From Curtobacterium sp. ZW137 (GTDB lineage Bacteria; Actinomycetota; Actinomycetes; Actinomycetales; Microbacteriaceae), in contig NZ_RJKS01000001.1 in the NCBI RefSeq assembly GCF_003762905.1, positions 868,001-932,000 on the forward strand: a stretch of 64,000 nucleotides of DNA, in the 5' to 3' direction. This document shows positions 1-64,000 of the stretch, one piece after another. The position numbers and the translations under genes were made by a program. How positions within the stretch are numbered: the stretch's first letter is position 1; each line of letters begins with the position of its first letter. The notes beneath the pieces were generated by a model. The model did no database searches, was not told the origin of the DNA, and saw only the letters and a list, made by a program, of their open reading frames with translations.

Positions 1-537
1 CAGGTACCACGGCACCCCGGGCGGGAAGAGCGAGTTCCGGAGGAACGTGCCCGGGTGCTTGCGGAGACCCGCGTAGATGAAGGCGACGTACGCGATGAGC
101 GCGAGGATCATCGGCATCGCGATGCGGCTGGTGCCGGCGAGGTTCAGCCCCGGGATCAGACCCGTCAGGTTCATGAACAGCACGCCGAAGAAGATCGACG
201 CGAGGAGCGGCAGGAAGCGCTTGCCGTCCTTCTCGCCCAGGTTGTCGAAGGTGTTCCGTCGCACGACGTCGAAGCCGTACTCGATGAACGCCTGTCCGCG
301 GTTCGGGACGAGCTTCAGTGCGCGGGTGCCCGCGAACGCGAAGACGAGGAGCACTGCGACCGCGATGAAGCGGATGATGACGACGCGATCGATCTCGATT
401 GGCGTCCCGGCGAAGAAGATCGCGTCCGGGAAGAACTCGTTGATCGACGGACCATGGAACTCGGCGGCCTTACTGCTCCCCGCCGCAACGGTGTTGGCCG
501 CAGCGGTGAGGGACAGGGGAAGAGCGTGGGATAGCAG
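1..537 (-). CDS. atpB: F0F1 ATP synthase subunit a (AtpB), 3' end outside window
   Basis: Membrane subunit a of the F0 proton channel, which passes protons to the c-ring. The visible N-terminal 179 codons give a short hydrophobic leader, the family segment FHGPSINEFFPDAIFFAG, a first membrane helix near residues 38-58 and a second block starting FFGVLFMNLTGLIPG. The conserved channel arginine lies in the part cut off by the window edge. Start choice is unusual. The only strong Shine-Dalgarno, AGGAG at 544-548, is 6 nt before a CTG codon at 537-535. The nearest standard in-frame start is GTG at 564, with no ribosome site. It is the last gene of the tsaC-wecA-atpI-atpB run and presumably opens the atp operon. 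Identity is secure; the exact start is not. Confidence 0.93.
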   Translation of the reverse strand, partial: MLSHALPLSLTAAANTVAAGSSKAAEFHGPSINEFFPDAIFFAGTPIEIDRVVIIRFIAVAVLLVFAFAGTRALKLVPNRGQAFIEYGFDVVRRNTFDNLGEKDGKRFLPLLASIFFGVLFMNLTGLIPGLNLAGTSRIAMPMILALIAYVAFIYAGLRKHPGTFLRNSLFPPGVPWYL

Positions 538-636
538 CGCTGTCTCCTGTGTCGGCGCGCGCACATCATGGCACGCGATGGTGGACTGTGTGGAGGCTGT
601 CCGCTCCGAGCGAGGCTCCGGACGCGGACGCAACAA

Positions 637-642
637 ACACTA
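637..642 (-). promoter_or_regulatory. possible extended -10 element for the atp operon
   Basis: On the minus strand the gap between atpI and atpB contains TAGTGT preceded by TGG, an extended -10 pattern, about 100 nt before the proposed atpB start. No clear -35 was found. Weak candidate. Confidence 0.2.
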
Positions 643-649
643 CCAGGTG

Positions 650-671
650 TGAGAGCCTTCCCGGGCTCTCA
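650..671 (-). terminator. short hairpin overlapping the atpI stop codon
   Basis: TGAGAGCC and GGCTCTCA form an 8-bp perfect stem around a 6-nt loop. The hairpin overlaps the atpI stop codon (669-671) and sits just before the atpB leader. There is no T tract, so it could be a weak terminator, attenuator or mRNA-end stabiliser. Confidence 0.3.
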
Positions 672-1166
672 GACGCGCGGGTCGTCCTTCTCAGGCTCCG
701 CGGAGCCTTCCGGAGTGGACGCTGCGCCGGGGAGCCGGACGTCGATCGGCACGCGCGCCTTGCTGATCACCGTCACGTCGATGACGAGCGAGCCGATGAC
801 CCCGACGATGATCGCGATCGCCAGGACGGGCGTGCTCACCCAGTCGCGGTCCTTCAACAGCACGAGCACCACGATGAAGAGCACGAACTTCACGAGGAAC
901 ATCCCCATGATCGTGCCGAAGAACGCGCCGGAGATCATCTGCCCGCCGGAGAACCGGATCGCCAGCAGCACGCTCACCGCGGTCAGCCCGCAGAACACCA
1001 CGCTCATCACCGCGCCGATCAGTCCGCCGGCGAGTCCCGGTCCCCCGGCGACGAGGAACCCGACGAGACCGCCCACGACCGCGAGTGCGGCCGCCAGGAC
1101 GGCTCCCTGCACGAGGATCCGGCGGAAGACGGGACGGACGTGGTCGAGTCCGTTCGGTGCGGTCAC
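669..1166 (-). CDS. AtpI-like four-helix membrane protein upstream of atpB
   Basis: A 165-residue membrane protein with four predicted helices (about residues 20-40, 47-70, 85-105 and 115-137) and a charged C-terminal tail rich in Glu, Pro and Lys. Position directly before atpB matches the actinobacterial AtpI/Rv1303-type gene, thought to help assemble the c-ring or to be dispensable; that role is inferred from position and topology only. GTG start at 1166 overlaps the wecA stop in a GTGA arrangement, indicating translational coupling. A short hairpin overlaps its stop codon. Confidence 0.75.
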   Translation of the reverse strand: MTAPNGLDHVRPVFRRILVQGAVLAAALAVVGGLVGFLVAGGPGLAGGLIGAVMSVVFCGLTAVSVLLAIRFSGGQMISGAFFGTIMGMFLVKFVLFIVVLVLLKDRDWVSTPVLAIAIIVGVIGSLVIDVTVISKARVPIDVRLPGAASTPEGSAEPEKDDPRV

Positions 1167-2518
1167 GAGTGGTCTCCAGAGGTCGAGCTGTCGGACGAGG
1201 CGGAAGGGGCCGACGGTGCGGCAGGGGCGGACGGGGCGGACGACGTGGAACGGCCGGACGGCGCGGAGCGCCCTGCACGAGCGGTCCGCGACGGCCCCGT
1301 CACGGGACGCCCGTCACGGGCGGCCGCCGCACGGTCCAGCGGGTCGAGGCTGGCGTCGACGACCCCGGCGGCAGCACCGGCGGTCTGCACGCGGATCTCG
1401 GTGCGCTTCCGCCCGAGCGGCGCGAACGTGGCGATCGCGCAGATGGTGAAGCCGACCGCGACGAACGCGACCACCCACCACCACTCGACGAACAGGAAGA
1501 GCAGACAGCCGATCGCGACGGTCGCCGTCCACGCGTAGAAGATCAGCACCGCGTGGAAGTGCGAGTGCCCCATGTCGAGCAGCCGGTGGTGCAGGTGCTT
1601 GCGGTCTGCGGAGAACGGGGACTTCCCGGCGCTCAGGCGACGGAACACCGCGAGGCCGAAGTCGAGGATCGGCACGATGAGGATCGCGAACGGCAGCAGG
1701 ATCGGGATGAAGGCCGGCAGCAGGTCCGTCCGGGTGCGCACCGCGGCCGGGTCGATGTTGCCCGTGATCGAGACGGCGCTCGTGGCCATCAGGAAGCCGA
1801 CGAGCAGCGCGCCGGCGTCGCCCATGAAGAGCTTCGCCGGGTGCCAGTTCAGGATCAGGAAGCCGAAGCACGCCCCCACGAGGACCGCGGTCAACAGTGA
1901 CGGCAGGTTGAAGAAGAACTCCGTCTGCACGACCACGCGGTTGATGAAGAACGTGTAGAGGAAGAACACCCCACCGGCGATGATCGCGACCCCGGCGACG
2001 AGGCCGTCGAGCCCGTCGATGAAGTTCACGGCGTTCATCACCAGGACGACCGCCAGCACGGTGAAGATCAGGCTCATGTAGGACGATCCGACGCCGAGGG
2101 AATTGCCGATCGGGAGCGACACGATCGCGACGCCCTGCCAGGCGAGGATGCCGGCGGCGATGATCTGCCCCGCGAGCTTCGTCATCCAGTCGAGGTCCCA
2201 GATGTCGTCGGCGACACCGAGCACCACGATGATCGTCGCCCCCGCCAGCACCGCGAGCACGCGCTGCGGTTCCGCGAAGACGAGCCGGAAGTAGTCCACG
2301 CCCGCGATCTCCGGGAAGACGAACCACGCGCAGAGCAGCGAGACGATGATCCCGATGAACATCGCGATCCCGCCGAGCCGCGGGGTCGGCGTCCGGTGCA
2401 CGTCTCGCTCGCGGACCTTGGGGTACCACTTGTAGCGGATCCCGAGCTTCCAGACGAGCCAGCTCACGAGGAAGCTCACGACCGCCGAGATCAGCCCCGC
2501 GAGCAGGTAGTACTTCAT
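1163..2518 (-). CDS. wecA: Undecaprenyl-phosphate GlcNAc-1-phosphate transferase (WecA/Rfe family)
   Basis: Polytopic enzyme that moves a sugar 1-phosphate, usually GlcNAc-1-P, from the UDP-sugar to polyprenyl phosphate at the cytoplasmic face, starting envelope glycopolymer synthesis. Family motifs are all present: DDIWDLDW near residue 103, NFIDGLDGL near 166, FMGDAGAL near 230 and the histidine cluster HLHHRLL near 310. About ten to eleven membrane segments are visible. The C-terminal 60-70 residues are a Ser/Ala/Pro-rich tail unlike the catalytic core. The ATG overlaps the tsaC stop (ATGA) and the stop overlaps the atpI start (GTGA). Mycobacteria have the same order (tsaC, wecA, atpI, atpB). 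The sugar donor cannot be read from sequence. Confidence 0.9.
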   Translation of the reverse strand: MKYYLLAGLISAVVSFLVSWLVWKLGIRYKWYPKVRERDVHRTPTPRLGGIAMFIGIIVSLLCAWFVFPEIAGVDYFRLVFAEPQRVLAVLAGATIIVVLGVADDIWDLDWMTKLAGQIIAAGILAWQGVAIVSLPIGNSLGVGSSYMSLIFTVLAVVLVMNAVNFIDGLDGLVAGVAIIAGGVFFLYTFFINRVVVQTEFFFNLPSLLTAVLVGACFGFLILNWHPAKLFMGDAGALLVGFLMATSAVSITGNIDPAAVRTRTDLLPAFIPILLPFAILIVPILDFGLAVFRRLSAGKSPFSADRKHLHHRLLDMGHSHFHAVLIFYAWTATVAIGCLLFLFVEWWWVVAFVAVGFTICAIATFAPLGRKRTEIRVQTAGAAAGVVDASLDPLDRAAAARDGRPVTGPSRTARAGRSAPSGRSTSSAPSAPAAPSAPSASSDSSTSGDHS

Positions 2519-3189
2519 GTGACGAGGTCGGCCCCCACGACCCGTTCGATCTCGGAGTCCGGGATGACGCCGTGGCGCACGATCCGCAGACCGTCCCCCG
2601 TCGACAGGCCCGTGGCGTCGACGATGGTCGAGCCGGTCGAGGCCTCGAACCCGGCGTGGGGGGCGAGCGATCCACCGTCGAGGTAGACCGCGACGCTGTC
2701 GCCGAGCATCGCTTCGGCAGCGTCGATGTCCATGGCCGCGGGGTCGCCCGTGGAGTTCGCGGAGGACACCGCGAGCGGCCCGACCTCTTGCAGGAGCTCG
2801 AGCGCGATCCGCGAGTCCGGCATCCGGAGCGCCACGGTCCCCCGCGTCTCGCCGAGGTCCCAGTCGAGGGACGGCTGCGACCGCAGGATGACGGTGAGTC
2901 CACCGGGCCAGAACTCGGCGACGAGGTCGCGGACCTGCTGCGGGACCTCGCTCGCGAGCGCGTCGAGCGTCGGCGGCCCGGGGATGAGCACCGGCGGCGG
3001 TGACTGCCGGGTGCGTCCCTTCGCGTCGAGGAGGCGCTGGACGGCGGCCTGGTTGAAGGCGTCGGCAGCGAGGCCGTACACGGTGTCGGTGGGGACCACG
3101 ACGAGTTCGCCCCGGCCGAGTGCTGCGCGCGCGAGCCGCATCCCGGTCAGGAGCCCGTCGGGGTCGTTGCAGTCGTATCGGGATGCCAT
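2515..3189 (-). CDS. tsaC: L-threonylcarbamoyladenylate synthase (Sua5/TsaC/YwlC family)
   Basis: Makes threonylcarbamoyl-AMP from threonine, bicarbonate and ATP for the t6A37 modification of ANN-decoding tRNAs. The 224-residue protein shows the YrdC-fold signatures VVPTDTVYGLAADA near residue 33, KGRTRQSPPPVLI and the SSANSTGDPA loop near 150. It is the short single-domain form, without the C-terminal Sua5 domain. The ATG at 3189 has no Shine-Dalgarno, but a -10-like TATCAT lies 9 nt upstream, so the mRNA may be leaderless. First gene of the tsaC-wecA-atpI unit, divergent from the HAD gene with a 25-nt gap. Confidence 0.9.
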   Translation of the reverse strand: MASRYDCNDPDGLLTGMRLARAALGRGELVVVPTDTVYGLAADAFNQAAVQRLLDAKGRTRQSPPPVLIPGPPTLDALASEVPQQVRDLVAEFWPGGLTVILRSQPSLDWDLGETRGTVALRMPDSRIALELLQEVGPLAVSSANSTGDPAAMDIDAAEAMLGDSVAVYLDGGSLAPHAGFEASTGSTIVDATGLSTGDGLRIVRHGVIPDSEIERVVGADLVT

Positions 3190-3198
3190 GACTCGACG

Positions 3199-3206
3199 AT
3201 GATAGT
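3199..3206. promoter_or_regulatory. overlapping divergent -10 elements of tsaC and the HAD gene
   Basis: The 8-bp string ATGATAGT reads GATAGT on the plus strand (3201-3206), 8 nt before the HAD ATG, and TATCAT on the minus strand (3204-3199), 9 nt before the tsaC ATG. Both fit a -10 box placed so that transcription starts at or next to the start codon. Only 25 bp separate the two genes. Confidence 0.5.
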
Positions 3207-3214
3207 GCGACACA

Positions 3215-3874
3215 ATGGTGGACATCGTGAACGAGACGCCTGCGCCCCGACTCCTGTTCCTCTTCGACATGGACGACGTGCTCGTCCGGTACGACTGGAA
3301 GACCCGGATGGCGGGTCTCACCGAGCTCACCGGGCACGAGCTCGACGAGCTCCGACGCCGCTGGTGGCGCACCGGCGGTGAGATGCGCGCCGAGGCCGGC
3401 CACTTCCCCGACGGCGACGCCTACCTCGCCGCGTTCGAGGCCGCGATGGAGTGCGAGGTGCCCGAGGCCGAATGGGCGCGCATCCGCGGTGCCGCGATGA
3501 CCGAGCTGCCCGAACGCATCGAGGCCGTCCGCATCGCCAGTGAGCACGGCCGTGTCGCGCTGCTCACGAACAACGGGCCGCTCGCGGGGCGCTGGATCCA
3601 CCGCTGGGCACCGTCCCTGCCGCCGCTGTTCGGCGAGCACCTGGACACGTCGAGCAACTTCGGTGCGCGCAAGCCCGAGCCCGAGGTGTTCCTCCGGGCC
3701 CTCGAGCACCACGGCGCCCGTCCCGAGGACACGTTCTTCGCGGACGACATGCCGGAGAACGTCGAGGGCGCCCGGTCCGTCGGCATCACCGCCGTGCTCG
3801 TCGAGCACGACACGGACCTCCGCGACGCGGTCCGCGCCTTCGTCGCGGCCCACGAGGACGCCACCGTCGCGTAG
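3215..3874 (+). CDS. HAD-superfamily (subfamily IA) hydrolase
   Basis: A 219-residue soluble phosphatase-type protein. HAD motif I is FDMDDVL near residue 17, with two catalytic aspartates spaced DxD. Motif II is LLTNNG near 114, the motif III lysine is in GARKPEPE near 152, and motif IV is FFADDMPENV near 173. The helical cap lies at about residues 20-95. The substrate cannot be told; sugar phosphates or phosphoglycolate-like compounds are typical of the subfamily. The gene interrupts, on the opposite strand, the otherwise co-directional prmC-tsaC order, so it looks like a local insertion. Start ATG has a -10-like GATAGT 8 nt upstream and no Shine-Dalgarno. Confidence 0.85.
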   Translation: MVDIVNETPAPRLLFLFDMDDVLVRYDWKTRMAGLTELTGHELDELRRRWWRTGGEMRAEAGHFPDGDAYLAAFEAAMECEVPEAEWARIRGAAMTELPERIEAVRIASEHGRVALLTNNGPLAGRWIHRWAPSLPPLFGEHLDTSSNFGARKPEPEVFLRALEHHGARPEDTFFADDMPENVEGARSVGITAVLVEHDTDLRDAVRAFVAAHEDATVA

Positions 3875-3883
3875 ACGCGCTGC

Positions 3884-4020
3884 GCTTCCTTCCCATCGCG
3901 CGTGCGCTGGGAAGTGAGAACGCGCGTGGGGAGTCGGAAGGAACGACCCCCTACGCGCGAAACGACTCCCCACGCGCGAAACGACCCCCTACGCGCGCAA
4001 CGACCTCCCACACGCGGAAC
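3884..4020. repeat. intergenic nested palindrome plus 19-bp tandem repeats
   Basis: Between the convergent HAD and prmC genes. CTTCCCA and TGGGAAG form an inner hairpin, flanked by TTCCTTCC and GGAAGGAA. Three 19-bp tandem units beginning ACGCGCGAAACGAC follow at 3953-3971, 3972-3990 and 3991-4009, with a partial unit before them. A related but degenerate copy lies at about 50801-50890. Possibly a bidirectional terminator or a family of intergenic elements. Confidence 0.6.
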
Positions 4021-4075
4021 GCGCGCCGCGTAGACGCGCGGCTCGGCGCAGCCAGGAGGCCCGGCTCGGCCCCGG

Positions 4076-4963
4076 TCAGCGCGTGGCGGTGGTCGTGCGG
4101 TCGCGTCCCGTCAGGTCCACGTGCGTCTCCGGGGAACGGAACCCCCGGCGCGCCAGCACCTCGCGCACGGCTGCGCCCTGCGGCTCCGCGTGCTCGATGA
4201 CGAGCAGCCCACCCGGCACCAGGAGTCGCCACGCGGTCTCGGTGAGGGCGCGGACCGCGTCGAGCCCGTCGGCGCCGCCGTAGAGCGCGAGCGCCGGGTC
4301 GTGGTCGCGGACCTCGGGGTCGATCGGGATCGCGTCGTCCGGCACGTACGGCGGGTTCGACACGACGACCGAGACCGAGCCGTCGAGCTCCGGGAACGCG
4401 TCGGCCAGGTCGCCCTCGACGAGTCGGACCGTGCCGCCGTACGTCTCGACGTTCCGCCGGGTCCAGGGCAGCGCGTCGGCCGATCGCTCGACGGCGTACA
4501 CCAGGGCGTTCGGCACCTCGGTGTCCATGGCGATCGCGATGGCGCCGCTGCCCGACCCGAGGTCGACGGCGATCGGCTCGGGCACCGCGGTCGCCCGGAG
4601 CGCGTCGATGCCGAACTGCACGACGGACTCGGTCTCCGGCCGGGGCACGAACACCCCGGGGCCGACCGCCAGGGTCAGCGCCCGGAAGTGCGCCTCGCCC
4701 GTGATGTGCTGCAGCGGCAGGCGTGTGGCGCGCCGCGCGACCGCCTGGCGGAAGCGCTCGACGTGCTCCCCCGCGATCGCGCCGCCGGTCATCGCGCGGG
4801 CCTGCACGGCGCCGCGCGAGGTGTCGGTCGCCCAGGCGAGCAGGAGCTCCGCGTCCACGCGCGGGGTCGGGACCCCGTGCGCGACGAGCGCAGCGGTCGC
4901 CTCGTCGAGGAGGCGATCCGCTGCGAACGTGGGGGGCGTGTCGGGGGTGATCCGGGCCTCCAG
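4076..4963 (-). CDS. prmC: Release-factor glutamine N5-methyltransferase PrmC (HemK)
   Basis: Methylates the glutamine of the GGQ loop in release factors, using S-adenosylmethionine. The protein has the N-terminal helical domain (RLLDEATAALVAHG ... RVDAELLLAW), the SAM loop VDLGSGSGAIAIA near residue 135 and the catalytic NPPY motif (SNPPYVPDD) near 203. It lies directly downstream of its substrate gene prfA. No ATG, GTG or TTG exists between the prfA stop and the conserved N-terminal domain. A CTG at 4963 with AGGAA 7 nt upstream is the best-supported start. The alternative is GTG at 5023, inside prfA and without a ribosome site. The stop codon is at 4076-4078. Confidence 0.9.
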   Translation of the reverse strand: MEARITPDTPPTFAADRLLDEATAALVAHGVPTPRVDAELLLAWATDTSRGAVQARAMTGGAIAGEHVERFRQAVARRATRLPLQHITGEAHFRALTLAVGPGVFVPRPETESVVQFGIDALRATAVPEPIAVDLGSGSGAIAIAMDTEVPNALVYAVERSADALPWTRRNVETYGGTVRLVEGDLADAFPELDGSVSVVVSNPPYVPDDAIPIDPEVRDHDPALALYGGADGLDAVRALTETAWRLLVPGGLLVIEHAEPQGAAVREVLARRGFRSPETHVDLTGRDRTTTATR

Positions 4964-4973
4964 GGCGGTGTTC

Positions 4974-6056
4974 CTAGGCGTTCTGGTCGCCGACGGCGGC
5001 CAGACGTGCCTCTTCGTCCGCACGGATGGCGGACTCGATGACAGGCTCGAGCGCACCGTTCATGACGCGGTCGAGGTCGTACGCCTTGTACCCGGTGCGG
5101 TGGTCCGCGATCCGGTTCTCCGGGAAGTTGTACGTGCGGATGCGCTCCGAACGGTCCATCCCGCGGATCTGCGAACGACGGGCGTCCGACGCCAGGGCGT
5201 CCAGTTCCTCCTGCTGCTTGGCCAGGATGCGGGCACGCAGGACACGCATGCCGGCCTCACGGTTCTGCAGCTGGGACTTCTCGTTCTGCATCGCGACCGT
5301 GATTCCAGTGGGCAGGTGCGTGATGCGGACCGCGGAGTCCGTCGTGTTCACCGACTGACCGCCGGGACCGGAGGACCGGTACACGTCGATCTTGAGGTCG
5401 TTCTGGTTGATCTCGACCTCTTCGGGCTCGTCCACCTCGGGGAAGACCAGCACGCCGGTCGTCGAGGTGTGGATGCGCCCCTGCGACTCGGTCTGCGGGA
5501 CCCGCTGCACGCGGTGCACGCCGCCCTCGTACTTCAGGTGCGCCCAGACGCCCTGCGCGGGGTCGGAGGAGTTCGACTTGATCGCGACCTGGACGTCCTT
5601 GTAGCCGCCGAGGTCGCTCTCGGTGCGCTCGAGGAGTTCGACCTTCCAGCCCTTGGACTCGGCGTAGTGCGAGTACATGCGCAGCAGGTCGGCCGCGAAC
5701 AGCGCCGATTCCTCGCCGCCCTCGCCGCCCTTGATCTCCATGATGACGTCACGGCCGTCGTCCGGGTCCCGAGGGATCAGCAGACGGCGGAGCCGCTCCT
5801 GGCGCTCCGCGAGCTGCTCCTCGAGTTCGGGGACCTCGTCCGCGAACGCCGAGTCCTCACGCGCGAGCTCCCGGGCGGCGGCGAGGTCCTCCCCCGCCGC
5901 CGTCCAGGCCTCGTACGCGGACTTGATCTGGTTCAGTTCGGCGAACCGCCGGTTGACCTTCTTCGCCCGGGCCGCATCGGCGTGGAGCGCGGGGTCCGAC
6001 AGCTGCTGCGTCAGGTCCTCGTGTTCCGCCAGCAGCCCTGCCACCGACTCGAACAC
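4974..6056 (-). CDS. prfA: Peptide chain release factor 1
   Basis: Terminates translation at UAA and UAG. At 360 residues it is full length for RF1. The stop-codon-reading PxT tripeptide is in [10 protein letters not shown] near residue 185, and the peptidyl-tRNA hydrolysis motif [14 protein letters not shown] is near 230. The conserved [12 protein letters not shown] segment is near 110. The GTG start at 6056 is 3 nt after the rho stop and has AGGAG 6 nt upstream, inside the last rho codons, so the two are co-translated. It is followed by prmC, which modifies its GGQ loop. In mycobacteria rpmE sits between rho and prfA; here it is absent. Confidence 0.97.
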
Positions 6057-6059
6057 CGG

Positions 6060-8345
6060 TTACTCCTGGTGGCCGTTGTGGTGACCGGTCGCGGGGACCG
6101 ACTTCTGCACCTGCACCAGGAACTCGACGTTCGACTGCGTCTCCTTGAGGTTCCGCAGCACGATCTCGAGGGCCTGCTGCGGGTCGAGCCCGGCGAGGGC
6201 CCGGCGCAGACGCCACGTGATCTTGACCTCGTCGGCGGAGAGCAGCTGCTCCTCGCGACGGGTGCCGGAGGCGTTGACGTCGACGGCCGGGAAGATCCGC
6301 TTGTCCGCCAGGTGGCGGTTCAGGCGGAGCTCCATGTTGCCGGTGCCCTTGAACTCCTCGAAGATCACCTCGTCCATCTTCGACCCGGTCTCGACGAGCG
6401 CCGTGGCGAGGATGGTCAGCGAGCCACCGTTCTCGATGTTCCGGGCGGCGCCGAAGAAGCGCTTCGCCGGGTACAGCGCTGCGGAGTCGACGCCACCGGA
6501 GAGCACGCGGCCCGACGGCGGGGTCGCCAGGTTGTAGGCGCGACCCAGGCGGGTGATCGAGTCGAGCAGCACGACGACGTCGTGGCCGAGCTCCACCAGG
6601 CGCTTCGCACGCTCGATGGCGAGCTCGGCGACCGTGGTGTGGTCCTCGGCGGGACGGTCGAAGGTCGAGGCGATGACCTCGCCCTTCACCGTGCGCTGCA
6701 TGTCGGTGACCTCTTCGGGCCGCTCGTCCACGAGGACGACCATGAGGTGCGCCTCGGGGTTGTTCTTCGAGATCGCGTTCGCGATGGCCTGCAGCACGAC
6801 GGTCTTGCCGGCCTTGGGCGGCGAGACGATCAGGCCGCGCTGACCCTTGCCGATCGGCGACACCAGGTCGATGATCCGGGTCGACAGCTTCGCCGGCTCG
6901 GTCTCGAGGCGCAGGCGCTCGTTCGGGTACAGCGGGGTGAGGTCCTGGAAGTCGACGCGGCTCGCCGCCTCGTCCGCGGACTGGCCGTTGATCGTGTCGA
7001 TCTTGACCAGCGCGTTGTACTTCTGGCGGCTCTGCTGCTCGTTGTCGCGCGGCTGCTTGATCGCACCGACGACGGCGTCGCCCTTGCGCAGGTGGTACTT
7101 CTTCACCTGGCCGAGGGAGACGTAGACGTCGCTCGGGCCCGGGAGGTACCCGGTGGTCCGCACGAAGGCGTAGTTGTCGAGCACGTCGAGGATGCCCGCG
7201 ACCGGGATCAGGACGTCGTCCTCGGTGATCTCCGGCTCGAAGTCGTCGTTCTGCCCGCCACGGCCGCGCTTGCGGTCGCGCTGGCGACGGCTGCGGCCGC
7301 TCTCGGCCTCTTCCTGGTCGCGACGCTGCTGGTCGTCGCGCTGCTGCTGGGCGTGGTTCTGCTGGTTCTGCGCCTGGTTCTGGTGCTGGTTCTGCTGGGC
7401 CTGGTTCTGCTGGCCCTGGTTCTGGTTCTGGTTCTGCTTCTGCTGGCCCTGCTTCTGCCGGCCCTGCTTCTGCTCGCCCTGCTCGGCCTGGTCGCCCTGG
7501 TCCTGCTTGTCGGCCTGGCGGTTGTTCTGCTGGCGGCCGTTCTGCTGCGCGGCCGGCTCGGCGTCCTGGGACTGCTGCCCCTGCTGCTGGTCGCCGGACT
7601 CGGCGTTCTGGCCGCGGCCACGACCGCGTCCACGGCTGCGACGACCACGGCGCGAGCCGCCCTCGTTCTCGCCGTTCTGGTCCTGGTCGTTCTGACCCTG
7701 GCCCTGGTCGTTCTGGTCCGTGTCCTGCTGGTCGTCCTGCACGCTCGTCGCGTCGGCGTCCTGCTCGGTGGCCGGGGCCTCCTCGGCGACGGCAGCGGCG
7801 GCCTGGTCGGCCTTCGGCTGCTGGCCGCGACGACGACGCTGGCTGCCCGACTGGGCTTCCTGGGCGTCCTTCTCGGCGCGGACCTGGTCGAGGCCGGCGA
7901 GGAGGTCCTCGGTGCCGGTCTGGCCGTGGTTGGTGTGCTCAGCGGCCGTGGTCGGCGCCGTGGTCACGGTGCCGCCGGAGCTGGCGCGGCGCGAACGACG
8001 GGCACGCGACGGCGCGGCCTCGGTCGTCGGGGCGTCCACGACGTCGGTCGCCTCGGCGCCGGCTTCGTGGTGGGTCAGGGCGGCCGGGGCGAGCTCCTCG
8101 GAGACGGCGGCGGCTTCGGCGCCGGTCGCGGACTCGGGCTCCGGCGTCACGGCCGGGGCCGTGGCCGTGGTTTCGGTCGTCTCGGGGCGCTTGTCCTCGA
8201 TCGCGGCGATGAGGTCGCCCTTGCGGAGCTTCGAGAGCCCCGTGATGCCGAGGGAGGAGGCGATCCGCTGCAGTTCGGGCAGACGGAGCGCGCGCAGGTC
8301 GCTGGGGATCTCTGCCGTGGCAGCAGAGTTGTTCACGTTGGTCAA
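6060..8345 (-). CDS. rho: Transcription termination factor Rho with Q/N- and RG-rich insertion
   Basis: Hexameric RNA-dependent ATPase that releases RNA polymerase. At 761 residues it is far longer than E. coli Rho (419). The N-terminal Rho-N helix domain is at residues 10-50, then an acidic Ala/Glu linker. A disordered insertion (about 195-365) has RGRGRGRG blocks and a stretch almost wholly of Gln and Asn. After it come the RNA-binding cold-shock-like domain (from DDVLIPVAGILDVL), Walker A SPPKAGKTVV near 510, Walker B VVLVDERPEEVTD near 535 and the LDSITRLGRAYN segment. TTG start at 8345 has AAGGAA 9 nt upstream; the in-frame GTG at 8336 is too far from it. A 201-nt leader separates it from thrB and may carry autoregulation. 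Confidence 0.96.
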   Translation of the reverse strand: MTNVNNSAATAEIPSDLRALRLPELQRIASSLGITGLSKLRKGDLIAAIEDKRPETTETTATAPAVTPEPESATGAEAAAVSEELAPAALTHHEAGAEATDVVDAPTTEAAPSRARRSRRASSGGTVTTAPTTAAEHTNHGQTGTEDLLAGLDQVRAEKDAQEAQSGSQRRRRGQQPKADQAAAAVAEEAPATEQDADATSVQDDQQDTDQNDQGQGQNDQDQNGENEGGSRRGRRSRGRGRGRGQNAESGDQQQGQQSQDAEPAAQQNGRQQNNRQADKQDQGDQAEQGEQKQGRQKQGQQKQNQNQNQGQQNQAQQNQHQNQAQNQQNHAQQQRDDQQRRDQEEAESGRSRRQRDRKRGRGGQNDDFEPEITEDDVLIPVAGILDVLDNYAFVRTTGYLPGPSDVYVSLGQVKKYHLRKGDAVVGAIKQPRDNEQQSRQKYNALVKIDTINGQSADEAASRVDFQDLTPLYPNERLRLETEPAKLSTRIIDLVSPIGKGQRGLIVSPPKAGKTVVLQAIANAISKNNPEAHLMVVLVDERPEEVTDMQRTVKGEVIASTFDRPAEDHTTVAELAIERAKRLVELGHDVVVLLDSITRLGRAYNLATPPSGRVLSGGVDSAALYPAKRFFGAARNIENGGSLTILATALVETGSKMDEVIFEEFKGTGNMELRLNRHLADKRIFPAVDVNASGTRREEQLLSADEVKITWRLRRALAGLDPQQALEIVLRNLKETQSNVEFLVQVQKSVPATGHHNGHQE

Positions 8346-8546
8346 GTTGCTGTGTTCCTTCCGAACCGCAGAGCGCGGAGAGTTTCCACCGACTTCCGGC
8401 GCGGTGCGTGGCACTCGGGATGTGCCGACACTGTTGCGACGGCCGCCGTTCAGACGACGGACCGGGAAGCGGTGATCTGAGGGAGATCACACCTGCGAAC
8501 CGTGGAACACGTGCTGGCTGTCGTTCGTGCTGGGCACGAAGCCGCG

Positions 8547-9539
8547 CTACGGGTTTCCTCCGTGGTTCACCGGGTGCGGGTTCACTGTAGCACCACCGAG
8601 ATCGACGGCCAGCATGAGCGGCCGCCAGGTGGATTCGGCGTGTCGTTCGACGAGATCGGCTGCGGTCAGGCGCTGCGCCGGGTCGGACCCGAGCACGAGC
8701 AGGCTCGGTCCGGCGCCGGACACGACCGCGGCGAGCCCGTGCTGCCGGAGCAGGCGGATCAGCGCGTCCGTCTCCGGCATCGCGCTCGCCCGGTAGGTCT
8801 GGTGCAGCCGGTCCTCGGTCGCAGCGAGCAGGAGTTCCGGGCTCTGGATGAGCGCGGCGACGAGGAGCGCCGACCGGGACACGTTGAACGCGGCATCGGC
8901 GTGCGGGACGCTCTCGGGCTGCAGGGAGCGCGCGAGCTTCGTGGACAGGGTCGAGGTCGGCACGAAGACCACCGGCGCGACACCGCGGTGCACCAGGAGC
9001 CGCTTGTACGCGGGCCCCTCCGCCGTCATCCAGGCGATGGTGAGCCCGCCGAAGAGCGCCGGCGCGACGTTGTCCGGGTGCCCCTCCATCTCGGTGGCCA
9101 GGGTGAGGAGCGTCGAGGCGTCGAGGTCGACGATCCCCTCGAGCAGCCCACGCGCTGCCATCAGCCCGGCGACGATCGCCGCGGCGGAGGAGCCCATCCC
9201 GCGACCGTGCGGGATGGCGTTCACCGCCGTCAGCTCGAGGCCGGGCTGCTCGACTCCGGCGTGCTCCAGCCCACGGCGGACGGCACGGACGACGAGGTTC
9301 GTGTCGTCCGTCGCGACCTCACCGGCACCGACGCCCTGCACCGTGACGGTCGCGCCCGGCTCGAGGCGCACGCGGACGTCGACCTCGTCGTAGAGGGAGA
9401 GCGCGAGCCCCAGCGAGTCGAACCCCGGGCCGAGGTTCGCGGAGGTCGCCGGGACGCGCACACGGACCGCCCGTCCGGCCGGTACAGCGATGCGGGCGGT
9501 CGTGCCCGCTTCCGGTCCGGACGAGCGGTCGGGGCTCAC
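8547..9539 (-). CDS. thrB: Homoserine kinase
   Basis: GHMP-family kinase making O-phosphohomoserine from homoserine and ATP, the step before threonine synthase. The N-terminal substrate segment [24 protein letters not shown], the ATP-binding glycine-rich motif [12 protein letters not shown] near residue 113 and the C-terminal GAGPSLLVL motif are all present in 330 residues. GTG start at 9539 overlaps the thrC stop as GTGA, so it is translationally coupled to thrC. It is the last gene of hom-thrC-thrB, and rho follows after about 200 nt on the same strand. Confidence 0.95.
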
Positions 9540-10615
9540 CGCGCGCCGGCCAGTCCGAGCACGTCGGCGACCGCGGCGGTGTCCACCGGCACGCTGGTCG
9601 GCGTGACGTCGGAGCCGTCCTCGGTGCGGAGCGCCCACTGCGGGTCCTTGAGGCCGTGGCCGGTCACCGTGATGACGACCTTCGCGCCCTTCGGGATCTC
9701 GCCGGCGTCCGCACGCTCGAGGAGCCCGGCGACACCGATCGCGGAAGCCGGTTCGACGAACACGCCGACCTCGGCCGAGAGGATGCGGTGCGCGGCGAGG
9801 ATGCCGGCGTCGGTGATCGCACCGAAGTAGCCGTCCGTCTCCTCACGCGCTTCGAGGGCGAACTTCCACGAGGCCGGGTTGCCGATGCGGATCGCCGAGG
9901 CGACGGTCTCCGGGTGCTGGACCACGGCGCCGTTCACGATCGGGGCGGAGCCTGCGGCCTGGAAGCCGAACATGCGCGGCAGCTTCGACGAGCGACCGGC
10001 GGCGACGTCCTCGCGGTAGCCGCGGGAGTACGCCGTGTAGTTGCCGGCGTTGCCGACGGGCAGGAAGTGGAAGTCCGGGGCGTCACCGAGGACGTCGACG
10101 ACCTCGAACGCGGCGGTCTTCTGGCCCTCGATGCGGTCGTTGTTGACCGAGTTGACCAGGTGCACCGGGTAGTTCGCGGCGAGGTCGCGCGCGATGTCCA
10201 GGCAGTCGTCGAAGTTGCCCTGGACCTGCAGCAGCTGGGCGTCGTGGGCGACGGCCTGGCTGAGCTTGCCCATCGCGATCTTGCCCTCCGGCACCAGGAC
10301 GGCGGCGGTGATGCCGGCGTGCGTGGCGTACGCGGCCGCCGAGGCGCTGGTGTTGCCGGTCGAGGCGCAGATCACGGCCTTCGCGCCGTGCTCGACCGCC
10401 TTCGAGATCGCCATCGTCATGCCGCGGTCCTTGAAGGAGCCCGTCGGGTTCATGCCCTCGAACTTCACCCAGACCTCGGCGCCGGTGCGCTCGGAGAGAC
10501 GCCGCGCCGGGATGAGCGGCGTGCCGCCCTCCCCCAGCGTGATGACGGGTGTCGCCTCGGTCACGTCGAGTCGGTCGGCGTACTCGCGCAGGACGCCCTG
10601 CCACTGGTGGGCCAT
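9536..10615 (-). CDS. thrC: Threonine synthase
   Basis: PLP enzyme converting O-phosphohomoserine to threonine. The PLP lysine is in [11 protein letters not shown] near residue 61, the asparagine-containing [14 protein letters not shown] loop near 85 binds cofactor or substrate, and the phosphate-binding [11 protein letters not shown] loop is near 183. Length 359 fits the short actinobacterial class. The ATG at 10615 is preceded by a purine tract (AGAGAGAGAA). It lies 59 nt after hom and overlaps thrB by 4 nt. The order hom-thrC-thrB matches other actinobacteria. Confidence 0.96.
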
Positions 10616-10674
10616 CGGGGTTCTCTCTCTGTCGGTGCTGCAGTGCTGGTGGGGACTGGTGGATCGGGAGCGGC

Positions 10675-11982
10675 TCAGGCGCCGACGACGCGGAGCACGC
10701 TGGCGACGTCGGTGACGACGTCCTCTCCGCGGAGGGACACCACGGTGTCGGCGAGGTCCGATTCGCGGGCTTCGTGCGTGCCGATCACCAGGGTGGCGGT
10801 GCCGCCGACCCCGTGTGCGCTCGACTGCTCGACGGTCTCGACGCTGACGCCGTGCTTCGCCAGGATGCCCGCGACGGTGGACAGCACGCCGGGGGCGTCC
10901 GTCACGTGCAGGGTGATCTGGTAGCTGGTCCGGACCGTGCCGATCGGGAAGACGGGCAGGTCGGACCGGGTCGACTCGGCGATGCCGGGGCCGCCGATCA
11001 CGTGCCGGCGGGCGGCCGAGACCAGGTCGCCGAGGACCGCGGAGGCCGTCTCGACCCCGCCGGCTCCGGCGCCGTAGAACATCAGGTCGCCGGCCGCTTC
11101 GGCTTCGACGAAGACGGCGTTCTTGGCGCCGTGGACGCTGGCGAGCGGGTGCGACTCCGGGACGAGGGCCGGGTAGACGCGGGCGCTCACGCCTTCGCGC
11201 CCGTTCTCGTCGGTGAGGCGCTCGCACGTCGCGAGGATCTTCACGACGTAGCCGGCCTTCCGCGCCGCGCGGACCTGCTCGATGGTGACCGAGGTGATGC
11301 CCTCACGGTGCACGGCGGCGAGCGGCACCGAGGTGTGGAACGCGATCGAGGCCAGGATCGCCGCCTTCTGCGCGGCGTCGTAGCCCTCGATGTCGGCGGT
11401 CGGGTCGGCCTCGGCGTACCCGAGCTCCGTCGCGGTGGCGAGGGCGTCGTCGAACGTGGCGCCTTCGCGGTCCATCAGGTCGAGGATGAAGTTCGTGGTG
11501 CCGTTGACGATGCCCATGATCCGCACGATGCGGTCACCGGCGAGGGAGTCGTGCAGCGGCCGGATGATCGGGATCGCCCCGGCGACGGCTGCCTCGTAGT
11601 AGAGCTGCGCGCCGACCTGCTCCGCCGCGGCGAAGAGCTCGGGGCCGTGCGTGGCGAGGAGTGCCTTGTTGCCGGTGACGACGTCGGCGCCGGACTGCAG
11701 GGCCTGGAGCACGAGGGTGCGCGCCGGCTCGATGCCGCCGATGAGCTCGACGACGATGTCCGCGCCGAGGATCAGCGACGCAGCGTCCGTCGTGAACAGC
11801 TCGCGCGGCAGGTCGACGTCCCGCTCGGCGTCGACGTCACGGACGGCGATCCCCACGAGTTCGAGGCCGGCGCCGGCACGCGAGGCCAGCTCGTCACCGT
11901 GTTCGAGCAGGAGTCGCGCGACCTGCGAGCCGACCGAGCCGGCTCCGAGCAGCGCGACGCGGACGTTGCGGTATTCGATCAT
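10675..11982 (-). CDS. hom: Homoserine dehydrogenase with C-terminal ACT domain
   Basis: Reduces aspartate semialdehyde to homoserine, the branch point of threonine and methionine synthesis. NAD(P)-binding [17 protein letters not shown] is at residues 9-25. The catalytic domain contains [14 protein letters not shown] and the conserved lysine in HGAKNAVF near 290. A C-terminal ACT domain (from about residue 340, [16 protein letters not shown]) should give threonine feedback control. The ATG at 11982 gives the usual [11 protein letters not shown] start, with GGAG 11 nt upstream. An in-frame GTG at 12015 overlapping the lysA stop is an alternative, adding 11 residues. Directly downstream of lysA. 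Confidence 0.95.
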
Positions 11983-12011
11983 GTGGTGCGTGTCTCCGGG
12001 ATCTCGGGGGC

Positions 12012-13451
12012 TCACCGCGCGGCACCGGCAGCGGCCACGGGCGACACCCCGGTGTCGCGGGCGAGGAGGTCGTCGACCGTCTCACCACGGACGAGGATAC
12101 GTGCTCGGCCGTCGGCGACCGCGACGACCGGCGGACGACCGACGTGGTTGTAGTTGCTCGCGAGGCTCCAGCAGTAGGCACCGGTCGCCGCGACGGCCAG
12201 GAGGTCCCCGCGGTGCACGTCCCCGGGCAGGTACTCGTCGTGGACGACGATGTCGCCGCTCTCGCAGTGCTTCCCGACGACCCGGCTCAGGACCGCCGGT
12301 GCGTCCGAGGTCCGGGCGAGCCGTGCCGTGTACTCGGCGCCGTACAGCGCCGGGCGGGCGTTGTCGCTCATCCCGCCGTCGACCGAGACGTACGTGCGGG
12401 TGGCGCTGCCGCCGTCGGCAGCGCCGTCGGTGTCCGTCGTCTCGAGCGTGACGGGCTTGATCGTGCCGACCCGGTAGAGCGTGATGCCGGCCGGCCCGAC
12501 GATGTACCGCCCGGGCTCCACCGCGACGTCCGGCACCGGGATGCCGCGCTCGGCGCAGGCGTCGGCGACGATGGTCGCGAGGGCGTCGGCGACGTCTTCG
12601 GGTTCGAACGCGGAGTCGGCTTCGGTGTAGTCGATGCCCCAGCCACCGCCGAGGTTGAGTTCCGGCACCGGCCCGGACTGCACGAGCGTGGCGTGCACGT
12701 CCATCAGGCGACGCGCGGCTTCACGGAACCCGGACTCGTCGAAGATCTGCGAACCGATGTGCGAGTGCAGCCCGACGAAGGCGAGCGACGGCCGGGACCG
12801 GATGGTCTCCGCAGCGTCCACCGCTTCCGTCAGGGGGATGCCGAACTTCTGGTCTTCGCGCGCGGTCGCCAGGTACTCGTGCGTCGAGGCGTGCACCCCG
12901 CTGTTGATCCGGATGCGGACGCGCTGCACGACACCGGCCGCCGCTGCGGCGTCGGCGACACGGTCGATCTCTTCGTGGGAGTCGAGGACGATCGTGCCGA
13001 CCCCGACCTGCACCGCGCGGGCGATCTCGGCGTCGGACTTGTCGTTGCCGTGGAACCCGAGCCGGCCGGGGTCGACGCCGCCGGCCAGGGCGACCGCGAG
13101 TTCACCGCCGGTGCAGACGTCGACACGGAGGTCCGCTTCGGCCATCCACGCCGCGACCTGGGTGGTGAGGAACGCCTTGCCGGCGTAGTAGACGTGGGCG
13201 TGCGCGCCGATGCGGCCGAACGCTTCGCTGAAGGCGTTGCGCACGCGGACGGCGCGGGACTGCACGTCCCGCTCGTCGACCACGTACAGCGGCGTGCCGA
13301 ACTGCGCGACGAGGTCGGATGCGGCGACACCGCCGATCGCGAGCGAGCCGTCGTCGGTGCGCGTCGCGGAGGCGGGCCAGATCCGCGCGGTCAGCGCGGA
13401 GGCGTCCGTCGGGAACCGCAGCCGCGGCGGGGCAAGTGGGTTCTCGCTCAC
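12012..13451 (-). CDS. lysA: Diaminopimelate decarboxylase
   Basis: Fold-type III PLP enzyme that decarboxylates meso-diaminopimelate to lysine. The PLP lysine is in YYAGKAFLT near residue 90. GLHSHIGSQ near 210, the phosphate-binding LNLGGGWGIDY near 255, EPGRYIVG near 310 and the dimer-interface CESGDIV are all typical. Length 479. GTG at 13451 gives VSENPLAPPRLRFP, and TAGGAT lies 8 nt upstream, a -10 box suited to a leaderless message. Lysine made here could also feed the Pls-type synthetase at 18563 if that enzyme uses lysine; this link is speculative. Confidence 0.96.
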   Translation of the reverse strand: MSENPLAPPRLRFPTDASALTARIWPASATRTDDGSLAIGGVAASDLVAQFGTPLYVVDERDVQSRAVRVRNAFSEAFGRIGAHAHVYYAGKAFLTTQVAAWMAEADLRVDVCTGGELAVALAGGVDPGRLGFHGNDKSDAEIARAVQVGVGTIVLDSHEEIDRVADAAAAAGVVQRVRIRINSGVHASTHEYLATAREDQKFGIPLTEAVDAAETIRSRPSLAFVGLHSHIGSQIFDESGFREAARRLMDVHATLVQSGPVPELNLGGGWGIDYTEADSAFEPEDVADALATIVADACAERGIPVPDVAVEPGRYIVGPAGITLYRVGTIKPVTLETTDTDGAADGGSATRTYVSVDGGMSDNARPALYGAEYTARLARTSDAPAVLSRVVGKHCESGDIVVHDEYLPGDVHRGDLLAVAATGAYCWSLASNYNHVGRPPVVAVADGRARILVRGETVDDLLARDTGVSPVAAAGAAR

Positions 13452-13459
13452 GGGACCCG

Positions 13460-13465
13460 ATCCTA
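13460..13465 (-). promoter_or_regulatory. -10 element of lysA (leaderless type)
   Basis: TAGGAT on the minus strand, ending 8 nt before the GTG start of lysA. Matches TANNNT at the spacing expected if transcription starts on the start codon. Confidence 0.5.
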
Positions 13466-13514
13466 CCGAGCCGGGCCCGGCCTCCCGTCCGGTGTTACGC
13501 ACGCTGTGGAGAAG

Positions 13515-14276
13515 TCAGCACGTGCCGACGGTCTGCAGACCGTCCTCGCTGAGGGGCAGCTCGTCGGCGGTGATCCGCACGGTCGCCTTCGCGGCGGTGA
13601 CGTCGAGCGATCGCACGCGGAGCGCCTCGGGCAGGAACTGCGCGGTGCACACCTGCACCGGGGTGTTCGTGACGCCGGGGATGTCGTCGACCTTGAGGTC
13701 CAGCGCCGAGTTCGTGATGCGCACGGTCTTCGGGGTGATCGTGATGCCCTTGCCCGCGGACTGCGCGGCGACGGTGCCACGGGCCTGGTACGAGATGTCG
13801 TAGCCGAGCACGGCCGTCGTCCCGGAGAGCTGCACGCCACCGTCCACGAGCGACAGGCGGTCGAACAGCGGGCTGTACTTCGCGAGGTCCTTCACGCTCG
13901 ACGCCGCCAGGGTCACCGTGCCGTCCACGTCGTGCACGTTCCCCTTGCCGTCGATCGGGACGTCGTGCGCGGTGACGTCGGCGGCGAGCGGGATGCCGTC
14001 CACCGTCAGCTTCGTCGACGAGATCGCCACGTCGTCGAGGGTGCCGCTGATGAGCTGCGGGATGATCACGCCCTCGGCGTGGGCGTCCACGGTGCCGGTC
14101 GTGCCGTCGGGCAGCGACTGCTCGACCTGCTGCGCGATCATCCGGTCGACGACGCCGCGGAGCACGAACTCGGCGATGACGACGAGCACGGCGAGCAGCA
14201 CCACGATGCCGATGACGACGATCGCTGCGGTGCGGCCGCGGCGGCGCTTGCGTGGGGCGGCGGGTGCGGTGGACAT
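13515..14276 (-). CDS. LmeA-like (DUF2993) envelope protein
   Basis: A 253-residue protein with a basic N-terminus (RKRRRGR), one membrane-spanning or uncleaved signal segment at about residues 17-40 and an extracytoplasmic domain of the DUF2993 type. Known relatives include mycobacterial LmeA, a phosphatidylinositol-binding envelope protein involved in mannan maturation; function here is inferred from family only. The end contains VCTAQFLPEALRV and a C-terminal Cys. ATG at 14276 with AAGGTGG about 5 nt upstream. Sits between argS and lysA, which are adjacent in mycobacteria. Confidence 0.75.
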   Translation of the reverse strand: MSTAPAAPRKRRRGRTAAIVVIGIVVLLAVLVVIAEFVLRGVVDRMIAQQVEQSLPDGTTGTVDAHAEGVIIPQLISGTLDDVAISSTKLTVDGIPLAADVTAHDVPIDGKGNVHDVDGTVTLAASSVKDLAKYSPLFDRLSLVDGGVQLSGTTAVLGYDISYQARGTVAAQSAGKGITITPKTVRITNSALDLKVDDIPGVTNTPVQVCTAQFLPEALRVRSLDVTAAKATVRITADELPLSEDGLQTVGTC

Positions 14277-14595
14277 GCGTCCCACCTTGCCAGCGTCCCC
14301 CGGGATGCGGCCTGGAGGCGCGGTGCGGGCCCGGCGCGGCGGGCGCGGCGGGTGCCGCGGTGCGGGCGGGGCGGTGCCGGCGCCGCGGTGCGGGCGCGGT
14401 GCGGCGGGCCGCGGTGCGCCCGCCGCGGTGCGGGCCGGCGCCGCACAACCAAAACCACTCCGCACCACGGACTTCCGTGGTGCGGAGTGGTTTCGGTTAC
14501 GCGAAGCTCGGCCGCCGGCGCGGCCGGCTCGGCCGGCGGCGCGGCCGGCGCGGCCCCGGCGCGGGCGGCGCGGCACGCGCGACCGGCGCGCGGCG
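14277..14595. other. non-coding GC-rich spacer between argS and the LmeA-like gene
   Basis: About 320 bp with no credible gene. It is built of short degenerate GC repeats (variants of GCGGTGCGGGC, then CGGCCGGCGCGGC) around one strong hairpin at 14447-14498. It holds a half-copy (CTGGAGGCGCGG) of the hairpin family seen at 17064 and 54304. Confidence 0.7.
14447..14498 (-). terminator. perfect 19-bp hairpin downstream of argS
   Basis: Arms AAACCACTCCGCACCACGG and its exact complement pair over 19 bp around a 4-nt loop (14471-14474), and a further 4 bp pair beyond one mismatch. It lies 98 nt after the argS stop on the same strand, so it can terminate argS. There is no U tract; Rho or stem strength alone may act. 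Confidence 0.55.
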
Positions 14596-16260
14596 CTACA
14601 TGCGCTCGGGCGCGCTCACCCCGAGCAGCCCGAGGCCGTTCCGCACGACCTGGCCGGTGGCGTCGTTCAGCCACAGGCGCGTGCGGTGCAGGTCGGTCAC
14701 GGTCTCGTCGCCGAGCGGGGTCACCCGGCAGGCGTCGTACCAGCGGTGGTACAGGCCCGCGAGCTGCTCGATGTAGCGCGCGATGCGGTGCGGCTCGCGG
14801 AGTTCGGCGGCCTGCCGGACTACGCGCGGGTACTCCGCCAGGGCCCCGAGCAGCGCGCCCTCGGTGTCGTGGGTGAGCAGCGACGCGTCGAACGCCGAGC
14901 GGTCCACACCCGAGGCCGCGGCGTTCCGCGCGACCGACTGCGTGCGGGCGTGGGCGTACTGGACGTAGAACACCGGGTTGTCGTTGGTGCGCTTGGTCAG
15001 CAGGTCGAGGTCGATGTCGATCGCGGTGTCGCTGGCGAACCGGACGAGCGAGTAGCGGCCCGCGTCGACACCCACGGCGTCGACGAGGTCCTCCATCGTG
15101 ACGATCGTGCCCGCACGCTTCGACATGCGCATCGGCTCGCCGTCCTTGAGCAGGTTGACCATCTGGCCGATCAGGATCTCGAGGTTCTTGCCCGGCTCGT
15201 CCCCGAACGCGGCGCACATCGCCATCATCCGGCCGACGTAGCCGTGGTGGTCGGCACCGAGCATGATCAGGTTCCGCTCGAACCCGCGCTCGCGCTTGTC
15301 GAGGTAGTACGCCAGGTCGCCGGCGATGTACGCGGGCTCCCCGTCGGACTTGATGACGACGCGGTCCCGGTCGTCACCGAACTCGGTCGTGCGGAGCCAC
15401 TGCGCACCCTCGGCCTCGTACATGTGCCCGTTGGCGCGGAGCCGCTCGATGGCGCGCTCGACGGCCTTCGACTCGTGCAGCGCGTTCTCGTGGAAGTAGA
15501 CGTCGAAGTCGACGCCGAACTCGTGCAGCGACTGCTTGATGTCGGCGAACATGAAGTCGACGCCCTCGCGCCGGAACAGCTCCTGCGCCTCGTCGCGGGG
15601 CAGGTCGCGCACGTCCCCGTCGAAGGTCGACAGCACCCGGGCCGCGATCTCGGCGATGTACGCGCCGCCGTAGCCGTCCTCCGGCGTGGGCTCCCCCAGC
15701 GCGGAGGCGACGAGCGACCGGGCGAACCGGTCGATCTGGCTGCCGTGGTCGTTGAAGTAGTACTCCCGCGTGACGAGGCCACCCTGCGCCTGGAACACGC
15801 GGGCGAGGCTGTCGCCCACCGCGGCCCAGCGGACGCCGCCCATGTGGATCGGGCCGGTCGGGTTCGCGGACACGAACTCGAGGTCGATGCGCACGCCGTC
15901 GTAGAGGTCGCCGTGCCCGAAGGTCTCGCCGTTCTCCACGATGGTGCGGGCGATCTCGCCGGCAGCAGCCGCCTCGAGCGTGATGTTGATGAAGCCGGGG
16001 CCGGCGACGTCGACGGTGTCCACGCCGTCGAGCTCGGTCAGCTCGCCGGCGATCTCCGTCGCGAGTTCGCGTGGGTTGGTCCCGAGGCGCTTCGCGAGCT
16101 GCATGGCGGCGTTCGAGGCCCAGTCCCCGTGTGCCCGGTTCTTCGGGCGTTCGAGGGCGACGTGCGACTCCTCGACGGTCACGGTGTCGGACGCGCCTCG
16201 GCGCTCGACGATCCCGGTCAGGATCGACAGGTACGCGGCGGAGAGTTCGGCAGGAGTCAC
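14596..16260 (-). CDS. argS: Arginyl-tRNA synthetase
   Basis: Class I synthetase charging tRNA-Arg. 554 residues. The N-terminal tRNA D-loop recognition domain covers about residues 1-95. The HIGH-type signature is [15 protein letters not shown] near 138 (HMGG variant), the KMSKS-like loop is MRMSKRAGT near 380, and the C-terminal anticodon domain ends the protein. The conserved ADHHGYVGR segment is near 340. GTG start at 16260 is supported by TAGACT 8 nt upstream; a longer N-terminus would run into the 21-bp repeats. A tRNA-Arg(CCG) gene lies about 1 kb away on the other strand. Confidence 0.97.
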
Positions 16261-16268
16261 GGCGGACG

Positions 16269-16274
16269 AGTCTA
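16269..16274 (-). promoter_or_regulatory. -10 element of argS (leaderless type)
   Basis: TAGACT on the minus strand, 8 nt before the argS GTG. Near-consensus -10 hexamer with no room for a ribosome-binding site. Confidence 0.55.
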
Positions 16275-16290
16275 CCGGGCGTGGCGCCGA

Positions 16291-16340
16291 CACCCGTTGC
16301 ACACGCGACGGCACCCGTTGCACACGCGACGGCACCCTTC
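16291..16340. repeat. 21-bp tandem repeat in the argS/lipoprotein divergent region
   Basis: Two exact copies of a 21-bp unit starting CACCCGTTGCACACGCGACG (16291-16311 and 16312-16332) and the start of a third. They lie just upstream of the argS -10, so they may be binding sites or simple slippage repeats. Confidence 0.6.
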
Positions 16341-16372
16341 GCTCACACGGACGCATGCAGCATCATGGCCGC

Positions 16373-17029
16373 ATGACCTCCCGACGATCGGTCCGGGCGA
16401 TCAGCGTCGCCGCGCTCGCCGTCCCCGCCGCCCTCGTGCTCGCCGCCTGCTCCGGTGGCGACGCCGACGGCACCGCCACACGCTCCGCCGGCGCGACGCC
16501 GAGCGCCTCCGCCACCGCGGCGCCGATCGGCAAGCGCGTCACCCAGACGTGCGCAGAACTCCTCCCCGACACCGCCTTCGCCGTCTACGGCCAGCAGTTC
16601 GAACTCGACGCCTCGGCCGAGCCCGCGAAGGGCTCCGCCGCCGCCCGGATCGCCCAGCAGCGCGGCCGGGTCTGCGTCTTCGACGAGGTCGCCGACAGCT
16701 CTGTCACGATCACCGTCGCGGTCGCCGACCTGCCTGAGAAGTCACTTACGAACCTCAAGGACGCCCTGTACGAGCGGGGTGGTTCGGTGCCGACCTACAC
16801 GGTGGAGGGCTACTTCTCCCTCACCGACGACGTCGGCCGCGCCGATGCCTTCGCGGACCCGTACTGGATCACGACCTCCTCCACCCTGTTCACCGAACCC
16901 GGCTCGGCACAGCCGGTCGTCGACGCGGTGCGGCAGGTGCTCGCGCCGAACGCGTCCGCGACACCGGGGGCGTCCGTCTCGCCGTCCGCGACGCCCACGC
17001 CGACCCCCACCGCGACTCCGGCCGGCTGA
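16373..17029 (+). CDS. Putative secreted lipoprotein
   Basis: A 218-residue protein with a type II signal peptide. The basic N-terminus TSRRSVRA is followed by a hydrophobic core and the lipobox LAAC, so Cys at about residue 27 would be lipidated and the protein anchored outside the membrane. A Thr/Ser/Ala linker follows, then a globular domain with three cysteines including the lipidated one (TCAEL, RVCVFDE), then a Ser/Thr/Pro-rich tail. No confident family; it resembles small DUF3558-like lipoproteins only in layout. ATG at 16373 has CATCAT 6 nt upstream. Followed by a strong hairpin and tRNA-Arg. Confidence 0.75.
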   Translation: MTSRRSVRAISVAALAVPAALVLAACSGGDADGTATRSAGATPSASATAAPIGKRVTQTCAELLPDTAFAVYGQQFELDASAEPAKGSAAARIAQQRGRVCVFDEVADSSVTITVAVADLPEKSLTNLKDALYERGGSVPTYTVEGYFSLTDDVGRADAFADPYWITTSSTLFTEPGSAQPVVDAVRQVLAPNASATPGASVSPSATPTPTPTATPAG

Positions 17030-17063
17030 CGCGAGCGACACCGTGCAGCGTCACCGCCCACCC

Positions 17064-17103
17064 GACGGGAGGCGCGGTGCGGGCCCGCACCGCGCCTCCA
17101 GTC
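17064..17103 (+). terminator. perfect 32-bp palindrome after the lipoprotein gene
   Basis: GGAGGCGCGGTGCGGG at 17068-17083 is followed directly by its exact complement to 17099, with three further pairs outside one mismatch. It is 35 nt past the stop and belongs to the GGAGGC...GCCTCC hairpin family also seen at 38865 and 54304. Likely terminator. Confidence 0.6.
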
Positions 17104-17187
17104 CGACCGTGACCGGACCACGGCCCCACGAGGGAACCGGTGGTCCTGGGGGGCGGCTGGGACCTGCTACGGTTGTTCCCACCCCGG

Positions 17188-17259
17188 GCCCCCATAGCTC
17201 AGGGGATAGAGCACTGCCCTCCGGAGGCAGGGGCGGAGGTTCGAATCCTCCTGGGGGCA
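17188..17259 (+). tRNA. tRNA-Arg, anticodon CCG (decodes CGG)
   Basis: Full cloverleaf: acceptor stem GCCCCCA/TGGGGGC, D stem GCTC/GAGC, anticodon stem CTGCC/GGCAG around loop CTCCGGA (anticodon CCG at 17221-17223), variable loop of 4 nt, and T stem GGAGG/CCTCC with loop TTCGAAT. Discriminator base A; CCA is not encoded. 72 nt. It follows the lipoprotein terminator, and no inserted element was found at its 3' end. Confidence 0.97.
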
Positions 17260-17340
17260 CTGTCACATTTCCGCGGAAGCTGTGGTCTTCGCTTCGCTCA
17301 GTCCGCAGCCCGCGATGTCGCGGCAGGCCGCGACTGATCC

Positions 17341-17463
17341 CCCGTGGTTCGTTCCGACAAGCGCGCTGCGGCCCGTGGTTCGTTCCGACAGGCGCGCGGC
17401 GGGTCCGTGTTCGTTCCGACAAGCGCGCTGCGGTCCGTGGTTCGTTCCGGCAGGTGCGGCGGG
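17341..17463. repeat. four ~31-bp tandem repeats between tRNA-Arg and the Gfo/Idh gene
   Basis: Units start at 17341, 17372, 17404 and 17434. Each contains a GTTCGTTCC(G)ACA-type core and a GCGC-rich tail, with about 80-90 percent identity. They end 20 nt before the ATG at 17484. The core word TTCCGACA also opens the 71-bp repeats at 38595. Confidence 0.65.
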
Positions 17464-17483
17464 TCCGTCGGTAGGTTCGGGGG

Positions 17484-18518
17484 ATGACGATGACGTTTCC
17501 GCTGCCGACCACCGTTCCGCTCCGCGGGGGCACCACGCTCGGGTGGGGCGTGATCGGCCCCGGCGAGATCGCGAACGACTTCACCGCCACGCTGCACGCC
17601 AACTCCGGCCAGCGCGTCGTCGCCGTCGGCTCCCGCTCCCCCGAGCGCGCCGCCGCCTTCGCCGCACGCCACGGCGTCCCCACCGCGCACGACTCGTACG
17701 AGGCCCTCGTCGCGGACCCCACCGTCGACGTCGTCTACGTCGCCTCGCCGCACCCGCAGCACCTCGAGCACGCGCTCCTCGCGATCGCCGCCGGCAAGCA
17801 CGTGCTCGTCGAGAAGCCGATGACCACCTCCGAGGCCGACACGCGACGCCTCGCGAGCGCCGCGCGCGACGCCGGCGTGTTCGCGATGGAGGCGATGTGG
17901 ACCCGGTACCTCCCGGGGACCACCGTGATCGCGCAGCTCCTCGCCGACGGGGAGCTCGGCGACGTGCGTCTGGCGATGGTCGACGTCGGCTGGCCGCACG
18001 AGCCGGACCCGAACGACCGCATGTTCGACCGGGCGCAGGGCGGCGGTGCCCTGCTCGATGCGGGTGTCTACGCGCACTGGTTCGCACGGTTCGCCACCGG
18101 CGCCCCGGTGACCAGCAGCACGACGGGCGTGGTCTCGGACGGTGGGGTGGACCTCCAGTCCGTCACCGTGTCGACGGCCACCGGCGGCGCGCAGTCCGTG
18201 GCGACCACGTCGATGACCGCGTGGACGCCGGGCCTGGCGACGATCGCCGGCAGCCGGGCGACGGTGCGGTACACGGACCACTTCGTGTTCCCGGCCTCGT
18301 TCGCGCTGCACCACGGGGCGGACGCGGACCGCTGGTCGGAGCCGAGCGGGCTGCGTGGACGGCAGGGACTCGTGTGGCAGGCGGTCGCGCTCGCGGACTA
18401 CGTCGCCGAGGGACGGACGGAGTCGCCGCTGCACGGACTGGACGAGTCGATCGGCCTCGCGGCGTCGCTGGACGCGGCGCGGGCTGCTGTTTCCGAACAG
18501 GACACCTCGGCCCCCTAG
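17484..18518 (+). CDS. Gfo/Idh/MocA-family oxidoreductase
   Basis: NAD(P)-dependent sugar or inositol dehydrogenase type, 344 residues. Rossmann motif GWGVIGPGEIAND begins near residue 20, the conserved EKPMTT lysine motif is near 111, and the C-terminal alpha/beta substrate domain contains GGGALLDAGVYAHW near 183 with the usual DxxxY/H arrangement. Substrate unknown. ATG at 17484 and a second in-frame ATG six bases later share a GGGGG just upstream. It precedes the Pls-type synthetase by 44 nt on the same strand, so co-transcription is possible, but nothing in the family ties it to peptide synthesis. Confidence 0.85.
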   Translation: MTMTFPLPTTVPLRGGTTLGWGVIGPGEIANDFTATLHANSGQRVVAVGSRSPERAAAFAARHGVPTAHDSYEALVADPTVDVVYVASPHPQHLEHALLAIAAGKHVLVEKPMTTSEADTRRLASAARDAGVFAMEAMWTRYLPGTTVIAQLLADGELGDVRLAMVDVGWPHEPDPNDRMFDRAQGGGALLDAGVYAHWFARFATGAPVTSSTTGVVSDGGVDLQSVTVSTATGGAQSVATTSMTAWTPGLATIAGSRATVRYTDHFVFPASFALHHGADADRWSEPSGLRGRQGLVWQAVALADYVAEGRTESPLHGLDESIGLAASLDAARAAVSEQDTSAP

Positions 18519-18562
18519 GATCACGGGCCGGTCGACCTGCACACGACCGGGAAGAGGACTCG

Positions 18563-21500
18563 ATGACGCTCGCCACCGGGAACCCGCAGACCGAGCTGGC
18601 ACGCGGCACGCTCGCACCGCCGGCGCGCACGCTGCTCGACGTCCTCCGGGCGACCGCGGATGCGCACCCGACCGCGCTCGCGCTCGAGGACCCCGACGGC
18701 GCGATCGACTACCGGACGCTGCTGCGGCTCGTGCAGGAGCGCGCCGACGACCTCGCCCGGCGGGGTGTGCGACGCGGCGACCGCGTGGGGATCCGGATCC
18801 CGTCCGGCGGGCGCGACCTGTACCTGTCCGTCCTCGCGGTCCTGGCGGCCGGCGCGGCGTACGTGCCCGTCGACGCGGACGACCCGGAGGAGCGCGCGAC
18901 GCTCGTCTTCGGGGAGGCCGGGGTCGTCGGCGTGATCGGCGCCGGCGGCGTGCTGCACGGGGACGCCGCCGACGGGGTGCCCGGCGTGCCCGCTCCGGTC
19001 GTCGACCCCGCGGCGATCGCCGACGGACCGGACGTGGCCGACGACGCATGGGTGATCTTCACCTCCGGCTCGACGGGCGTGCCCAAGGGCGTCGCGGTGA
19101 CGCACCGTTCCGCTGCGGCGTTCGTCGACGCCGAGGCGCGGATGTTCCTGCAGCGGGCGCCGATCGGCCCGGGTGACCGGGTGCTCGCCGGGCTCAGCGT
19201 CGCGTTCGACGCGTCCTGTGAGGAGATGTGGCTCGCGTGGGGGCACGGCGCGTGTCTGGTGCCGGCTCCGCGCTCCCTGGTGCGGACGGGCGTGGACCTC
19301 GGGCCGTGGCTGATCGTGCACGGCATCACGGTGGTGTCGACGGTCCCGACGCTCGCGGCGCTGTGGCCGGACGACGCGCTGGAGCAGGTCCGGCTGGTGG
19401 TCTTCGGTGGTGAGGCGTGTCCGCCCGAGCTCGCGGCCCGGATCGCGAGTCGGGACCGGGAGGTCTGGAACACGTACGGGCCGACGGAGGCGACGGTCGT
19501 GGCGTGCGGTTCGCTGCTGGACTGCAGCGTGCCGATCCGGATCGGGCTGCCGCTGGACGGCTGGGACCTCGCGGTGGTCGACGCCGCGGGTGCGCGGGTG
19601 GCGCCGGGTGCGGTCGGGGAGCTCGTCATCGGCGGGGTGGGGCTCGGGCGGTACCTCGACCCGGCGAAGGACGCGGAGAAGTACGCCCCCTTCCCGGAGC
19701 TCGGGTGGGAGCGGGCATACCGGAGTGGTGACCTGGTGCGGTACGACCCGGAGGGGCTGGTGTTCCAGGGTCGGGCGGACGACCAGGTGAAGCTCGGTGG
19801 GCGGCGGATCGAGCTGGGGGAGATCGACGCGGCGCTCCAGGCGCTCGACGACGTCGCCGGTGGGGCTGCCGTGGTGCAGCGGACGCCGGCGGGGAATCAG
19901 GTGCTCGTCGGGTACGTCGCTCCCGTCGCGGGTGCGGTCGTGGACGCGGCGGCGGCCAACGCCCGGCTGCGGGAGGAGCTGCCGGCGGCGCTGGTGCCGC
20001 TCCTCGTGGTGGTGGACACCCTGCCGACGCGGACGTCGGGCAAGGTGGACCGGGCGGCGCTCCCGTGGCCGCTGGGTGCAGCGGGTGGAGGGGACGAGTT
20101 CTCGCTCCCTCCCACCGTCGCGTGGATCGCCGAACGGTGGGCCGCGATCCTCGGCATCCCCCCGACGAGCGTCGACGACGACTTCTTCGCGCACGGTGGC
20201 GGCTCCCTGACGGCGGCGCAGCTCGTCTCGGCGATCCGCGAGCGCTACCCCACCACGACGGTGGCGGACGTCTACGACCACCCGCGCATCGGGGCGCTCG
20301 CGGACGCGCTGGACGCGTCGGGCCCGGTCGCCGCCGCGCACCGTGACGTCCGGCCGACCCCGCCGGCGACGGGGATCGCGCTGACGCTCCTCGGGCTGCC
20401 GGTCCAGGTGCTCCGCGGCCTCCGGGTCCTGACGTGGACGGCCCTCGTGGCAGCGGTCCTGCACGCGACCACCCTGCCGTTCCTCCCGGTGCTGCCGTGG
20501 CCGGTCCTCGTCGCCGCGGTGCTGGTCTTCGTGACGCCCGTGGGCAAGATGGCCGTCACGGTGGCGCTCGCCCGCCTGGTGCTCCTCGGCGTCCGGCCGG
20601 GCGACCACCCGCGGGGCGGTTCGGTGCACGTGCGGGTGTGGCTCGCGGAACGGATCGCCGAGGCGGTCGACGGGCCCTCCACCGCGGGTGCCCCGTGGAT
20701 CAGCTACTACGCCAGGGCGCTCGGGGCGCGGATCGGCCGGGACGTCGACCTGCACACGCTGCCGCCGGTCACCGGGATGCTGACGATCGGCCGGCGCGCG
20801 TCGATCGAGCCCGAGGTGGACCTCGCCGGGCACTGGGTGGACGGAGACGTGTTCCGGCTCGGCCGCGTCGTCGTCGGGTCGGACGCGGTGGTGCACAGCC
20901 GCACGACGGTCATGCCCGGGGCGGTCGTCGGCGCGGGTGCCGAGGTCGAGGCGGGCTCCGCCGTCCAGGGCCGGGTCCCGGTGGGCGAGCGCTGGGCTGG
21001 TTCGCCGGCGGAACGCGTCGGGTCGGCCAGGCACGGCCGGGAGGCTCGCCCCGCGTCACGTCGACGCTGGCTCGCCGCGTACGGGGCCGGGTCCGTCGCC
21101 GTGGCCGGGTTGCCCGTGACCGGTGTCGCGGTCGGACTCCTCGTGACCGCTGCGCTGGTCGGGCGGGCGCCGACGCTCGGCGCCGCGGTGCTGCACGCGC
21201 TGGCACTCGTCCCGCTCGCGACCGTCGTCGCCGGGATCGTCTACGCGGGGCTCGTCGTCGCCGCGGTCCGGCTGCTCGGGATCGGGCTGCACGAGGGACG
21301 GCACCCGGTGCGTTCCCGGATCGGCTGGCAGGCGTGGTGCACCGAACGGGTGCTCGACGCCGCGCGCACACTGCTCTTCCCGCTCTACGCGAGCCTCGTC
21401 ACCCCGGTGTGGCTCCGGCTCCTCGGGGCACGGGTCGGGCGGAACACCGAGATCTCGACGGTGCTGCTGCTGCCGTCCCTGACGCAGATCGCGTCCGGTG

Positions 21501-22504
21501 CGTTCCTCGCCGACGACACGATGGTCGCCACGTACGAACTCGGCGGCGGCCGCATCACGATCGGCCGGTCCAAGGTGGGTCGCCGTGCGTTCCTCGGGAA
21601 CAGCGGGATGACCGGCGCCGGGCGGAGCGTCCCGCGTGAGGCGCTCGTCGCGGTGCTCTCCGCCGTCCCGAAGAAGGCCAAGCGCGGCTCGTCGTGGCTC
21701 GGCTCTCCCCCGGTGCGGCTCCGACGCGCGGCGACGTCCTTCGACGAGGAGCGCACGTTCCGTCCTCCGCGGCGGCTCCGGGTGGCGCGCGGCTGCTGGG
21801 AGGTCCTCCGCGTGGTCGCGCCGATGGTGTCCGGGGCGATCGCCCTCGGGGTCGGCGGCACGCTCCTGGCGCTCTGGTCGGCGGTCGGCATCGGGTGGAC
21901 GGTGCTCCTCGCCGCGGTCGTCCTCGTCGTCGCCGGCGCCGTGGCCGCCGCCGTGTCGACGATCGCGAAGTGGGTGTTCGTCGGTCGGATCCGCGCACGG
22001 GAGCACCCGCTGTGGTCCTCGTTCGTCTGGCGCAACGAGGTGCAGGACACGTTCGTGGAGACCGTCGCGCGTCCGTGGTTCGCGGAGCAGGCCATCGGCA
22101 CGCCGGCGCTCGCCGCCTGGTTGCGGAGCCTCGGCGCGACGATCGGCCGCGGCGTCTGGTGCGAGACGTACTGGCTGCCAGAGGCCGACCTGGTCACGAT
22201 CGGCGACGGCGCCACCATCGCACGCGGCACGGTCGTGCAGACGCACCTGTTCCACGACCGGGTGATGCAGCTCGACGAGGTCCGGCTGGATGCCGGCGGC
22301 ACCCTCGGACCGCACAGCGTGATCCTGCCGGCCGCCGGGATCGGCCCGGGGGCGACGATCGCACCCGCGTCGCTCGTGATGCGCGGCGAGCAGGTCCCGG
22401 GCGGCACGTCCTGGGCGGGCAACCCGATCGCACCGTGGGAGAGCGCACCCTGGACAGCCAGGGCCGCGTCCACGGACCCGACCGCCGGCGTCGTGGCAGA
22501 CTGA
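18563..22504 (+). CDS. Pls-type non-ribosomal peptide synthetase (poly-amino-acid synthetase family)
   Basis: 1313 residues, close to the roughly 1319 of epsilon-poly-L-lysine synthetase, with the same architecture. The adenylation domain (20-500) has TSGSTGVPKG near 167, FDASCEEMW near 214, NTYGPTE near 302, YRSGDL near 386 and TSGKVDR near 490. The thiolation domain has the phosphopantetheine serine in FFAHGGGSL near 546. After it come three repeats of a two-helix membrane segment plus a left-handed beta-helix/acetyltransferase-like domain (about 613-820, 845-1050 and 1080-1300). There is no thioesterase or classical condensation domain. Manual pocket residues read D-A-E-S-V-G-T-V-V; the glutamate suits a cationic amino acid. 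ATG with AGAGGA upstream. The next gene is an M1 peptidase, then a PPTase. The product is not proven to be poly-lysine. Confidence 0.88.
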   Translation: MTLATGNPQTELARGTLAPPARTLLDVLRATADAHPTALALEDPDGAIDYRTLLRLVQERADDLARRGVRRGDRVGIRIPSGGRDLYLSVLAVLAAGAAYVPVDADDPEERATLVFGEAGVVGVIGAGGVLHGDAADGVPGVPAPVVDPAAIADGPDVADDAWVIFTSGSTGVPKGVAVTHRSAAAFVDAEARMFLQRAPIGPGDRVLAGLSVAFDASCEEMWLAWGHGACLVPAPRSLVRTGVDLGPWLIVHGITVVSTVPTLAALWPDDALEQVRLVVFGGEACPPELAARIASRDREVWNTYGPTEATVVACGSLLDCSVPIRIGLPLDGWDLAVVDAAGARVAPGAVGELVIGGVGLGRYLDPAKDAEKYAPFPELGWERAYRSGDLVRYDPEGLVFQGRADDQVKLGGRRIELGEIDAALQALDDVAGGAAVVQRTPAGNQVLVGYVAPVAGAVVDAAAANARLREELPAALVPLLVVVDTLPTRTSGKVDRAALPWPLGAAGGGDEFSLPPTVAWIAERWAAILGIPPTSVDDDFFAHGGGSLTAAQLVSAIRERYPTTTVADVYDHPRIGALADALDASGPVAAAHRDVRPTPPATGIALTLLGLPVQVLRGLRVLTWTALVAAVLHATTLPFLPVLPWPVLVAAVLVFVTPVGKMAVTVALARLVLLGVRPGDHPRGGSVHVRVWLAERIAEAVDGPSTAGAPWISYYARALGARIGRDVDLHTLPPVTGMLTIGRRASIEPEVDLAGHWVDGDVFRLGRVVVGSDAVVHSRTTVMPGAVVGAGAEVEAGSAVQGRVPVGERWAGSPAERVGSARHGREARPASRRRWLAAYGAGSVAVAGLPVTGVAVGLLVTAALVGRAPTLGAAVLHALALVPLATVVAGIVYAGLVVAAVRLLGIGLHEGRHPVRSRIGWQAWCTERVLDAARTLLFPLYASLVTPVWLRLLGARVGRNTEISTVLLLPSLTQIASGAFLADDTMVATYELGGGRITIGRSKVGRRAFLGNSGMTGAGRSVPREALVAVLSAVPKKAKRGSSWLGSPPVRLRRAATSFDEERTFRPPRRLRVARGCWEVLRVVAPMVSGAIALGVGGTLLALWSAVGIGWTVLLAAVVLVVAGAVAAAVSTIAKWVFVGRIRAREHPLWSSFVWRNEVQDTFVETVARPWFAEQAIGTPALAAWLRSLGATIGRGVWCETYWLPEADLVTIGDGATIARGTVVQTHLFHDRVMQLDEVRLDAGGTLGPHSVILPAAGIGPGATIAPASLVMRGEQVPGGTSWAGNPIAPWESAPWTARAASTDPTAGVVAD

Positions 22505-22512
22505 CCGGCACC

Positions 22513-23829
22513 GTGAAGCCGACGAACACAGCCGCCGACCCGTACACCCCGCACAGCGGCGACCGACGCTGGAGCGCCACGCACTACGACCTCCGGCTCG
22601 ACTACCGCGTCGCCACGAACCGCCTCGACGGCACCGCGACGATCACCGCGACCGCGCTCGAACCGCTCGACCGTGTGGTCCTCGACCTGCACGGGCTGAC
22701 GGTCGACCGGGCCGACGTCGACGGGCAGCGGGCGAAGAAGACGTCGACCGCGGTGCACAAGCTGACGGTCACCCCGGCGGAACCGATCGCCGCCGGTGCC
22801 GAGTTCACGCTGCACGTCCGGTACCGCGGGACCCCGCACCCACTCCGCAGCCCGTGGGGGCAGATCGGCTGGGAGGAACTCACCGACGGCGTCATCGTCG
22901 CCGCGCAGCCCACGGGAGCGCCGTCGTGGTTCCCGTGCAACGACCGTCCGGACGACAAGGCCACGTACCGCATGGAGGTCACGTGCGAGTCCGGGTACGA
23001 CGTGCTGGCGAACGGAGAGCTCCTCGGCCAAGAGCGCGCCGGCCGCGGCACCCGGTGGACCTACGCCACGACCGACCCGATGGCGACGTACCTGGCGACG
23101 GTGCAGATCGGCCGCTACCGCACCCACACGCTCCGTGGCGCGCCGGTCCCGGTGACGATCCACCACCCCGCCGACCTGACCGCCGCCGTGAAGACGGACT
23201 TCGGGCAGGTGCCGGAGATGCTCGCGCTGTACGCCGACCGGTTCGGCCCGTACCCGTTCCACGCCTACGGCGTCGTGGTGACCGACGACGAACTCGAGAT
23301 CCCGCTCGAGGCGCACGGCCTCGCGGTCTTCGGCCGGAACCACGTCGACGGCGAGCACGGCACCGACCGGCTCATCGCCCACGAGCTCGCGCACCAGTGG
23401 TTCGGCAACTCGGTCACGCTCGGCCGCTGGCGGGACATCTGGCTGCACGAGGGGTTCGCCTGCTACGCCGAGTGGCTCTGGTCGGAGCACAGTGGCGGCG
23501 ACACCGCGGACGTGCTCGCGGCCGAGCACCGTCAGGCGCTGCTCGACCACCCGTCGGACCTGGTGGTCGGTGACCCCGGCGCGAAGGACATGTTCGACGA
23601 CCGCGTGTACAAGCGCGGTGCCCTCGCCCTGCACGCACTCCGCCGGACGGTCGGCGACCCGGCGTTCTCCGAGGGGCTCAGGACGATCACCGAACGGCAC
23701 CGGCACGGCACGGTCACCCCGTCCGACGTCGTCGACGCCTTCGCCACCACGTCGGGCCGGAGCACGGCCGCCATCCAGACGGTCATCGGCCCCTGGATCG
23801 ACGAGTCCGGGGTCCCGGAACTCCCCTAG
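22513..23829 (+). CDS. M1-family zinc metallopeptidase (aminopeptidase)
   Basis: 438 residues, the short M1 form with the N-terminal beta-saddle and catalytic domains and no long C-terminal helical domain. The zinc site is HELAHQW near residue 288, followed after exactly 18 residues by the third ligand in WLHEGFA. The exopeptidase GxMEN loop is replaced by IPLEAHG, so specificity may differ from ordinary PepN. No signal peptide. GTG start 8 nt after the synthetase stop, so it is surely co-transcribed. In poly-lysine producers zinc aminopeptidases degrade the polymer; trimming or self-protection is my inference here. It ends tail-to-tail with the PPTase, sharing a CTAG. Confidence 0.88.
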   Translation: MKPTNTAADPYTPHSGDRRWSATHYDLRLDYRVATNRLDGTATITATALEPLDRVVLDLHGLTVDRADVDGQRAKKTSTAVHKLTVTPAEPIAAGAEFTLHVRYRGTPHPLRSPWGQIGWEELTDGVIVAAQPTGAPSWFPCNDRPDDKATYRMEVTCESGYDVLANGELLGQERAGRGTRWTYATTDPMATYLATVQIGRYRTHTLRGAPVPVTIHHPADLTAAVKTDFGQVPEMLALYADRFGPYPFHAYGVVVTDDELEIPLEAHGLAVFGRNHVDGEHGTDRLIAHELAHQWFGNSVTLGRWRDIWLHEGFACYAEWLWSEHSGGDTADVLAAEHRQALLDHPSDLVVGDPGAKDMFDDRVYKRGALALHALRRTVGDPAFSEGLRTITERHRHGTVTPSDVVDAFATTSGRSTAAIQTVIGPWIDESGVPELP

Positions 23830-24425
23830 CGCCGGTCCCCCGGGCGCGCGTCCTCGACGTCGATCGGGACGCCGCCCGCGGCCACCGCGAGGACCAGGTC
23901 GTCGTCGAGCCAGTGCACCTGCACGGGGTGTCGCACGCCGTCGAGTGCTGCCGTGCCCGCGGCGAGGTCCGCGTCGAGGTCCACGTCGACGGTCGCCGGG
24001 TCGACGCGGAGCCCGCGGCCGTCCCGCTTCAGCACCGCTTCCTTGGCGGACCAGCAGGCGGTGCGGGCGCGCTGGTCGTCCCCGTACCGCACGCGCTCCC
24101 CGGGCGTGGACGCGTCGAGGGGTGCCGCGGCGACCCGGGTGACGCGCTCGACGTCGACGCCGAGCGGAGCCGGTCCCACCGCGAGGGCGAGTGCGCCGTC
24201 GGTGCGGGACAGGCTCACGCCCACGGGGCGGCCGTCCGCGGTCGCCCAGGGGCGCCCGTGGTCGGTGCCGCGGCAGTGCGGGCACCGGCGGCCGAGTGCG
24301 GTGGACGCGGGATCCGCTCCGGTGACCTCCGCGACGAAGGCGAGCAGGGCCTCCCGGTCGGTCTGTCGGGTCGCGCCCGGCGTGCACACGCGCACCGACA
24401 CGGCCTGGAGGCTCGACTCACCCAC
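23826..24425 (-). CDS. 4'-phosphopantetheinyl transferase (Sfp type)
   Basis: Transfers phosphopantetheine from CoA to carrier-protein serines. The 199-residue protein has the magnesium-binding GVDVERV near residue 88 and the WSAKEAVLK motif near 125, typical of Sfp/EntD enzymes. An unusual CPHCRGTDHGRP segment near 48 resembles the P0 region with an added CxxC. The obvious local substrate is the carrier domain of the synthetase at 18563. It is convergent with the peptidase gene, and the two stop codons overlap in one CTAG. GTG start has TAGGGT 6 nt upstream, so it has its own leaderless-type promoter. Confidence 0.87.
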   Translation of the reverse strand: MGESSLQAVSVRVCTPGATRQTDREALLAFVAEVTGADPASTALGRRCPHCRGTDHGRPWATADGRPVGVSLSRTDGALALAVGPAPLGVDVERVTRVAAAPLDASTPGERVRYGDDQRARTACWSAKEAVLKRDGRGLRVDPATVDVDLDADLAAGTAALDGVRHPVQVHWLDDDLVLAVAAGGVPIDVEDARPGDRR

Positions 24426-24431
24426 GCAGGC

Positions 24432-24437
24432 ACCCTA
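24432..24437 (-). promoter_or_regulatory. -10 element of the PPTase gene (leaderless type)
   Basis: TAGGGT on the minus strand, 6 nt before the GTG start. Confidence 0.45.
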
Positions 24438-24480
24438 CTGTCGCCGGGGCAAACTGTCGTCGGCACGCCCCGGACGCAAC

Positions 24481-24508
24481 GAGACGCCGCCGGGACCGGC
24501 GGTGTCTC
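24481..24508 (-). terminator. hairpin downstream of the small protein gene
   Basis: GAGACGCCGCCGG pairs with CCGGCGGTGTCTC over 13 bp with one G-T wobble and a 2-base apex. It lies after the 3' end of the minus-strand gene at 24578-24781. Confidence 0.5.
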
Positions 24509-24537
24509 GTGTGGTGAGCGGCATGCTCGAGCGTGGG

Positions 24538-24588
24538 TCGTGCTCAGGCGTGCGTCGTGCTCAGGCGTGCGTGGTGCTCAGGCGTGCG
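24538..24588. repeat. three 17-bp tandem repeats at the 3' end of a small gene
   Basis: Unit TCGTGCTCAGGCGTGCG occurs at 24538-24554, 24555-24571 and 24572-24588 (one change in the last). The innermost copy covers the last codons and stop of the gene at 24578, so the gene end was apparently amplified by slippage. Confidence 0.75.
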
Positions 24589-24781
24589 TCAGCGCGATCA
24601 GTGCCACGTTCATCGTCGAGTAGAGACCCTCGGACCGGGTCGCCTGGCGCACGCGGCCGCGCAGGACCTCGTAGCGGCCGTTGTGCTCGCGCACGAAACC
24701 GATCACTCCGCTGGCGGGTGTTGACACCCGGTGGAAGCCGTCCTCGAGCGGGACGACCTCCGTGTTCATCGTTCGTTCCAT
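24578..24781 (-). CDS. Small uncharacterised protein (67 residues)
   Basis: I do not recognise this family. The product is 67 residues, soluble, without a signal peptide or cysteines; its middle, GVIGFVREHNGRYEVLRGR, looks like a small beta-rich domain. ATG at 24781 has AAGGGG 6 nt upstream, a good ribosome site; a second ATG at 24769 is less well placed. It is divergent from the TPM-protein gene across a 211-bp gap. The last codons lie in a 17-bp tandem repeat, and a hairpin follows. It is likely a real gene given the ribosome site. Confidence 0.6.
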   Translation of the reverse strand: MERTMNTEVVPLEDGFHRVSTPASGVIGFVREHNGRYEVLRGRVRQATRSEGLYSTMNVALIALTHA

Positions 24782-24992
24782 TGCCGACCCCTTTCGTCGT
24801 CGAAACGGTCTGCTGCGGATACTACCCCGATCGGGGGACAGGAACCGGCTCCGGTGAACTCTCTCCACAGGTGCTGGACGTCCCGGGCCAAGCGATGCGG
24901 TCCCTGGATAGACTCCGGGCGACGGCGCGCTCCCGCAGCAGTCCGGGCTTCGCGGCCCTCGGGGGCGGCGCTGCCGAACGGACGGAGAACGG

Positions 24993-26987
24993 ATGCGAAC
25001 GGTCCAGAGTGGATCGCACACCAGGCGGCCCGACGCTGGCAGGGGGACGTCCGGACGCTGGGGCGCACGGCTCGCAGCAGCGGTGATCGCGGCGCTCCTG
25101 GTGCTCGCTCCGGCCACGGCTGCCCGGGCCACCGCGCCCGTGCAGCTCGACGGTGCCTACGTCCTCGACGACGCCGACGCCCTGAGCGCCTCGCAGCAGA
25201 CCGCGGTGGAGAAGGCCGTCCGCGACCTCGCGGACAAGACGGACACGCAGCTCTACGTCGTCTACGTGCCGGAGTTCACCGACCCGAGCGACCACGCCGC
25301 GTGGGGCGACGAGACGATGTCGCTCAACCAGATCGACTCGAACGGCATCCTGCTCTCGATCGCGACGGACGCCCGCACCTACGACATCCAGCAGACCAAC
25401 GAGACCGCGATCACCTCCTCGGACGTGCAGAACGCGGTCAACGACGACCTCGTGCCGAAGCTGCGCGACAGCGACTGGGCCGGTGCCGCCACCGCCTTCG
25501 CCGACGGGCTCTCCGCCTCGCAGGACCCGCCGAACCTGACGTGGCTGTGGATCCTGCTGCTCGTCGTCGTCATCGCGGTCGTCGTGATCGTCCTCGTCAT
25601 CCGCACCCGGAACAAGCGCAGGACCGCCGCGGCGACGAAGGCGCAGGAAGCCTCCCTCGCCGACCTCGAACGCACGGCCGGGGCCGCCCTCGTCACCATC
25701 GACGACGAACTCCGCACCGCCGAACAGGAAGTCGGCTTCGCCACGGCCCAGTTCGGCGCCGACGCTGCGAAGCCCTTCGCCGACGCCGTCGCCACGGCCA
25801 AGCAGAACGTGCGGAAGGCCTTCACCTTCCAGCAGCAGCTCGACGACGAGATCCCGGACTCCCCGCAGCAGCGCGCCGACTGGTCCAACCAGATCATCGC
25901 CATCTGCGAGCAGGCGCACGCGGCGATCGCCGAGCAGACGGAGTCCTTCGACCAGCTCCGCGCTCTCGAAGACGGCGTCGACGAAGCCGCGGTCGCCCTC
26001 GCCGAAGCCGTCCGGGCCGCACCGCCGACGCTCGACCAGGCGGCCGCCGCGCTCGAACGCATCCGCGGCTCGTACACCGGGCGGACCCTCGCGACCGTGT
26101 CGGACAGCGTCGACCAGGCGCGTGAAGTCCTCGCCTACGCCACCGAACGCTCCGCAGCGGCCGATGCCGCGATCGCCAACGGCGACAAGGGCGAAGCGGT
26201 CGTCGCCGTCCGCGACGGCCAGCACGCCCTCGCCCAGGTGCAGCAGCTGACCGGCTCGGCCGTCGGCGCCGCGGGGACCTTCCAGGAAGCCTCGGCACGG
26301 GTGGACGCCATGCGCCTCGACATCGAAGGTGACGTCGCCGCCGCCCGGACCCTGCGCACCGGTGGCCCGGACCTCGCCGCGGCGGTCACCACCGCGGAGA
26401 CGGTGCTCCGGGAACGCCTCGACCCGAAGGACCCGATCGCCGCGGTCGACGCCCTCACGAAGGCGAACACCGCGATCGACGCCGCACTCGCCACGGCCCG
26501 CACCGCCGACGAGCAGAACCAGCGTGCGCTGCAGGCCCTCGACGCCGCCCTCCGCGACGCCCGGACCCGCATCAGCCAGGCGCGGGAGTTCATCTCGATG
26601 CGCCGCGGCGCAGTCGGGCCGACCGCCCGGACACGCCTCTCCGAAGCCGAACGCGCCCTCGACGACGCCGTCAAGCTCGCCACGACCGATCCGCTCCGGG
26701 CCCTGCAGGCAGCGCGTGCCGCCGAGCAGTACGCCGCGGCCGCGATGGACGAAGCGGGCAACGACATGGGCGGCTGGCCCGGTGCCGGGGGCGGCGGGAA
26801 CGGTGCGCAGCTCGGCGGCCTCGTGACCGGCATCGTCCTCGGCGGGCTCCTCGGCGGACGCGGCGGCAGCTTCGGCGGCGGCTCGTTCGGCGGCGGTGGC
26901 TTCGGCGGTGGGGGTGGCGGCTTCGGCGGTGGCGGTGGCGGTGGCGGCGGAGGCGGCGGCGGCTTCTCGGGCGGTGGTCGCTTCTGA
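24993..26987 (+). CDS. TPM-domain membrane protein with glycine-rich tail
   Basis: 664 residues. Signal peptide at about 1-47, then an extracytoplasmic TPM (YgcG/TPM_phosphatase) domain at about 50-175 starting DGAYVLDDADALSASQQ, a membrane helix near 186-206 (WLWILLLVVVIAVVVIVLV), and a long cytoplasmic Ala/Glu/Arg-rich region predicted as coiled coil. It ends in a run of about 40 mostly glycine residues finishing FSGGGRF, a typical tail in this family. ATG 24993 is preceded by GGAG at 5 nt. Followed after 56 nt by a PspA gene, so the pair probably acts in membrane stress; in plants TPM proteins act in photosystem repair, which does not transfer here. Confidence 0.85.
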   Translation: MRTVQSGSHTRRPDAGRGTSGRWGARLAAAVIAALLVLAPATAARATAPVQLDGAYVLDDADALSASQQTAVEKAVRDLADKTDTQLYVVYVPEFTDPSDHAAWGDETMSLNQIDSNGILLSIATDARTYDIQQTNETAITSSDVQNAVNDDLVPKLRDSDWAGAATAFADGLSASQDPPNLTWLWILLLVVVIAVVVIVLVIRTRNKRRTAAATKAQEASLADLERTAGAALVTIDDELRTAEQEVGFATAQFGADAAKPFADAVATAKQNVRKAFTFQQQLDDEIPDSPQQRADWSNQIIAICEQAHAAIAEQTESFDQLRALEDGVDEAAVALAEAVRAAPPTLDQAAAALERIRGSYTGRTLATVSDSVDQAREVLAYATERSAAADAAIANGDKGEAVVAVRDGQHALAQVQQLTGSAVGAAGTFQEASARVDAMRLDIEGDVAAARTLRTGGPDLAAAVTTAETVLRERLDPKDPIAAVDALTKANTAIDAALATARTADEQNQRALQALDAALRDARTRISQAREFISMRRGAVGPTARTRLSEAERALDDAVKLATTDPLRALQAARAAEQYAAAAMDEAGNDMGGWPGAGGGGNGAQLGGLVTGIVLGGLLGGRGGSFGGGSFGGGGFGGGGGGFGGGGGGGGGGGGGFSGGGRF

Positions 26988-27043
26988 CCGTGCACCGCTG
27001 ACGTACCAACCCGATGGACAACCACCCCAGAAAGGGAACAGCA

Positions 27044-27769
27044 ATGGCAAAGCAGACGATCTTCGGTCGCATCTCCTCGCTCGTCCGGGCGAACATCAAC
27101 CAGATCATCGACGACGCCGAGGACCCGCAGAAGATGCTGGACCAGCTCGTGCGTGACTACACGAACAACATCGCCGACGCGAAGAGCGCCATCGCGCAGA
27201 CCATCGGCAACCTCCGCCTCCTCGAGCAGGACAACGAGGAAGACGTCCGCGCCGCGCAGGAGTGGGGGCAGAAGGCCGCGAACGCCTCGACCGCCGCCGA
27301 CAAGTACCGCGCCGAAGGCAAGCCCGCCGACGCCGACAAGTTCGACAACCTCGCCAAGATCGCGATCGGCAAGCAGATCGCCGCCGAGCAGGAAGTCAAG
27401 GACAACGCGACCCCGCTCGCCACCCAGAACGAGCAGGTCGAGAAGCTCAAGCAGGGCCTGGCGGGCATGGAGCAGAAGCTCGAAGAGCTGAAGTCCAAGC
27501 GCAACACCCTCGTCGCGCGTGCCAAGACCGCCGAAGCGCAGTCGAAGGTCAACGACGCGATCGGCAACATCGACATCACCGACCCGACGAGCGACCTCGC
27601 GCGCTTCGAGGAGAAGGTCCGTCGCGAAGAAGCGAAGGTCATCGGCCAGCAGGAACTGCAGTCGTCGAGCCTCGACGCGCAGTTCGAGTCGCTCGAGGAC
27701 GTCGGCCGTGACGCCGAGGTCGAAGCACGGCTCGCGGCACTGAAGTCCGGCGGATCCTCGTCGCTCTGA
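27044..27769 (+). CDS. pspA: PspA/IM30 family protein
   Basis: 241-residue ESCRT-III-like membrane-remodelling protein that coats and repairs damaged inner membrane. The N-terminal amphipathic segment (FGRISSLVRANINQIIDDAEDP) is followed by long alpha-helical coiled coils with the family QLVRDYTNNIADAKSAIAQTI. The ATG at 27044 has AAGGGA 6 nt upstream and is preferred over an upstream in-frame ATG at 27014, which lacks a ribosome site. Downstream partner of the TPM-domain protein. No PspB/C or PspF-type regulator is nearby, as usual in actinobacteria. Confidence 0.93.
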   Translation: MAKQTIFGRISSLVRANINQIIDDAEDPQKMLDQLVRDYTNNIADAKSAIAQTIGNLRLLEQDNEEDVRAAQEWGQKAANASTAADKYRAEGKPADADKFDNLAKIAIGKQIAAEQEVKDNATPLATQNEQVEKLKQGLAGMEQKLEELKSKRNTLVARAKTAEAQSKVNDAIGNIDITDPTSDLARFEEKVRREEAKVIGQQELQSSSLDAQFESLEDVGRDAEVEARLAALKSGGSSSL

Positions 27770-27824
27770 CGTCCTGACCCGTCGCGCACGGACGACGCCG
27801 GGCCCGGCCTGACAGGATGAGGAC

Positions 27825-28646
27825 ATGCAGTTCCTCGTCGTCGGTCAGTGGCAGGGTTCGGCGTCGTCGCGCGCGATGCGCCTCGGCGACGGCGCCGCCG
27901 CGATAGCAGCCGACCTCCCCCGCGCCGCCACCACCGTCATCGACGTCCCGACCGGTGCGGGCGACCGCCTCGAGACGGCCGTCGCCCGGTACACCTCGGT
28001 GCTCCAGGTCGCCGAGCGCGTCGCAGAAGAGGTCTCGATCGCCTCCGAGCCCGTGCTCGTCATCGGAGGCGACGGCGCGAGTGCCCTCGGCGGGAGCGTC
28101 GCCCTCGAACCCGGGACCGCCTTCGTCCGCATCTCCGGTTCCAGTGGGTACCGCCCGCTGAACCGCGCGCAGCCGATCGCCGCCGAGACCGCAGCGCTGC
28201 GGATCCTGGTGGACCGGCCGTCCGAGCTGTTCCCCGGGCTGCCGACCCTGGCCTCCCCCTCGGTGGTACTCGCCGGCACCCGTGGCGTCGAGGACTCCGA
28301 GACCAACGCCGTGGAGCGCGCGGGCATCCGACACCTCGACGTCGACGCCGCCACCCCCGACGCGATCGCCGCAGCCGTCGACGCCACCGGAGCCGACTCC
28401 GTCTACGTCCACGTCGACCTCGACGTCCTCGACCCGTCCGAGGTGGACGGGCTCCTCGAACCCGTCCCGTTCGGACTCGACGGGGCCGCGCTCGTCGAAC
28501 GCATCCAGGCAGCCACCCGTGGTCGCCGCCTGGTCGGGGCGGCGCTGACCGGCTTCGCCCCCGTCGACCCGGACCGCGCGGTCGACGACATGGGCGTGAT
28601 CCTCCGCGCGGTGGGCGCACTCACGGCGGCCGCACGCGTCGGCTGA
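27825..28646 (+). CDS. Arginase-fold (ureohydrolase family) protein lacking most metal ligands
   Basis: 273 residues with the ureohydrolase fold. Of the manganese-binding motifs only HVDLDVLDPSEV (usual SxDxDxxDP) near residue 197 is intact. The expected GGDH is GGDG near 84, and the expected DAHxD reads ISGSS near 102. Four of six canonical ligands are therefore missing, so arginine, agmatine or formiminoglutamate hydrolysis by the known mechanism seems unlikely. It may be a pseudoenzyme or use a different site. The reading frame is intact with normal codon use. ATG at 27825 with CAGGAT 6 nt upstream. It lies between pspA and a flavoprotein, with separate promoters. Confidence 0.8.
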   Translation: MQFLVVGQWQGSASSRAMRLGDGAAAIAADLPRAATTVIDVPTGAGDRLETAVARYTSVLQVAERVAEEVSIASEPVLVIGGDGASALGGSVALEPGTAFVRISGSSGYRPLNRAQPIAAETAALRILVDRPSELFPGLPTLASPSVVLAGTRGVEDSETNAVERAGIRHLDVDAATPDAIAAAVDATGADSVYVHVDLDVLDPSEVDGLLEPVPFGLDGAALVERIQAATRGRRLVGAALTGFAPVDPDRAVDDMGVILRAVGALTAAARVG

Positions 28647-28667
28647 CGCCGTCCATGCCCTTCCGCG

Positions 28668-28673
28668 TACGCT
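28668..28673 (+). promoter_or_regulatory. -10 element of the flavoprotein gene (leaderless type)
   Basis: TACGCT, 7 nt before the ATG at 28681. Confidence 0.45.
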
Positions 28674-28680
28674 CGGCTCC

Positions 28681-30084
28681 ATGACGGACTACGACCTCAT
28701 CGTGATCGGCGCCGGCGCTGTCGGCGAGAACGTGGCGGACTACGCCAAGAAGCGCGGCCTCAGCGTCGCGATCGTGGAGGCCGAGCTCGTCGGCGGCGAG
28801 TGCTCCTACTGGGCGTGCATGCCCTCCAAGGCGTTGCTCCGCAGCGGACACGCCCTCGCCGCGGCGAAGCGGCTCGACGGCGCGAAGCAGGCCGTCACCG
28901 GCGACCTCGACGCCGCACGGGTCCTCGCCCGCCGCAACTCCTTCACCTCGGACTGGAAGGACGACGGCCAGGTGTCCTGGCTCGACTCCGCGAACATCGA
29001 CCTGATCCGTGGACACGCCCGCATCACCGGCGAGAAGACCATCGAGGTCGACGGCACCACCTACACCGCCGCCGCCGCGATCGCCCTGGTCACCGGCTCC
29101 CTCCACATCCTCCCCGACGTGCCGGGCCTCGCCGACGCGAAGCCCTGGGGCACGCGTGAGGCCACCAGTGCGCAGCACGTCCCGGAGAGCCTCCTCGTCA
29201 TCGGCGGCGGCGTGTCCGGCTCCGAGCTCGCGACCGCGTGGGCCTCGCTCGGGTCGAAGGTCACCCTCGTCGCACGACACGGACTCCTCGGCGGGATGGA
29301 ACCCTTCGCCGGGGAACTCGTCGCCGACGCGATGCGCGAATCCGGCATCGACGTCCGCACCGGCGTGAACCCGACCCGCGTGGACCGGGACGAGCACGGA
29401 CTCGTCACCACGACCCTCGACGACGGCACCACGGTGATCACCAGCGAGGTCCTCGCCGCGACCGGCCGCTCCGCGCACACCCGCGACCTCGGCCTCGAGT
29501 CCGTCGGCCTGACCGCCGGGGACTGGCTCGACGTCGACGACACGATGCTCGTCACCGGCACCGACTGGCTCTACGCCGTCGGCGACGTCAACCACCGTGT
29601 GCTCCTGACGCACCAGGGCAAGTACCAGGCGCGCGCCGCCGGTGAAGCGATCGCCGCCCGCCACCAGGGCACGCCGCTGCACACCGAGCCGTGGGGTGCG
29701 CACGTCGCGACCGCCGACCACGCAGCCGCACCACAGGTCACCTTCACCGACCCCGAGGTCGCCAGCATCGGCCTCACCGAAGCCAAGGCACGCCAGCAGG
29801 GCCTGAACATCCGCGTCGTCGAGTACGAACTCGGCAACGTCGCCGGCGCGTCACTGCAAGCCGACGGGTACACCGGCCGGGCGAACATGGTCGTCGACGA
29901 GGACCGCAAGGTCGTCGTCGGGATGACCTTCGTCGGACAGGACGTCGCCGAGATGCTCCACGCGGCCACCATCGCCGTCGTCGGCGAGGTCCCCATCGAC
30001 CGCCTCTGGCACGCCGTCCCCGCCTACCCCACCATGAACGAGATCTGGCTGCGCCTCCTCGAGACCTACGGCCGCCCGGAGTAA
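28681..30084 (+). CDS. FAD/NAD(P)-dependent disulfide oxidoreductase (class I, Lpd-like)
   Basis: 467 residues. FAD-binding IVIGAGAVGENVADYA at residues 7-22, redox-active disulfide in GGECSYWACMPSK (Cys-x4-Cys, near 41-46), second Rossmann motif VIGGGVSGSELA near 177, FAD motif YAVGDVN near 298 and the C-terminal dimer domain with HAVPAYPTMNE carrying the His/Glu catalytic pair. The pattern fits dihydrolipoamide dehydrogenase, mercuric reductase or mycothione reductase relatives; the SYWAC redox box is not that of canonical Lpd (LNVGC), so the substrate disulfide is open. No lipoyl or dehydrogenase E1/E2 genes are nearby. Confidence 0.88.
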   Translation: MTDYDLIVIGAGAVGENVADYAKKRGLSVAIVEAELVGGECSYWACMPSKALLRSGHALAAAKRLDGAKQAVTGDLDAARVLARRNSFTSDWKDDGQVSWLDSANIDLIRGHARITGEKTIEVDGTTYTAAAAIALVTGSLHILPDVPGLADAKPWGTREATSAQHVPESLLVIGGGVSGSELATAWASLGSKVTLVARHGLLGGMEPFAGELVADAMRESGIDVRTGVNPTRVDRDEHGLVTTTLDDGTTVITSEVLAATGRSAHTRDLGLESVGLTAGDWLDVDDTMLVTGTDWLYAVGDVNHRVLLTHQGKYQARAAGEAIAARHQGTPLHTEPWGAHVATADHAAAPQVTFTDPEVASIGLTEAKARQQGLNIRVVEYELGNVAGASLQADGYTGRANMVVDEDRKVVVGMTFVGQDVAEMLHAATIAVVGEVPIDRLWHAVPAYPTMNEIWLRLLETYGRPE

Positions 30085-30087
30085 CGG

Positions 30088-30444
30088 GTGCGGAACCCGC
30101 TGCTCGACTCCCCCGTCTCCCGCGCCGGCTGGGGGTTCGCGACCCTCGTCGGGCTCGCGGTCGGGTTGCCGTTGTCGACCGGACCGGTGCGGGTCGTCGA
30201 CGGGCTGATCGTCTGCTCGGGCCTGCCGCGCTGGGTGTTCCGGCGCGGCGGGACCTGCGTCGGGTCGGTGTACCTGACGCGGGACAACGACGGCGAAGGG
30301 GTGCTCCGGCACGAGCGCGTGCACGTCGCCCAGTGGCGGCGCTACGGCATGCTGATGCCGCTGCTGTACGCGCTCGCGGGGCGTGATCCCCTGCGCAACC
30401 GCTTCGAGATCGAGGCGGGCCTGGAGGACGGCAACTACCGCTGA
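30088..30444 (+). CDS. Small protein with HExxH motif, function unknown
   Basis: 118 residues, starting with GTG 4 nt after the flavoprotein stop, so co-transcribed with it. One or two weak hydrophobic stretches (residues 13-30 and 86-98). It contains HERVH near residue 75, which matches the HExxH zinc-protease motif, followed by AQWRRYG and ending near FEIEAGLEDGNYR. Similar small proteins are common in actinobacteria, but I know no assigned role. The HExxH may be a real metallopeptidase site or chance. Confidence 0.65.
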   Translation: MRNPLLDSPVSRAGWGFATLVGLAVGLPLSTGPVRVVDGLIVCSGLPRWVFRRGGTCVGSVYLTRDNDGEGVLRHERVHVAQWRRYGMLMPLLYALAGRDPLRNRFEIEAGLEDGNYR

Positions 30445-30490
30445 CCGGTGCCCGCTCGTCTCGGTGCCCGCCTCGCCTCGCCCTGAGCGG

Positions 30491-30687
30491 TGAGATCGCA
30501 CTTCGTGTCTGACGCCCGCACCAGGACCCGACACGAAGTGCGATCTCAGCGGGCCGGCCCCGCACCAGGACCCGACACGAAGTGCGATCTCAGCGGGCCG
30601 GGTCCGGTGCGGGACCCGACACGAAGTGCGATCTCAGCGGGCCGGTTCCGGTGCGGGACCCGACACGAAGTGCGATCTCAGCGGGCG
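30491..30687. repeat. 44-bp tandem repeat array with one inverted copy
   Basis: Four copies of a 31-bp block beginning GACCCGACACGAAGTGCG start at 30525, 30569, 30613 and 30657, an exact 44-bp period with 13-bp variable gaps. The inverted sequence TGAGATCGCACTTCGTGTC at 30491-30509 can pair with any copy over 19 bp. Located between convergent genes. It probably began as a bidirectional hairpin terminator whose right half was amplified. Confidence 0.75.
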
Positions 30688-30703
30688 CGGGCGCGGCGGC
30701 GCG

Positions 30704-31510
30704 TCAGCGCGCGCGGCGCGGGACCACGAGGGGCGTGCCCGTCTCGGGGTCGGGGACGACCACGCACGGCAGGCCGAAGACGTCCTCGACGAGGTCGGCC
30801 GTCACCACCGACGCCGGCGGGCCGGACGCCACGATCGACCCCGCGCGCATCGCGATGACGTGGGTCGCGTACCGCGCCGCCTGGTTCAGGTCGTGCAGCA
30901 CCGCGACGACGGTGCGCCCGGCCGCGTGCAGCGACGCGGCGAGCTCGAGCACGTCGTACTGGTGCGCGATGTCGAGGAACGTCGTGGGCTCGTCGAGCAG
31001 CACGATGTCGGTCTCCTGCGCGAGCACCATCGCGATCCAGACGCGCTGCCGCTGCCCGCCGGAGAGCTCGTCGACCCCGCGGTCGGCGAGGGAGAGCGTG
31101 TCCGTCTGCGTCAACGCGAGCTGCACGGCGGCCCGGTCGGATCCGGAGGTCGGGTGCAGCAGGTCCTGGTGCGGGAACCGTCCGCGCGACACGAGGTCCC
31201 GCACGGTGATCCCGTCCGGCGCGATCGGCGTCTGCGGCAGCATCGCCACCCGGCGCGCGACGGCCTTGGGGCGGAAGGAGGACATCGGCGCACCGTCGAG
31301 GTACACGGTCCCCGCGTTCGGCTTGAGCGTCCGCGCGAGGGACTTCAGGAGCGTCGACTTGCCGCACGCGTTCGGTCCGACGATGACGGTCAGCTCACCG
31401 TCCGGTATGTCCACGTCGAGCCCCTCGACGACCACGCGGTCGTCGTAGGCGAGGGTCAGTCCCCGGGCACCGAGCGCCGTGGTCGGCACTGCGACACCAG
31501 CGAGGCCCAC
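30704..31510 (-). CDS. Iron-siderophore type ABC transporter ATP-binding protein
   Basis: 268-residue FecE/FepC-type ATPase. Walker A is VGPNACGKST near residue 42, the Q-loop is MLPQTPIAP near 92, the signature is LSGGQRQRV near 146, and Walker B is IVLLDEPTTFLDIAHQ near 167. The switch His is in VLHDLNQAARYATHV. No permease or binding protein is next to it, so it must serve a transporter encoded elsewhere. GTG at 31510 is taken as start; a TTG at 31516 overlapping the SIP stop (TTGA) is possible. Downstream of the siderophore-interacting protein gene under a probable iron box. Confidence 0.85.
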   Translation of the reverse strand: MGLAGVAVPTTALGARGLTLAYDDRVVVEGLDVDIPDGELTVIVGPNACGKSTLLKSLARTLKPNAGTVYLDGAPMSSFRPKAVARRVAMLPQTPIAPDGITVRDLVSRGRFPHQDLLHPTSGSDRAAVQLALTQTDTLSLADRGVDELSGGQRQRVWIAMVLAQETDIVLLDEPTTFLDIAHQYDVLELAASLHAAGRTVVAVLHDLNQAARYATHVIAMRAGSIVASGPPASVVTADLVEDVFGLPCVVVPDPETGTPLVVPRRAR

Positions 31511-31512
31511 GG

Positions 31513-32409
31513 TCAATTCTCGGCCTTGCCGTGCCGCCAGTAGCCCATGAACGCGACCTGCTTCCGGTCGAGCCCGACCCCGCGCACGAGGTGCCGGCGG
31601 AGCTCCTTGATGCACCCGGCCTCTCCCGCGATCCAGGCGTAGAGCTGCGAGTCGGTGACGGGCGGGATCTCCCAGAGGACCTGCTCGTCGACGTCGACGT
31701 CGGCCAGCTCGTCCGCCGACGAACACGGCGCGGCGCCCGCCACGGCGGTCGATGCCCACGCGTGCACCTGGTCGGTCATCCGGACCCCGTGCGACGCGCC
31801 GTTCCGGGCGATCCACCGCACCTCCACCCCGGCGGGCGCGGTGATCGGCAGCCGGTCGGCATCGGTCGGGACCTCGATGAAGACGTGTCCGACGGTCGTG
31901 ACGTCGAGCGACTCGAGGATCGCGCAGATGGCGGGCGCGGCGGTCTCGTCACCGGCGAGGAGGATCCGGTTCGCGGCACCCGGGGCGAACTCGGCACCGC
32001 CGGCGGGCAGCTCGGCGGGCGAGGACGGCACGGCGGGTCCGACGATCCGGAGCTCGTCCCCCACGATGCAGGAGGAGACCCAGCGCGACGCGGGGCCGGT
32101 GTCGCCGTGCGCGACGAAGTCGATGTCGAGCTCGCGGGCGTCCGGGCGGAACGAGCGCACCGTGTACGTGCGGAGCGGGTTGCGCGTGGCATCGGGCAGC
32201 TCGCGCCACGCCGTGTACCAGTCGGCGCCGTCCGGGAGGTCGGTGAAGCCGTGGCCGGGGATCGGCAGCACGACCTTGATCCTCTGGTCGAGTCCGACCG
32301 CGGAGAAGGAGCCGAGCTCGTCGCCGGTCAGCGTCACCCGGACGAAGTTCGGGGTGAGGGACGTGACGGCTGCCACACGGACGGAGAAGACACGGAACCG
32401 GGCTGCCAC
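31513..32409 (-). CDS. Siderophore-interacting protein (ferric-siderophore reductase family)
   Basis: FAD-dependent NAD(P)H oxidoreductase that reduces ferric siderophores in the cytoplasm to release iron. The FAD domain has the RTYTVRSF motif (R-x-Y-T) near residue 81, followed by DIDFVAHGDTGPASRW, and a C-terminal NAD(P)H domain with LLAGDETAAPAI near 150 and YAWIAGEAGCIK near 262. GTG at 32409 gives VAARFRVFSVRVAAV, the usual family beginning, and has CATACT 8 nt upstream. An ATG at 32427 adds six residues but would put the operator inside the ribosome site. First gene of an iron operon with the ATPase. Confidence 0.88.
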   Translation of the reverse strand: MAARFRVFSVRVAAVTSLTPNFVRVTLTGDELGSFSAVGLDQRIKVVLPIPGHGFTDLPDGADWYTAWRELPDATRNPLRTYTVRSFRPDARELDIDFVAHGDTGPASRWVSSCIVGDELRIVGPAVPSSPAELPAGGAEFAPGAANRILLAGDETAAPAICAILESLDVTTVGHVFIEVPTDADRLPITAPAGVEVRWIARNGASHGVRMTDQVHAWASTAVAGAAPCSSADELADVDVDEQVLWEIPPVTDSQLYAWIAGEAGCIKELRRHLVRGVGLDRKQVAFMGYWRHGKAEN

Positions 32410-32417
32410 GAGGACCA

Positions 32418-32438
32418 AGTATGGCATGCCTAACCTAA
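32418..32438 (-). promoter_or_regulatory. probable DtxR/IdeR iron box overlapping a -10 element
   Basis: The minus strand at 32438-32420 reads TTAGGTTAGGCATGCCATA, which matches 15 of 19 positions of the DtxR/IdeR consensus; the left half-site is perfect and the right half degenerate. It overlaps CATACT (32423-32418), a -10 hexamer 8 nt before the SIP GTG. Binding of iron-loaded repressor would block the promoter. Confidence 0.7.
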
Positions 32439-32495
32439 GGGTGGAAGGACCGCCCTGAAGGCGGAAGGACTGCGCCGGGTGCGAGACTGGGCACC

Positions 32496-33437
32496 GTGCT
32501 CGATGCCGACGACGAATTCCGCGACCTGGCCGACCTCGCCCGCGCGAGCGGCGTGACGGCGCCGCTCCGAGCCTCCCGGCAGGAGATCCGGACCCAGCAG
32601 GGTGGCGACATCTCCGCGATCCGTTGGCAGGACCCGGCGGAACCCGGTCTGGAGGCTCGGGTCACCTACCTGCACGGGCTCGGCATCGACGCCCACAGTT
32701 TCGACGCGACGGCCCTGGCCGTCGGTCAGCCGGCGGTCGCCCTCGACCTGCCCGGCCACGGCCGGTCGGCGTGGCGGGACGACGCCGACTACGCGGCCGC
32801 AGCGACCGCGCCGGCCGTCCTCGCCGCACTCGACGCGCTCGAGGTCCCGCCGGGTGTCCTGGTCGGGCACTCCCTCGGCGCGATCCTGGCTGCCCGCATC
32901 GCCGCGACGGCACCCGAGCGCGTGACCGGCCTGGTGCTCGTCGACATGTCGCCCGACTTCGCCCAGCGTGCCGTGGACCGGATTGCGCGGGCGCTGGAGA
33001 CCGAGGAGCCGTTCGCGTCCCTCGACGAGGTCGTCGACCGCGCGATCGAGGCCCGTGTCGGTGACGACCGCGCCGTGCTGCTGCGGGAAGCCCGGCACAC
33101 CACGCGCCTCGGCGAGGACGGGAAGCTCGTCCGTCGCCACCACTTCCCGCACCTGCCCGCCGGACGGACGTCATCGGTGGGGCGGTTCGCGGACGCCTGG
33201 CCGGACCTGGAGGCGCTCGACGTCCCGATCCTGCTCGTCCGGGGCGACCGCGGGTACGTCTCCCCCAAGCTCGTCACGACCTTCGCCGAGCGGCTGCCGC
33301 ACGCCGAGATCGTCACGGTCGAGGCGCGCCACGCGGTGCAGACCCAGGCGCCCCTCGCGCTGGCCACCGCGATCCGGGAATGGGCCGCTCGTAACGGTTT
33401 GTTGCACGGGATCGAACAAACCCCTGCGCGCCGGTAG
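32496..33437 (+). CDS. Alpha/beta-fold hydrolase
   Basis: 313 residues. The oxyanion-side motif HGLG is near residue 60, the nucleophile elbow VGHSLGAI near 124 (catalytic serine), the acid probably in LVRGDRGYVS near 250, and the histidine in EARHAVQ near 279. A helical cap lies between about 150 and 220. Serine hydrolase of esterase or lipase type; substrate not evident. GTG at 32496 with GAGACT 7 nt upstream. Divergent from the SIP gene; the region between holds the iron box, but this gene's own promoter lies 50 nt away. Confidence 0.8.
   Translation: MLDADDEFRDLADLARASGVTAPLRASRQEIRTQQGGDISAIRWQDPAEPGLEARVTYLHGLGIDAHSFDATALAVGQPAVALDLPGHGRSAWRDDADYAAAATAPAVLAALDALEVPPGVLVGHSLGAILAARIAATAPERVTGLVLVDMSPDFAQRAVDRIARALETEEPFASLDEVVDRAIEARVGDDRAVLLREARHTTRLGEDGKLVRRHHFPHLPAGRTSSVGRFADAWPDLEALDVPILLVRGDRGYVSPKLVTTFAERLPHAEIVTVEARHAVQTQAPLALATAIREWAARNGLLHGIEQTPARR
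33397..33421. promoter_or_regulatory. inverted repeat upstream of the peptide ABC operon
   Basis: GTTTGTT and AACAAAC are exact 7-bp inverted arms 11 nt apart, an AT-rich island in very GC-rich DNA. The repeat overlaps the end of the hydrolase gene and lies 14 nt before TAGATT (33435-33440), a possible -10. It could be an operator for the operon starting at 33498. Confidence 0.4.
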
Positions 33438-33497
33438 ATTCTTCCGAGCGCGCGCGACGACCGTCGCTCCACGTGCGCCGGAAGGAACCCACGACCC

Positions 33498-35009
33498 ATG
33501 AGCTTCTCCCTCTCCCGCCGCCGTCGTACCGCGATGGTCGCGGCCGCGATGGCACTCGTCGCCGGCGTCACGCTCGCCGGGTGCTCGGGGTCCTCGGACA
33601 CCACGACCGGTGGCGACGACGCCACCGCACGGGTCGGCCTGGTCCTCGAGCCGACGAGCCTCGACATCCGCACGCAGTCGGGTGCGGCGCTCGACCAGGT
33701 CCTCATCGACAACGTCTACCAGGGCCTCGTCGGCCGGACCTCGACCGGCGACATCCGGAACGTCCTCGCATCGTCGCACGACGTGTCGAGCGACGGCCTG
33801 ACGTACACGTTCACGCTCCGGAAGGACACCACCTTCCAGGACGGCAAGCCGGTCACCGCCGCCGACGTCGTGTGGTCGCTCGAGCAGGTCAAGTCGAACG
33901 CGTCCTACGTCGACTCCGCCCGCCTGGCCGGGGTGTCCTCGATCACGTCGCCGTCGAGCGACACCGTCGTCCTCAAGCTCGCGAAGCCGGACTCCGACCT
34001 GCTCTGGAACCTCACCGGGCGCTCCGGCCTGGTGCTCGAGAAGGCTGCGAAGAACGACCTCTCCGACACCGCGAACGGCACCGGCCCGTACGAGGTCGCC
34101 TCGTGGAAGCAGGGCGACTCCCTGACGTTCAAGCGGAACGCCGACTACTGGGGCACGAAGGCGAAGGTCGCGAAGATCGTCTTCCGGTACATCACCCAGC
34201 CCTCGACGGCCGTGAACGCGATGGCGAACGGGGACCTCGACGTGCAGACCGCCGTCGACGGCACCCTGAAGAGCCAGCTGCAGGGCAACCCGGACATCTC
34301 GCTGCACTCCGGCAAGACGACGGACAAGTACACGCTCGCGTTCAACGACGCGAAGGCGCCGTTCACCGACAAGCGCGTCCGGCAGGCCATCCGCCAGGCG
34401 ATCGACGCGAAGGCGCTCATCAAGGCGATCGGCGGCACGGGCGTCGAGCAGGGCGGCCCGATCCCCGCGCTCGACCCCGGGTACCAGGACCTGACCGACA
34501 TCGACGCGTACGACCCCGCGAACGCGAAGAAGCTCCTCGCCGCAGCGGGCTCGCCGAAGCTGAACCTGACGCTCACGTACGCGAACGTCTACCCGACCAC
34601 CATCGGGGACGTCCTGAAGTCCCAGCTCGCCGACGTCGGCATCACGCTCACGGTCAAGCGCGTCGACTTCGCCACGTGGCTGTCGCAGGTGTTCGAGAAG
34701 AAGGACTTCGACCTGTCGATGGTGAACCACGTCGAGGCACGTGACTTCGGCAACTGGGCGAACCCGGACTACTACTTCGGGTACGACAACGCCGAGGTGC
34801 AGGCCCTGTACGCCGACTCCGTCGCGACGACGTCGACCGAGACGAAGACCGAGGACCTGCGGAAGGCGGCGAAGATCGTCAGCGAGGACGCGGCCAGCGA
34901 GTGGCTGTACACCGCGACGTCGATCACGGCGGTCCGCACGGGCGTGACGGGCTTCCCGTACGACGGCGGGAACTCGCGCCTGGACCTGTCGAAGCTGGCG
35001 ATCAAGTAG
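33498..35009 (+). CDS. ABC transporter substrate-binding lipoprotein (family 5, peptide/nickel type)
   Basis: 503 residues. Lipoprotein signal with lipobox LAGC at about residues 26-29 (VTLAGCSGSS), then the SBP_bac_5 fold of oligopeptide, dipeptide or nickel-binding proteins, including LTYTFTLRKDTTFQDGKPVTAADVVWSLEQ near 95-125 and YWGTKAKVAKIVFRYI. The ligand cannot be assigned from sequence. First gene of a five-gene importer operon with two permeases and two ATPases; the next gene starts 31 nt downstream and has an extra -10-like site. Confidence 0.93.
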   Translation: MSFSLSRRRRTAMVAAAMALVAGVTLAGCSGSSDTTTGGDDATARVGLVLEPTSLDIRTQSGAALDQVLIDNVYQGLVGRTSTGDIRNVLASSHDVSSDGLTYTFTLRKDTTFQDGKPVTAADVVWSLEQVKSNASYVDSARLAGVSSITSPSSDTVVLKLAKPDSDLLWNLTGRSGLVLEKAAKNDLSDTANGTGPYEVASWKQGDSLTFKRNADYWGTKAKVAKIVFRYITQPSTAVNAMANGDLDVQTAVDGTLKSQLQGNPDISLHSGKTTDKYTLAFNDAKAPFTDKRVRQAIRQAIDAKALIKAIGGTGVEQGGPIPALDPGYQDLTDIDAYDPANAKKLLAAAGSPKLNLTLTYANVYPTTIGDVLKSQLADVGITLTVKRVDFATWLSQVFEKKDFDLSMVNHVEARDFGNWANPDYYFGYDNAEVQALYADSVATTSTETKTEDLRKAAKIVSEDAASEWLYTATSITAVRTGVTGFPYDGGNSRLDLSKLAIK

Positions 35010-35028
35010 CCCGGGTCCGGCACCCAAC

Positions 35029-35034
35029 TACGAT
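35029..35034 (+). promoter_or_regulatory. internal -10 element before the first permease gene
   Basis: TACGAT, 6 nt before the GTG at 35041, in the 31-nt gap after the binding-protein gene. It may give the transporter genes a second, leaderless transcript. Confidence 0.35.
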
Positions 35035-35040
35035 CGTCCT

Positions 35041-35991
35041 GTGACCCGGTTCCTCATCGGGCGACTGCTGCTGCTCGTCGTCGGCCTGCTCGTGGCGAGC
35101 ATCATCATCTTCGCCACGCTCCGCGTGCTGCCCGGCGACGTCGCGCAGATCGTCGCGGGCACCCAGGCGACGCCGGCGCAGGTCGAGCAGCTCCGGCAGC
35201 AGCTGGGCCTCGACCGACCCGCGATCGTGCAGTACCTCGACTGGATCGGCGGGGTGTTCCGCGGTGACCTCGGGCGCTCGCTCGTCACGAACGGCGCCGT
35301 CGCCCCGGAGATCACGCAGAAGCTCGGCGTCACGCTGCCCCTCGCCGGGATGTCCCTGGCGGCGGCGCTCGTCATCGGCGTGCCGCTCGGCGTCATCGCT
35401 GCGGTGCTCCGGCGTCGTGCCGGCGGGGCGGTCATCGCGTTCGTCGCGCAGGCCGTCGCGTCCGTGCCGATCGTGTGGGCCGGCATGCTCATGGTCGCGC
35501 TGTTCGCCGTCACGCTGCACTGGCTGCCGACGCAGGGCTTCCCGCTCGACGGCTGGTCAGAACCCGGTCGGGCGTTCTCCTCGCTCGTGCTCCCCGCGCT
35601 GACGATCGGTGCGGTGGAGGGCGCGGTGATCCTCCGCTTCACCCGATCGGCGACGCTGTCGGTGCTCGACGCGGACCACCTCCGGACCGCGGCGGCGATC
35701 GGGCTCACCCGCACGCAGGCGCTCCTCCGGCACGGACTCGGCTCGGTCGCGCTGACGGTCCTCGCGGTCCTCGGCGTGCAGATCGCCGGGCTCCTCGTCG
35801 GGGCCGTCGTCGTCGAGCAACTGTTCTCGCTGCCCGGCGTCGGCCGGATGCTCGTCACCGACGTCGGACGCCGCGACATCACGAAGGTGCAGTCGGAGCT
35901 CCTCGTGCTCACCGGGCTCGTGCTGCTCGTCGGGTTCGCGGTCGACGTGGTGCACCGCACGCTCGACCCCCGGCAGCGGGAGGCAGCGTGA
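35041..35991 (+). CDS. ABC transporter permease (DppB/OppB family)
   Basis: 316-residue inner-membrane permease with six predicted helices; the N-terminal helix RLLLLVVGLLVASIIIFATLRVLPG is the DppB-type TM1. The coupling (EAA) loop is around RTAAAIGLTRTQALLRHGL near residue 219-237, and the family motif VVEQLFSLPGVGRML is near 258. GTG start. Its stop and the next ATG overlap by one base (TGATG), so it is coupled to the second permease. Confidence 0.93.
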   Translation: MTRFLIGRLLLLVVGLLVASIIIFATLRVLPGDVAQIVAGTQATPAQVEQLRQQLGLDRPAIVQYLDWIGGVFRGDLGRSLVTNGAVAPEITQKLGVTLPLAGMSLAAALVIGVPLGVIAAVLRRRAGGAVIAFVAQAVASVPIVWAGMLMVALFAVTLHWLPTQGFPLDGWSEPGRAFSSLVLPALTIGAVEGAVILRFTRSATLSVLDADHLRTAAAIGLTRTQALLRHGLGSVALTVLAVLGVQIAGLLVGAVVVEQLFSLPGVGRMLVTDVGRRDITKVQSELLVLTGLVLLVGFAVDVVHRTLDPRQREAA

Positions 35992-36905
35992 TGACCGGAG
36001 CCAGCATCCGCCGACTCGTCGCCCGCCCGACCGGGGCCTTCGCCGTGGTCGTCCTCGGCCTGCTCGTGGTCCTGGCCGTGGTGTCGCTGTTCTGGACGCC
36101 CCAGGACCCGTTCCGCACCGACCCGTTCCACCAGTGGGACCCGCCGAGCGCCGCGCACTGGTTCGGCACGGACGGCATCGGCCGGGACATCGCCAGCTAC
36201 CTGCTGGCCGGCACGCGGACCACGCTCGTCGTGGCGATCGGCGCCGGGCTGATCGCGAGCGTCGTGGGGATCGTGCTCACCGCGATCGGGTCGCTCACCG
36301 CCCGCTGGGTCCGCGAGGGCACGGCCGTCCTCCTCGACATCCTGGTGGCGTTCCCCACGCTCCTCACGGCGATGCTCCTCACCGCGGTCTTCGGCGGCTC
36401 GCTCGGAGTCGTGATCGTGGCGGTCGGGCTGAGCTTCGGCGTGACGATCGCCCGGGTCGCCCGCAGCGAGATCCGCCGCATCGCGCGGAGCGACTACGTC
36501 ACGGCGGCGCGGGCCTCCGGCGTCGGACCGGGCGGGGTGCTGTTCCGGCACCTCATCCCGAACGCGGCCCCGATCTTCACCGTGCAGCTCTCCCTCGCGA
36601 TGGCGACCGCGGTCCTCGCGGAGGCCGGGCTGTCCTACCTCGGCTACGGCGCCGGGTCGGGCACCGCGTCCTGGGGCAGCCTGCTCGCCGACCTGCAGAC
36701 GTACATCGGCGTGCACCCGTGGAGCGCGACCTGGCCGGGAGCGGCGATCGCCCTCGTCGTCGCGGCGCTCTCACTCCTCGGGGACGCCGTCCGCGACGCG
36801 TCCGACCCGCGGCTGACGTCCGGCGACCGCGCGAGCGGCACCGCCCGCGCGGACACCGCCACCCGCACCGACGCGAGCTCCGCCGAGACCGGGGTGACCG
36901 CATGA
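35991..36905 (+). CDS. ABC transporter permease (DppC/OppC family)
   Basis: 304 residues. N-terminal OppC-type helix at about 18-38, then periplasmic segment HWFGTDGIGRDIASYLLAGTRTTL, typical for DppC, and five further helices. The EAA loop is YVTAARASGVGPGGVLFRHLIPNA near 168-191. A hydrophilic Thr/Ala/Asp-rich tail ends the protein. The ATG overlaps the upstream stop by one base, and the stop overlaps the ATPase start as ATGA. Confidence 0.93.
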   Translation: MTGASIRRLVARPTGAFAVVVLGLLVVLAVVSLFWTPQDPFRTDPFHQWDPPSAAHWFGTDGIGRDIASYLLAGTRTTLVVAIGAGLIASVVGIVLTAIGSLTARWVREGTAVLLDILVAFPTLLTAMLLTAVFGGSLGVVIVAVGLSFGVTIARVARSEIRRIARSDYVTAARASGVGPGGVLFRHLIPNAAPIFTVQLSLAMATAVLAEAGLSYLGYGAGSGTASWGSLLADLQTYIGVHPWSATWPGAAIALVVAALSLLGDAVRDASDPRLTSGDRASGTARADTATRTDASSAETGVTA

Positions 36906-37738
36906 CGAGCAGCGACCCGACGAGCAGCGACGCGACGAGCAACACCGCGGCCGGCAGCACGACCGCAGCCGGCGGACTCGAGGTGCGTGGCCTGTCGGTC
37001 CGCATCACGGGGCGGACGGTGCTCGACGACGTGAGCTTCACCGTGCCTCCCGGCCGTCGTGTCGGCGTGATCGGCGCATCCGGATCCGGGAAGTCGATGA
37101 CCTCACTGGCCCTGATGGGGTTGGAGCCGACCGGCGCGGACGTGACGGGCAGCATCCGCCTGGACGGGACGGAACTCGTCGGGATGCCCGACCGGTCGCG
37201 CGCCGCGTTCCGTGGCGCCCGGATGGGCATGGTCTTCCAGGAGCCCGGCACCGCGCTCGACCCGCTGCGCCGCGTCGGGAAGCAGATCGCCGAACCGCTC
37301 CGGTTGCACCGCGGACTCGACCGCCGGGGTGCCGATGCGGCCGCCCTCGACCTCGCCCGCGCGGTCGGTCTGCCCGACCCGACGTCGCTGCTCCGGCAGT
37401 ACCCGCACCAGCTCTCCGGCGGGCAGCGGCAGCGGATCTGCATCGCGATGGCGATGGCGGGGCAGCCGGGGCTGATCATCGCGGACGAGCCCACCACGGC
37501 GCTCGACGTCACCACCGAGGCGCGGATCCTCGACCTGCTCGCCGGCCTCGACGTCTCCATCCTGTTCGTGACGCACGACCTCGCGGTCCTCGCGCGGATC
37601 GCCGACACCGTCGTCGTGCTCGACGCCGGGCGCGTCGTCGAGAGCGGCAGCGTCGCCGACCTGCTCGCCGCGCCGCGACACGCCGCGACACGCGCGCTCG
37701 TCGACGCCGCGCGCGCCACCGCCAGGAGGCTCCCGTGA
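36902..37738 (+). CDS. ABC transporter ATP-binding protein (DppD family)
   Basis: 278 residues. After a Ser/Thr-rich start: Walker A GASGSGKSMTS near residue 61, Q-loop MVFQEPGTALDPLRRVG near 112, signature LSGGQRQRICIAMAM near 171, Walker B LIIADEPTTALDVT near 191 and switch histidine FVTHDLAVL. The usual C-terminal zinc-finger-like segment of DppD is short. Overlaps both neighbours by 4 nt (ATGA and GTGA), so tightly coupled. Confidence 0.93.
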   Translation: MTSSDPTSSDATSNTAAGSTTAAGGLEVRGLSVRITGRTVLDDVSFTVPPGRRVGVIGASGSGKSMTSLALMGLEPTGADVTGSIRLDGTELVGMPDRSRAAFRGARMGMVFQEPGTALDPLRRVGKQIAEPLRLHRGLDRRGADAAALDLARAVGLPDPTSLLRQYPHQLSGGQRQRICIAMAMAGQPGLIIADEPTTALDVTTEARILDLLAGLDVSILFVTHDLAVLARIADTVVVLDAGRVVESGSVADLLAAPRHAATRALVDAARATARRLP

Positions 37739-38514
37739 ACGCCCTCGTCGGCACCGGCCTGCACCGCACCTACCGGCTCCCCCGCCGTGGACCGTTCGAA
37801 CCCGGGCCGATCCGCACCGCCGTCGACGGCGTCGACCTGACGGTCGCCACCGGGCAACGACTCGGGATCGTCGGGGAGTCCGGATCCGGCAAGTCGACGC
37901 TGGTGCGGCTCCTCGCCGGTCTGGAGGCTCCTTCCGCCGGCAGCGTGTCCGCCGACGGTCGACCGGTGGTCGCGTCCGGGTCCGCGGCCGCGATGCGCTG
38001 GTTCCGGCGCGAGACCGGGGTGGTGTTCCAGGACCCGTACGCCTCGCTCGACCCCCGGATGCGCGTCGGGTCGATCGTCGCCGAGCCACTCCGAGCCCTG
38101 CGCATCCCGGGGTCGCACCGGTCGATGGTCGCGTCGGCGCTGGCGCGCGTGGACCTGCCCACCGACGCCGTGGACCGGTACCCGCACGAGTTCTCCGGCG
38201 GGCAGCGGCAGCGCATCGCGATCGCGCGGGCCGTCGTGCACGGGCCGCGGATCCTGTTCGGGGACGAGCCGATGAGCGCCCTCGACGTGGTGGTGCGGGC
38301 GCGGGTGATCGCGCTGCTGGAGTCCCTCGCGGAGTCGCTCGGGTTGACGATGGTGCTCGTGTCGCACGACATCGGCGTGGTGCAGCGGCTGTGCGACACC
38401 GTCGCGGTGATGTCCGCCGGTCGCATCGTGGAGCACGGGCCGGTGTCCCTGCTCGACGCGCCGGCGCACCCGGTGACGCGGGCGCTGGTGGCGGCGGCGC
38501 CGACGCTGCCGTAG
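37735..38514 (+). CDS. ABC transporter ATP-binding protein (DppF family)
   Basis: 259 residues. Walker A GESGSGKSTLVRLLAG near residue 47, Q-loop VVFQDPYASLDPRMRVG near 98, signature FSGGQRQRIAIARAV near 152, Walker B ILFGDEPMSALDVVV near 175 and switch histidine VSHDIGVVQRLCD. GTG overlaps the previous stop (GTGA). Last gene of the importer operon; a 622-bp repeat-rich spacer follows. Confidence 0.93.
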   Translation: MNALVGTGLHRTYRLPRRGPFEPGPIRTAVDGVDLTVATGQRLGIVGESGSGKSTLVRLLAGLEAPSAGSVSADGRPVVASGSAAAMRWFRRETGVVFQDPYASLDPRMRVGSIVAEPLRALRIPGSHRSMVASALARVDLPTDAVDRYPHEFSGGQRQRIAIARAVVHGPRILFGDEPMSALDVVVRARVIALLESLAESLGLTMVLVSHDIGVVQRLCDTVAVMSAGRIVEHGPVSLLDAPAHPVTRALVAAAPTLP

Positions 38515-38594
38515 GCGCGGCGCGCGCGCGGCGCGCGGGCGCGGGGCACGGCGCGGTGCGCGCGCCGGGCGCGGGCGTGGGCGGCGACAGAAGT

Positions 38595-38848
38595 GTTCCG
38601 ACACCGCGGGCGTCGATCGACTACCGCCGTGTCGACTCATGCAGACGGATCCGGTGCGTGTGCATGTTCCGACATCGCGGGCGTCGATCGACTACCGCCG
38701 TGTCGACTCATGCAGACGGATCCGGTGCGTGTGCATGTTCCGACATCGCGGGCGTCGATCGACTGCCGCCGTGTCGAATCATGCGGACGAATCCGGTGCG
38801 TGTGCATGTTCCGACACCACGGGCGTCGATCGACCGATGCCGTGTCGG
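38595..38848. repeat. 71-bp tandem repeat, three full copies and one partial
   Basis: Copies at 38595-38665, 38666-38736 and 38737-38807, and a diverging partial copy to 38848. The unit begins GTTCCGACATCGCGGGCGTC, contains the near-palindrome GTCGATCGAC and ends GTGCGTGTGCAT. Copies 1 and 2 differ by one base; copy 3 by about four. There are no unique spacers, so it is not a CRISPR. The periodicity is exact. Confidence 0.85.
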
Positions 38849-38864
38849 AGCTCGCGACCACGTG

Positions 38865-38910
38865 CCGGCCGGGAGGCTCGGTGCCAGGCCGCCACGAGCC
38901 TCCAGGCCGG
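38865..38910. terminator. hairpin of the GGAGGC family
   Basis: CCGGCCGGGAGGCTCG at 38865-38880 pairs with the complement at 38895-38910 over 15 of 16 positions, with a 14-nt loop. Bidirectional terminator candidate between the importer operon and the amidase gene. Confidence 0.55.
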
Positions 38911-38938
38911 TGGGTGGAGGCCGCGGGGCACGTTCGTT

Positions 38939-39065
38939 GCGTCCGCAACCGACGACAACTGCGTTGTCGTACGACAGCGAGGCTGTCGTCGGCGGACGCT
39001 TGCAACGGTTGTGGACGCGGGGGAACGACAATTGCGTTGTCGTACGACAGCGATGTCGTCGTTCC
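38939..39065. repeat. palindrome-rich intergenic element, copy I
   Basis: Contains GTCGTACGACAGCGA twice (38966-38980 and 39039-39053), separated by TTGCAACGGTTG and GGGGGAACGAC, and ends CGTCGTTCC. Read on the opposite strand, the segment at 63690-63794 shows the same order of words. Each half can fold on itself. Confidence 0.65.
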
Positions 39066-39136
39066 GAGTCCGCCCGTCCCGCCGGGCCCGCCGCGCCGCG
39101 CCCCGCCGGGCGCCGCCGCGCGCCGCGCGGCCGCGC

Positions 39137-40576
39137 TCACCACCCCGGCGGGTGCCTCCGCTGCCAGCGCAGCCGCCGCTCGAGCTGCGCTCCGAGCGCC
39201 AGCAGCGTCCGCTCCCCGCCCGGCCGCCCGATCAGCTGCACGCCCATCGGCAGCCCGCCGCCGTCCGGGTGGTCCGCCGCAGTGACCCCGACGGGCAGCG
39301 TGATCGCGGGGAGCCCCGCGACGTTCGCCATCGAGGTCCACGGCGAGTATGCGCATTGGCGCCGGAAGTCCTCCGACGGGTCGTCCCCGTACCAGCCGAG
39401 CGGCCGCGGGGTGAGCGCCAGCGTCGGCGTGATGACCGCATCGAACCGGCCGAACGCGCTGATCAGCGTCGTCGAGAACGTGTCGAGCGCCGTCATCGCG
39501 GCGAGCACCTGGGTCCCGGTGAGCGCCTGCCCGCGGGCGACGAGCCAGGACACGAGCGGCGTGAGGGCGGTGAGGTCGATCCCCGGCACAGACGGCAGCT
39601 GCGCCGCGGAGCTCTCCCACGCGACCCGGAACGCCGAGGCGTAGGGCGTGCGGGGCATCGCGACGTCCTCGATCCCGTGCCCGAGCTCGGAGAGCACCCG
39701 CACCGCGGTGTCGACCGCGTCACGGGCTGCCGGGTCGACGACGACGTCGACGGTGTCGTCCCACGGGGACCCGTCGAGCACCCCGAGGACGAAGCGCCCC
39801 TCGCCACGCACCGCCGCAGCGGTGAACGGCCCGTCGCCGACGTCGGGGGTCACGAGCGCGTACGGCACGGGTTCGTCGAGCCCGGTCGGCGCGACGAGCG
39901 CGTCGAGGTACATCCCGGCATCCGCCACGGTCCGCGTCAGCGGCCCGGCGACCGACAGCCCGCCGGCCCCCGACCGCCCGGGCATGGACGGCACCCGCCC
40001 GCGGCTCGGCTTCAGCCCGACCAGGCCGGTCGCTGCCGCCGGGATCCGCACGGATCCCCCGCCGTCGGACCCGACCGCCGCCGGCAGCAGTCCGGCGGCC
40101 ACCGCGACGGCCGCACCGCTCGACGAGCCGCCCGGCGCACGGGTGGTGTCGTACGGGTTCCGCGTGACGCCGCGGCGGGTCTCCGACGAGGACGACATCC
40201 CGAACTCGGGGCTCGCGGTCTTCCCGAGGCTCACCGCGCCGGCCGCGGCGAGCGCCGCCACCAGCGGGTGGTCGGCGGTCGCGGGCCGCTCCGGCAGCGA
40301 GACGGTCCCGGATCCGGTGGGCACGCCGGCCCGGTCGTACAGGTCCTTGTCACCGGACGGGAGGCCCCACAGCGGTCTGGACGTCGGCACCAGGTGGCCG
40401 AGACGGTCGGCTCGCTCGCGTGCGTCGTCGGCAGTGACCGTCACGAAGGCACCGAGTTCCGGGTCGAGCCGTTCGACGCGGGCGAGGAAGTGCTCGGTCG
40501 CTTCGCGGGCCGTGGTGTCGCCGCGGCGGATCCAGTCCCAGAGTTCCTGCGCGGAGAGGTGGTGGAGTTCGAACAC
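39137..40576 (-). CDS. Amidase (amidase-signature family)
   Basis: 479-residue Ser-cisSer-Lys hydrolase. The catalytic lysine is in LPSGDKDL near residue 76, the cis-serine/nucleophile region is DTTRAPGGSSSGAAVAVAAG near 143-162, and the glycine-rich DGGGSVRIPAAATGLVGLKPSRGRV follows at about 171. Substrates in this family range from small amides to aryl-acyl amides; no gatB/gatC partners are present, so it is not the tRNA amidotransferase. GTG at 40576 with TAGGCT 8 nt upstream. Divergent from a cysteine hydrolase with a 28-bp gap; both could handle amides. Confidence 0.88.
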   Translation of the reverse strand: MFELHHLSAQELWDWIRRGDTTAREATEHFLARVERLDPELGAFVTVTADDARERADRLGHLVPTSRPLWGLPSGDKDLYDRAGVPTGSGTVSLPERPATADHPLVAALAAAGAVSLGKTASPEFGMSSSSETRRGVTRNPYDTTRAPGGSSSGAAVAVAAGLLPAAVGSDGGGSVRIPAAATGLVGLKPSRGRVPSMPGRSGAGGLSVAGPLTRTVADAGMYLDALVAPTGLDEPVPYALVTPDVGDGPFTAAAVRGEGRFVLGVLDGSPWDDTVDVVVDPAARDAVDTAVRVLSELGHGIEDVAMPRTPYASAFRVAWESSAAQLPSVPGIDLTALTPLVSWLVARGQALTGTQVLAAMTALDTFSTTLISAFGRFDAVITPTLALTPRPLGWYGDDPSEDFRRQCAYSPWTSMANVAGLPAITLPVGVTAADHPDGGGLPMGVQLIGRPGGERTLLALGAQLERRLRWQRRHPPGW

Positions 40577-40584
40577 GGTTCCCG

Positions 40585-40598
40585 AGCCTAGTTACGCT
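40585..40598. promoter_or_regulatory. divergent -10 elements of the amidase and cysteine hydrolase genes
   Basis: Minus strand TAGGCT at 40590-40585 ends 8 nt before the amidase GTG. Plus strand TACGCT at 40593-40598 ends 6 nt before the hydrolase ATG. The whole intergenic gap is 28 bp, too short for two ribosome sites and promoters with leaders. Confidence 0.5.
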
Positions 40599-40604
40599 GC
40601 ATCC

Positions 40605-41138
40605 ATGACCCGTGCGCTCGTCCTCGTCGACATCCAGCTCGACTACTTCCCCGGGGGCGCGTTCCCCCTCGTCGAGCCGGAGGCGGCGGCCGCCGCGGCG
40701 CGGGAGGTGCTCGATGCGTTCCGTGCCTCGGGTGAGCTGGTCGTGCACGTGTTCCACACCGCGACCGAGGCGGATGCCGGCTTCTTCGTGCCGGGGACGC
40801 CGGGTGTCGGGTTCCACCCGCTCGTGGCGCCGGCGGACGGTGAGCCGGTGCTGGAGAAGCACGAGCCGAACAGCTTCGTCGGGACGGGGCTGCAGTCGCT
40901 CCTCGCCGATGCCGAGGTCACCGAGCTCGTGGTCGTCGGGATGATGAGCAGCATGTGCGTCGACTCCACGGTGCGGGCGACGTCGGAGCTCGGGTTCACG
41001 GTGACCGTCGTGTCCGACGCCTGCGCGGCGCCGGACCTGACGCTCGGGGACACCACCGTCCCGGGGAACCTGGTGCACGCGTCCTTCATGGCGGCGTTGG
41101 ACGGCAGCTTCGCGACGGTGGTGCCGCGGCTGGCGTGA
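40605..41138 (+). CDS. Isochorismatase-like cysteine hydrolase
   Basis: 177 residues. The catalytic triad of the family is visible: Asp in LVLVDIQLDYF near residue 8, Lys in LEKHEPNSF near 86 and Cys in GMMSSMCVDSTVR near 118. The cis-peptide region precedes the cysteine. Family members hydrolyse isochorismate, nicotinamide, N-carbamoyl compounds or ureidoacrylate; which one is not clear. ATG at 40605. Divergent from the amidase gene. Followed by a block of short degenerate repeats. Confidence 0.85.
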   Translation: MTRALVLVDIQLDYFPGGAFPLVEPEAAAAAAREVLDAFRASGELVVHVFHTATEADAGFFVPGTPGVGFHPLVAPADGEPVLEKHEPNSFVGTGLQSLLADAEVTELVVVGMMSSMCVDSTVRATSELGFTVTVVSDACAAPDLTLGDTTVPGNLVHASFMAALDGSFATVVPRLA

Positions 41139-41230
41139 CCGGCCGTGCTGGCGCGAGCAGCCGCTGGCGTGAGCGGCGGCGCTGGCGCGGCCGGCCCCGC
41201 TGGCGTGACCGGCCGCGCTGGCGCGTCCGG
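41130..41230. repeat. degenerate ~17-bp repeats after the cysteine hydrolase gene
   Basis: About six copies of a unit like GCTGGCGYGACCGGCC fill the gap between convergent genes, starting inside the last codons of the hydrolase and ending at the stop of the carboxyethylornithine synthase gene. They can pair with one another in both orientations in part. Confidence 0.55.
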
Positions 41231-41236
41231 TCACGC

Positions 41237-42400
41237 TCAGCGGATCGGGTAGGGGTACGCCCGCGACCGTCCCTGGAAGGTGAGGATCGCCTCGTTGCGG
41301 ACGTGGCCGTTCTCGATCTCGATCGCCCGGCGGATCGTCTCGGACCCGGTCCACGCCGACGGCCCGGTCATCACCGTCCGGAGGAACGGCATCAGCGCCT
41401 CGCTGATCTCCCACGTCGACGAGTTCCAGAGCAGCGACGGGCTGTGGTCCACCGCGTAGTAGTTCGTCGAGTCCCCCACGGTGACCATCGGCTCGGCGAA
41501 CGTGGTGGCTCGTGCCCACTCGAACCCCATGCCCTCGTCCACGGACACGTCGACGATGAGGCTCCCCGGGCGGAACGCGTCGAGGTCCTCGGTGCGGAGG
41601 TACGTCAGCGGCGCGTTCGGGTCCTGCAGGGTGCAGTTCACGACGATGTCGTTCTCGGCCAGGTACGGGGCGAGGCGCACCGGCCCCTGGTCCGTGTTGA
41701 CGGTGCTGGTGTGCGGGGCCGCTGCGTCGTGTTCGAAGTGCACGACGTCGACGGACGGGATCGGTGACCCGACCGCGGCCGGGCGGCGGTTCGTGAGCAC
41801 CCGGACGTCGTGGACCCCGTGCGCGTTGAGCGCGGTGACGGCGCCGCGGGCGGTGGCGCCGAAGCCGATCACGACGGCGGTCAGGCGGCGGCCGTAGTCC
41901 CCGGTGGAGCCGCAGAGCTGCATGCCGTGCAGCACCGAGCAGTACCCGGCGAGCTCGTTGTTCTTGTGGAAGACGTGCAGCCCGAAGCCGCCGTCCGGCT
42001 GCCAGTGGTTCATGGCCTCCCACGCGATCAGGGTCAGCTGCTTGTCGATCGCGAGCTGGGTGATCTCCTGGTCCTGGACGCAGTGCGGCCAGCCCCAGAG
42101 GACCTGCCCGTCCCGCAGGTCGGCGAGGTCGGACGCCTGGGGCTTCGGCAGCAGGACGACATCGGCTGCTGCGAGCACCTCGGCGCGGTCGGCGACGGCG
42201 CCGACGAGGGGTGCGATCTGTTCGTCCGGGACGCCGAAGCGCAGCCCGTAGCCGCGTTCGACGACCATGGCCGCACGGAGGTCCGCGTCGATGCGGCCGA
42301 AGTGCGCGGGGTGGATGGGCAGCCGGTGTTCATCGGCCTTCCGGGAGGTCGCGACGACACCGAGGCGCATGAGGCCCGGTGTCGGTTCGGTTTCGGTCAT
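41237..42400 (-). CDS. N5-(carboxyethyl)ornithine synthase-like dehydrogenase
   Basis: 387 residues of the alanine dehydrogenase/transhydrogenase N-domain superfamily. The enzyme first known from lactococci joins ornithine or lysine with pyruvate using NADPH to form N-carboxyethyl amino acids. The arginine in DEHRLPIHP near residue 27, lysine in LLPKPQ near 85 and histidine in WGWPHCVQ near 105 match catalytic positions. The nucleotide-binding VIGFGATARGAV is near 177. The assignment rests on overall pattern; physiological substrate unknown. ATG at 42400 with TACAGT 5 nt upstream. Convergent with the cysteine hydrolase. Confidence 0.8.
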   Translation of the reverse strand: MTETEPTPGLMRLGVVATSRKADEHRLPIHPAHFGRIDADLRAAMVVERGYGLRFGVPDEQIAPLVGAVADRAEVLAAADVVLLPKPQASDLADLRDGQVLWGWPHCVQDQEITQLAIDKQLTLIAWEAMNHWQPDGGFGLHVFHKNNELAGYCSVLHGMQLCGSTGDYGRRLTAVVIGFGATARGAVTALNAHGVHDVRVLTNRRPAAVGSPIPSVDVVHFEHDAAAPHTSTVNTDQGPVRLAPYLAENDIVVNCTLQDPNAPLTYLRTEDLDAFRPGSLIVDVSVDEGMGFEWARATTFAEPMVTVGDSTNYYAVDHSPSLLWNSSTWEISEALMPFLRTVMTGPSAWTGSETIRRAIEIENGHVRNEAILTFQGRSRAYPYPIR

Positions 42401-42405
42401 GGTGC

Positions 42406-42411
42406 ACTGTA
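42406..42411 (-). promoter_or_regulatory. -10 element of the carboxyethylornithine synthase gene
   Basis: TACAGT on the minus strand, 5 nt before the ATG at 42400; leaderless type. Confidence 0.45.
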
Positions 42412-42471
42412 GGCCCGTCGCATGCCAGGTCGTCGGCGTCCGGTCGTCGGCGTCCGGTCGTCGCCCGTCGG

Positions 42472-42477
42472 TACGCT
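42472..42477 (+). promoter_or_regulatory. -10 element of the yigZ-like gene
   Basis: TACGCT, 6 nt before the GTG at 42484; leaderless type. It supports this start over upstream in-frame ATGs. Confidence 0.5.
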
Positions 42478-42483
42478 CGTCGG

Positions 42484-43131
42484 GTGAGCCGCAGCTACCC
42501 GTCCACCATCGCTGCGCCCCTCGAGCACGAGATCGTGATCACGAAGTCGCGGTTCATCACGCACGTGGTCCCCGTGGCGGACGTCGCGGACGCGGACCGG
42601 GCGATCGCCGAGGTTCGCCGCGCGGCCTGGGACGCCCGCCACCACTGCACCGCGATGGTCACCGGGGTGCTCGGCGACCAGGCGCGGTCCTCCGACGACG
42701 GCGAGCCGTCGGGCACCGCGGGCGTCCCGATGCTCGAGGTGCTGCGCCGTCGGGACCTCACGGACGTCGTGGCGATCGTCACCCGGTACTTCGGCGGCGT
42801 GAAGCTCGGCGCCGGCGGGCTCGTCCGGGCGTACTCCACCTCGGTGTCGGAGGCGCTCGACCGGGCGACGGTCGTCCGCCGCGTCGCGCTCACCCGGGTC
42901 AGCGTGGACGTCGAGCACGCCGACGCGGGGCGGCTCGACAACGTGCTGCGCTCCTGGGTCGACCACCACGACGCCACCCTCGGGGACACCACCTACGGCG
43001 CAGCGGCCACGTTCGAGCTGTGGGTGCCCGCGCAGGAACTCGACGTGCTGCGCGCGGACCTCGCCGCGGCCTCGGCAGGGGCACTCGACCCGATCGTCGG
43101 CGACGCCCGCGTGGTGGACGTCCTCCCGTGA
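42484..43131 (+). CDS. YigZ/IMPACT family protein
   Basis: 215-residue UPF0029 protein. The hallmark SDDGEPSGTAGVPML is near residue 78, followed by VVAIVTRYFGGVKLGAGGLVRAYS near 101-124, and the C-terminal DUF1949 domain. Eukaryotic IMPACT binds GCN1 and affects translation control; the bacterial role is not settled. GTG at 42484 is chosen from the -10 hexamer 6 nt upstream and the family start (SRSYPSTIAAPLEHE). Overlaps the following esterase by GTGA. Confidence 0.9.
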   Translation: MSRSYPSTIAAPLEHEIVITKSRFITHVVPVADVADADRAIAEVRRAAWDARHHCTAMVTGVLGDQARSSDDGEPSGTAGVPMLEVLRRRDLTDVVAIVTRYFGGVKLGAGGLVRAYSTSVSEALDRATVVRRVALTRVSVDVEHADAGRLDNVLRSWVDHHDATLGDTTYGAAATFELWVPAQELDVLRADLAAASAGALDPIVGDARVVDVLP

Positions 43132-43985
43132 CCGTCTCACTCGCGGACGACCTGGTCGCGGGGCCGTCCGGTCCGGTGCCGCTCCGCCGGTACGAGCCCG
43201 CCGCCGTCCGCCCCGGATCACCGACCCTGCTCTGGCTGCACGGTGGGGGCTTCTTCCGAGGTGACCTGGACCTGCCGGAGTCGGACGCCGTCGCCCGGGC
43301 ACTCGCGGCGCGCGGTGTCCCCGTCGTGACCGTCGACTACCGGCTCTCACCCCTCCCCGGGATGCCGTGGGCGGCGCGGCGTGGGCCCCGTGCGCGGACG
43401 CCGTTCCCGCTGGCGCACCGGGAGGTCCTCGCCGCGTACCGCGCGGTCAGCGAGGCCGCCTCCGACGGGGTGGTGCTCGGTGGTGCGAGCGCGGGGGCGT
43501 GCTTGGCCGCAGCGGCGGCGCTCGCCGCGTCCGGGACGCCAGCGTCCGACGACCTGCCCGCGCCGGTCGGGGCGTTCCTCGCGTACGGGTTCTTCCACTC
43601 CCGCACGCCCCGTGTCCCGGCGATCACCCGGACCGTCCGCGGGCACCGTCGTCTGACGCACGCCCCGTGGGCCCTCGACGCCGCGAACCGTGCCCATGCC
43701 CGCAACGGCGACGCTCGAGCGGATCCCCGCGCGTTTCCGGGCGGCCACCCGCTCGACGCCTTCCCGCCAACGCTCCTGGTCGACGCGGAGCACGACACGA
43801 TGCGTGCGTCCGGCGAACGGTTCGCGGCCGAGCTCACCGCCGCGGGTGTCCAGGTCGTGCGGCACGTGCTGGCGGGCAGCAGGCACGCGTTCCTGAACCG
43901 CCCCGGCACGCCGGACTCCACACACGCGATCGACCTCGCGTCCGCATGGCTCGCCACGCACGGACCGGACGCGCCGTCACCGTGA
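43128..43985 (+). CDS. Alpha/beta hydrolase of the hormone-sensitive lipase type
   Basis: 285 residues. The oxyanion hole motif is LHGGGFFRGD near residue 37, the nucleophile elbow is GGASAGACLAA near 121, the acid is in LLVDAEHDTMRA near 220 and the histidine is in GSRHAFLN near 253. Typical substrates are short acyl esters. GTG overlaps the yigZ-like stop, so co-translated. The 3' end overlaps the convergent SDR gene by 9 bp. Confidence 0.83.
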   Translation: MTVSLADDLVAGPSGPVPLRRYEPAAVRPGSPTLLWLHGGGFFRGDLDLPESDAVARALAARGVPVVTVDYRLSPLPGMPWAARRGPRARTPFPLAHREVLAAYRAVSEAASDGVVLGGASAGACLAAAAALAASGTPASDDLPAPVGAFLAYGFFHSRTPRVPAITRTVRGHRRLTHAPWALDAANRAHARNGDARADPRAFPGGHPLDAFPPTLLVDAEHDTMRASGERFAAELTAAGVQVVRHVLAGSRHAFLNRPGTPDSTHAIDLASAWLATHGPDAPSP

Positions 43986-44711
43986 CGGCAACAACACCCC
44001 GGTCTCCGCGGCCAGCACGTCCAACAGGCGCTCCCGGAACGCAGGGTCGTGGACGGCGGGATGCGGCTCCTGCTGCTCCCCGTGGAACCAGTACCCGCCG
44101 CTGACCCGCAGGTCTGGGTCCGTCACGAGGCGTTCCTGCGTCCGGTGCCCCAGCTCGAAGTCGTCGGGTGCGCCCGCGCCACCCATCTTCGTCGGCACCC
44201 ACCCGGGGTCGACGGCGTTCGCCAGCACGTCGGGAGCCCAGCGCTCAGCGATGCCTGCGGCGAGCGCCGTGACGAGGAGCTTGGTGTCCGAGTAGCTCGC
44301 CGAGTCCGTCGACCCGCTCCAGTCGATCCGGTCGAGTTCCGCGCGGCCACCGCGGTGCATGCCACTGCTGAGGTAGACGTGGCGGGTCGGTGTCGTGAGC
44401 AGTGCGGTGAACAGGTAGGGCGCCACCACGTTCACGGGGACGAGCGAGCGGCCGGAGATGACGCCGGCGTTGTGCACGACGGCGTCCACCGGCCCTTCCG
44501 CGTCGAGCCGGGACGCCGCGGCGACGACCGCCCCACGGTCCGCGAGGTCGACCACGAGCAGCTCGGCCCCACGGTCCGTCAGCGACGCCAGCGCGGCGGC
44601 GCGCTCGTCGTTCCGGGCGTGCACGACCACGTCGTGCCCGTCGTCGAGGAGGGACTGCGCGGTCGCGCGTCCGAGGCCGTCGGTGCTGCCCGTCACGAGG
44701 ATGCGTGTCAT
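43977..44711 (-). CDS. Short-chain dehydrogenase/reductase
   Basis: 244 residues. The NAD(P)-binding motif TGSTDGLGRATA is at residues 7-18. NAG in VVHNAGVISG is near 83, and the catalytic serine is in VYLSSGMHRGG near 113. The YxxxK motif reads YSDTKLLV near 138, so Tyr and Lys are both present. Substrate unknown. ATG at 44711 has CAGGAT 6 nt upstream. Convergent, 9-bp overlap with the esterase; divergent from the phosphotransferase gene. Confidence 0.85.
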   Translation of the reverse strand: MTRILVTGSTDGLGRATAQSLLDDGHDVVVHARNDERAAALASLTDRGAELLVVDLADRGAVVAAASRLDAEGPVDAVVHNAGVISGRSLVPVNVVAPYLFTALLTTPTRHVYLSSGMHRGGRAELDRIDWSGSTDSASYSDTKLLVTALAAGIAERWAPDVLANAVDPGWVPTKMGGAGAPDDFELGHRTQERLVTDPDLRVSGGYWFHGEQQEPHPAVHDPAFRERLLDVLAAETGVLLPSR

Positions 44712-44738
44712 GCGCCCATCCTGCCCGCGCCCACCCGC

Positions 44739-44744
44739 TAGCGT
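44739..44744 (+). promoter_or_regulatory. -10 element of the phosphotransferase gene
   Basis: TAGCGT, 7 nt before the GTG at 44752; leaderless type. Confidence 0.45.
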
Positions 44745-44751
44745 CGTGCCC

Positions 44752-45630
44752 GTGACCACCGACCGCTCCCTCGCCGAGCAGGTGCTGCACGAGGTCCACG
44801 GCAGGGCACCGGGATGGAGGCTCGGCTCACCGTTCCGGGGCGGGCTGCAGTCCGGCGCGTGGTCGGTCCGGCACGACGACGGACGGACGGCGGTCCTCAA
44901 GCTGACGGCCGACGCCGGGTGGGCGCGTCGGGTGACGGCCGCGGCGGGTCCCGTCGCCGCGGTCCGGCGAGCGGGGTACCCGACCCCGGCGTGGTCGGAG
45001 GTCGGTACGACCACGACGGGCACCGCGTACGTCCTGCAGGAGTTCTGCCCCGGACGGACCATCGAGCTCGTCGACGAACGCACCGCCGCGGCGATCGTCG
45101 ACGTCGTCGAGTCGCAGGCCGGCCTCGACCCGGACCCGGGCCGTTCCTGGACCGACTTCGCGCTCGAGCAACTCGGCGACGGCTGGGAGCGCCTCCGTTC
45201 CAGCGCCCGGGAGCAGGGCGCCGACCGTCGCCTGCTCGAGGTGTGCGAGCGGCTGGCCGACGGTGCCGGCAGTGTCGCGTGGCCGCGGACCGACATGGTG
45301 CACGGTGATCTCCGTCCGGCGAACCTCTTGTTCCAGGACGGCGTCGTCCGTGGCGTCGTCGACATCGAGGCGATCGGCAGCGGAACCCGCGTCTTCGACT
45401 TCGCGACGCTGCTCAGCCACGCGCGGATCACCCCGGCTGCAGTCGAACGCATCGTCACCGCGGGTGCGAGAGCCGCCGAAGCCGTCGTGCTCCGCGCCTG
45501 TGTCGCGGTCGTCCTCCTCGACCTCGTGCGGTTCACGGGCGAGCGTCTCGGACCGACCCCTCGGGATCGAGGCTCCGAGATCCGGGCACTCACCGAGCGC
45601 GCGGAGACGATCGAGCGACTCACTCCCTAG
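44752..45630 (+). CDS. APH-family phosphotransferase
   Basis: 292 residues with the aminoglycoside/choline kinase fold. The catalytic loop is MVHGDLRPANLLF near residue 182 (HGDxxxxN), followed by the metal-binding VVDIEAI (DxE in place of DFE) near 203. The ATP lysine is in TAVLKLTAD near 47. Substrate unknown; resistance to aminoglycosides should not be assumed. GTG at 44752 with TAGCGT 7 nt upstream. Its last 90 bases are part of a 92-bp direct repeat found again at 50672. The stop shares CTAG with the convergent GrpB gene. Confidence 0.82.
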   Translation: MTTDRSLAEQVLHEVHGRAPGWRLGSPFRGGLQSGAWSVRHDDGRTAVLKLTADAGWARRVTAAAGPVAAVRRAGYPTPAWSEVGTTTTGTAYVLQEFCPGRTIELVDERTAAAIVDVVESQAGLDPDPGRSWTDFALEQLGDGWERLRSSAREQGADRRLLEVCERLADGAGSVAWPRTDMVHGDLRPANLLFQDGVVRGVVDIEAIGSGTRVFDFATLLSHARITPAAVERIVTAGARAAEAVVLRACVAVVLLDLVRFTGERLGPTPRDRGSEIRALTERAETIERLTP

Positions 45631-45639
45631 CCGAGCGCG
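45548..45639. repeat. 92-bp direct repeat, copy A (3' end of the phosphotransferase gene)
   Basis: Aligns without gaps to 50672-50763, 87 of 92 positions identical by eye, same orientation. Copy A encodes the last 27 residues and stop of the phosphotransferase. In copy B the stop TAG is GAG. The two copies bracket the GrpB, ABC exporter and PadR genes. Confidence 0.85.
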
Positions 45640-46196
45640 CCCCGCTCCGCGATCGCCCGGTTCGCCGCCGCGATCGCTGCCCGGTCCTCGTCGCTGAGCC
45701 CGGCCCTGCGCAGGATCCGCTCGAGGACCTCGCTCTTCGCCGCCAGGTACGCGTCGATGTCCGCCGCGGTCTCGGCCGCGCGGAGCTTGACCGTGCCGTA
45801 CTCGTCTCGGAGTGCGCGATCGGACCGCAGGACGTCGCGCACCGCGAGGTGGTTCCGGAGCGCCAGCGACCCCGCCGTCACGACGTACGTGTTGCTGGGC
45901 CGGAAGCGCTCCGGCGTGAAGAAGGCGACCCGGCCGGGCACGCCGCCCGCGCCGGACGGCTCGAACCCGATCCGTCTGAGCGCTCGGATTGCGGGATCGA
46001 CGTCCGCGGCGTCCACCACGACGTCGACGTCGATCACCGGTTTCGCCGCGAGCCCCGGCACGGCCGTGCTCCCGACGTGTTCGATCGCGATCGGCGCCAG
46101 TCCAGATGCGCCGAGCGCGGCCGCGTACGCATCCCGCAGCTCGCCGAACCGCCCGGCCCACGCCTCCCGGTACGCCACCACCCGCACGTTCGCCAC
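45627..46196 (-). CDS. GrpB-family protein (nucleotidyltransferase fold)
   Basis: 189 residues. The GrpB/UPF0157 motif IEHVGSTAVPGLAAKPVIDVDVVV is at about residues 38-61 and contains the GS and DxD arrangement of minimal nucleotidyltransferases; LRNHLAVRDVLRSD near 115 is also typical. Some relatives are fused to dephospho-CoA kinase, but the reaction of stand-alone members is unknown. GTG at 46196 with TAGCGT 7 nt upstream. Stop codon shared as CTAG with the phosphotransferase gene. First gene inside the segment bounded by the 92-bp repeats. Confidence 0.83.
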   Translation of the reverse strand: MANVRVVAYREAWAGRFGELRDAYAAALGASGLAPIAIEHVGSTAVPGLAAKPVIDVDVVVDAADVDPAIRALRRIGFEPSGAGGVPGRVAFFTPERFRPSNTYVVTAGSLALRNHLAVRDVLRSDRALRDEYGTVKLRAAETAADIDAYLAAKSEVLERILRRAGLSDEDRAAIAAANRAIAERGALG

Positions 46197-46203
46197 GTCC
46201 GCG

Positions 46204-46209
46204 ACGCTA
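46204..46209 (-). promoter_or_regulatory. -10 element of the GrpB gene
   Basis: TAGCGT on the minus strand, 7 nt before the GTG at 46196; identical hexamer and spacing to the neighbouring phosphotransferase gene. Confidence 0.45.
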
Positions 46210-46228
46210 CCCGGCGCGAAGTGGTGCG

Positions 46229-46277
46229 CGAAAGCGACAGTGGTCGTGTGCGCGGCTCGCGACCACTGTCGCTTTCG
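46229..46277 (-). terminator. perfect 18-bp hairpin downstream of the ABC exporter genes
   Basis: CGAAAGCGACAGTGGTCG (46229-46246) and its exact complement (46260-46277) are separated by 13 nt. On the minus strand it lies 48 nt after the permease stop, so it can end the PadR-ABC operon before the GrpB promoter. Confidence 0.6.
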
Positions 46278-46324
46278 GACACCGATTCAACGCAAGGCGG
46301 CGGGGGCCGGCGGAGTGAGCGGGT

Positions 46325-49161
46325 TCAGGGCGCGCGACGCACCGTCGGGCGGCGCCGACGGCCGGACGTGAGCCAGGTGCCCAGCGTGACGACGACCGGC
46401 AGGCCGAGCGCGAGGAGCACGAGCATCGTCCAGTCGGGCGCGAAGGGGGTGTGCGTGACACCGACGGCCGAGTCCGTGAACCGGAGCGTGAGCGCGCGGA
46501 TCGGGAGCAGCCCGAGGGCCGTGCCGATCACCGCGCCGACCGCCGAGAGGATCGCCGCCTGCCAGGTGGAGATCCGCCGGCGCAGCCGCGGTGCCGCCCC
46601 CACGGCGTCGAGCACTTCGTCGTCGCGCCGGCCGTCTGCCCGCGCCAGGCCGACCGCGACACCGGTCGCGCCGATCGTCACGGCGGCAGCGAGCGCCAGG
46701 GCGACGGCCATCACCGGGGCCGAACCGTCGACCGGTCCGGCCTCGTAGCCGAAGGCCGGACCGCCCCACAGGTCGCGGTCCGCTCCCCCGCGGCCCTGCC
46801 ACGCCGAGTTCAGGTCGTCCCACTGCGACGTCGTGAGCTGCCCGGGCAGGCGGGTGACGAGCATGCCGTCAACCGTCGGCACGCCTTGCTGCCGAGCGGT
46901 CTCGCGGGTCATGAAGACCCCGACCATGATCCGTGGGCTCTGCACGTCGAGCACCGCTGGGATGCTGACGCTCGCATCCGGTCGGGTGTCACCGGTCGGG
47001 AGTGGGTCGTCCCACTTCCGGTTCTCGAAGCTGTCGATGCGAACCATACCGTCGCGGACGTACTCCGGCCAGAGCGAGACCGCCTTGCCGGAGGCGAGCG
47101 CTGCCGAGACGGCAGCCGAGGTGCGGTGCCCGGTGAGCACCGCGAGGTCGTCCGCGGTCCCCGCCCAGATGTGCGGGGCGGTGCTGTCCGTGGACTGCAG
47201 GAACCGGGAGCACCCCGTCGTGTCGTTCGTCGGGCAGTCGCGCTGCTCCCAGACGTGCGGGAGCGTCTGTGTGCCGGGCTTCTCGGTCGTCTGCTCCTGC
47301 GCGACGCCGAGCACCCGGATGCGGTCGTGGTCGAGCACGTGGCCGAGGACGTCGGCCGCGTGCCGGGTCACCGCCGCGTCGTAGCCGCCGTTGGTCACGG
47401 AGACGTCGGCGGTGGCGACGCCGACGGCCGTGCGGTACTCGTAGTCGCGGACGAACGCGGCGTGCGACGACGCGGTCCAGGTCATCACGACGGACGCGAC
47501 GAACACCACGCTCATGACGCTGGCGAGCACGGGGACGGTGCGGATCGGGTTGCGTCGGGCGTCCCGAGCCGCGAGTCGCGGCGCCAAACCGAGTCGCTCC
47601 GTGGCGCGGGAGACAGCTCCGAGCACCTCAGGCGCGCACAGGACCACGCCGAGCTGGACGAGGCACGGACCGAGCGCGACCCCGGCGCCGACGATCCAGG
47701 CGAGGTCGTCGTGCTGCACCGGGCGGTCGTTGAGCATCAGCACGCCGACACCGCAGGCGAGGGTCATCACACCCCCGACCACGACGAGCACGGGACCCCA
47801 GATCCGTCGCCGGACGCGGGTCTTCCGGCTGGGGGTGACCGGCCGTCGGGAACCGCGCAGGGCGCTGAGGACGTCGATGCGGGTCGCAGCGCGCGCGGCG
47901 ACGAGCGACGAGACGAGTCCGGCGAGCACCCCGGCACCGGCGATCGCGAGCAGCAGGAGCGCGGGGACGTGGAAGCCCGGGTAGGACGTCACGTCGCCGT
48001 TGTCGAGCACGCCGAACGCGACCCGTCCGATGCCGACGCCGGCCGCGACGCCGAGGACGGCCGCCGTGACCCCGAGCACCAGGCCGGAGCCGGCGACGAC
48101 GGTCCGGACGAACCGCCGGTCGCCGCCGACGCTCGCGAGGATCGCGTAGGAGCGGGAGTCCGCGCGGGTCCCGACGAGGAAGGCGGCACCGGCGAGGAGC
48201 GCGACCTCGAAGAGCGCGAACACGCCGATCAGCGTGAGGCCGGCGAGGTACCAGTTCATCCCGCTGCCCTGCCCACCGACGCGGTCGTCCGGCGGGTCGA
48301 GGACCACCGGGCGGGACTCGACGACGATGCCGTGCGCGTTGAGCGCGTGGATCTCCGACCACGTCGGGGCGTCGGTCGCGAGGTACACGGTGAGGTCGTA
48401 CGGTTCCACAGCGGTGGCGTCCGCCGCGTTGCCGAGCGTCGTCCCCCATGGCAGGAACACGCCCTGGACGTCCGGGACGGACCCGAGGTCGCGCATGGTC
48501 CCGGTGATGGTGAACCGCTTCGTCATCGGGTCGGTGACGTCGACGGTGTCGCCGACGCGGGCGTCGAGCCGCTGGAGCGTCGCCGGCGTGACCATGAGCT
48601 CGGCGGGCGTCGTCGGCGCCCGGCCGCTCAGGACGCGCCAGTGCCCGTCGAGGGCGTCGTCCCACGTGCTGCCCTCGGTCCCCGGCAGCGCAACGGGCCC
48701 CTTCGGCCCGTCCACGACGACGTTCGTCGAGCCCACCGGGATCGAGACCGCGCCGGCCGGGACGTGGTCGAGTACCGACGCCCACGGCTGGTCGGCATCG
48801 GAGGAGCGGAACGCCGGGGAGTTCCGGCGCGTGTCGGTGACCTGCCAGTCGACCGGGTCCTGCCGCATGCCCGACAGGTCCGGCCCGACGACCCGCATCT
48901 GGGCGGCCGCGTGCCCGAGGGAGTAGTCCAGCCTCTCGGTCGTCGTCGCCTGGGTCGACTGCACCACGACCGCCGCCGCCGCGAAGCCCGCGGTCGGGAC
49001 GCCGATGAGCGCGACGATCAGCGCCGCGCGTCCGAGCCTGGCGAAGGCGAGCCGTCGCCCGAGTCGGACCGCCGACCGGAGCGCGAGCGGCGTCCGGACC
49101 ACGAGGTCCGGTCGCGCTGCTGCCGATCGACGGTGGCCCCGGGCGGAGTCCCGTCGGCCGC

Positions 49162-49165
<4 letters not shown>
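46325..49165 (-). CDS. ABC transporter permease, FtsX/MacB type with two transmembrane blocks
   Basis: 946 residues. One N-terminal helix (about 28-50) precedes a large extracytoplasmic domain with Ser/Thr/Asp-rich segments. An FtsX block of three helices (about 300-420, around MNWYLAGLTLIGVFALFEVALL) follows, then two linker helices and a second FtsX unit with its own extracytoplasmic domain and terminal helices. This duplicated layout is typical of actinobacterial peptide/lipid exporters and antimicrobial-peptide detoxification pumps. Substrate unknown. GTG overlaps the ATPase stop (GTGA). Controlled with the ATPase by the PadR gene. Confidence 0.87.
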
Positions 49166-49904
<739 letters not shown>

Positions 49905-49908
<4 letters not shown>

Positions 49909-50525
49909 CGGGCACCTCGCGCGGAGCCCGCAGCCGAAGCAGACGCAGCAGACGCAGCAGCCGAAGCAGACGCAGCAGACGACGAAGCCGACGTAGTCGT
50001 GGGCGCGGCCGACGGACGGTACCGCGCGACGGAGGACTCGACGTGGTCGAGCCACCGCACCTCGGACTCCGCCTGGAACACCATCGACTCCAGGACCAGT
50101 GACCATGCGAGGTCCGCCGCCGGGTCCGCCGAGCGCTTCAGCCGGGTCAGGTCCTGCAGGTTCCGCAGTGCCGCGGCACGCTGCACCTGCACGAGTCGAG
50201 CGACGTCGACGCCGGGCACGGTCACCGCGAGCGCGAACTTGATCGCGAGCTCGTCCCGGCTGCGCTTGGCCGGCACCGGCTCGCTGAACCAGCGGGCGAC
50301 CTCCTCGTGGCCCGCGTCCGTCGCCGTGTAGACGACGTGACCGTCGTCGTCGGCGTCGCCGCGGGCCACGAGGCCGTCCCGCTCGAGGCGGTCGAGCGTC
50401 GTGTAGACCTGGCCGATGTTCAGTGGCCAGGTCCCGCCGGTCCTGTGCTCGAACTCCCCCCGGAGTTGGTACCCGTACCCGGGTCCTCCCACCAGCAGCG
50501 CGAGTACACCCATCCTGACGCTCAT
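49905..50525 (-). CDS. PadR-family transcriptional regulator
   Basis: 206 residues. The N-terminal winged helix MGVLALLVGGPGYGYQLRGEFEHRTGGTW ... IGQVYTTLDRLERDGLV is the PadR signature. A C-terminal helical dimer domain (PadR-C like) follows, then a Ala/Ser-only tail of about 35 residues encoded by a 27-bp repeat (49931 and 49958). PadR proteins usually repress their own operon and respond to drugs or peptides. ATG at 50525 has GAGGGGG 5 nt upstream. A near-perfect inverted repeat 58 bp upstream is the likely operator. The tail is probably non-essential expansion. Confidence 0.9.
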
Positions 50526-50582
50526 GCGATCCCCCTCGCGGTCGTGTCCGTCGTGACGTCGTCCTCGTGGACGGCTCCGGAC

Positions 50583-50608
50583 ATACCGAGTATGCCCATA
50601 CCCGGTAT
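50583..50608 (-). promoter_or_regulatory. probable PadR operator
   Basis: ATACCGAGTAT, GCCC, ATACCCGGTAT: an 11-bp inverted repeat with one mismatch and a 4-bp centre, AT-rich within GC-rich DNA, 58-83 bp upstream of the padR ATG. TATGCATAC follows at its right edge. PadR regulators bind inverted repeats of this size in their own promoters. Confidence 0.65.
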
Positions 50609-50671
50609 GCATACACAACCCCCCGCGGCGCGGCCGACCAGATCGAGCACCCGGCACCCGTCGGGCGACGG

Positions 50672-50763
50672 TCGGACCGACCCCTCGGCATCGAGGCTCG
50701 CAGATGCGGGCACTCACCGAGCGCGCGGAGACGATCGAGCGACTCACTCCCGAGCCGAGCGCG
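50672..50763. repeat. 92-bp direct repeat, copy B (remnant of a phosphotransferase gene end)
   Basis: Same orientation as copy A at 45548-45639, five mismatches. It still encodes the C-terminal sequence EIRALTERAETIERLTP-like (QMRALTERAETIERLTPE) but has lost the stop and has no gene upstream. Confidence 0.85.
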
Positions 50764-50952
50764 GCGCGAGAGGCCGACCCGCCACAGTGCCCGGTGCGCG
50801 TTCCTTCCCATGGCATCCGCGCTGGAAGGTCGAATCGGGCTCGGGCAGTCGAAAGAACCGACCCCCTACGCGCGATTCAACTCACCATGCGCGAAGTGCC
50901 CCACCACACGCCACCACACACCCGGCACGCGCCACGCGCCACCGGGCACCCG

Positions 50953-51690
50953 TCACCCCGCGACGAGCAGGTACCCCGCCAGGACGAACCCGCACACCGC
51001 GATCGCGATCCGCAGCGGCGTCTGCGGCACCCGTCGGGCGACGGACGGCCCGATCAGCCCACCGATCACGGCCCCCGCCCCGAGCGGCCACACCATCGCC
51101 CACACCACGGTCCCCGACACCGCGAAGAGCACCGCGGGCACGATGTCGGCCGCGAGCAGCAGCACGTTCTTGAGCGCGTTCGCCCGGTGCAGCACGGGCT
51201 CGCCGTCGAGCAGCATCACCGCGATCATCAGCACGCCGGACCCCGCCCCGAAGTACCCGTTGTAGAGCGACACGGCTGAGACGCTCGCGGCGGCGGAGCC
51301 ACGGCGCATCCGCGCGGCTCCCCGGCGGCGGTCGATCCAGGGCTGCGCCAGGAGCAGCACGGACCCGGCGGCGACGAGGAACGGCACGATCCGGTCGAAC
51401 ACGTGCGCCGGCGTCACGAGGAGGAGCACCGCGCCGACGGCGGACACGACGACCGTCACCGGGAGCCACCGCCGCAGCGTCGCGCCGTGCCCGTCGAGGT
51501 CGCCGCGGGCCCGGAGCGCCGAACTCGCACCGCTGCCGAGCAACGCGACGGAGTTCGTCACGTTCGCGGCGAGTGCCGGCACCCCGACGGCGAGGAGCGC
51601 CGGGTACGCCACGAGCGACGTGATCCCACCGGCCGTGCCGATCACCCCGGCGACGACCCCGGCGGCGAGGAGGAACAGCGCGGTCGTCAC
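50953..51690 (-). CDS. TauE/SafE (TSUP) family membrane transporter
   Basis: 245 residues with about seven to eight helices. The TSUP pattern of two repeated halves is seen: GVIGTAGGITSLVAYPALLAVGVPALAANVTNSVAL near residues 15-50 and NGYFGAGSGVLMIAVMLLDGEPVLHRANALKNVLLL in the second half. Relatives export or import sulfite, sulfoacetate or other organic acids; substrate not clear. GTG overlaps the ketopantoate-reductase-like stop (GTGA). Confidence 0.88.
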   Translation of the reverse strand: MTTALFLLAAGVVAGVIGTAGGITSLVAYPALLAVGVPALAANVTNSVALLGSGASSALRARGDLDGHGATLRRWLPVTVVVSAVGAVLLLVTPAHVFDRIVPFLVAAGSVLLLAQPWIDRRRGAARMRRGSAAASVSAVSLYNGYFGAGSGVLMIAVMLLDGEPVLHRANALKNVLLLAADIVPAVLFAVSGTVVWAMVWPLGAGAVIGGLIGPSVARRVPQTPLRIAIAVCGFVLAGYLLVAG

Positions 51691-52607
51691 CCTGGTCCGT
51701 CGCTCACGGCGGCGAGGAGGGGCACCACGACGTCGCTGATCGGGGTGGGGATTCCGTGGGCGCGTCCGAGCCGACGGACGACGCCGTTGCGGACGTCCCA
51801 CTCGAGCGGGCGGCCGGCGTCGCGGTCGGCGAGGATCGAGGTGCCGGAGTCGGCGGGTGCGTCGACGAAGCCCGCGACGACGGCGGGCGCCACGTCGTCC
51901 CCGAGGTCCGCCCCGACGGCACGGGCGACCGCGACGCACTCGCCCGCGTAGGCGAGGGCGAGCTCGGCGACGTCCGGCCGGCCGAACACCCCGGCGCGCC
52001 GGCCCGTCAGCGCCATGAGTCCCGCGACGGCGTTCTGCACGAGCTTCCGCCACGCGACGGACGTGAAGTCGTCCGCGAGTTCGACCGAGCAGCGCGACCC
52101 GTCCAGGACGTCGCGAACGACCGCTGCGGCCGGGGTTTCCGGCAGCGTCAGCCGAGCCGGCGCGAGCAACCGCACGGCGCCGTCCGGCTCGCCGACGGCG
52201 GGGAACCAGACCACGGCGGGGACGACCTGCGCGCTCCCGGCGTACGGGGTGACGGCCGCGACCTGTTCGACGCCGTTCTGCAGCACGCAGACGACGGTGT
52301 CCGGCCCGCACAGCGCGTCGAGCCACCCGGCGGCCGCCGCCACCTGCGTCGCCTTCACCGCGAGGAACACCACATCGACCGGCCGAGCAGGAGCCGACAC
52401 GGCCGGAGCAGGACCCGACACGGCCGGAGCGGGACCAACGCCGACGACCGGCCCCGGCACCACGATCCGGCGGTCGTCGACGACGAGCGTGACGTCGGCA
52501 CGCGCTCGTCGCCCGTACAGCGCCGGCGTCCTGCCGACCTCGTGGAGCGCCGCCGCGACGGTCGTCCCGATCGCGCCGGGGCCCACGACGGCGACGGAAC
52601 GGTTCAC
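51687..52607 (-). CDS. Ketopantoate reductase (PanE/ApbA) family protein
   Basis: 306 residues. N-terminal NADPH motif VAVVGPGAIGTTVAAAL (one Gly of GxGxxG is Pro-Gly), central VDVVFLAVKATQ near 80 with the usual KA[TY]Q, QNGVEQ near 112 and C-terminal WRKLVQNAVAGLMALTGR near 187 containing the catalytic lysine. True panE or a paralogue of unknown substrate. An in-frame 21-bp tandem repeat at 52389-52437 gives PAPAVSG/PAPAVSA in a surface loop. GTG at 52607. Divergent from the ABC-F gene; coupled to the TSUP gene. Confidence 0.82.
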   Translation of the reverse strand: MNRSVAVVGPGAIGTTVAAALHEVGRTPALYGRRARADVTLVVDDRRIVVPGPVVGVGPAPAVSGPAPAVSAPARPVDVVFLAVKATQVAAAAGWLDALCGPDTVVCVLQNGVEQVAAVTPYAGSAQVVPAVVWFPAVGEPDGAVRLLAPARLTLPETPAAAVVRDVLDGSRCSVELADDFTSVAWRKLVQNAVAGLMALTGRRAGVFGRPDVAELALAYAGECVAVARAVGADLGDDVAPAVVAGFVDAPADSGTSILADRDAGRPLEWDVRNGVVRRLGRAHGIPTPISDVVVPLLAAVSDGPG

Positions 52608-52658
52608 ACCCCCATGGCTACCGCAAAACGGGCCCGCGCGCCATGGGACGATGGCACC

Positions 52659-54302
52659 ATGACCGCCACGCTCGTCGCCAAGGGCCTCGCCGGCGGCTAC
52701 GCCGCACGCACGCTGTTCGACTCCCTCGACCTGACGGTCGCACCCGGTGACGTGATCGGGGTCGTCGGCGTGAACGGCGCCGGCAAGTCGACGCTGCTCC
52801 GGCTGCTGGCGGGCGTCGACGAACCCCTCGCCGGCACGGTGTCGCTCGCCCCGACCGACGCCTTCGTCGGCTGGCTCCCCCAGGAGCACGAGCGCGTCGC
52901 CGGCGAGACGGTCGCGGCGTACCTGGCCCGGCGAACGGGCTGCGCCGCGGCCACCGCCGAGATGGACACCGCCGCTGCGGCGCTCGGGGACCCGGACGCC
53001 GGGGCCGACGCCCCCGACCGCTACTCCACCGCGCTCGACCGGTGGCTCGCCTCGGGAGCCGCGGACCTCGACGAACGCGTCCCGGTCGTCCTCGCGGACC
53101 TCGGGCTCACCGTCGACACGACGGCGCCGATGACCGCGCTCTCCGGCGGGCAGGCGGCACGGGTGGGCCTCGCGGCGCTCCTGCTCTCGCGGTTCGACAT
53201 CGTGCTCCTCGACGAGCCGACGAACGACCTCGACCTCGACGGGCTCCGCCGTCTCGAGGACTTCGTGCACGGCCTCCGCGGCGGCGCCATCCTGGTCAGC
53301 CACGACCGGGAGTTCCTCGCCCGCTCGGTCACCGCGGTCCTCGAGCTGGACCTGGCACAGTCCTCGAACCGGCTCTTCGGGGGTGGCTACGACGCGTACC
53401 TCGAAGAGCGCGAGATCGCCCGGCAGCACAAGCGCGACGCGTACGACGAGTTCGCCGCGACGAAGGCCGACCTGGTGTCCCGTGCCCGCACGCAGCGGGA
53501 GTGGTCGAGCCAGGGCGTCCGGAACGCGATGAAGAAGGCACCGGACAACGACAAGATCCGCCGCAAGGCCGCGTCCGAGTCGAGCGAGAAGCAGGCGCAG
53601 AAGGTCCGGCAGATGGAATCGCGCATCGCCCGCCTCGACGAGGTGGAGGAGCCCCGCAAGGAGTGGCAGCTCGAGTTCACGATCGGCCAGGCCCCGCGCA
53701 GCTCCGCCGTCGTCGCGACCCTGTCCGACGCCACGTTCACGCAGGGCGACTTCACGCTCGGCCCGGTGACGCTGCAGGTCGACGGCGGCGACCGCATCGG
53801 CATCACCGGCCCGAACGGCGCCGGCAAGTCGACGCTCCTCCGCGCACTCCTCGGCAAGCAGGCACCGACGACGGGCACGGCGAGCACCGGGGCGAACGTC
53901 GCGATCGGCGAGATCGACCAGGCGCGCGGGCTCTTCACCGGCACCGAGCCGCTCGCCGTGCTCGTCGAGGACCTCGTCCCGGAGATGGCCACAGCCGAGG
54001 TCCGCACGCTCCTGGCGAAGTTCGGCCTCAAGGCAGACCACGTCGGCCGCGCCGCCGGCGAGCTCTCCCCCGGCGAACGCACCCGTGCCGGGCTGGCCCT
54101 GCTGCAGGCCCGCGGGGTGAACGTCCTCGTGCTCGACGAGCCGACGAACCACCTCGACCTCGCCGCGATCGAGCAGCTCGAGCAGGCGCTCGACTCTTAC
54201 GACGGCACCCTCCTGCTCGTCACGCACGACCGCCGGATGCTCGAGACGGTTCGTCTGGACCGCCAGTGGCGTGTCGAGGCGGGTCACGTGACGGAACGCT
54301 GA
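52659..54302 (+). CDS. ABC-F family ATPase
   Basis: 547 residues, two ABC domains and no membrane segment. First Walker A GVNGAGKSTLLRLLAG near residue 38, signature LSGGQAARVGLAALL near 163, Walker B IVLLDEPTNDLDLDG near 186. The inter-domain linker (about 235-345) is charged and coiled-coil, like the P-site tRNA interaction motif. Second Walker A GPNGAGKSTLLRALLG near 386, signature LSPGERTRAGLALL near 468 and Walker B VLVLDEPTNHLDLAA near 490. ABC-F proteins act on ribosomes in translation or antibiotic protection; the subgroup cannot be fixed here. ATG with GACGAT 6 nt upstream. Strong terminator follows at once. Confidence 0.9.
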   Translation: MTATLVAKGLAGGYAARTLFDSLDLTVAPGDVIGVVGVNGAGKSTLLRLLAGVDEPLAGTVSLAPTDAFVGWLPQEHERVAGETVAAYLARRTGCAAATAEMDTAAAALGDPDAGADAPDRYSTALDRWLASGAADLDERVPVVLADLGLTVDTTAPMTALSGGQAARVGLAALLLSRFDIVLLDEPTNDLDLDGLRRLEDFVHGLRGGAILVSHDREFLARSVTAVLELDLAQSSNRLFGGGYDAYLEEREIARQHKRDAYDEFAATKADLVSRARTQREWSSQGVRNAMKKAPDNDKIRRKAASESSEKQAQKVRQMESRIARLDEVEEPRKEWQLEFTIGQAPRSSAVVATLSDATFTQGDFTLGPVTLQVDGGDRIGITGPNGAGKSTLLRALLGKQAPTTGTASTGANVAIGEIDQARGLFTGTEPLAVLVEDLVPEMATAEVRTLLAKFGLKADHVGRAAGELSPGERTRAGLALLQARGVNVLVLDEPTNHLDLAAIEQLEQALDSYDGTLLLVTHDRRMLETVRLDRQWRVEAGHVTER

Positions 54303-54303
54303 G

Positions 54304-54357
54304 ACCGCCGGACGGGAGGCCCGGTGCCGGCCCGCATCGAGCCTCCCGTCCGGTGGT
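54304..54357 (+). terminator. long hairpin terminator after the ABC-F gene
   Basis: ACCGCCGGACGGGAGGC pairs with the complement ending at 54357 over 17 bp with one G-T wobble; beyond a mismatch two more pairs form. It starts 2 nt after the ABC-F stop and lies between convergent genes. Same GGAGGC...GCCTCC core as at 17064 and 38865. Confidence 0.7.
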
Positions 54358-54398
54358 GACGCGCGCTCACCGCCCGGGCCGGCCATCGCACGTCGGCG

Positions 54399-55103
54399 TC
54401 AGTGGCCGGGCGCCTCGGCGATGAACTCGTCGCGGGTGACGCCCACCAGGGCGGTCGTCGCCGTCGCGGCCGCAGCCGCGTCGCCCGCGGCCAGCGCCCG
54501 TCCGACGGCCTCGTGCCGGGCTGCGGCGGCGCCCGTCCACCGGGTGATGGTGTCGCGGGACTCGGAGGTGCGGGTGCGGAGCAGTGCCTCGACGGTGGTC
54601 GCGAAGTGCGCGAAGACGGTGTTCCCGGAGCCGGTGAGGAGCGCGCGGTGGAAGCGCACGTCGGCCTCGAGGTAGGCGGTCCCGTCCCCGGACCGTGCGG
54701 CGTCCACCATGTCGAGCGCGGCGGCGAGCACCGGGGCGGTGGCACCCGTGCCGCGGGTCGCCGCGAGGGAGGCGGCGACGGGTTCGATCCCGAGGCGGAG
54801 CTCGAGGAGCTCCCGCTGCTGCACGAAGTACCCGCTCGAGGCACCGCGCCACCGGATCACCTCCGGCGCGAGCAGCTCCCACGACGTCGGCGGGAGCACC
54901 TGGGTGCCGACGCGCTGCCGGGGCTCGACCAGGCCGAGGGACTGCAGGACGCGGAGCGCCTCGCGCACGACCGAGCGCGAGACGCCGAACTCCGCGGTGA
55001 CGTCCTCGGGGCGGAGCACCGTGCCGGCGACGACCGCTCCGGCGACGATCCGCTGGCCCAGCGTCTCGAGCACCTGCGCGTGCAGGCCGCGTGGGGTCGT
55101 CAT
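54399..55103 (-). CDS. GntR-family (FadR/FCD subfamily) regulator of gluconate genes
   Basis: 234 residues. The N-terminal winged helix has GLHAQVLETLGQRIVAGAV and TAEFGVSRSVVREALRVLQSLGLVEPRQRVGTQV, the GntR signature. The C-terminal FCD effector domain has the metal-ligand histidines in ADVRFHRALL near 148 and later positions. Divergent from gntP across 202 bp with a palindromic operator, so it probably represses the gluconate genes and responds to gluconate or a derivative. ATG at 55103 with GGAGGA 4 nt upstream. Confidence 0.9.
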   Translation of the reverse strand: MTTPRGLHAQVLETLGQRIVAGAVVAGTVLRPEDVTAEFGVSRSVVREALRVLQSLGLVEPRQRVGTQVLPPTSWELLAPEVIRWRGASSGYFVQQRELLELRLGIEPVAASLAATRGTGATAPVLAAALDMVDAARSGDGTAYLEADVRFHRALLTGSGNTVFAHFATTVEALLRTRTSESRDTITRWTGAAAARHEAVGRALAAGDAAAAATATTALVGVTRDEFIAEAPGH

Positions 55104-55206
55104 CGTTCCTCCGTGCAGTACGTCGTGCGCGTCGGTGTGACGCGATCTCCATCAGACCGGCAGACTGCGCGGACGGGAGTGTGCCGCGCGGCAGATCGCC
55201 ATGTAG

Positions 55207-55220
55207 TCTGATTAATCAGA
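55207..55220. promoter_or_regulatory. palindromic operator in the GntR/gntP intergenic region
   Basis: TCTGATTAATCAGA is a perfect 14-bp palindrome, one of the few AT-rich sites around, 104 bp from the regulator start and 85 bp from gntP. It suits a dimeric FadR-type GntR protein. Confidence 0.65.
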
Positions 55221-55305
55221 TTATTGGGTGACGGCGTGACGCGCCAGCACCACCGAGAACCAAGGCGACGGAGCCACGCATCAGCGGCTCCAGGAAGGGG
55301 CACCG

Positions 55306-56868
55306 ATGCCTCACCCCCTCACCGCGAGCGGCCCGGTCACCAGCACCGTGCTCGCCGCCGGGACCGAGACGGTCAAGGCCGCCGGCACCGTGCCGCAGCT
55401 CGTGATCGCAGCGCTGGCCGGCGTCGTCGTGATCATCGTGCTGATCACCTGGCTCAAGATCCACCCGTTCATCGCCCTGACGATCGGCGCGATCGGCGTC
55501 GGCATCGGTGCCGGCCTCGCCCCGGCGAAGGCGGTCGAGAGCTTCGGCACCGGATTCGGCGACACGATGACGAGCGTCGGCATCCTGGTCGGCCTCGGGT
55601 CGATGTTCGGCAAGATGCTCGTCGACTCGGGCGCTGCCGACCGGGTCGTGGACACGCTCGTCCGGAAGTCGTCGAAGGCGCTACTGCCCTGGACGATGGC
55701 GCTCATCGGGGCGCTGATCGGCCTGCCGATGTTCTTCGAGGTCGGCCTCGTGCTCCTGATCCCGATCATCGTCCTCGTCGCCAAGCGCAGCGAGGTCCCG
55801 GTCATGAAGATCGCGGTCCCGGCGCTCGTCGGCCTCTCCACGATGCACGCGTTCGTCCCGCCGCACCCCGGCCCGCTCGTCGCGATCTCGACCGTCGGGG
55901 CGAACCTCGGCACCACGCTGGCGTTCGGCATCGTGCTGGCGATCCCGGTGATCATCCTCTCCGGGCCGCTCTTCGCCACCTTCGCGGCCCGCTGGGTCCC
56001 GATCCCCGCGCCGGACCTGTTCGGGTCGCGCGGCGGCTCCGAGTCCGGTTCGGGCTCGAGCTCCGGCGGCGGCTCCGGCGCCGGCTCGGATCCCGCGCAC
56101 GAAGGCCGTCAGGCCCGACGCGGACGGCCCTCGCAGGACACCGCGTCGCTGCCGAACGGCAAGAGCGACTTCACGCGGACCATCACCGAACCGCGCAGCC
56201 CGTCCTTCACGGTCGCGCTCATCGGCATCCTGCTGCCCGTCGTGCTCATGCTCGCCGCGGCCATCCGTGAAGCAACGGTCCCCGACGCCTCCGGCACCTG
56301 GGTGGGCCTCCTCGACTTCCTCGGCACGCCGATGATCGCCATCGGCCTCGCCGCGCTCTACGCGATCGTCTTCTTCGCGATCGGCGGCGGCATGGACCGG
56401 TCCGCGGTGTCGAAGTCCCTCGAGAGCGCGCTGCCGCCCGTCGCCGGGGTGCTCCTCATCGTCGGTGCCGGTGGTGGGTTCAAGCAGGTGCTCATCGACA
56501 CCGGGATCGGCGGGGTGATCGCCGACGCGGTGAAGGACTCCGGCGTCTCGGTGCTCCTCGTCGCGTGGGTCGTGTCCGCGCTCGTCCGTGTCGCGACCGG
56601 CTCCGCCACCGTCGCGACCGTCACCGCCGCGGGCATCATGGCCCCGATCGCGCAGGGGCTGTCCACGCCAGAGACCTCGTTGCTCGTCCTGGCGATCGGC
56701 GCCGGCTCGGTGTTCCTGTCGCACGTCAACGACGCCGGGTTCTGGCTGGTGAAGAGCTACTTCAACATGACCGTCGGGCAGACGTTCAAGACGTGGACGG
56801 TCCTGGAGTGCCTGATCTCCGTGTTCGGGTTGCTCGGGGTCCTGCTGGCCGGGGTGTTCATCTCGTGA
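55306..56868 (+). CDS. gntP: Gluconate permease (GntP family)
   Basis: 520-residue proton-coupled gluconate transporter with about 12 helices. Family segments include SFGTGFGDTMTSVGILVGLGSMFGKML near residue 75-101, FVPPHPGPLVAIS near 183 and SHVNDAGFWLVKSYFNMTVGQTFKTW near 466-491. A hydrophilic Gly/Ser-rich loop (about 240-290) between the halves is longer than usual. ATG at 55306 has GGAAGGGG 5 nt upstream. Its stop overlaps the gluconokinase start (GTGA), and the divergent GntR gene controls the pair. Confidence 0.93.
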   Translation: MPHPLTASGPVTSTVLAAGTETVKAAGTVPQLVIAALAGVVVIIVLITWLKIHPFIALTIGAIGVGIGAGLAPAKAVESFGTGFGDTMTSVGILVGLGSMFGKMLVDSGAADRVVDTLVRKSSKALLPWTMALIGALIGLPMFFEVGLVLLIPIIVLVAKRSEVPVMKIAVPALVGLSTMHAFVPPHPGPLVAISTVGANLGTTLAFGIVLAIPVIILSGPLFATFAARWVPIPAPDLFGSRGGSESGSGSSSGGGSGAGSDPAHEGRQARRGRPSQDTASLPNGKSDFTRTITEPRSPSFTVALIGILLPVVLMLAAAIREATVPDASGTWVGLLDFLGTPMIAIGLAALYAIVFFAIGGGMDRSAVSKSLESALPPVAGVLLIVGAGGGFKQVLIDTGIGGVIADAVKDSGVSVLLVAWVVSALVRVATGSATVATVTAAGIMAPIAQGLSTPETSLLVLAIGAGSVFLSHVNDAGFWLVKSYFNMTVGQTFKTWTVLECLISVFGLLGVLLAGVFIS

Positions 56869-57401
56869 GCGACTCGACCGATTCCGCTGCGCGCGATGCC
56901 CGCGTCCTCGTGGTGATGGGGGTCTCCGGCTCCGGCAAGTCCACCGTCGCCGCGATGGTCGCCGAACGACTCGGGTGGGACTTCGCCGAGGGCGACTCGA
57001 TGCACCCGCCGGCGAACGTCGACAAGATGCACGCCGGCATCCCCCTCGACGACGAGGACCGGTGGCCCTGGCTCGACGTGGTCTCCGGCTGGATCGACGA
57101 CCACCTGGCCGACGGCTCGCACGGGGTCGTGACCTGCTCGGCGCTGAAGCGCTCGTACCGCGACGTCCTCCGGGCACCCGGGGTCGTGTTCGTGCACGTC
57201 GCAGGGGACGGGGCGCTCATCGAGGAGCGGATGTCCGCACGCACGGGGCACTACATGCCGACGTCGTTGCTGGCGTCCCAGCTCGCGATCCTCGAGCGCC
57301 CGGGGTCGGACGAGGCGCACATCACGATCGCCGCCGACCGCACCCCGTCCGAGGAGGCCACCGAGGTCATCGCCCGCCTGGCGCTGGCTCCCGCGCGCTG
57401 A
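56865..57401 (+). CDS. gntK: Gluconokinase
   Basis: 178-residue P-loop kinase that phosphorylates gluconate to 6-phosphogluconate for the pentose phosphate pathway. P-loop MGVSGSGKSTVA is near residue 18; GDSMHPPANVDKMHAGIPLDDEDRWPWL near 43-70 is diagnostic, followed by CSALKRSYRD near 92. GTG at 56865 overlaps the permease stop. Complete uptake-and-kinase module with its regulator. Confidence 0.95.
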   Translation: MSDSTDSAARDARVLVVMGVSGSGKSTVAAMVAERLGWDFAEGDSMHPPANVDKMHAGIPLDDEDRWPWLDVVSGWIDDHLADGSHGVVTCSALKRSYRDVLRAPGVVFVHVAGDGALIEERMSARTGHYMPTSLLASQLAILERPGSDEAHITIAADRTPSEEATEVIARLALAPAR

Positions 57402-57443
57402 CCCCCGCGCGCTGACGCCGTGGGCTGACCCGGCTCGGCGCCC

Positions 57444-57485
57444 GCTACCGGCGGGCGCCGCGCCGCTACCGGCGGGCGCCGCGCC
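57444..57485. repeat. 21-bp tandem duplication over a stop codon
   Basis: Two exact copies of a 21-bp unit (57444-57464, 57465-57485), beginning GCTACCGGCGGGCGCC. The stop codon of the GNAT gene lies in the second copy and is repeated in the first, in frame. Confidence 0.7.
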
Positions 57486-58074
57486 GCGTCCGCGGCCCGC
57501 GGAGCCGCAGTCGCATCGTCACCGTGCCGAGCCACCGGTCGTACTTGTAGCCGACCTTGCCCATCCGCCCGATCTCCTCGAAGCCGAGCCGCTGGTGCAA
57601 CCGGATCGAGGCGTCGGCGGACCGGTCGGCGATGACCGCGACGACCTCGCGCACGCCGGCGGCCCGGCACTCGTCGAGCAGCGCCTCCATCAGCGCGCGT
57701 CCGAGCCCCTTGCCGCCGGACGCCGGCCCCAGGTAGATCGAGTTCTCCACGACGTGGTTCGACCGGTCGCGCGGGTTCCACGGGTCGACGAGGGCGTACC
57801 CGAGGATCTGCCCGGACGGGTTCACCGCGACGAGGAAGGGCAGCTTCCGCCGCCGGATCTCGTCGTAGCGCTGCTTCCACGCCGCGAAGGACAGCACCGA
57901 CCCGTCGAACGTCACCGACGAGTTCCGCACGTAGTGCGAATGGATGTCACGGATGTCCGGCAGGTCCGACGGCTCCGCAGCGCGGATCGACCAGACGAAC
58001 GCGGTCTCCGACGGGGCCGGCGCACGCAGATGGCGCGGCAGCACCCGCCGCTGGCGGTATTCCTCCTCGAGCAC
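57466..58074 (-). CDS. GNAT-family N-acetyltransferase (PAT/BAR-like)
   Basis: 202 residues. The GNAT core runs from about 27 to 190, with acetyl-CoA-binding ASGGKGLGRALMEALL near 118-133 (Q/RxxGxG/A type) and the C-terminal RLGFEEIGRMGKVGYKYDRWLGTVTMRL, as in phosphinothricin-type acetyltransferases. Substrate unknown. An N-terminal extension of about 25 Arg-rich residues is unusual, and the C-terminus is Arg-rich. GTG at 58074 has TAGGCT 6 nt upstream. Its stop lies in a 21-bp tandem repeat. Confidence 0.83.
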   Translation of the reverse strand: MLEEEYRQRRVLPRHLRAPAPSETAFVWSIRAAEPSDLPDIRDIHSHYVRNSSVTFDGSVLSFAAWKQRYDEIRRRKLPFLVAVNPSGQILGYALVDPWNPRDRSNHVVENSIYLGPASGGKGLGRALMEALLDECRAAGVREVVAVIADRSADASIRLHQRLGFEEIGRMGKVGYKYDRWLGTVTMRLRLRGPRTRRGARR

Positions 58075-58080
58075 GCTCCG

Positions 58081-58086
58081 AGCCTA
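58081..58086 (-). promoter_or_regulatory. -10 element of the GNAT gene
   Basis: TAGGCT on the minus strand, 6 nt before the GTG at 58074; leaderless type. Confidence 0.45.
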
Positions 58087-58155
58087 CGGGTCCCGCCCGA
58101 CGCGCGGGGCAGGGTCGCGTCCGACGCGCGGTCACGGGGCCGGCCTGGAGGCTCG

Positions 58156-58842
58156 TCACACCCGCGCGGGCAGCGTCCAGTCGACGGGGTCGGCACCCTG
58201 GGCGACGAGCAGCTCGTTCACCTGCGAGAAGGGACGGCTGCCGAAGAACCCGCGGGAGGCACTCAGCGGGCTCGGGTGCGCGGACGCGACGACCGGGGTG
58301 TCCCCGAGGAACGGCCGGACGGACCCGGCCTGGGCGCCCCAGAGCACCGCGACGAGCGGCTTCCCGCGGGCGACCAGTGCCCGGACGGCCTGCTCGGTGA
58401 CCCGCTCCCAGCCCTTGTTCCGGTGGCTGCCGGCGTCCCCCGCGCCGACGGTGAGCACCCGGTTGAGCAGCATCACGCCGCGCGAGGACCACGGGCGGAG
58501 GTCGCCGTGCTCGGGCGGGGTCACCCCGAGGTCGTCGTGCAGCTCGCGGTAGATGTTCGCCAGGCTGCGCGGGACCGGGCGGACGCCGGGGTCGACCGCG
58601 AAGGACAGCCCGATCGGGTGCCCGGGCGTCGGGTACGGGTCCTGCCCGATCACGAGCACCCTGACCTCGTCGAAGGGGTACTCGAATGCGCGGAGCACCG
58701 ATGCGCCCGCCGGCAGGTACGGACGACCGGCGGCGGTCTCCTCGCGGAGCCAGGCGCCGAGGCGGTGGACGTCGTCCTCCACCGGGGCGAGCGCGGTCGC
58801 CCAGCCGGGATCGACCAGGTCGGCGAGCGGGACGGGCTGCAT
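58156..58842 (-). CDS. ung: Uracil-DNA glycosylase (family 1)
   Basis: 228 residues. Removes uracil from DNA. The water-activating motif is [20 protein letters not shown] near residues 64-83, and the leucine-intercalation loop is [17 protein letters not shown] near 187-203. The [15 protein letters not shown] segment is also typical. Full length. ATG at 58842; no clear ribosome site or -10 within 25 nt, so it may be translated from the message of the S51-like and PRT genes, whose last stop lies 18 nt upstream. Confidence 0.96.
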
Positions 58843-58860
58843 CGGGGTGTCGGTGCGCTG

Positions 58861-59580
58861 CTACGCGCCCATGGTCCCGACGGAGACCGACTCGTCGCCG
58901 GCCACCACCCGCCACACGCTGCCGGAGCCGCGGACCTCGAGCGCGCCCTCGCCGACGACGAGCGCGGTGTCCTCGTCGATGGCGAGACCGGCGGTGACGA
59001 ACTCGGCTTCCGCGCTGGCGATGAGCCGCGCGAGGGTGCCGGCCTGCACCGCGTGCACGTCGATGGTGAGGTCGACCAGGCCGAGGCCCTCGCGGAGCTC
59101 CACCTCGTCGAGACCTTCGGACGCGCCCTCCGGGCAGACCTCGACGCCGCCGACGCGCCAGCCGCCGAGGAGCGCGCGGTCGGACGCGATCATCGCGCCG
59201 GCCGAGTAGCCGAGGTAGGGCAGCCCGTCCGAGACGAGCAGCCGGATCTGGTCCACGAGCGGCGCGACGGCGTCGAGGTAGTCCGGGGTGCGGCCGCCGC
59301 CGACGACGAGCGCGTCGATGTCGCTGAGGACGGCGGTGCTGAACGGCTGGCCGGGCGCGACCTCGGTCACGAGGACCTCCGCGGCACGGGCGCCGCCGAG
59401 GGTCTCCGCGATGTCCGCGGTGGACGAGGGGCTCGAGCCGTCCGGGCCGGCGACCGAGAGGAGCCCGATGCGCGGGACGGTGCGGCCGACCGCGGCGGAC
59501 CGGGCGGTCGCCTCGGCGAGGAAGGGAGCAGCGGCGTCGGACGCGGCGAGGAGTCCGCCACCGACGAGGTGGATGCTCAC
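58861..59580 (-). CDS. S51/cyanophycinase-like class I glutamine-amidotransferase-fold peptidase
   Basis: 239 residues. Nucleophile elbow PYLGYSAGAMIAS near residue 121 has Ser rather than Cys, as in dipeptidase E and cyanophycinase. GGGRTPDYL near 94 and LVGGGLLAA at the N-terminus fit. These enzymes cleave aspartyl or polymer-like peptide bonds. No cyanophycin synthetase is in the window, so the substrate is open. GTG overlaps the phosphoribosyltransferase stop (GTGA). Confidence 0.77.
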   Translation of the reverse strand: MSIHLVGGGLLAASDAAAPFLAEATARSAAVGRTVPRIGLLSVAGPDGSSPSSTADIAETLGGARAAEVLVTEVAPGQPFSTAVLSDIDALVVGGGRTPDYLDAVAPLVDQIRLLVSDGLPYLGYSAGAMIASDRALLGGWRVGGVEVCPEGASEGLDEVELREGLGLVDLTIDVHAVQAGTLARLIASAEAEFVTAGLAIDEDTALVVGEGALEVRGSGSVWRVVAGDESVSVGTMGA

Positions 59581-60107
59581 GACTCGGCCGTCACGGGTGC
59601 GAGGGCGCTCCAGGGGAACGTGATCCAGCCGTCGACGCGACGCCAGACGTGGTCGGGCTCGAGGACGGTGCCCGGCTTGGAGTAGAGGCACGCGCTGCGG
59701 ACGTCGGCGCCGGCCTTCGCGATGATGTCCACGACGAGGGCGAGGGTGCGCCCGGAGTCGGAGACGTCGTCCACGACGAGGACGCGCTTGCCCGCCAGGC
59801 TCGGGGCGTCGAGCGCCGGTGCGAGCACGACGGGCTCTTCGAGGCGCTGCTCGACGTCGGTGTAGAACTCGACGTTGATCGAGCCGCACTCCTTGGTGCC
59901 GAGCGCGTAGGCGACGGCCCCGGCGATGATGAGTCCGCCGCGGGCGACGGCCACCACGACCTCGGGTTCGAACCCGGCGGAGAGGACGTCCTTCGCGAGG
60001 AGTCGTGCCGCGTCGCCGAACTCGAGCCAGCCCAGGACCTCTGGCCCGCTCGTCACGGTCACGACAGCGGGCGACGGGGACTCGGCGGGTTCGCTGCTGA
60101 TCGGCAT
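59577..60107 (-). CDS. Phosphoribosyltransferase (type I PRT fold)
   Basis: 176 residues. The PRPP-binding loop VLVVDDVSDSGRTLALV is near residues 108-124, and the aromatic/basic hood region and EFYTD segment resemble xanthine/hypoxanthine phosphoribosyltransferases. C-terminal WITFPWSA is shared with gpt/hpt-like proteins of actinobacteria. Base specificity not determined. ATG at 60107 has TACCGT 6 nt upstream. Coupled to the S51-like gene. Confidence 0.85.
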   Translation of the reverse strand: MPISSEPAESPSPAVVTVTSGPEVLGWLEFGDAARLLAKDVLSAGFEPEVVVAVARGGLIIAGAVAYALGTKECGSINVEFYTDVEQRLEEPVVLAPALDAPSLAGKRVLVVDDVSDSGRTLALVVDIIAKAGADVRSACLYSKPGTVLEPDHVWRRVDGWITFPWSALAPVTAES

Positions 60108-60113
60108 CCGACC

Positions 60114-60119
60114 ACGGTA
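60114..60119 (-). promoter_or_regulatory. -10 element of the phosphoribosyltransferase gene
   Basis: TACCGT on the minus strand, 6 nt before the ATG at 60107; leaderless type. Confidence 0.45.
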
Positions 60120-60198
60120 CCGGCAGGGATGCCACTGCCGCGACCCGCAGTCGCCGCCCGGGCGCGTGCGGACGCGAGCCCGGGCGGTCCGGTGCCGC

Positions 60199-60972
60199 TC
60201 AGGACTTGGGCGACAGGTGTCCGCGCGCGAGCTTGTGCTGCGCCGACTGCGCGACCGGACGGATCGTGATGAGGTCGAGGTTCACGTGGGCGGGCAGCTC
60301 GACCGAGTGCACGATCGCCGCCGCGACGTCGTCCGCCGTGAGCGGGTCCTCGACGCCGTCGTACACCGCGGCGGCCTTGGCCTCGTCGCCGCCGAACCGC
60401 ACGAGCGCGAACTCGTCGGTCTTCACCAGGCCCGGGGCGATCTCGACGACGCGGATCGGTTCGCCGTTCAGCTCGAGCCGCAGCGCGCCGACGAGCGCGT
60501 GCTCGGCGAACTTCGCGGCGTTGTACCCGCCGCCGTTCTCGTAGGCGGTGAAGCCCGCGGTGCTGGTCACCGTGACGATGTCGGCGCTCCCGGCATCGGC
60601 CGCGCGGCGGCGCAGCTGCGGGAGCAGTGCCGCGATGACGCGCTTCGTGCCGATCACGTTGACCTCGAACATCGCGCGCCAGTCGTCGACGTCGGAGTCC
60701 TCGACGCTCGCGGACCCGAAGGCGCCGCCGGCGTTGTTGACGAGCACGTCGGCTCCCCCGAGCTCTGCGACGCGCGCAGCGAGCGCCGCCACGTCCTCGG
60801 CCACCGTGATGTCGGCCACGAGGGTGTCGGCGCCGGTCTCCTCGGCGAGCGCCGCGAGTCGTTCGGCGCGTCGGGCGACGGCCAGCACGTCCCATCCGTG
60901 CGCGGTGAACAGACGGACGGTGGCCGCCCCGATCCCCGAGCTCGCTCCCGTGACGACGACGCGACGTGCCAT
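60199..60972 (-). CDS. Short-chain dehydrogenase/reductase
   Basis: 257 residues. NAD(P) motif TGASSGIGAATV at residues 8-19, NNAGGAFGSA near 84, catalytic serine in VTVTSTAGFTAY near 137 and YNAAKFAEHAL near 153 (YxxxK). The pattern resembles serine/3-hydroxy acid dehydrogenases (YdfG-like), including IAPGLVKTDEF near 186. ATG at 60972 has GGAGGAAG upstream, a clear ribosome site. Divergent from the acyltransferase gene. Confidence 0.88.
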   Translation of the reverse strand: MARRVVVTGASSGIGAATVRLFTAHGWDVLAVARRAERLAALAEETGADTLVADITVAEDVAALAARVAELGGADVLVNNAGGAFGSASVEDSDVDDWRAMFEVNVIGTKRVIAALLPQLRRRAADAGSADIVTVTSTAGFTAYENGGGYNAAKFAEHALVGALRLELNGEPIRVVEIAPGLVKTDEFALVRFGGDEAKAAAVYDGVEDPLTADDVAAAIVHSVELPAHVNLDLITIRPVAQSAQHKLARGHLSPKS

Positions 60973-61053
60973 GTGCTTCCTCCAGCGCAGGTCAGATCCG
61001 ACACCGATGCGATGTCCGGACAACCGTACCGAACCGCGCACATCACGATCCGG

Positions 61054-61059
61054 TAACGT
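61054..61059 (+). promoter_or_regulatory. -10 element of the acyltransferase gene
   Basis: TAACGT, 8 nt before the ATG at 61068; leaderless type. Confidence 0.5.
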
Positions 61060-61067
61060 GACCGCCG

Positions 61068-62150
61068 ATGACGACGGACGCTGCGCCCCCGGCACCCTCG
61101 GCCCCGGACACGAGGCTCGAACCCGGGAAGACCCCTCGCCGGATCCCGATGTGGGACACCGCGCGGTTCATCGCGGTGACGCTCGTGGTGATCGGCCACG
61201 CGATCCAGCGACAGACGACGGCGAGCGAGCACGCCCTGGCGCTGTACACGTTCATCTACGCGTTCCACATGCCGGCGTTCGGTGTGATCAGCGGGTACTT
61301 CTCGTCCGCGGACACCCCGACGGCGAAGCGGATGCGCCGGACGATCACCGACATCGTCGTGCCGTACATCATCATGCAGACGATCTGGACCGTGGTGCAG
61401 GCGCTGGTCGAGGGCGGGAAGAAGTTCAACCCGACCCAGCCGACGTGGACGCTCTGGTTCCTGCTCGCCCTCGGGATCTTCAAGCTGATCCTGCCGTACC
61501 TCGCGCAGCTGCGGTGGCCGCTGTTCTGGGCCGTCGTGTTCAGCATCGGCGTCGGGTACTTCGACAACGTCGACTCGACGCTCTCGCTGTCGCGGGCGAT
61601 CAGCCTGCTGCCGTTCTTCCTGCTCGGGTGGCAGGTGAAGCAGTGGGACGTGTTCGACCGCTGGTACGAGGCGTCCCGGCGCACCGTCGTCCGGGTCCGG
61701 GTCGCTGCCGGGATCGTGTTCCTGGCGTGGGCGGTGTCCTGCGCGCTGTGGATCCCGCAGTTCAAGGAGTTCGACCTGCACCACTGGTTCTTCTACGACG
61801 ACTCCTACTCCGGGCTCGGCGAGGACGCGTGGTGGGCCGGGGCAGTGCGCTTCGGGCTGATGCTCCTCGCGACGCTGCTGACGGCGTCCTTCCTGGTGTT
61901 GGTCCCCCGGCGGAACGTCTGGATCACGCAGTTCGGCGCGGCGACGATGTACGTCTACCTGCTGCACACGTTCGTGCTCTACCCGATCCGCGAGTCCGGC
62001 GTCCTGGCCGGACCGCACTCCGCGTGGCCGTTCGTGCTCCTCATGGTCGCCATCGCCTGCGCGGTGAGCCTGTTCCTGGCGCAGCCGTTCGTCCGCCGCG
62101 GCATGCACTGGCTCCTCGAGCCGAACGTGCGCTGGCTCTTCCGGCAGTGA
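61068..62150 (+). CDS. Acyltransferase-3 family membrane protein
   Basis: 360 residues with about ten helices. The N-terminal MWDTARFIAVTLVVIGHAIQ carries the family Arg and His (RxxA...GH) in the first helix region, and FHMPAFGVISGYF follows near 66. Typical activity is transfer of O-acyl groups to extracytoplasmic sugars or cell-wall polymers; NolL-like sugar acetylases are the closest in layout. Acceptor unknown. ATG at 61068. Stands alone between divergent SDR and co-directional metY. Confidence 0.85.
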   Translation: MTTDAAPPAPSAPDTRLEPGKTPRRIPMWDTARFIAVTLVVIGHAIQRQTTASEHALALYTFIYAFHMPAFGVISGYFSSADTPTAKRMRRTITDIVVPYIIMQTIWTVVQALVEGGKKFNPTQPTWTLWFLLALGIFKLILPYLAQLRWPLFWAVVFSIGVGYFDNVDSTLSLSRAISLLPFFLLGWQVKQWDVFDRWYEASRRTVVRVRVAAGIVFLAWAVSCALWIPQFKEFDLHHWFFYDDSYSGLGEDAWWAGAVRFGLMLLATLLTASFLVLVPRRNVWITQFGAATMYVYLLHTFVLYPIRESGVLAGPHSAWPFVLLMVAIACAVSLFLAQPFVRRGMHWLLEPNVRWLFRQ

Positions 62151-62310
62151 CATCCCCGCGCAGGCGTCGACATGCGTTACGTCACGAGACGGGGGCAGTG
62201 GTGCCGGACCGGCCACGTCCGTAGCGTGTGCGACGACGTGAAGGCGCGCCGTTCCTCCCGACCGGCGCCCACGGCGACCCGACGACCAGCTGCACGGACA
62301 GGAGCACGAG

Positions 62311-63642
62311 ATGACCGAGAACGACGCCGCGCAGTGGCGGTTCGAGACCACGCAGGTCCACGCCGGCGCACAGCCGGACCCGACCACGGGTGCCCGGGCC
62401 ACGCCGATCTACAAGACGACCTCGTACGTCTTCGCGAACTCGGACGAGGCGCGTGACCTCTTCGCCCTCGCCAAGCCGGGCAACATCTACTCGCGCATCA
62501 TGAACCCGACGAACGACGTCCTCGAACAGCGCATCGCGGCGCTCGAGGGTGGTTCCGGTGCGCTCCTCGTCGCCTCCGGCCAGGCCGCCGAGACGTACGC
62601 CGTGCTGAACATCGCGCAGGCCGGCGACCACATCGTGTCGTCGTCGTCGATCTACGGCGGCACCTACAACCTGTTCAAGTACACGCTGGCGCGCCTCGGC
62701 ATCGAGACCACCTTCGTCGAGGACCAGGACGACCCCGAGGAGTGGCGCCGCGCGGTCCGCCCGAACACGAAGCTGTTCTTCGCGGAGACCATCGGCAACC
62801 CGAAGATCAACGTCCTCGACATCACCACCGTCGCGAACATCGCGCACGAGTCCGGCGTGCCGCTCATCGTCGACAACACGATCGCGACGCCGTACCTGAT
62901 CCGTCCGTTCGAGCACGGGGCCGACATCGTGGTGCACTCCGCGACGAAGTTCCTCGGTGGACACGGCACCGTCATCGGCGGCGTCATCGTCGACGGCGGC
63001 ACCTTCCCGTGGTCGCAGCACCCGGAGAAGTTCCCCGAGTTCAACACGCCGGACCCCTCGTACCACGGGGCCGTCTTCGCGGAGGCGGTCGGCAACTCGC
63101 TGGCCTACATCATCAAGGCGCGCGTGCAGCTGCTCCGCGACCTCGGTGCCTCGAGCTCCCCGGACACGGCGTTCGCGCTGCTGCAGGGCATCGAGACGCT
63201 CTCGCTCCGCATCGAACGGCACGTCGCGAACGCGCAGGAGATCGCGGAGTGGCTCGACCGCCACCCCGACGTCGCCACGGTCGCGTACGCCGGGCTGCCG
63301 ACCTCGCCCTGGTACGGCGCCGCCACGCGGTACGCGCCGAAGGGCGTCGGCGCGGTGCTGTCGTTCGAGCTCAAGGGCGGTGTCGACGCGGGCCGGGCGC
63401 TCGTGGACAACCTGTCGCTGTTCTCGCACCTCGCGAACATCGGCGACGTGCGCTCGCTCGTCATCCACCCGGCGTCCACGACGCACTCGCAGCTCACGCC
63501 CGAGCAGCAGCTGACGACCGGTGTCACGCCGGGGCTCGTCCGCCTGTCGGTCGGCATCGAGAACGTCGAGGACCTCAAGGCGGACCTCGAGGCCGGGCTC
63601 GCCGCAGCCCGTGCCGTCGCGCAGGAGGGCCTCCGCGCGTAG
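62311..63642 (+). CDS. metY: O-acetylhomoserine sulfhydrylase (MetY type)
   Basis: 443-residue PLP enzyme forming homocysteine from O-acetylhomoserine and sulfide; some also use acetylserine. The PLP lysine is in VVHSATKFLGGHGT near residue 212, and the cofactor-contact segment SGQAAETYAVL near 90 and ETIGNPKINVLD near 158 are conserved. The Cys/Met-metabolism family arginine for substrate carboxylate is in GLVRLSVGIEN. ATG at 62311 has AGGAG 6 nt upstream. A probable metX starts 295 bp downstream on the same strand. The 160-bp leader shows no riboswitch that I recognise. Confidence 0.94.
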   Translation: MTENDAAQWRFETTQVHAGAQPDPTTGARATPIYKTTSYVFANSDEARDLFALAKPGNIYSRIMNPTNDVLEQRIAALEGGSGALLVASGQAAETYAVLNIAQAGDHIVSSSSIYGGTYNLFKYTLARLGIETTFVEDQDDPEEWRRAVRPNTKLFFAETIGNPKINVLDITTVANIAHESGVPLIVDNTIATPYLIRPFEHGADIVVHSATKFLGGHGTVIGGVIVDGGTFPWSQHPEKFPEFNTPDPSYHGAVFAEAVGNSLAYIIKARVQLLRDLGASSSPDTAFALLQGIETLSLRIERHVANAQEIAEWLDRHPDVATVAYAGLPTSPWYGAATRYAPKGVGAVLSFELKGGVDAGRALVDNLSLFSHLANIGDVRSLVIHPASTTHSQLTPEQQLTTGVTPGLVRLSVGIENVEDLKADLEAGLAAARAVAQEGLRA

Positions 63643-63937
63643 CGCGGCCCGCGCTCCCGACACGCGCTCCCGACCCGCGCTCCCGACCCGGAACGACGAG
63701 GTCGCTGTCGTACGACAGCGACCTCGTCGTTCCCTCGCGTGTGCAACTGTTGCACCCGCCGGACAGCGACGTCCCCGTCGTCGTACGACAGCGACGGTGT
63801 CGCCCCCCGCGGACGCGACGACCGCGGCGGAGCCGAGCCGAGCCTCCCGTCCGGTCCGACCACACCACCGCCGGACGCGACCGGGACGACGTAACACGGC
63901 GACCGGGCACGCCCCCGTCCGGGAGAATGGACGCACC
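63643..63937. other. repeat-bearing spacer between metY and metX
   Basis: 295 bp without a gene. It begins with short CGCTCCCGACCCG repeats, then palindrome element copy II (63690-63794), then a half-copy of the GGAGGC hairpin family (CCGAGCCTCCCGTCCGG near 63838-63855), and ends with GAGAAT 9 nt before the ATG. Confidence 0.7.
63690..63794. repeat. palindrome-rich intergenic element, copy II
   Basis: A perfect 44-bp palindrome (63690-63733, centre at 63711/63712) starts GGAACGACGAGGTCGCTGTC. It is followed by GTGCAACTGTTGCAC and a second GTCGTACGACAGCGA at 63780-63794. On the opposite strand the order of words matches copy I at 38939-39065. Confidence 0.7.
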
Positions 63938-64000
63938 ATGGACTGGCAGACGACTCCCGAGGACTCCGTGCCGTCCACCCTGGTGCCGGGCACCGCACTC
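63938..64000 (+). CDS. metX: Probable homoserine O-acetyltransferase, 5' end only
   Basis: Only 21 codons are visible (MDWQTTPEDSVPSTLVPGTA). The family is assigned mainly from position: a gene starting just after metY in the same direction is usually metX, which makes the acetylhomoserine used by MetY. The visible residues are not diagnostic. ATG at 63938 with GAGAAT 9 nt upstream; open to the window end. Confidence 0.5.
   Translation, partial: MDWQTTPEDSVPSTLVPGTAL

Follow-up and report, generated by a model that had tools for sequence, protein, structure and literature searches.

A likely epsilon-poly-L-lysine locus of Curtobacterium sp. ZW137: a Pls/PosA-family synthetase with a conserved M1 peptidase and a linked phosphopantetheinyl transferase

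Which polymer is made by the pls locus of Curtobacterium sp. ZW137, and do the two genes next to the synthetase belong to the same pathway? Pls enzymes join lysines through their side chains without a condensation domain. We analyzed the locus in a stretch of 64,000 nucleotides, here called the window. The gene content and residue conservation described below indicate that the Pls synthetase, its conserved M1 partner and the neighbouring phosphopantetheinyl transferase (PPTase) likely act together to produce epsilon-poly-L-lysine, to activate the synthetase and to degrade the polymer. The features of the locus are as follows.

17188..17260, + strand: tRNA-Arg(CCG), bordering the pls block on its left side in Curtobacterium (ARAGORN; kept at the emptied sites too)
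18563..22504, + strand: pls, Pls/PosA-family synthetase, 1313 aa (TIGR02353, 685 bits; above the cut-off in 59 of 66 Curtobacterium genomes)
18647..20062, + strand: adenylation domain of pls, about aa 29–500 (PF00501; 7wew match; pocket columns)
20123..20311, + strand: thiolation (carrier) domain of pls, aa 521–583, with the phosphopantetheine Ser548 at codon 20204–20206 (PF00550)
20384..22429, + strand: C-terminal polymerisation region of pls, aa 608–1289, three units (TIGR02353 stretch; hydrophobic stretches; AF2 model)
22238..22258, + strand: candidate active-site motif Q1226-T-H1228-L-F-H1231-D1232 in unit 3 (row conservation)
22513..23829, + strand: M1 zinc peptidase, 438 aa, PldII-like partner by gene position (PF17900 and PF01433)
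23826..24425, - strand: PPTase, 199 aa (PF01648; motifs; follows pls in the genus)

The stop codon of pls and the GTG start codon of the M1 gene (22513) are separated by a gap of 8 nt (22505–22512). The PPTase gene is convergent with the M1 gene, their two stops overlapping by 4 nt. The lysA, hom and argS genes all lie within 8 kb upstream of pls. In Curtobacterium the pls block is bounded by the tRNA-Arg(CCG), found in nine of nine named loci (inverted in L005), and by a TPM-domain gene, found in eight of the nine; the named loci are the best 80 by likeness to the window Pls. The initial annotation had described a 1313-residue A-T synthetase with three membrane/left-handed-helix units and no thioesterase, an M1 zinc peptidase 8 nt downstream and a PPTase placed tail-to-tail; each of these is borne out at its coordinates, the three units by prediction.

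The pls gene is one single open frame of 1313 codons. Against the NCBIfam model TIGR02353, 'Pls/PosA family NRPS', its product scored 685 bits (cut-off 423.1), and the alignment covered profile positions 4–695 of 695, so that the C-terminal region aligns with the Pls/PosA model. The Pfam domains AMP-binding (PF00501) and PP-binding (PF00550) precede the TIGR02353 part; among the four Pfam matches of Pls there is neither a condensation nor a thioesterase family. By its score, its A and carrier domains and its predicted helix/beta-helix units, Pls is a homopoly-amino-acid synthetase of the Pls/PosA (TIGR02353) type. Ser548 is identical in 77 of 77 alignment rows, thus the phosphopantetheine serine is intact. 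For the A domain, the best PDB sequence is 7wew, the A domain of the epsilon-poly-L-lysine synthase Pls, with 633 bits; the next match reached 408.6 bits. Compared to eight Curtobacterium relatives, the pN/pS ratios are 0.21–0.32 for pls, 0.29–0.54 for the M1 gene and 0.45–0.73 for the PPTase gene, and the neighbouring TPM gene gave 0.36–0.49 in seven comparisons. The pls gene therefore looks to be under purifying selection; since 7wew is the best A-domain match as well, the assignment of pls is not a matter of chance.

The substrate pocket was read by alignment columns. It is composed of D216, A217, E220, S259, V280, G282, T304, V312, V313 and K494 (DAESVGTVVK); the first nine positions are exactly those read by hand in the initial annotation. 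All 76 readable relatives among the best 80 loci have DAESIGTVVK (L014, L033, L057 and L061, which have stops in the called frame, were left out), and Val280 is unique to the window among the 77 rows. By eye, a near-identical database entry (P0005) also has Val at position 280, a Curtobacterium homologue of 92% identity (P0006) has the usual Ile, and the pocket of 7wew reads DAESIGTVV on the A-domain alignment. Compared to the Stachelhaus code of the lysine enzymes, 9 of 10 positions of the window Pls are identical, and the sole change, V for I, is conservative. According to the available text of a study on PosA (PMC10522769), Ala at pocket position 2 is a mark of lysine enzymes, Glu221 of PosA binds the side-chain amine, and Asn280, which corresponds to the V280 position, makes no contact with the substrate. 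Lysine is the predicted substrate of the Pls A domain. The pocket is one conservative change away from that of the relatives, and therefore epsilon-poly-L-lysine is the likely product; the cationic iso-peptide polymer proposed in the initial annotation would thereby be narrowed to a lysine polymer.

The C-terminal region of Pls contains hydrophobic stretches at residues 626–677, 841–910 and 1081–1141, found with a lenient cut that flags four A-domain stretches as well. The AlphaFold2 model of residues 598–1313 (pLDDT 82.9, pTM 0.87) fits three membrane/left-handed beta-helix units, and its best structural matches are hexapeptide acetyltransferases. For this region the PDB gives weak hexapeptide matches only, and the C-terminal domain is described as being without structural information in the available text of PMC10522769. 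His1228 of unit 3 is the only histidine of the C-terminal region that is invariant across the 28 covering rows. Q1226, H1228 and D1232 are identical in all 28; residue 1231 is H in 22 of them and E in the other 6. Among the 77 closer rows Q1226, H1228, H1231 and D1232 are all identical. His1228 in the Q-x-H-x-x-H/E-D motif is thus a candidate for the condensation site. In the residue alignment with the weak PDB hexapeptide matches, either H1228 or H1231 could pair with the catalytic or metal-binding His. D984 of unit 2, which is the same in all 27 rows that cover it, stays as a second candidate residue. H757 of unit 1 was ruled out as catalytic base, as it varies among H, Y, W and others. The unit-3 motif supplies targets for mutation.

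The peptidase encoded next to pls matched PF17900 and PF01433, the latter with 103.9 bits. Within PF01433 it contains the zinc site HEXXH-X18-E, formed by H290, E291, H294 and E313 (HELAH at 290–294), and by this zinc-site signature it is an M1 metallopeptidase. Like the small M1 structures 6a8z and 6iff, which we take to be Deinococcus radiodurans proteins, it has the two-domain M1 fold and the motif HELAHQWFG; the alignment with 6a8z scored 199 bits only. Each of the 80 named loci has an M1 homologue 3' of pls and in the same orientation; the set is tilted to the lysine branch because its members were picked by likeness to the window Pls. In 76 of these best 80 loci the distance from the aligned pls end to the M1 gene is at most 250 nt, and in L021, L031, L034 and L035 it is 0.6–2.2 kb. 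The peptidase gene and pls would therefore share one operon, as known for PldII; this operon is predicted from the 8-nt gap and the gene order in the 80 best loci. In Curtobacterium, the 59 of 66 genomes that carry the M1 gene are exactly those that carry pls, and the other seven lack both. Among 299 Microbacteriaceae genomes, pls was found in 117, M1 in 118 and both in 116. One genome has pls without M1 (G280, 82% complete, with pls cut short); two have M1 without pls, with matches of 39% (G340) and 46% (G353) identity, and the G340 match is probably a paralogue.

In the window M1 we found no 19-residue stretch of mean hydropathy above 1.4, hence no apparent signal peptide or membrane anchor, and because of this lack of a hydrophobic stretch the protein is probably cytosolic. 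Among the best 80 relatives, the N-terminal 60 residues have hydropathy peaks as high as 2.04, varying with the chosen start. Different from the window M1, PldII is described in the available text of PMC9223678 as an enzyme that is coupled to pls and lies at the exterior of the cell, outside the membrane; the location of the M1 enzyme is therefore either a real difference or a point of doubt.

Sfp-type PPTases are about 200 aa in size and contain GxDxE and WxxKEA motifs. The PPTase of the locus has 199 aa, GVDVE at 89 and WSAKEA with KEA at 128; from its size and motifs we take it to be Sfp-type. It matched PF01648 and reached no NCBIfam model. The genome encodes three PF01648 proteins: besides the locus PPTase there are a short AcpS-type protein and another that is AcpS-like. 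By eye, the short AcpS-type protein adjoins genes resembling alr and glmS.

To follow the PPTase across the genus we used the 62 of 66 Curtobacterium genomes that are at least 90% complete (near-complete). A match to the locus PPTase is present in 55 of the 57 that carry pls and lacking in G022, a genome in many contigs whose pls is close to a contig end, and in G040, which keeps pls and M1. Among the five pls-null genomes (G002, G023, G043, G044 and G061), four have no PPTase match, and in G061 a remnant of 61 residues lies at the expected position. Calculated by hand, with genomes treated as independent of shared ancestry, the chance of this split is about 3e-6. Ten PPTase matches carry flagged stops; the aligned core is stop-free in nine, and the G016 copy alone falls in two frames. 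The other stand-alone NRPS-like A-T-TE gene of the genome (L141:3994-6765) was considered as main client of the PPTase and rejected, and it may be a second client. At E <= 1e-150 it is missing in 15 of the 62 near-complete genomes, 14 of which still match the locus PPTase, and four of the five pls-null genomes keep it, with a PPTase remnant at most. As judged from gene content in Curtobacterium, the presence of the PPTase tracks that of pls and not that of the other stand-alone NRPS-like gene, and the 'dedicated-looking PPTase' of the initial annotation gains support from this co-occurrence. A profile built from the loci placed a PPTase within about 2 kb of pls-M1 in 32 of the best 80 loci. 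With the order of each locus assumed from its genus, all of these belong to the 36 Micrococcales loci (on the other strand in L075), giving 32 of 36 there and 0 among the remaining 44 loci, which include two unassigned actinobacteria. Among the four Micrococcales loci where it was not seen, L036 and L049 end 53 and 523 nt past M1, respectively, too short to show it. The linked PPTase suggests a partner for making active carrier protein in other hosts.

Above the TIGR02353 cut-off, pls is carried by 57 of the 62 near-complete Curtobacterium genomes, which speaks for a constant role of the polymer in the genus and against a sporadic antibiotic. Natural pls-null species also occur within Curtobacterium. 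At the emptied sites of G023, G043, G044, G010 and G061, both borders are kept without pls and M1 between them, and the same tRNA-Arg occurs in L135–L140. No TPM match was found in pls-null G002, and pls-null G065 is not counted among the emptied sites. The G061 site reads, in order, tRNA-Arg, a helix-turn-helix gene, a methionine-aminopeptidase-like gene (both by eye), the PPTase remnant and TPM. Because the remnant sits between the borders, this site points to loss of the block rather than to a block that was never present. A search of the fetched flanks at E <= 1e-20 placed argS close to pls in all nine named Curtobacterium loci and lysA in seven of them; both also flank pls, inverted, in Plantibacter L023, and in 0 of the 70 other loci of the best 80. 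A lysine-supply link was considered for these genes; their proximity to pls is probably one of position only.

It is quite improbable that the synthetase makes another cationic isopeptide, such as delta-polyornithine, gamma-poly-Dab, beta-poly-Dap, poly-beta-lysine or a mixed polymer. The substrate does vary among family members (PMC10522769, available text), and position 280 is Val in the window instead of Ile; however, 9 of 10 pocket positions equal those of the 76 relatives, the Ala at position 2 differs from the Phe of Dap/Dab enzymes in the same text, where the PosA code is DMEHNGTVSK, and none of the 10 neighbouring proteins scanned belongs to a Dab or Dap biosynthesis family. A pathway of pls alone, with M1 and PPTase as ordinary housekeeping neighbours, would be in line with how common both families are, with the looser pN/pS of the PPTase and with its absence beside pls in the 44 non-Micrococcales loci of the best 80. 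We consider it very improbable, as the presence of pls and M1 agrees in 66 of 66 genus and 296 of 299 family genomes, and none of the five near-complete pls-nulls, most of which retain the A-T-TE gene, has more than a PPTase remnant.

The locus might also be silent or decayed in this strain, giving no product. According to the available text of PMC8117764, the Corynebacterium variabile Pls protein was undetected and its polymer not detectable in the native host under the culture conditions tried, and in C. glutamicum the C. variabile pls gave protein and no polymer; because of these results the locus could be silent or need special conditions. Yet the frame is open over 1313 codons, Ser548 and the unit-3 motif are intact, and selection on pls looks purifying in a gene that most of the genus keeps, so we regard a dead locus as unlikely.

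On the preferred reading, synthesis of epsilon-poly-L-lysine, the PPTase would load phosphopantetheine onto the carrier Ser548. The A domain would activate L-lysine, with Glu220 facing the side-chain amine, as suggested by homology and the PosA structures. The lysyl-thioester would then pass to the C-terminal region in the membrane; there, one lysine is predicted to attack the thioester of the next with its epsilon-amine, most likely in unit 3 around His1228. Since M1 shows no signal peptide, it may act on polymer left inside the cell, for self-protection or length control. The earlier proposal that the locus makes a polymer, activates its carrier and trims or degrades the product thus holds at the level of family, layout and pocket. 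More tentatively, and at somewhat less than even chance, the C-terminal region may be a fused hexapeptide-acyltransferase pseudo-trimer that has one active site left, in unit 3 at His1228, for isopeptide condensation, with units 1 and 2 guiding substrate or serving as scaffold, and the three genes may form a self-contained Micrococcales cassette (synthetase, cytosolic polymer-degrading peptidase and own PPTase), core in Curtobacterium and lost as a block.

The Pls family and the pls-peptidase operon are already published for coryneform bacteria, so 'little studied', as the locus type had been called, is only partly right: it fails for both of these (PMC8117764) and for clusters in Microbacteriaceae (PMC12067966). 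In the available texts, Pls is known in coryneform genera including Microbacterium, Arthrobacter and Corynebacterium, where pls forms an operon with a PldII-homologous peptidase and has lysine-type pockets (PMC8117764). Epsilon-polylysine clusters are reported for Agrococcus, Microbacterium and Leifsonia (PMC12067966) and for Plantibacter (PMC13188922), and NAPAA clusters are listed for a set that includes one Curtobacterium, with no cluster assigned to it in the text available (PMC10456417).

Like the window Pls, Streptomyces albulus Pls (A domain 7wew) consists of A-T and a terminal region, with a same-strand peptidase gene directly 3'. The two pockets are set apart by a single conservative change, pldII and pls share 4 bp in S. 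albulus (PMC4361855, available text) whereas the window has the 8-nt gap, and the convergent PPTase gene is a feature of the window. The C. variabile operon also has pls followed by the peptidase gene, and its Pls is a proven epsilon-polylysine maker, by expression in Streptomyces coelicolor; however, it comes from a different bacterial order, and the available text mentions no PPTase (PMC8117764). The Agrococcus, Microbacterium, Leifsonia and Plantibacter clusters share the family and the synthetase layout with the window; they come from genome mining, and Curtobacterium is not named as a carrier in the available texts (PMC12067966, PMC13188922). PosA, the delta-poly-L-ornithine synthetase of Acinetobacter baumannii, has the same architecture, the conserved pocket Asp and Glu and, in its modelled C-terminus, three beta-helices as in the window Pls, whereas its ornithine pocket differs and its A core is 36% identical to Pls (PMC10522769, available text). 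In the main text and listings searched, no published mention was found of a PPTase linked to pls, of joint loss of the block or of an active site in unit 3. Set beside these systems, the Curtobacterium locus adds three modest points: co-occurrence of the PPTase with pls, loss as a block and the unit-3 motif.

Three genes of amino-acid metabolism and tRNA charging lie less than 8 kb upstream of the synthetase gene pls, and short repeats occur at two places in the window:

10675–12015, minus strand, homoserine dehydrogenase gene
12012–13502, minus strand, diaminopimelate-decarboxylase-like gene (lysA)
14596–16356, minus strand, arginyl-tRNA synthetase gene
17340–17470, in the stretch separating tRNA-Arg from the GFO/IDH gene, a ~30-nt unit, ttcgttccgacaagcgcgctgcgg..., in several near-identical copies
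24515–24590, ~3 copies of a ~17-nt unit, gcgtgcgtcgtgctcag, directly before a small minus-strand ORF

Around pls of the Plantibacter locus L023, lysA-like, homoserine dehydrogenase and arginyl-tRNA synthetase genes are also present, in inverted orientation. The small ORF adjoining the gcgtgcgtcgtgctcag repeats is found too in some emptied sites, the Curtobacterium loci that keep the block borders and lack pls and the M1 peptidase gene.

Two genes recognized by eye, one of helix-turn-helix type and one methionine-aminopeptidase-like, occur together at L003:14254–15340, at L139:200–1293 and at L135 and L140. In some Curtobacterium this pair separates M1 from the PPTase gene, and some emptied sites still keep it; the window locus is without it. 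At L140, the locus of genome G040, pls and M1 are present and the PPTase is missing; a different PF01648 protein is encoded at G040:C31:285537.

Two further genes were noted at other loci:

L084:1008–1923, minus strand, second AcpS-like PPTase; its immediate neighbour is a small protein judged by eye to look like a carrier protein
L141:3994–6765 (G000 C2:27996–30761), second NRPS-like protein, 923 aa

The former pair possibly constitutes a separate pathway. The latter, probably of A-T-thioesterase layout, has matches in 47 of the 66 genus genomes.

Divergent TIGR02353-like proteins from other actinobacteria (L148 and L167–L170) are 24–37% identical, and their third membrane/left-handed-helix unit carries QxHSQED in place of QTHLFHD.
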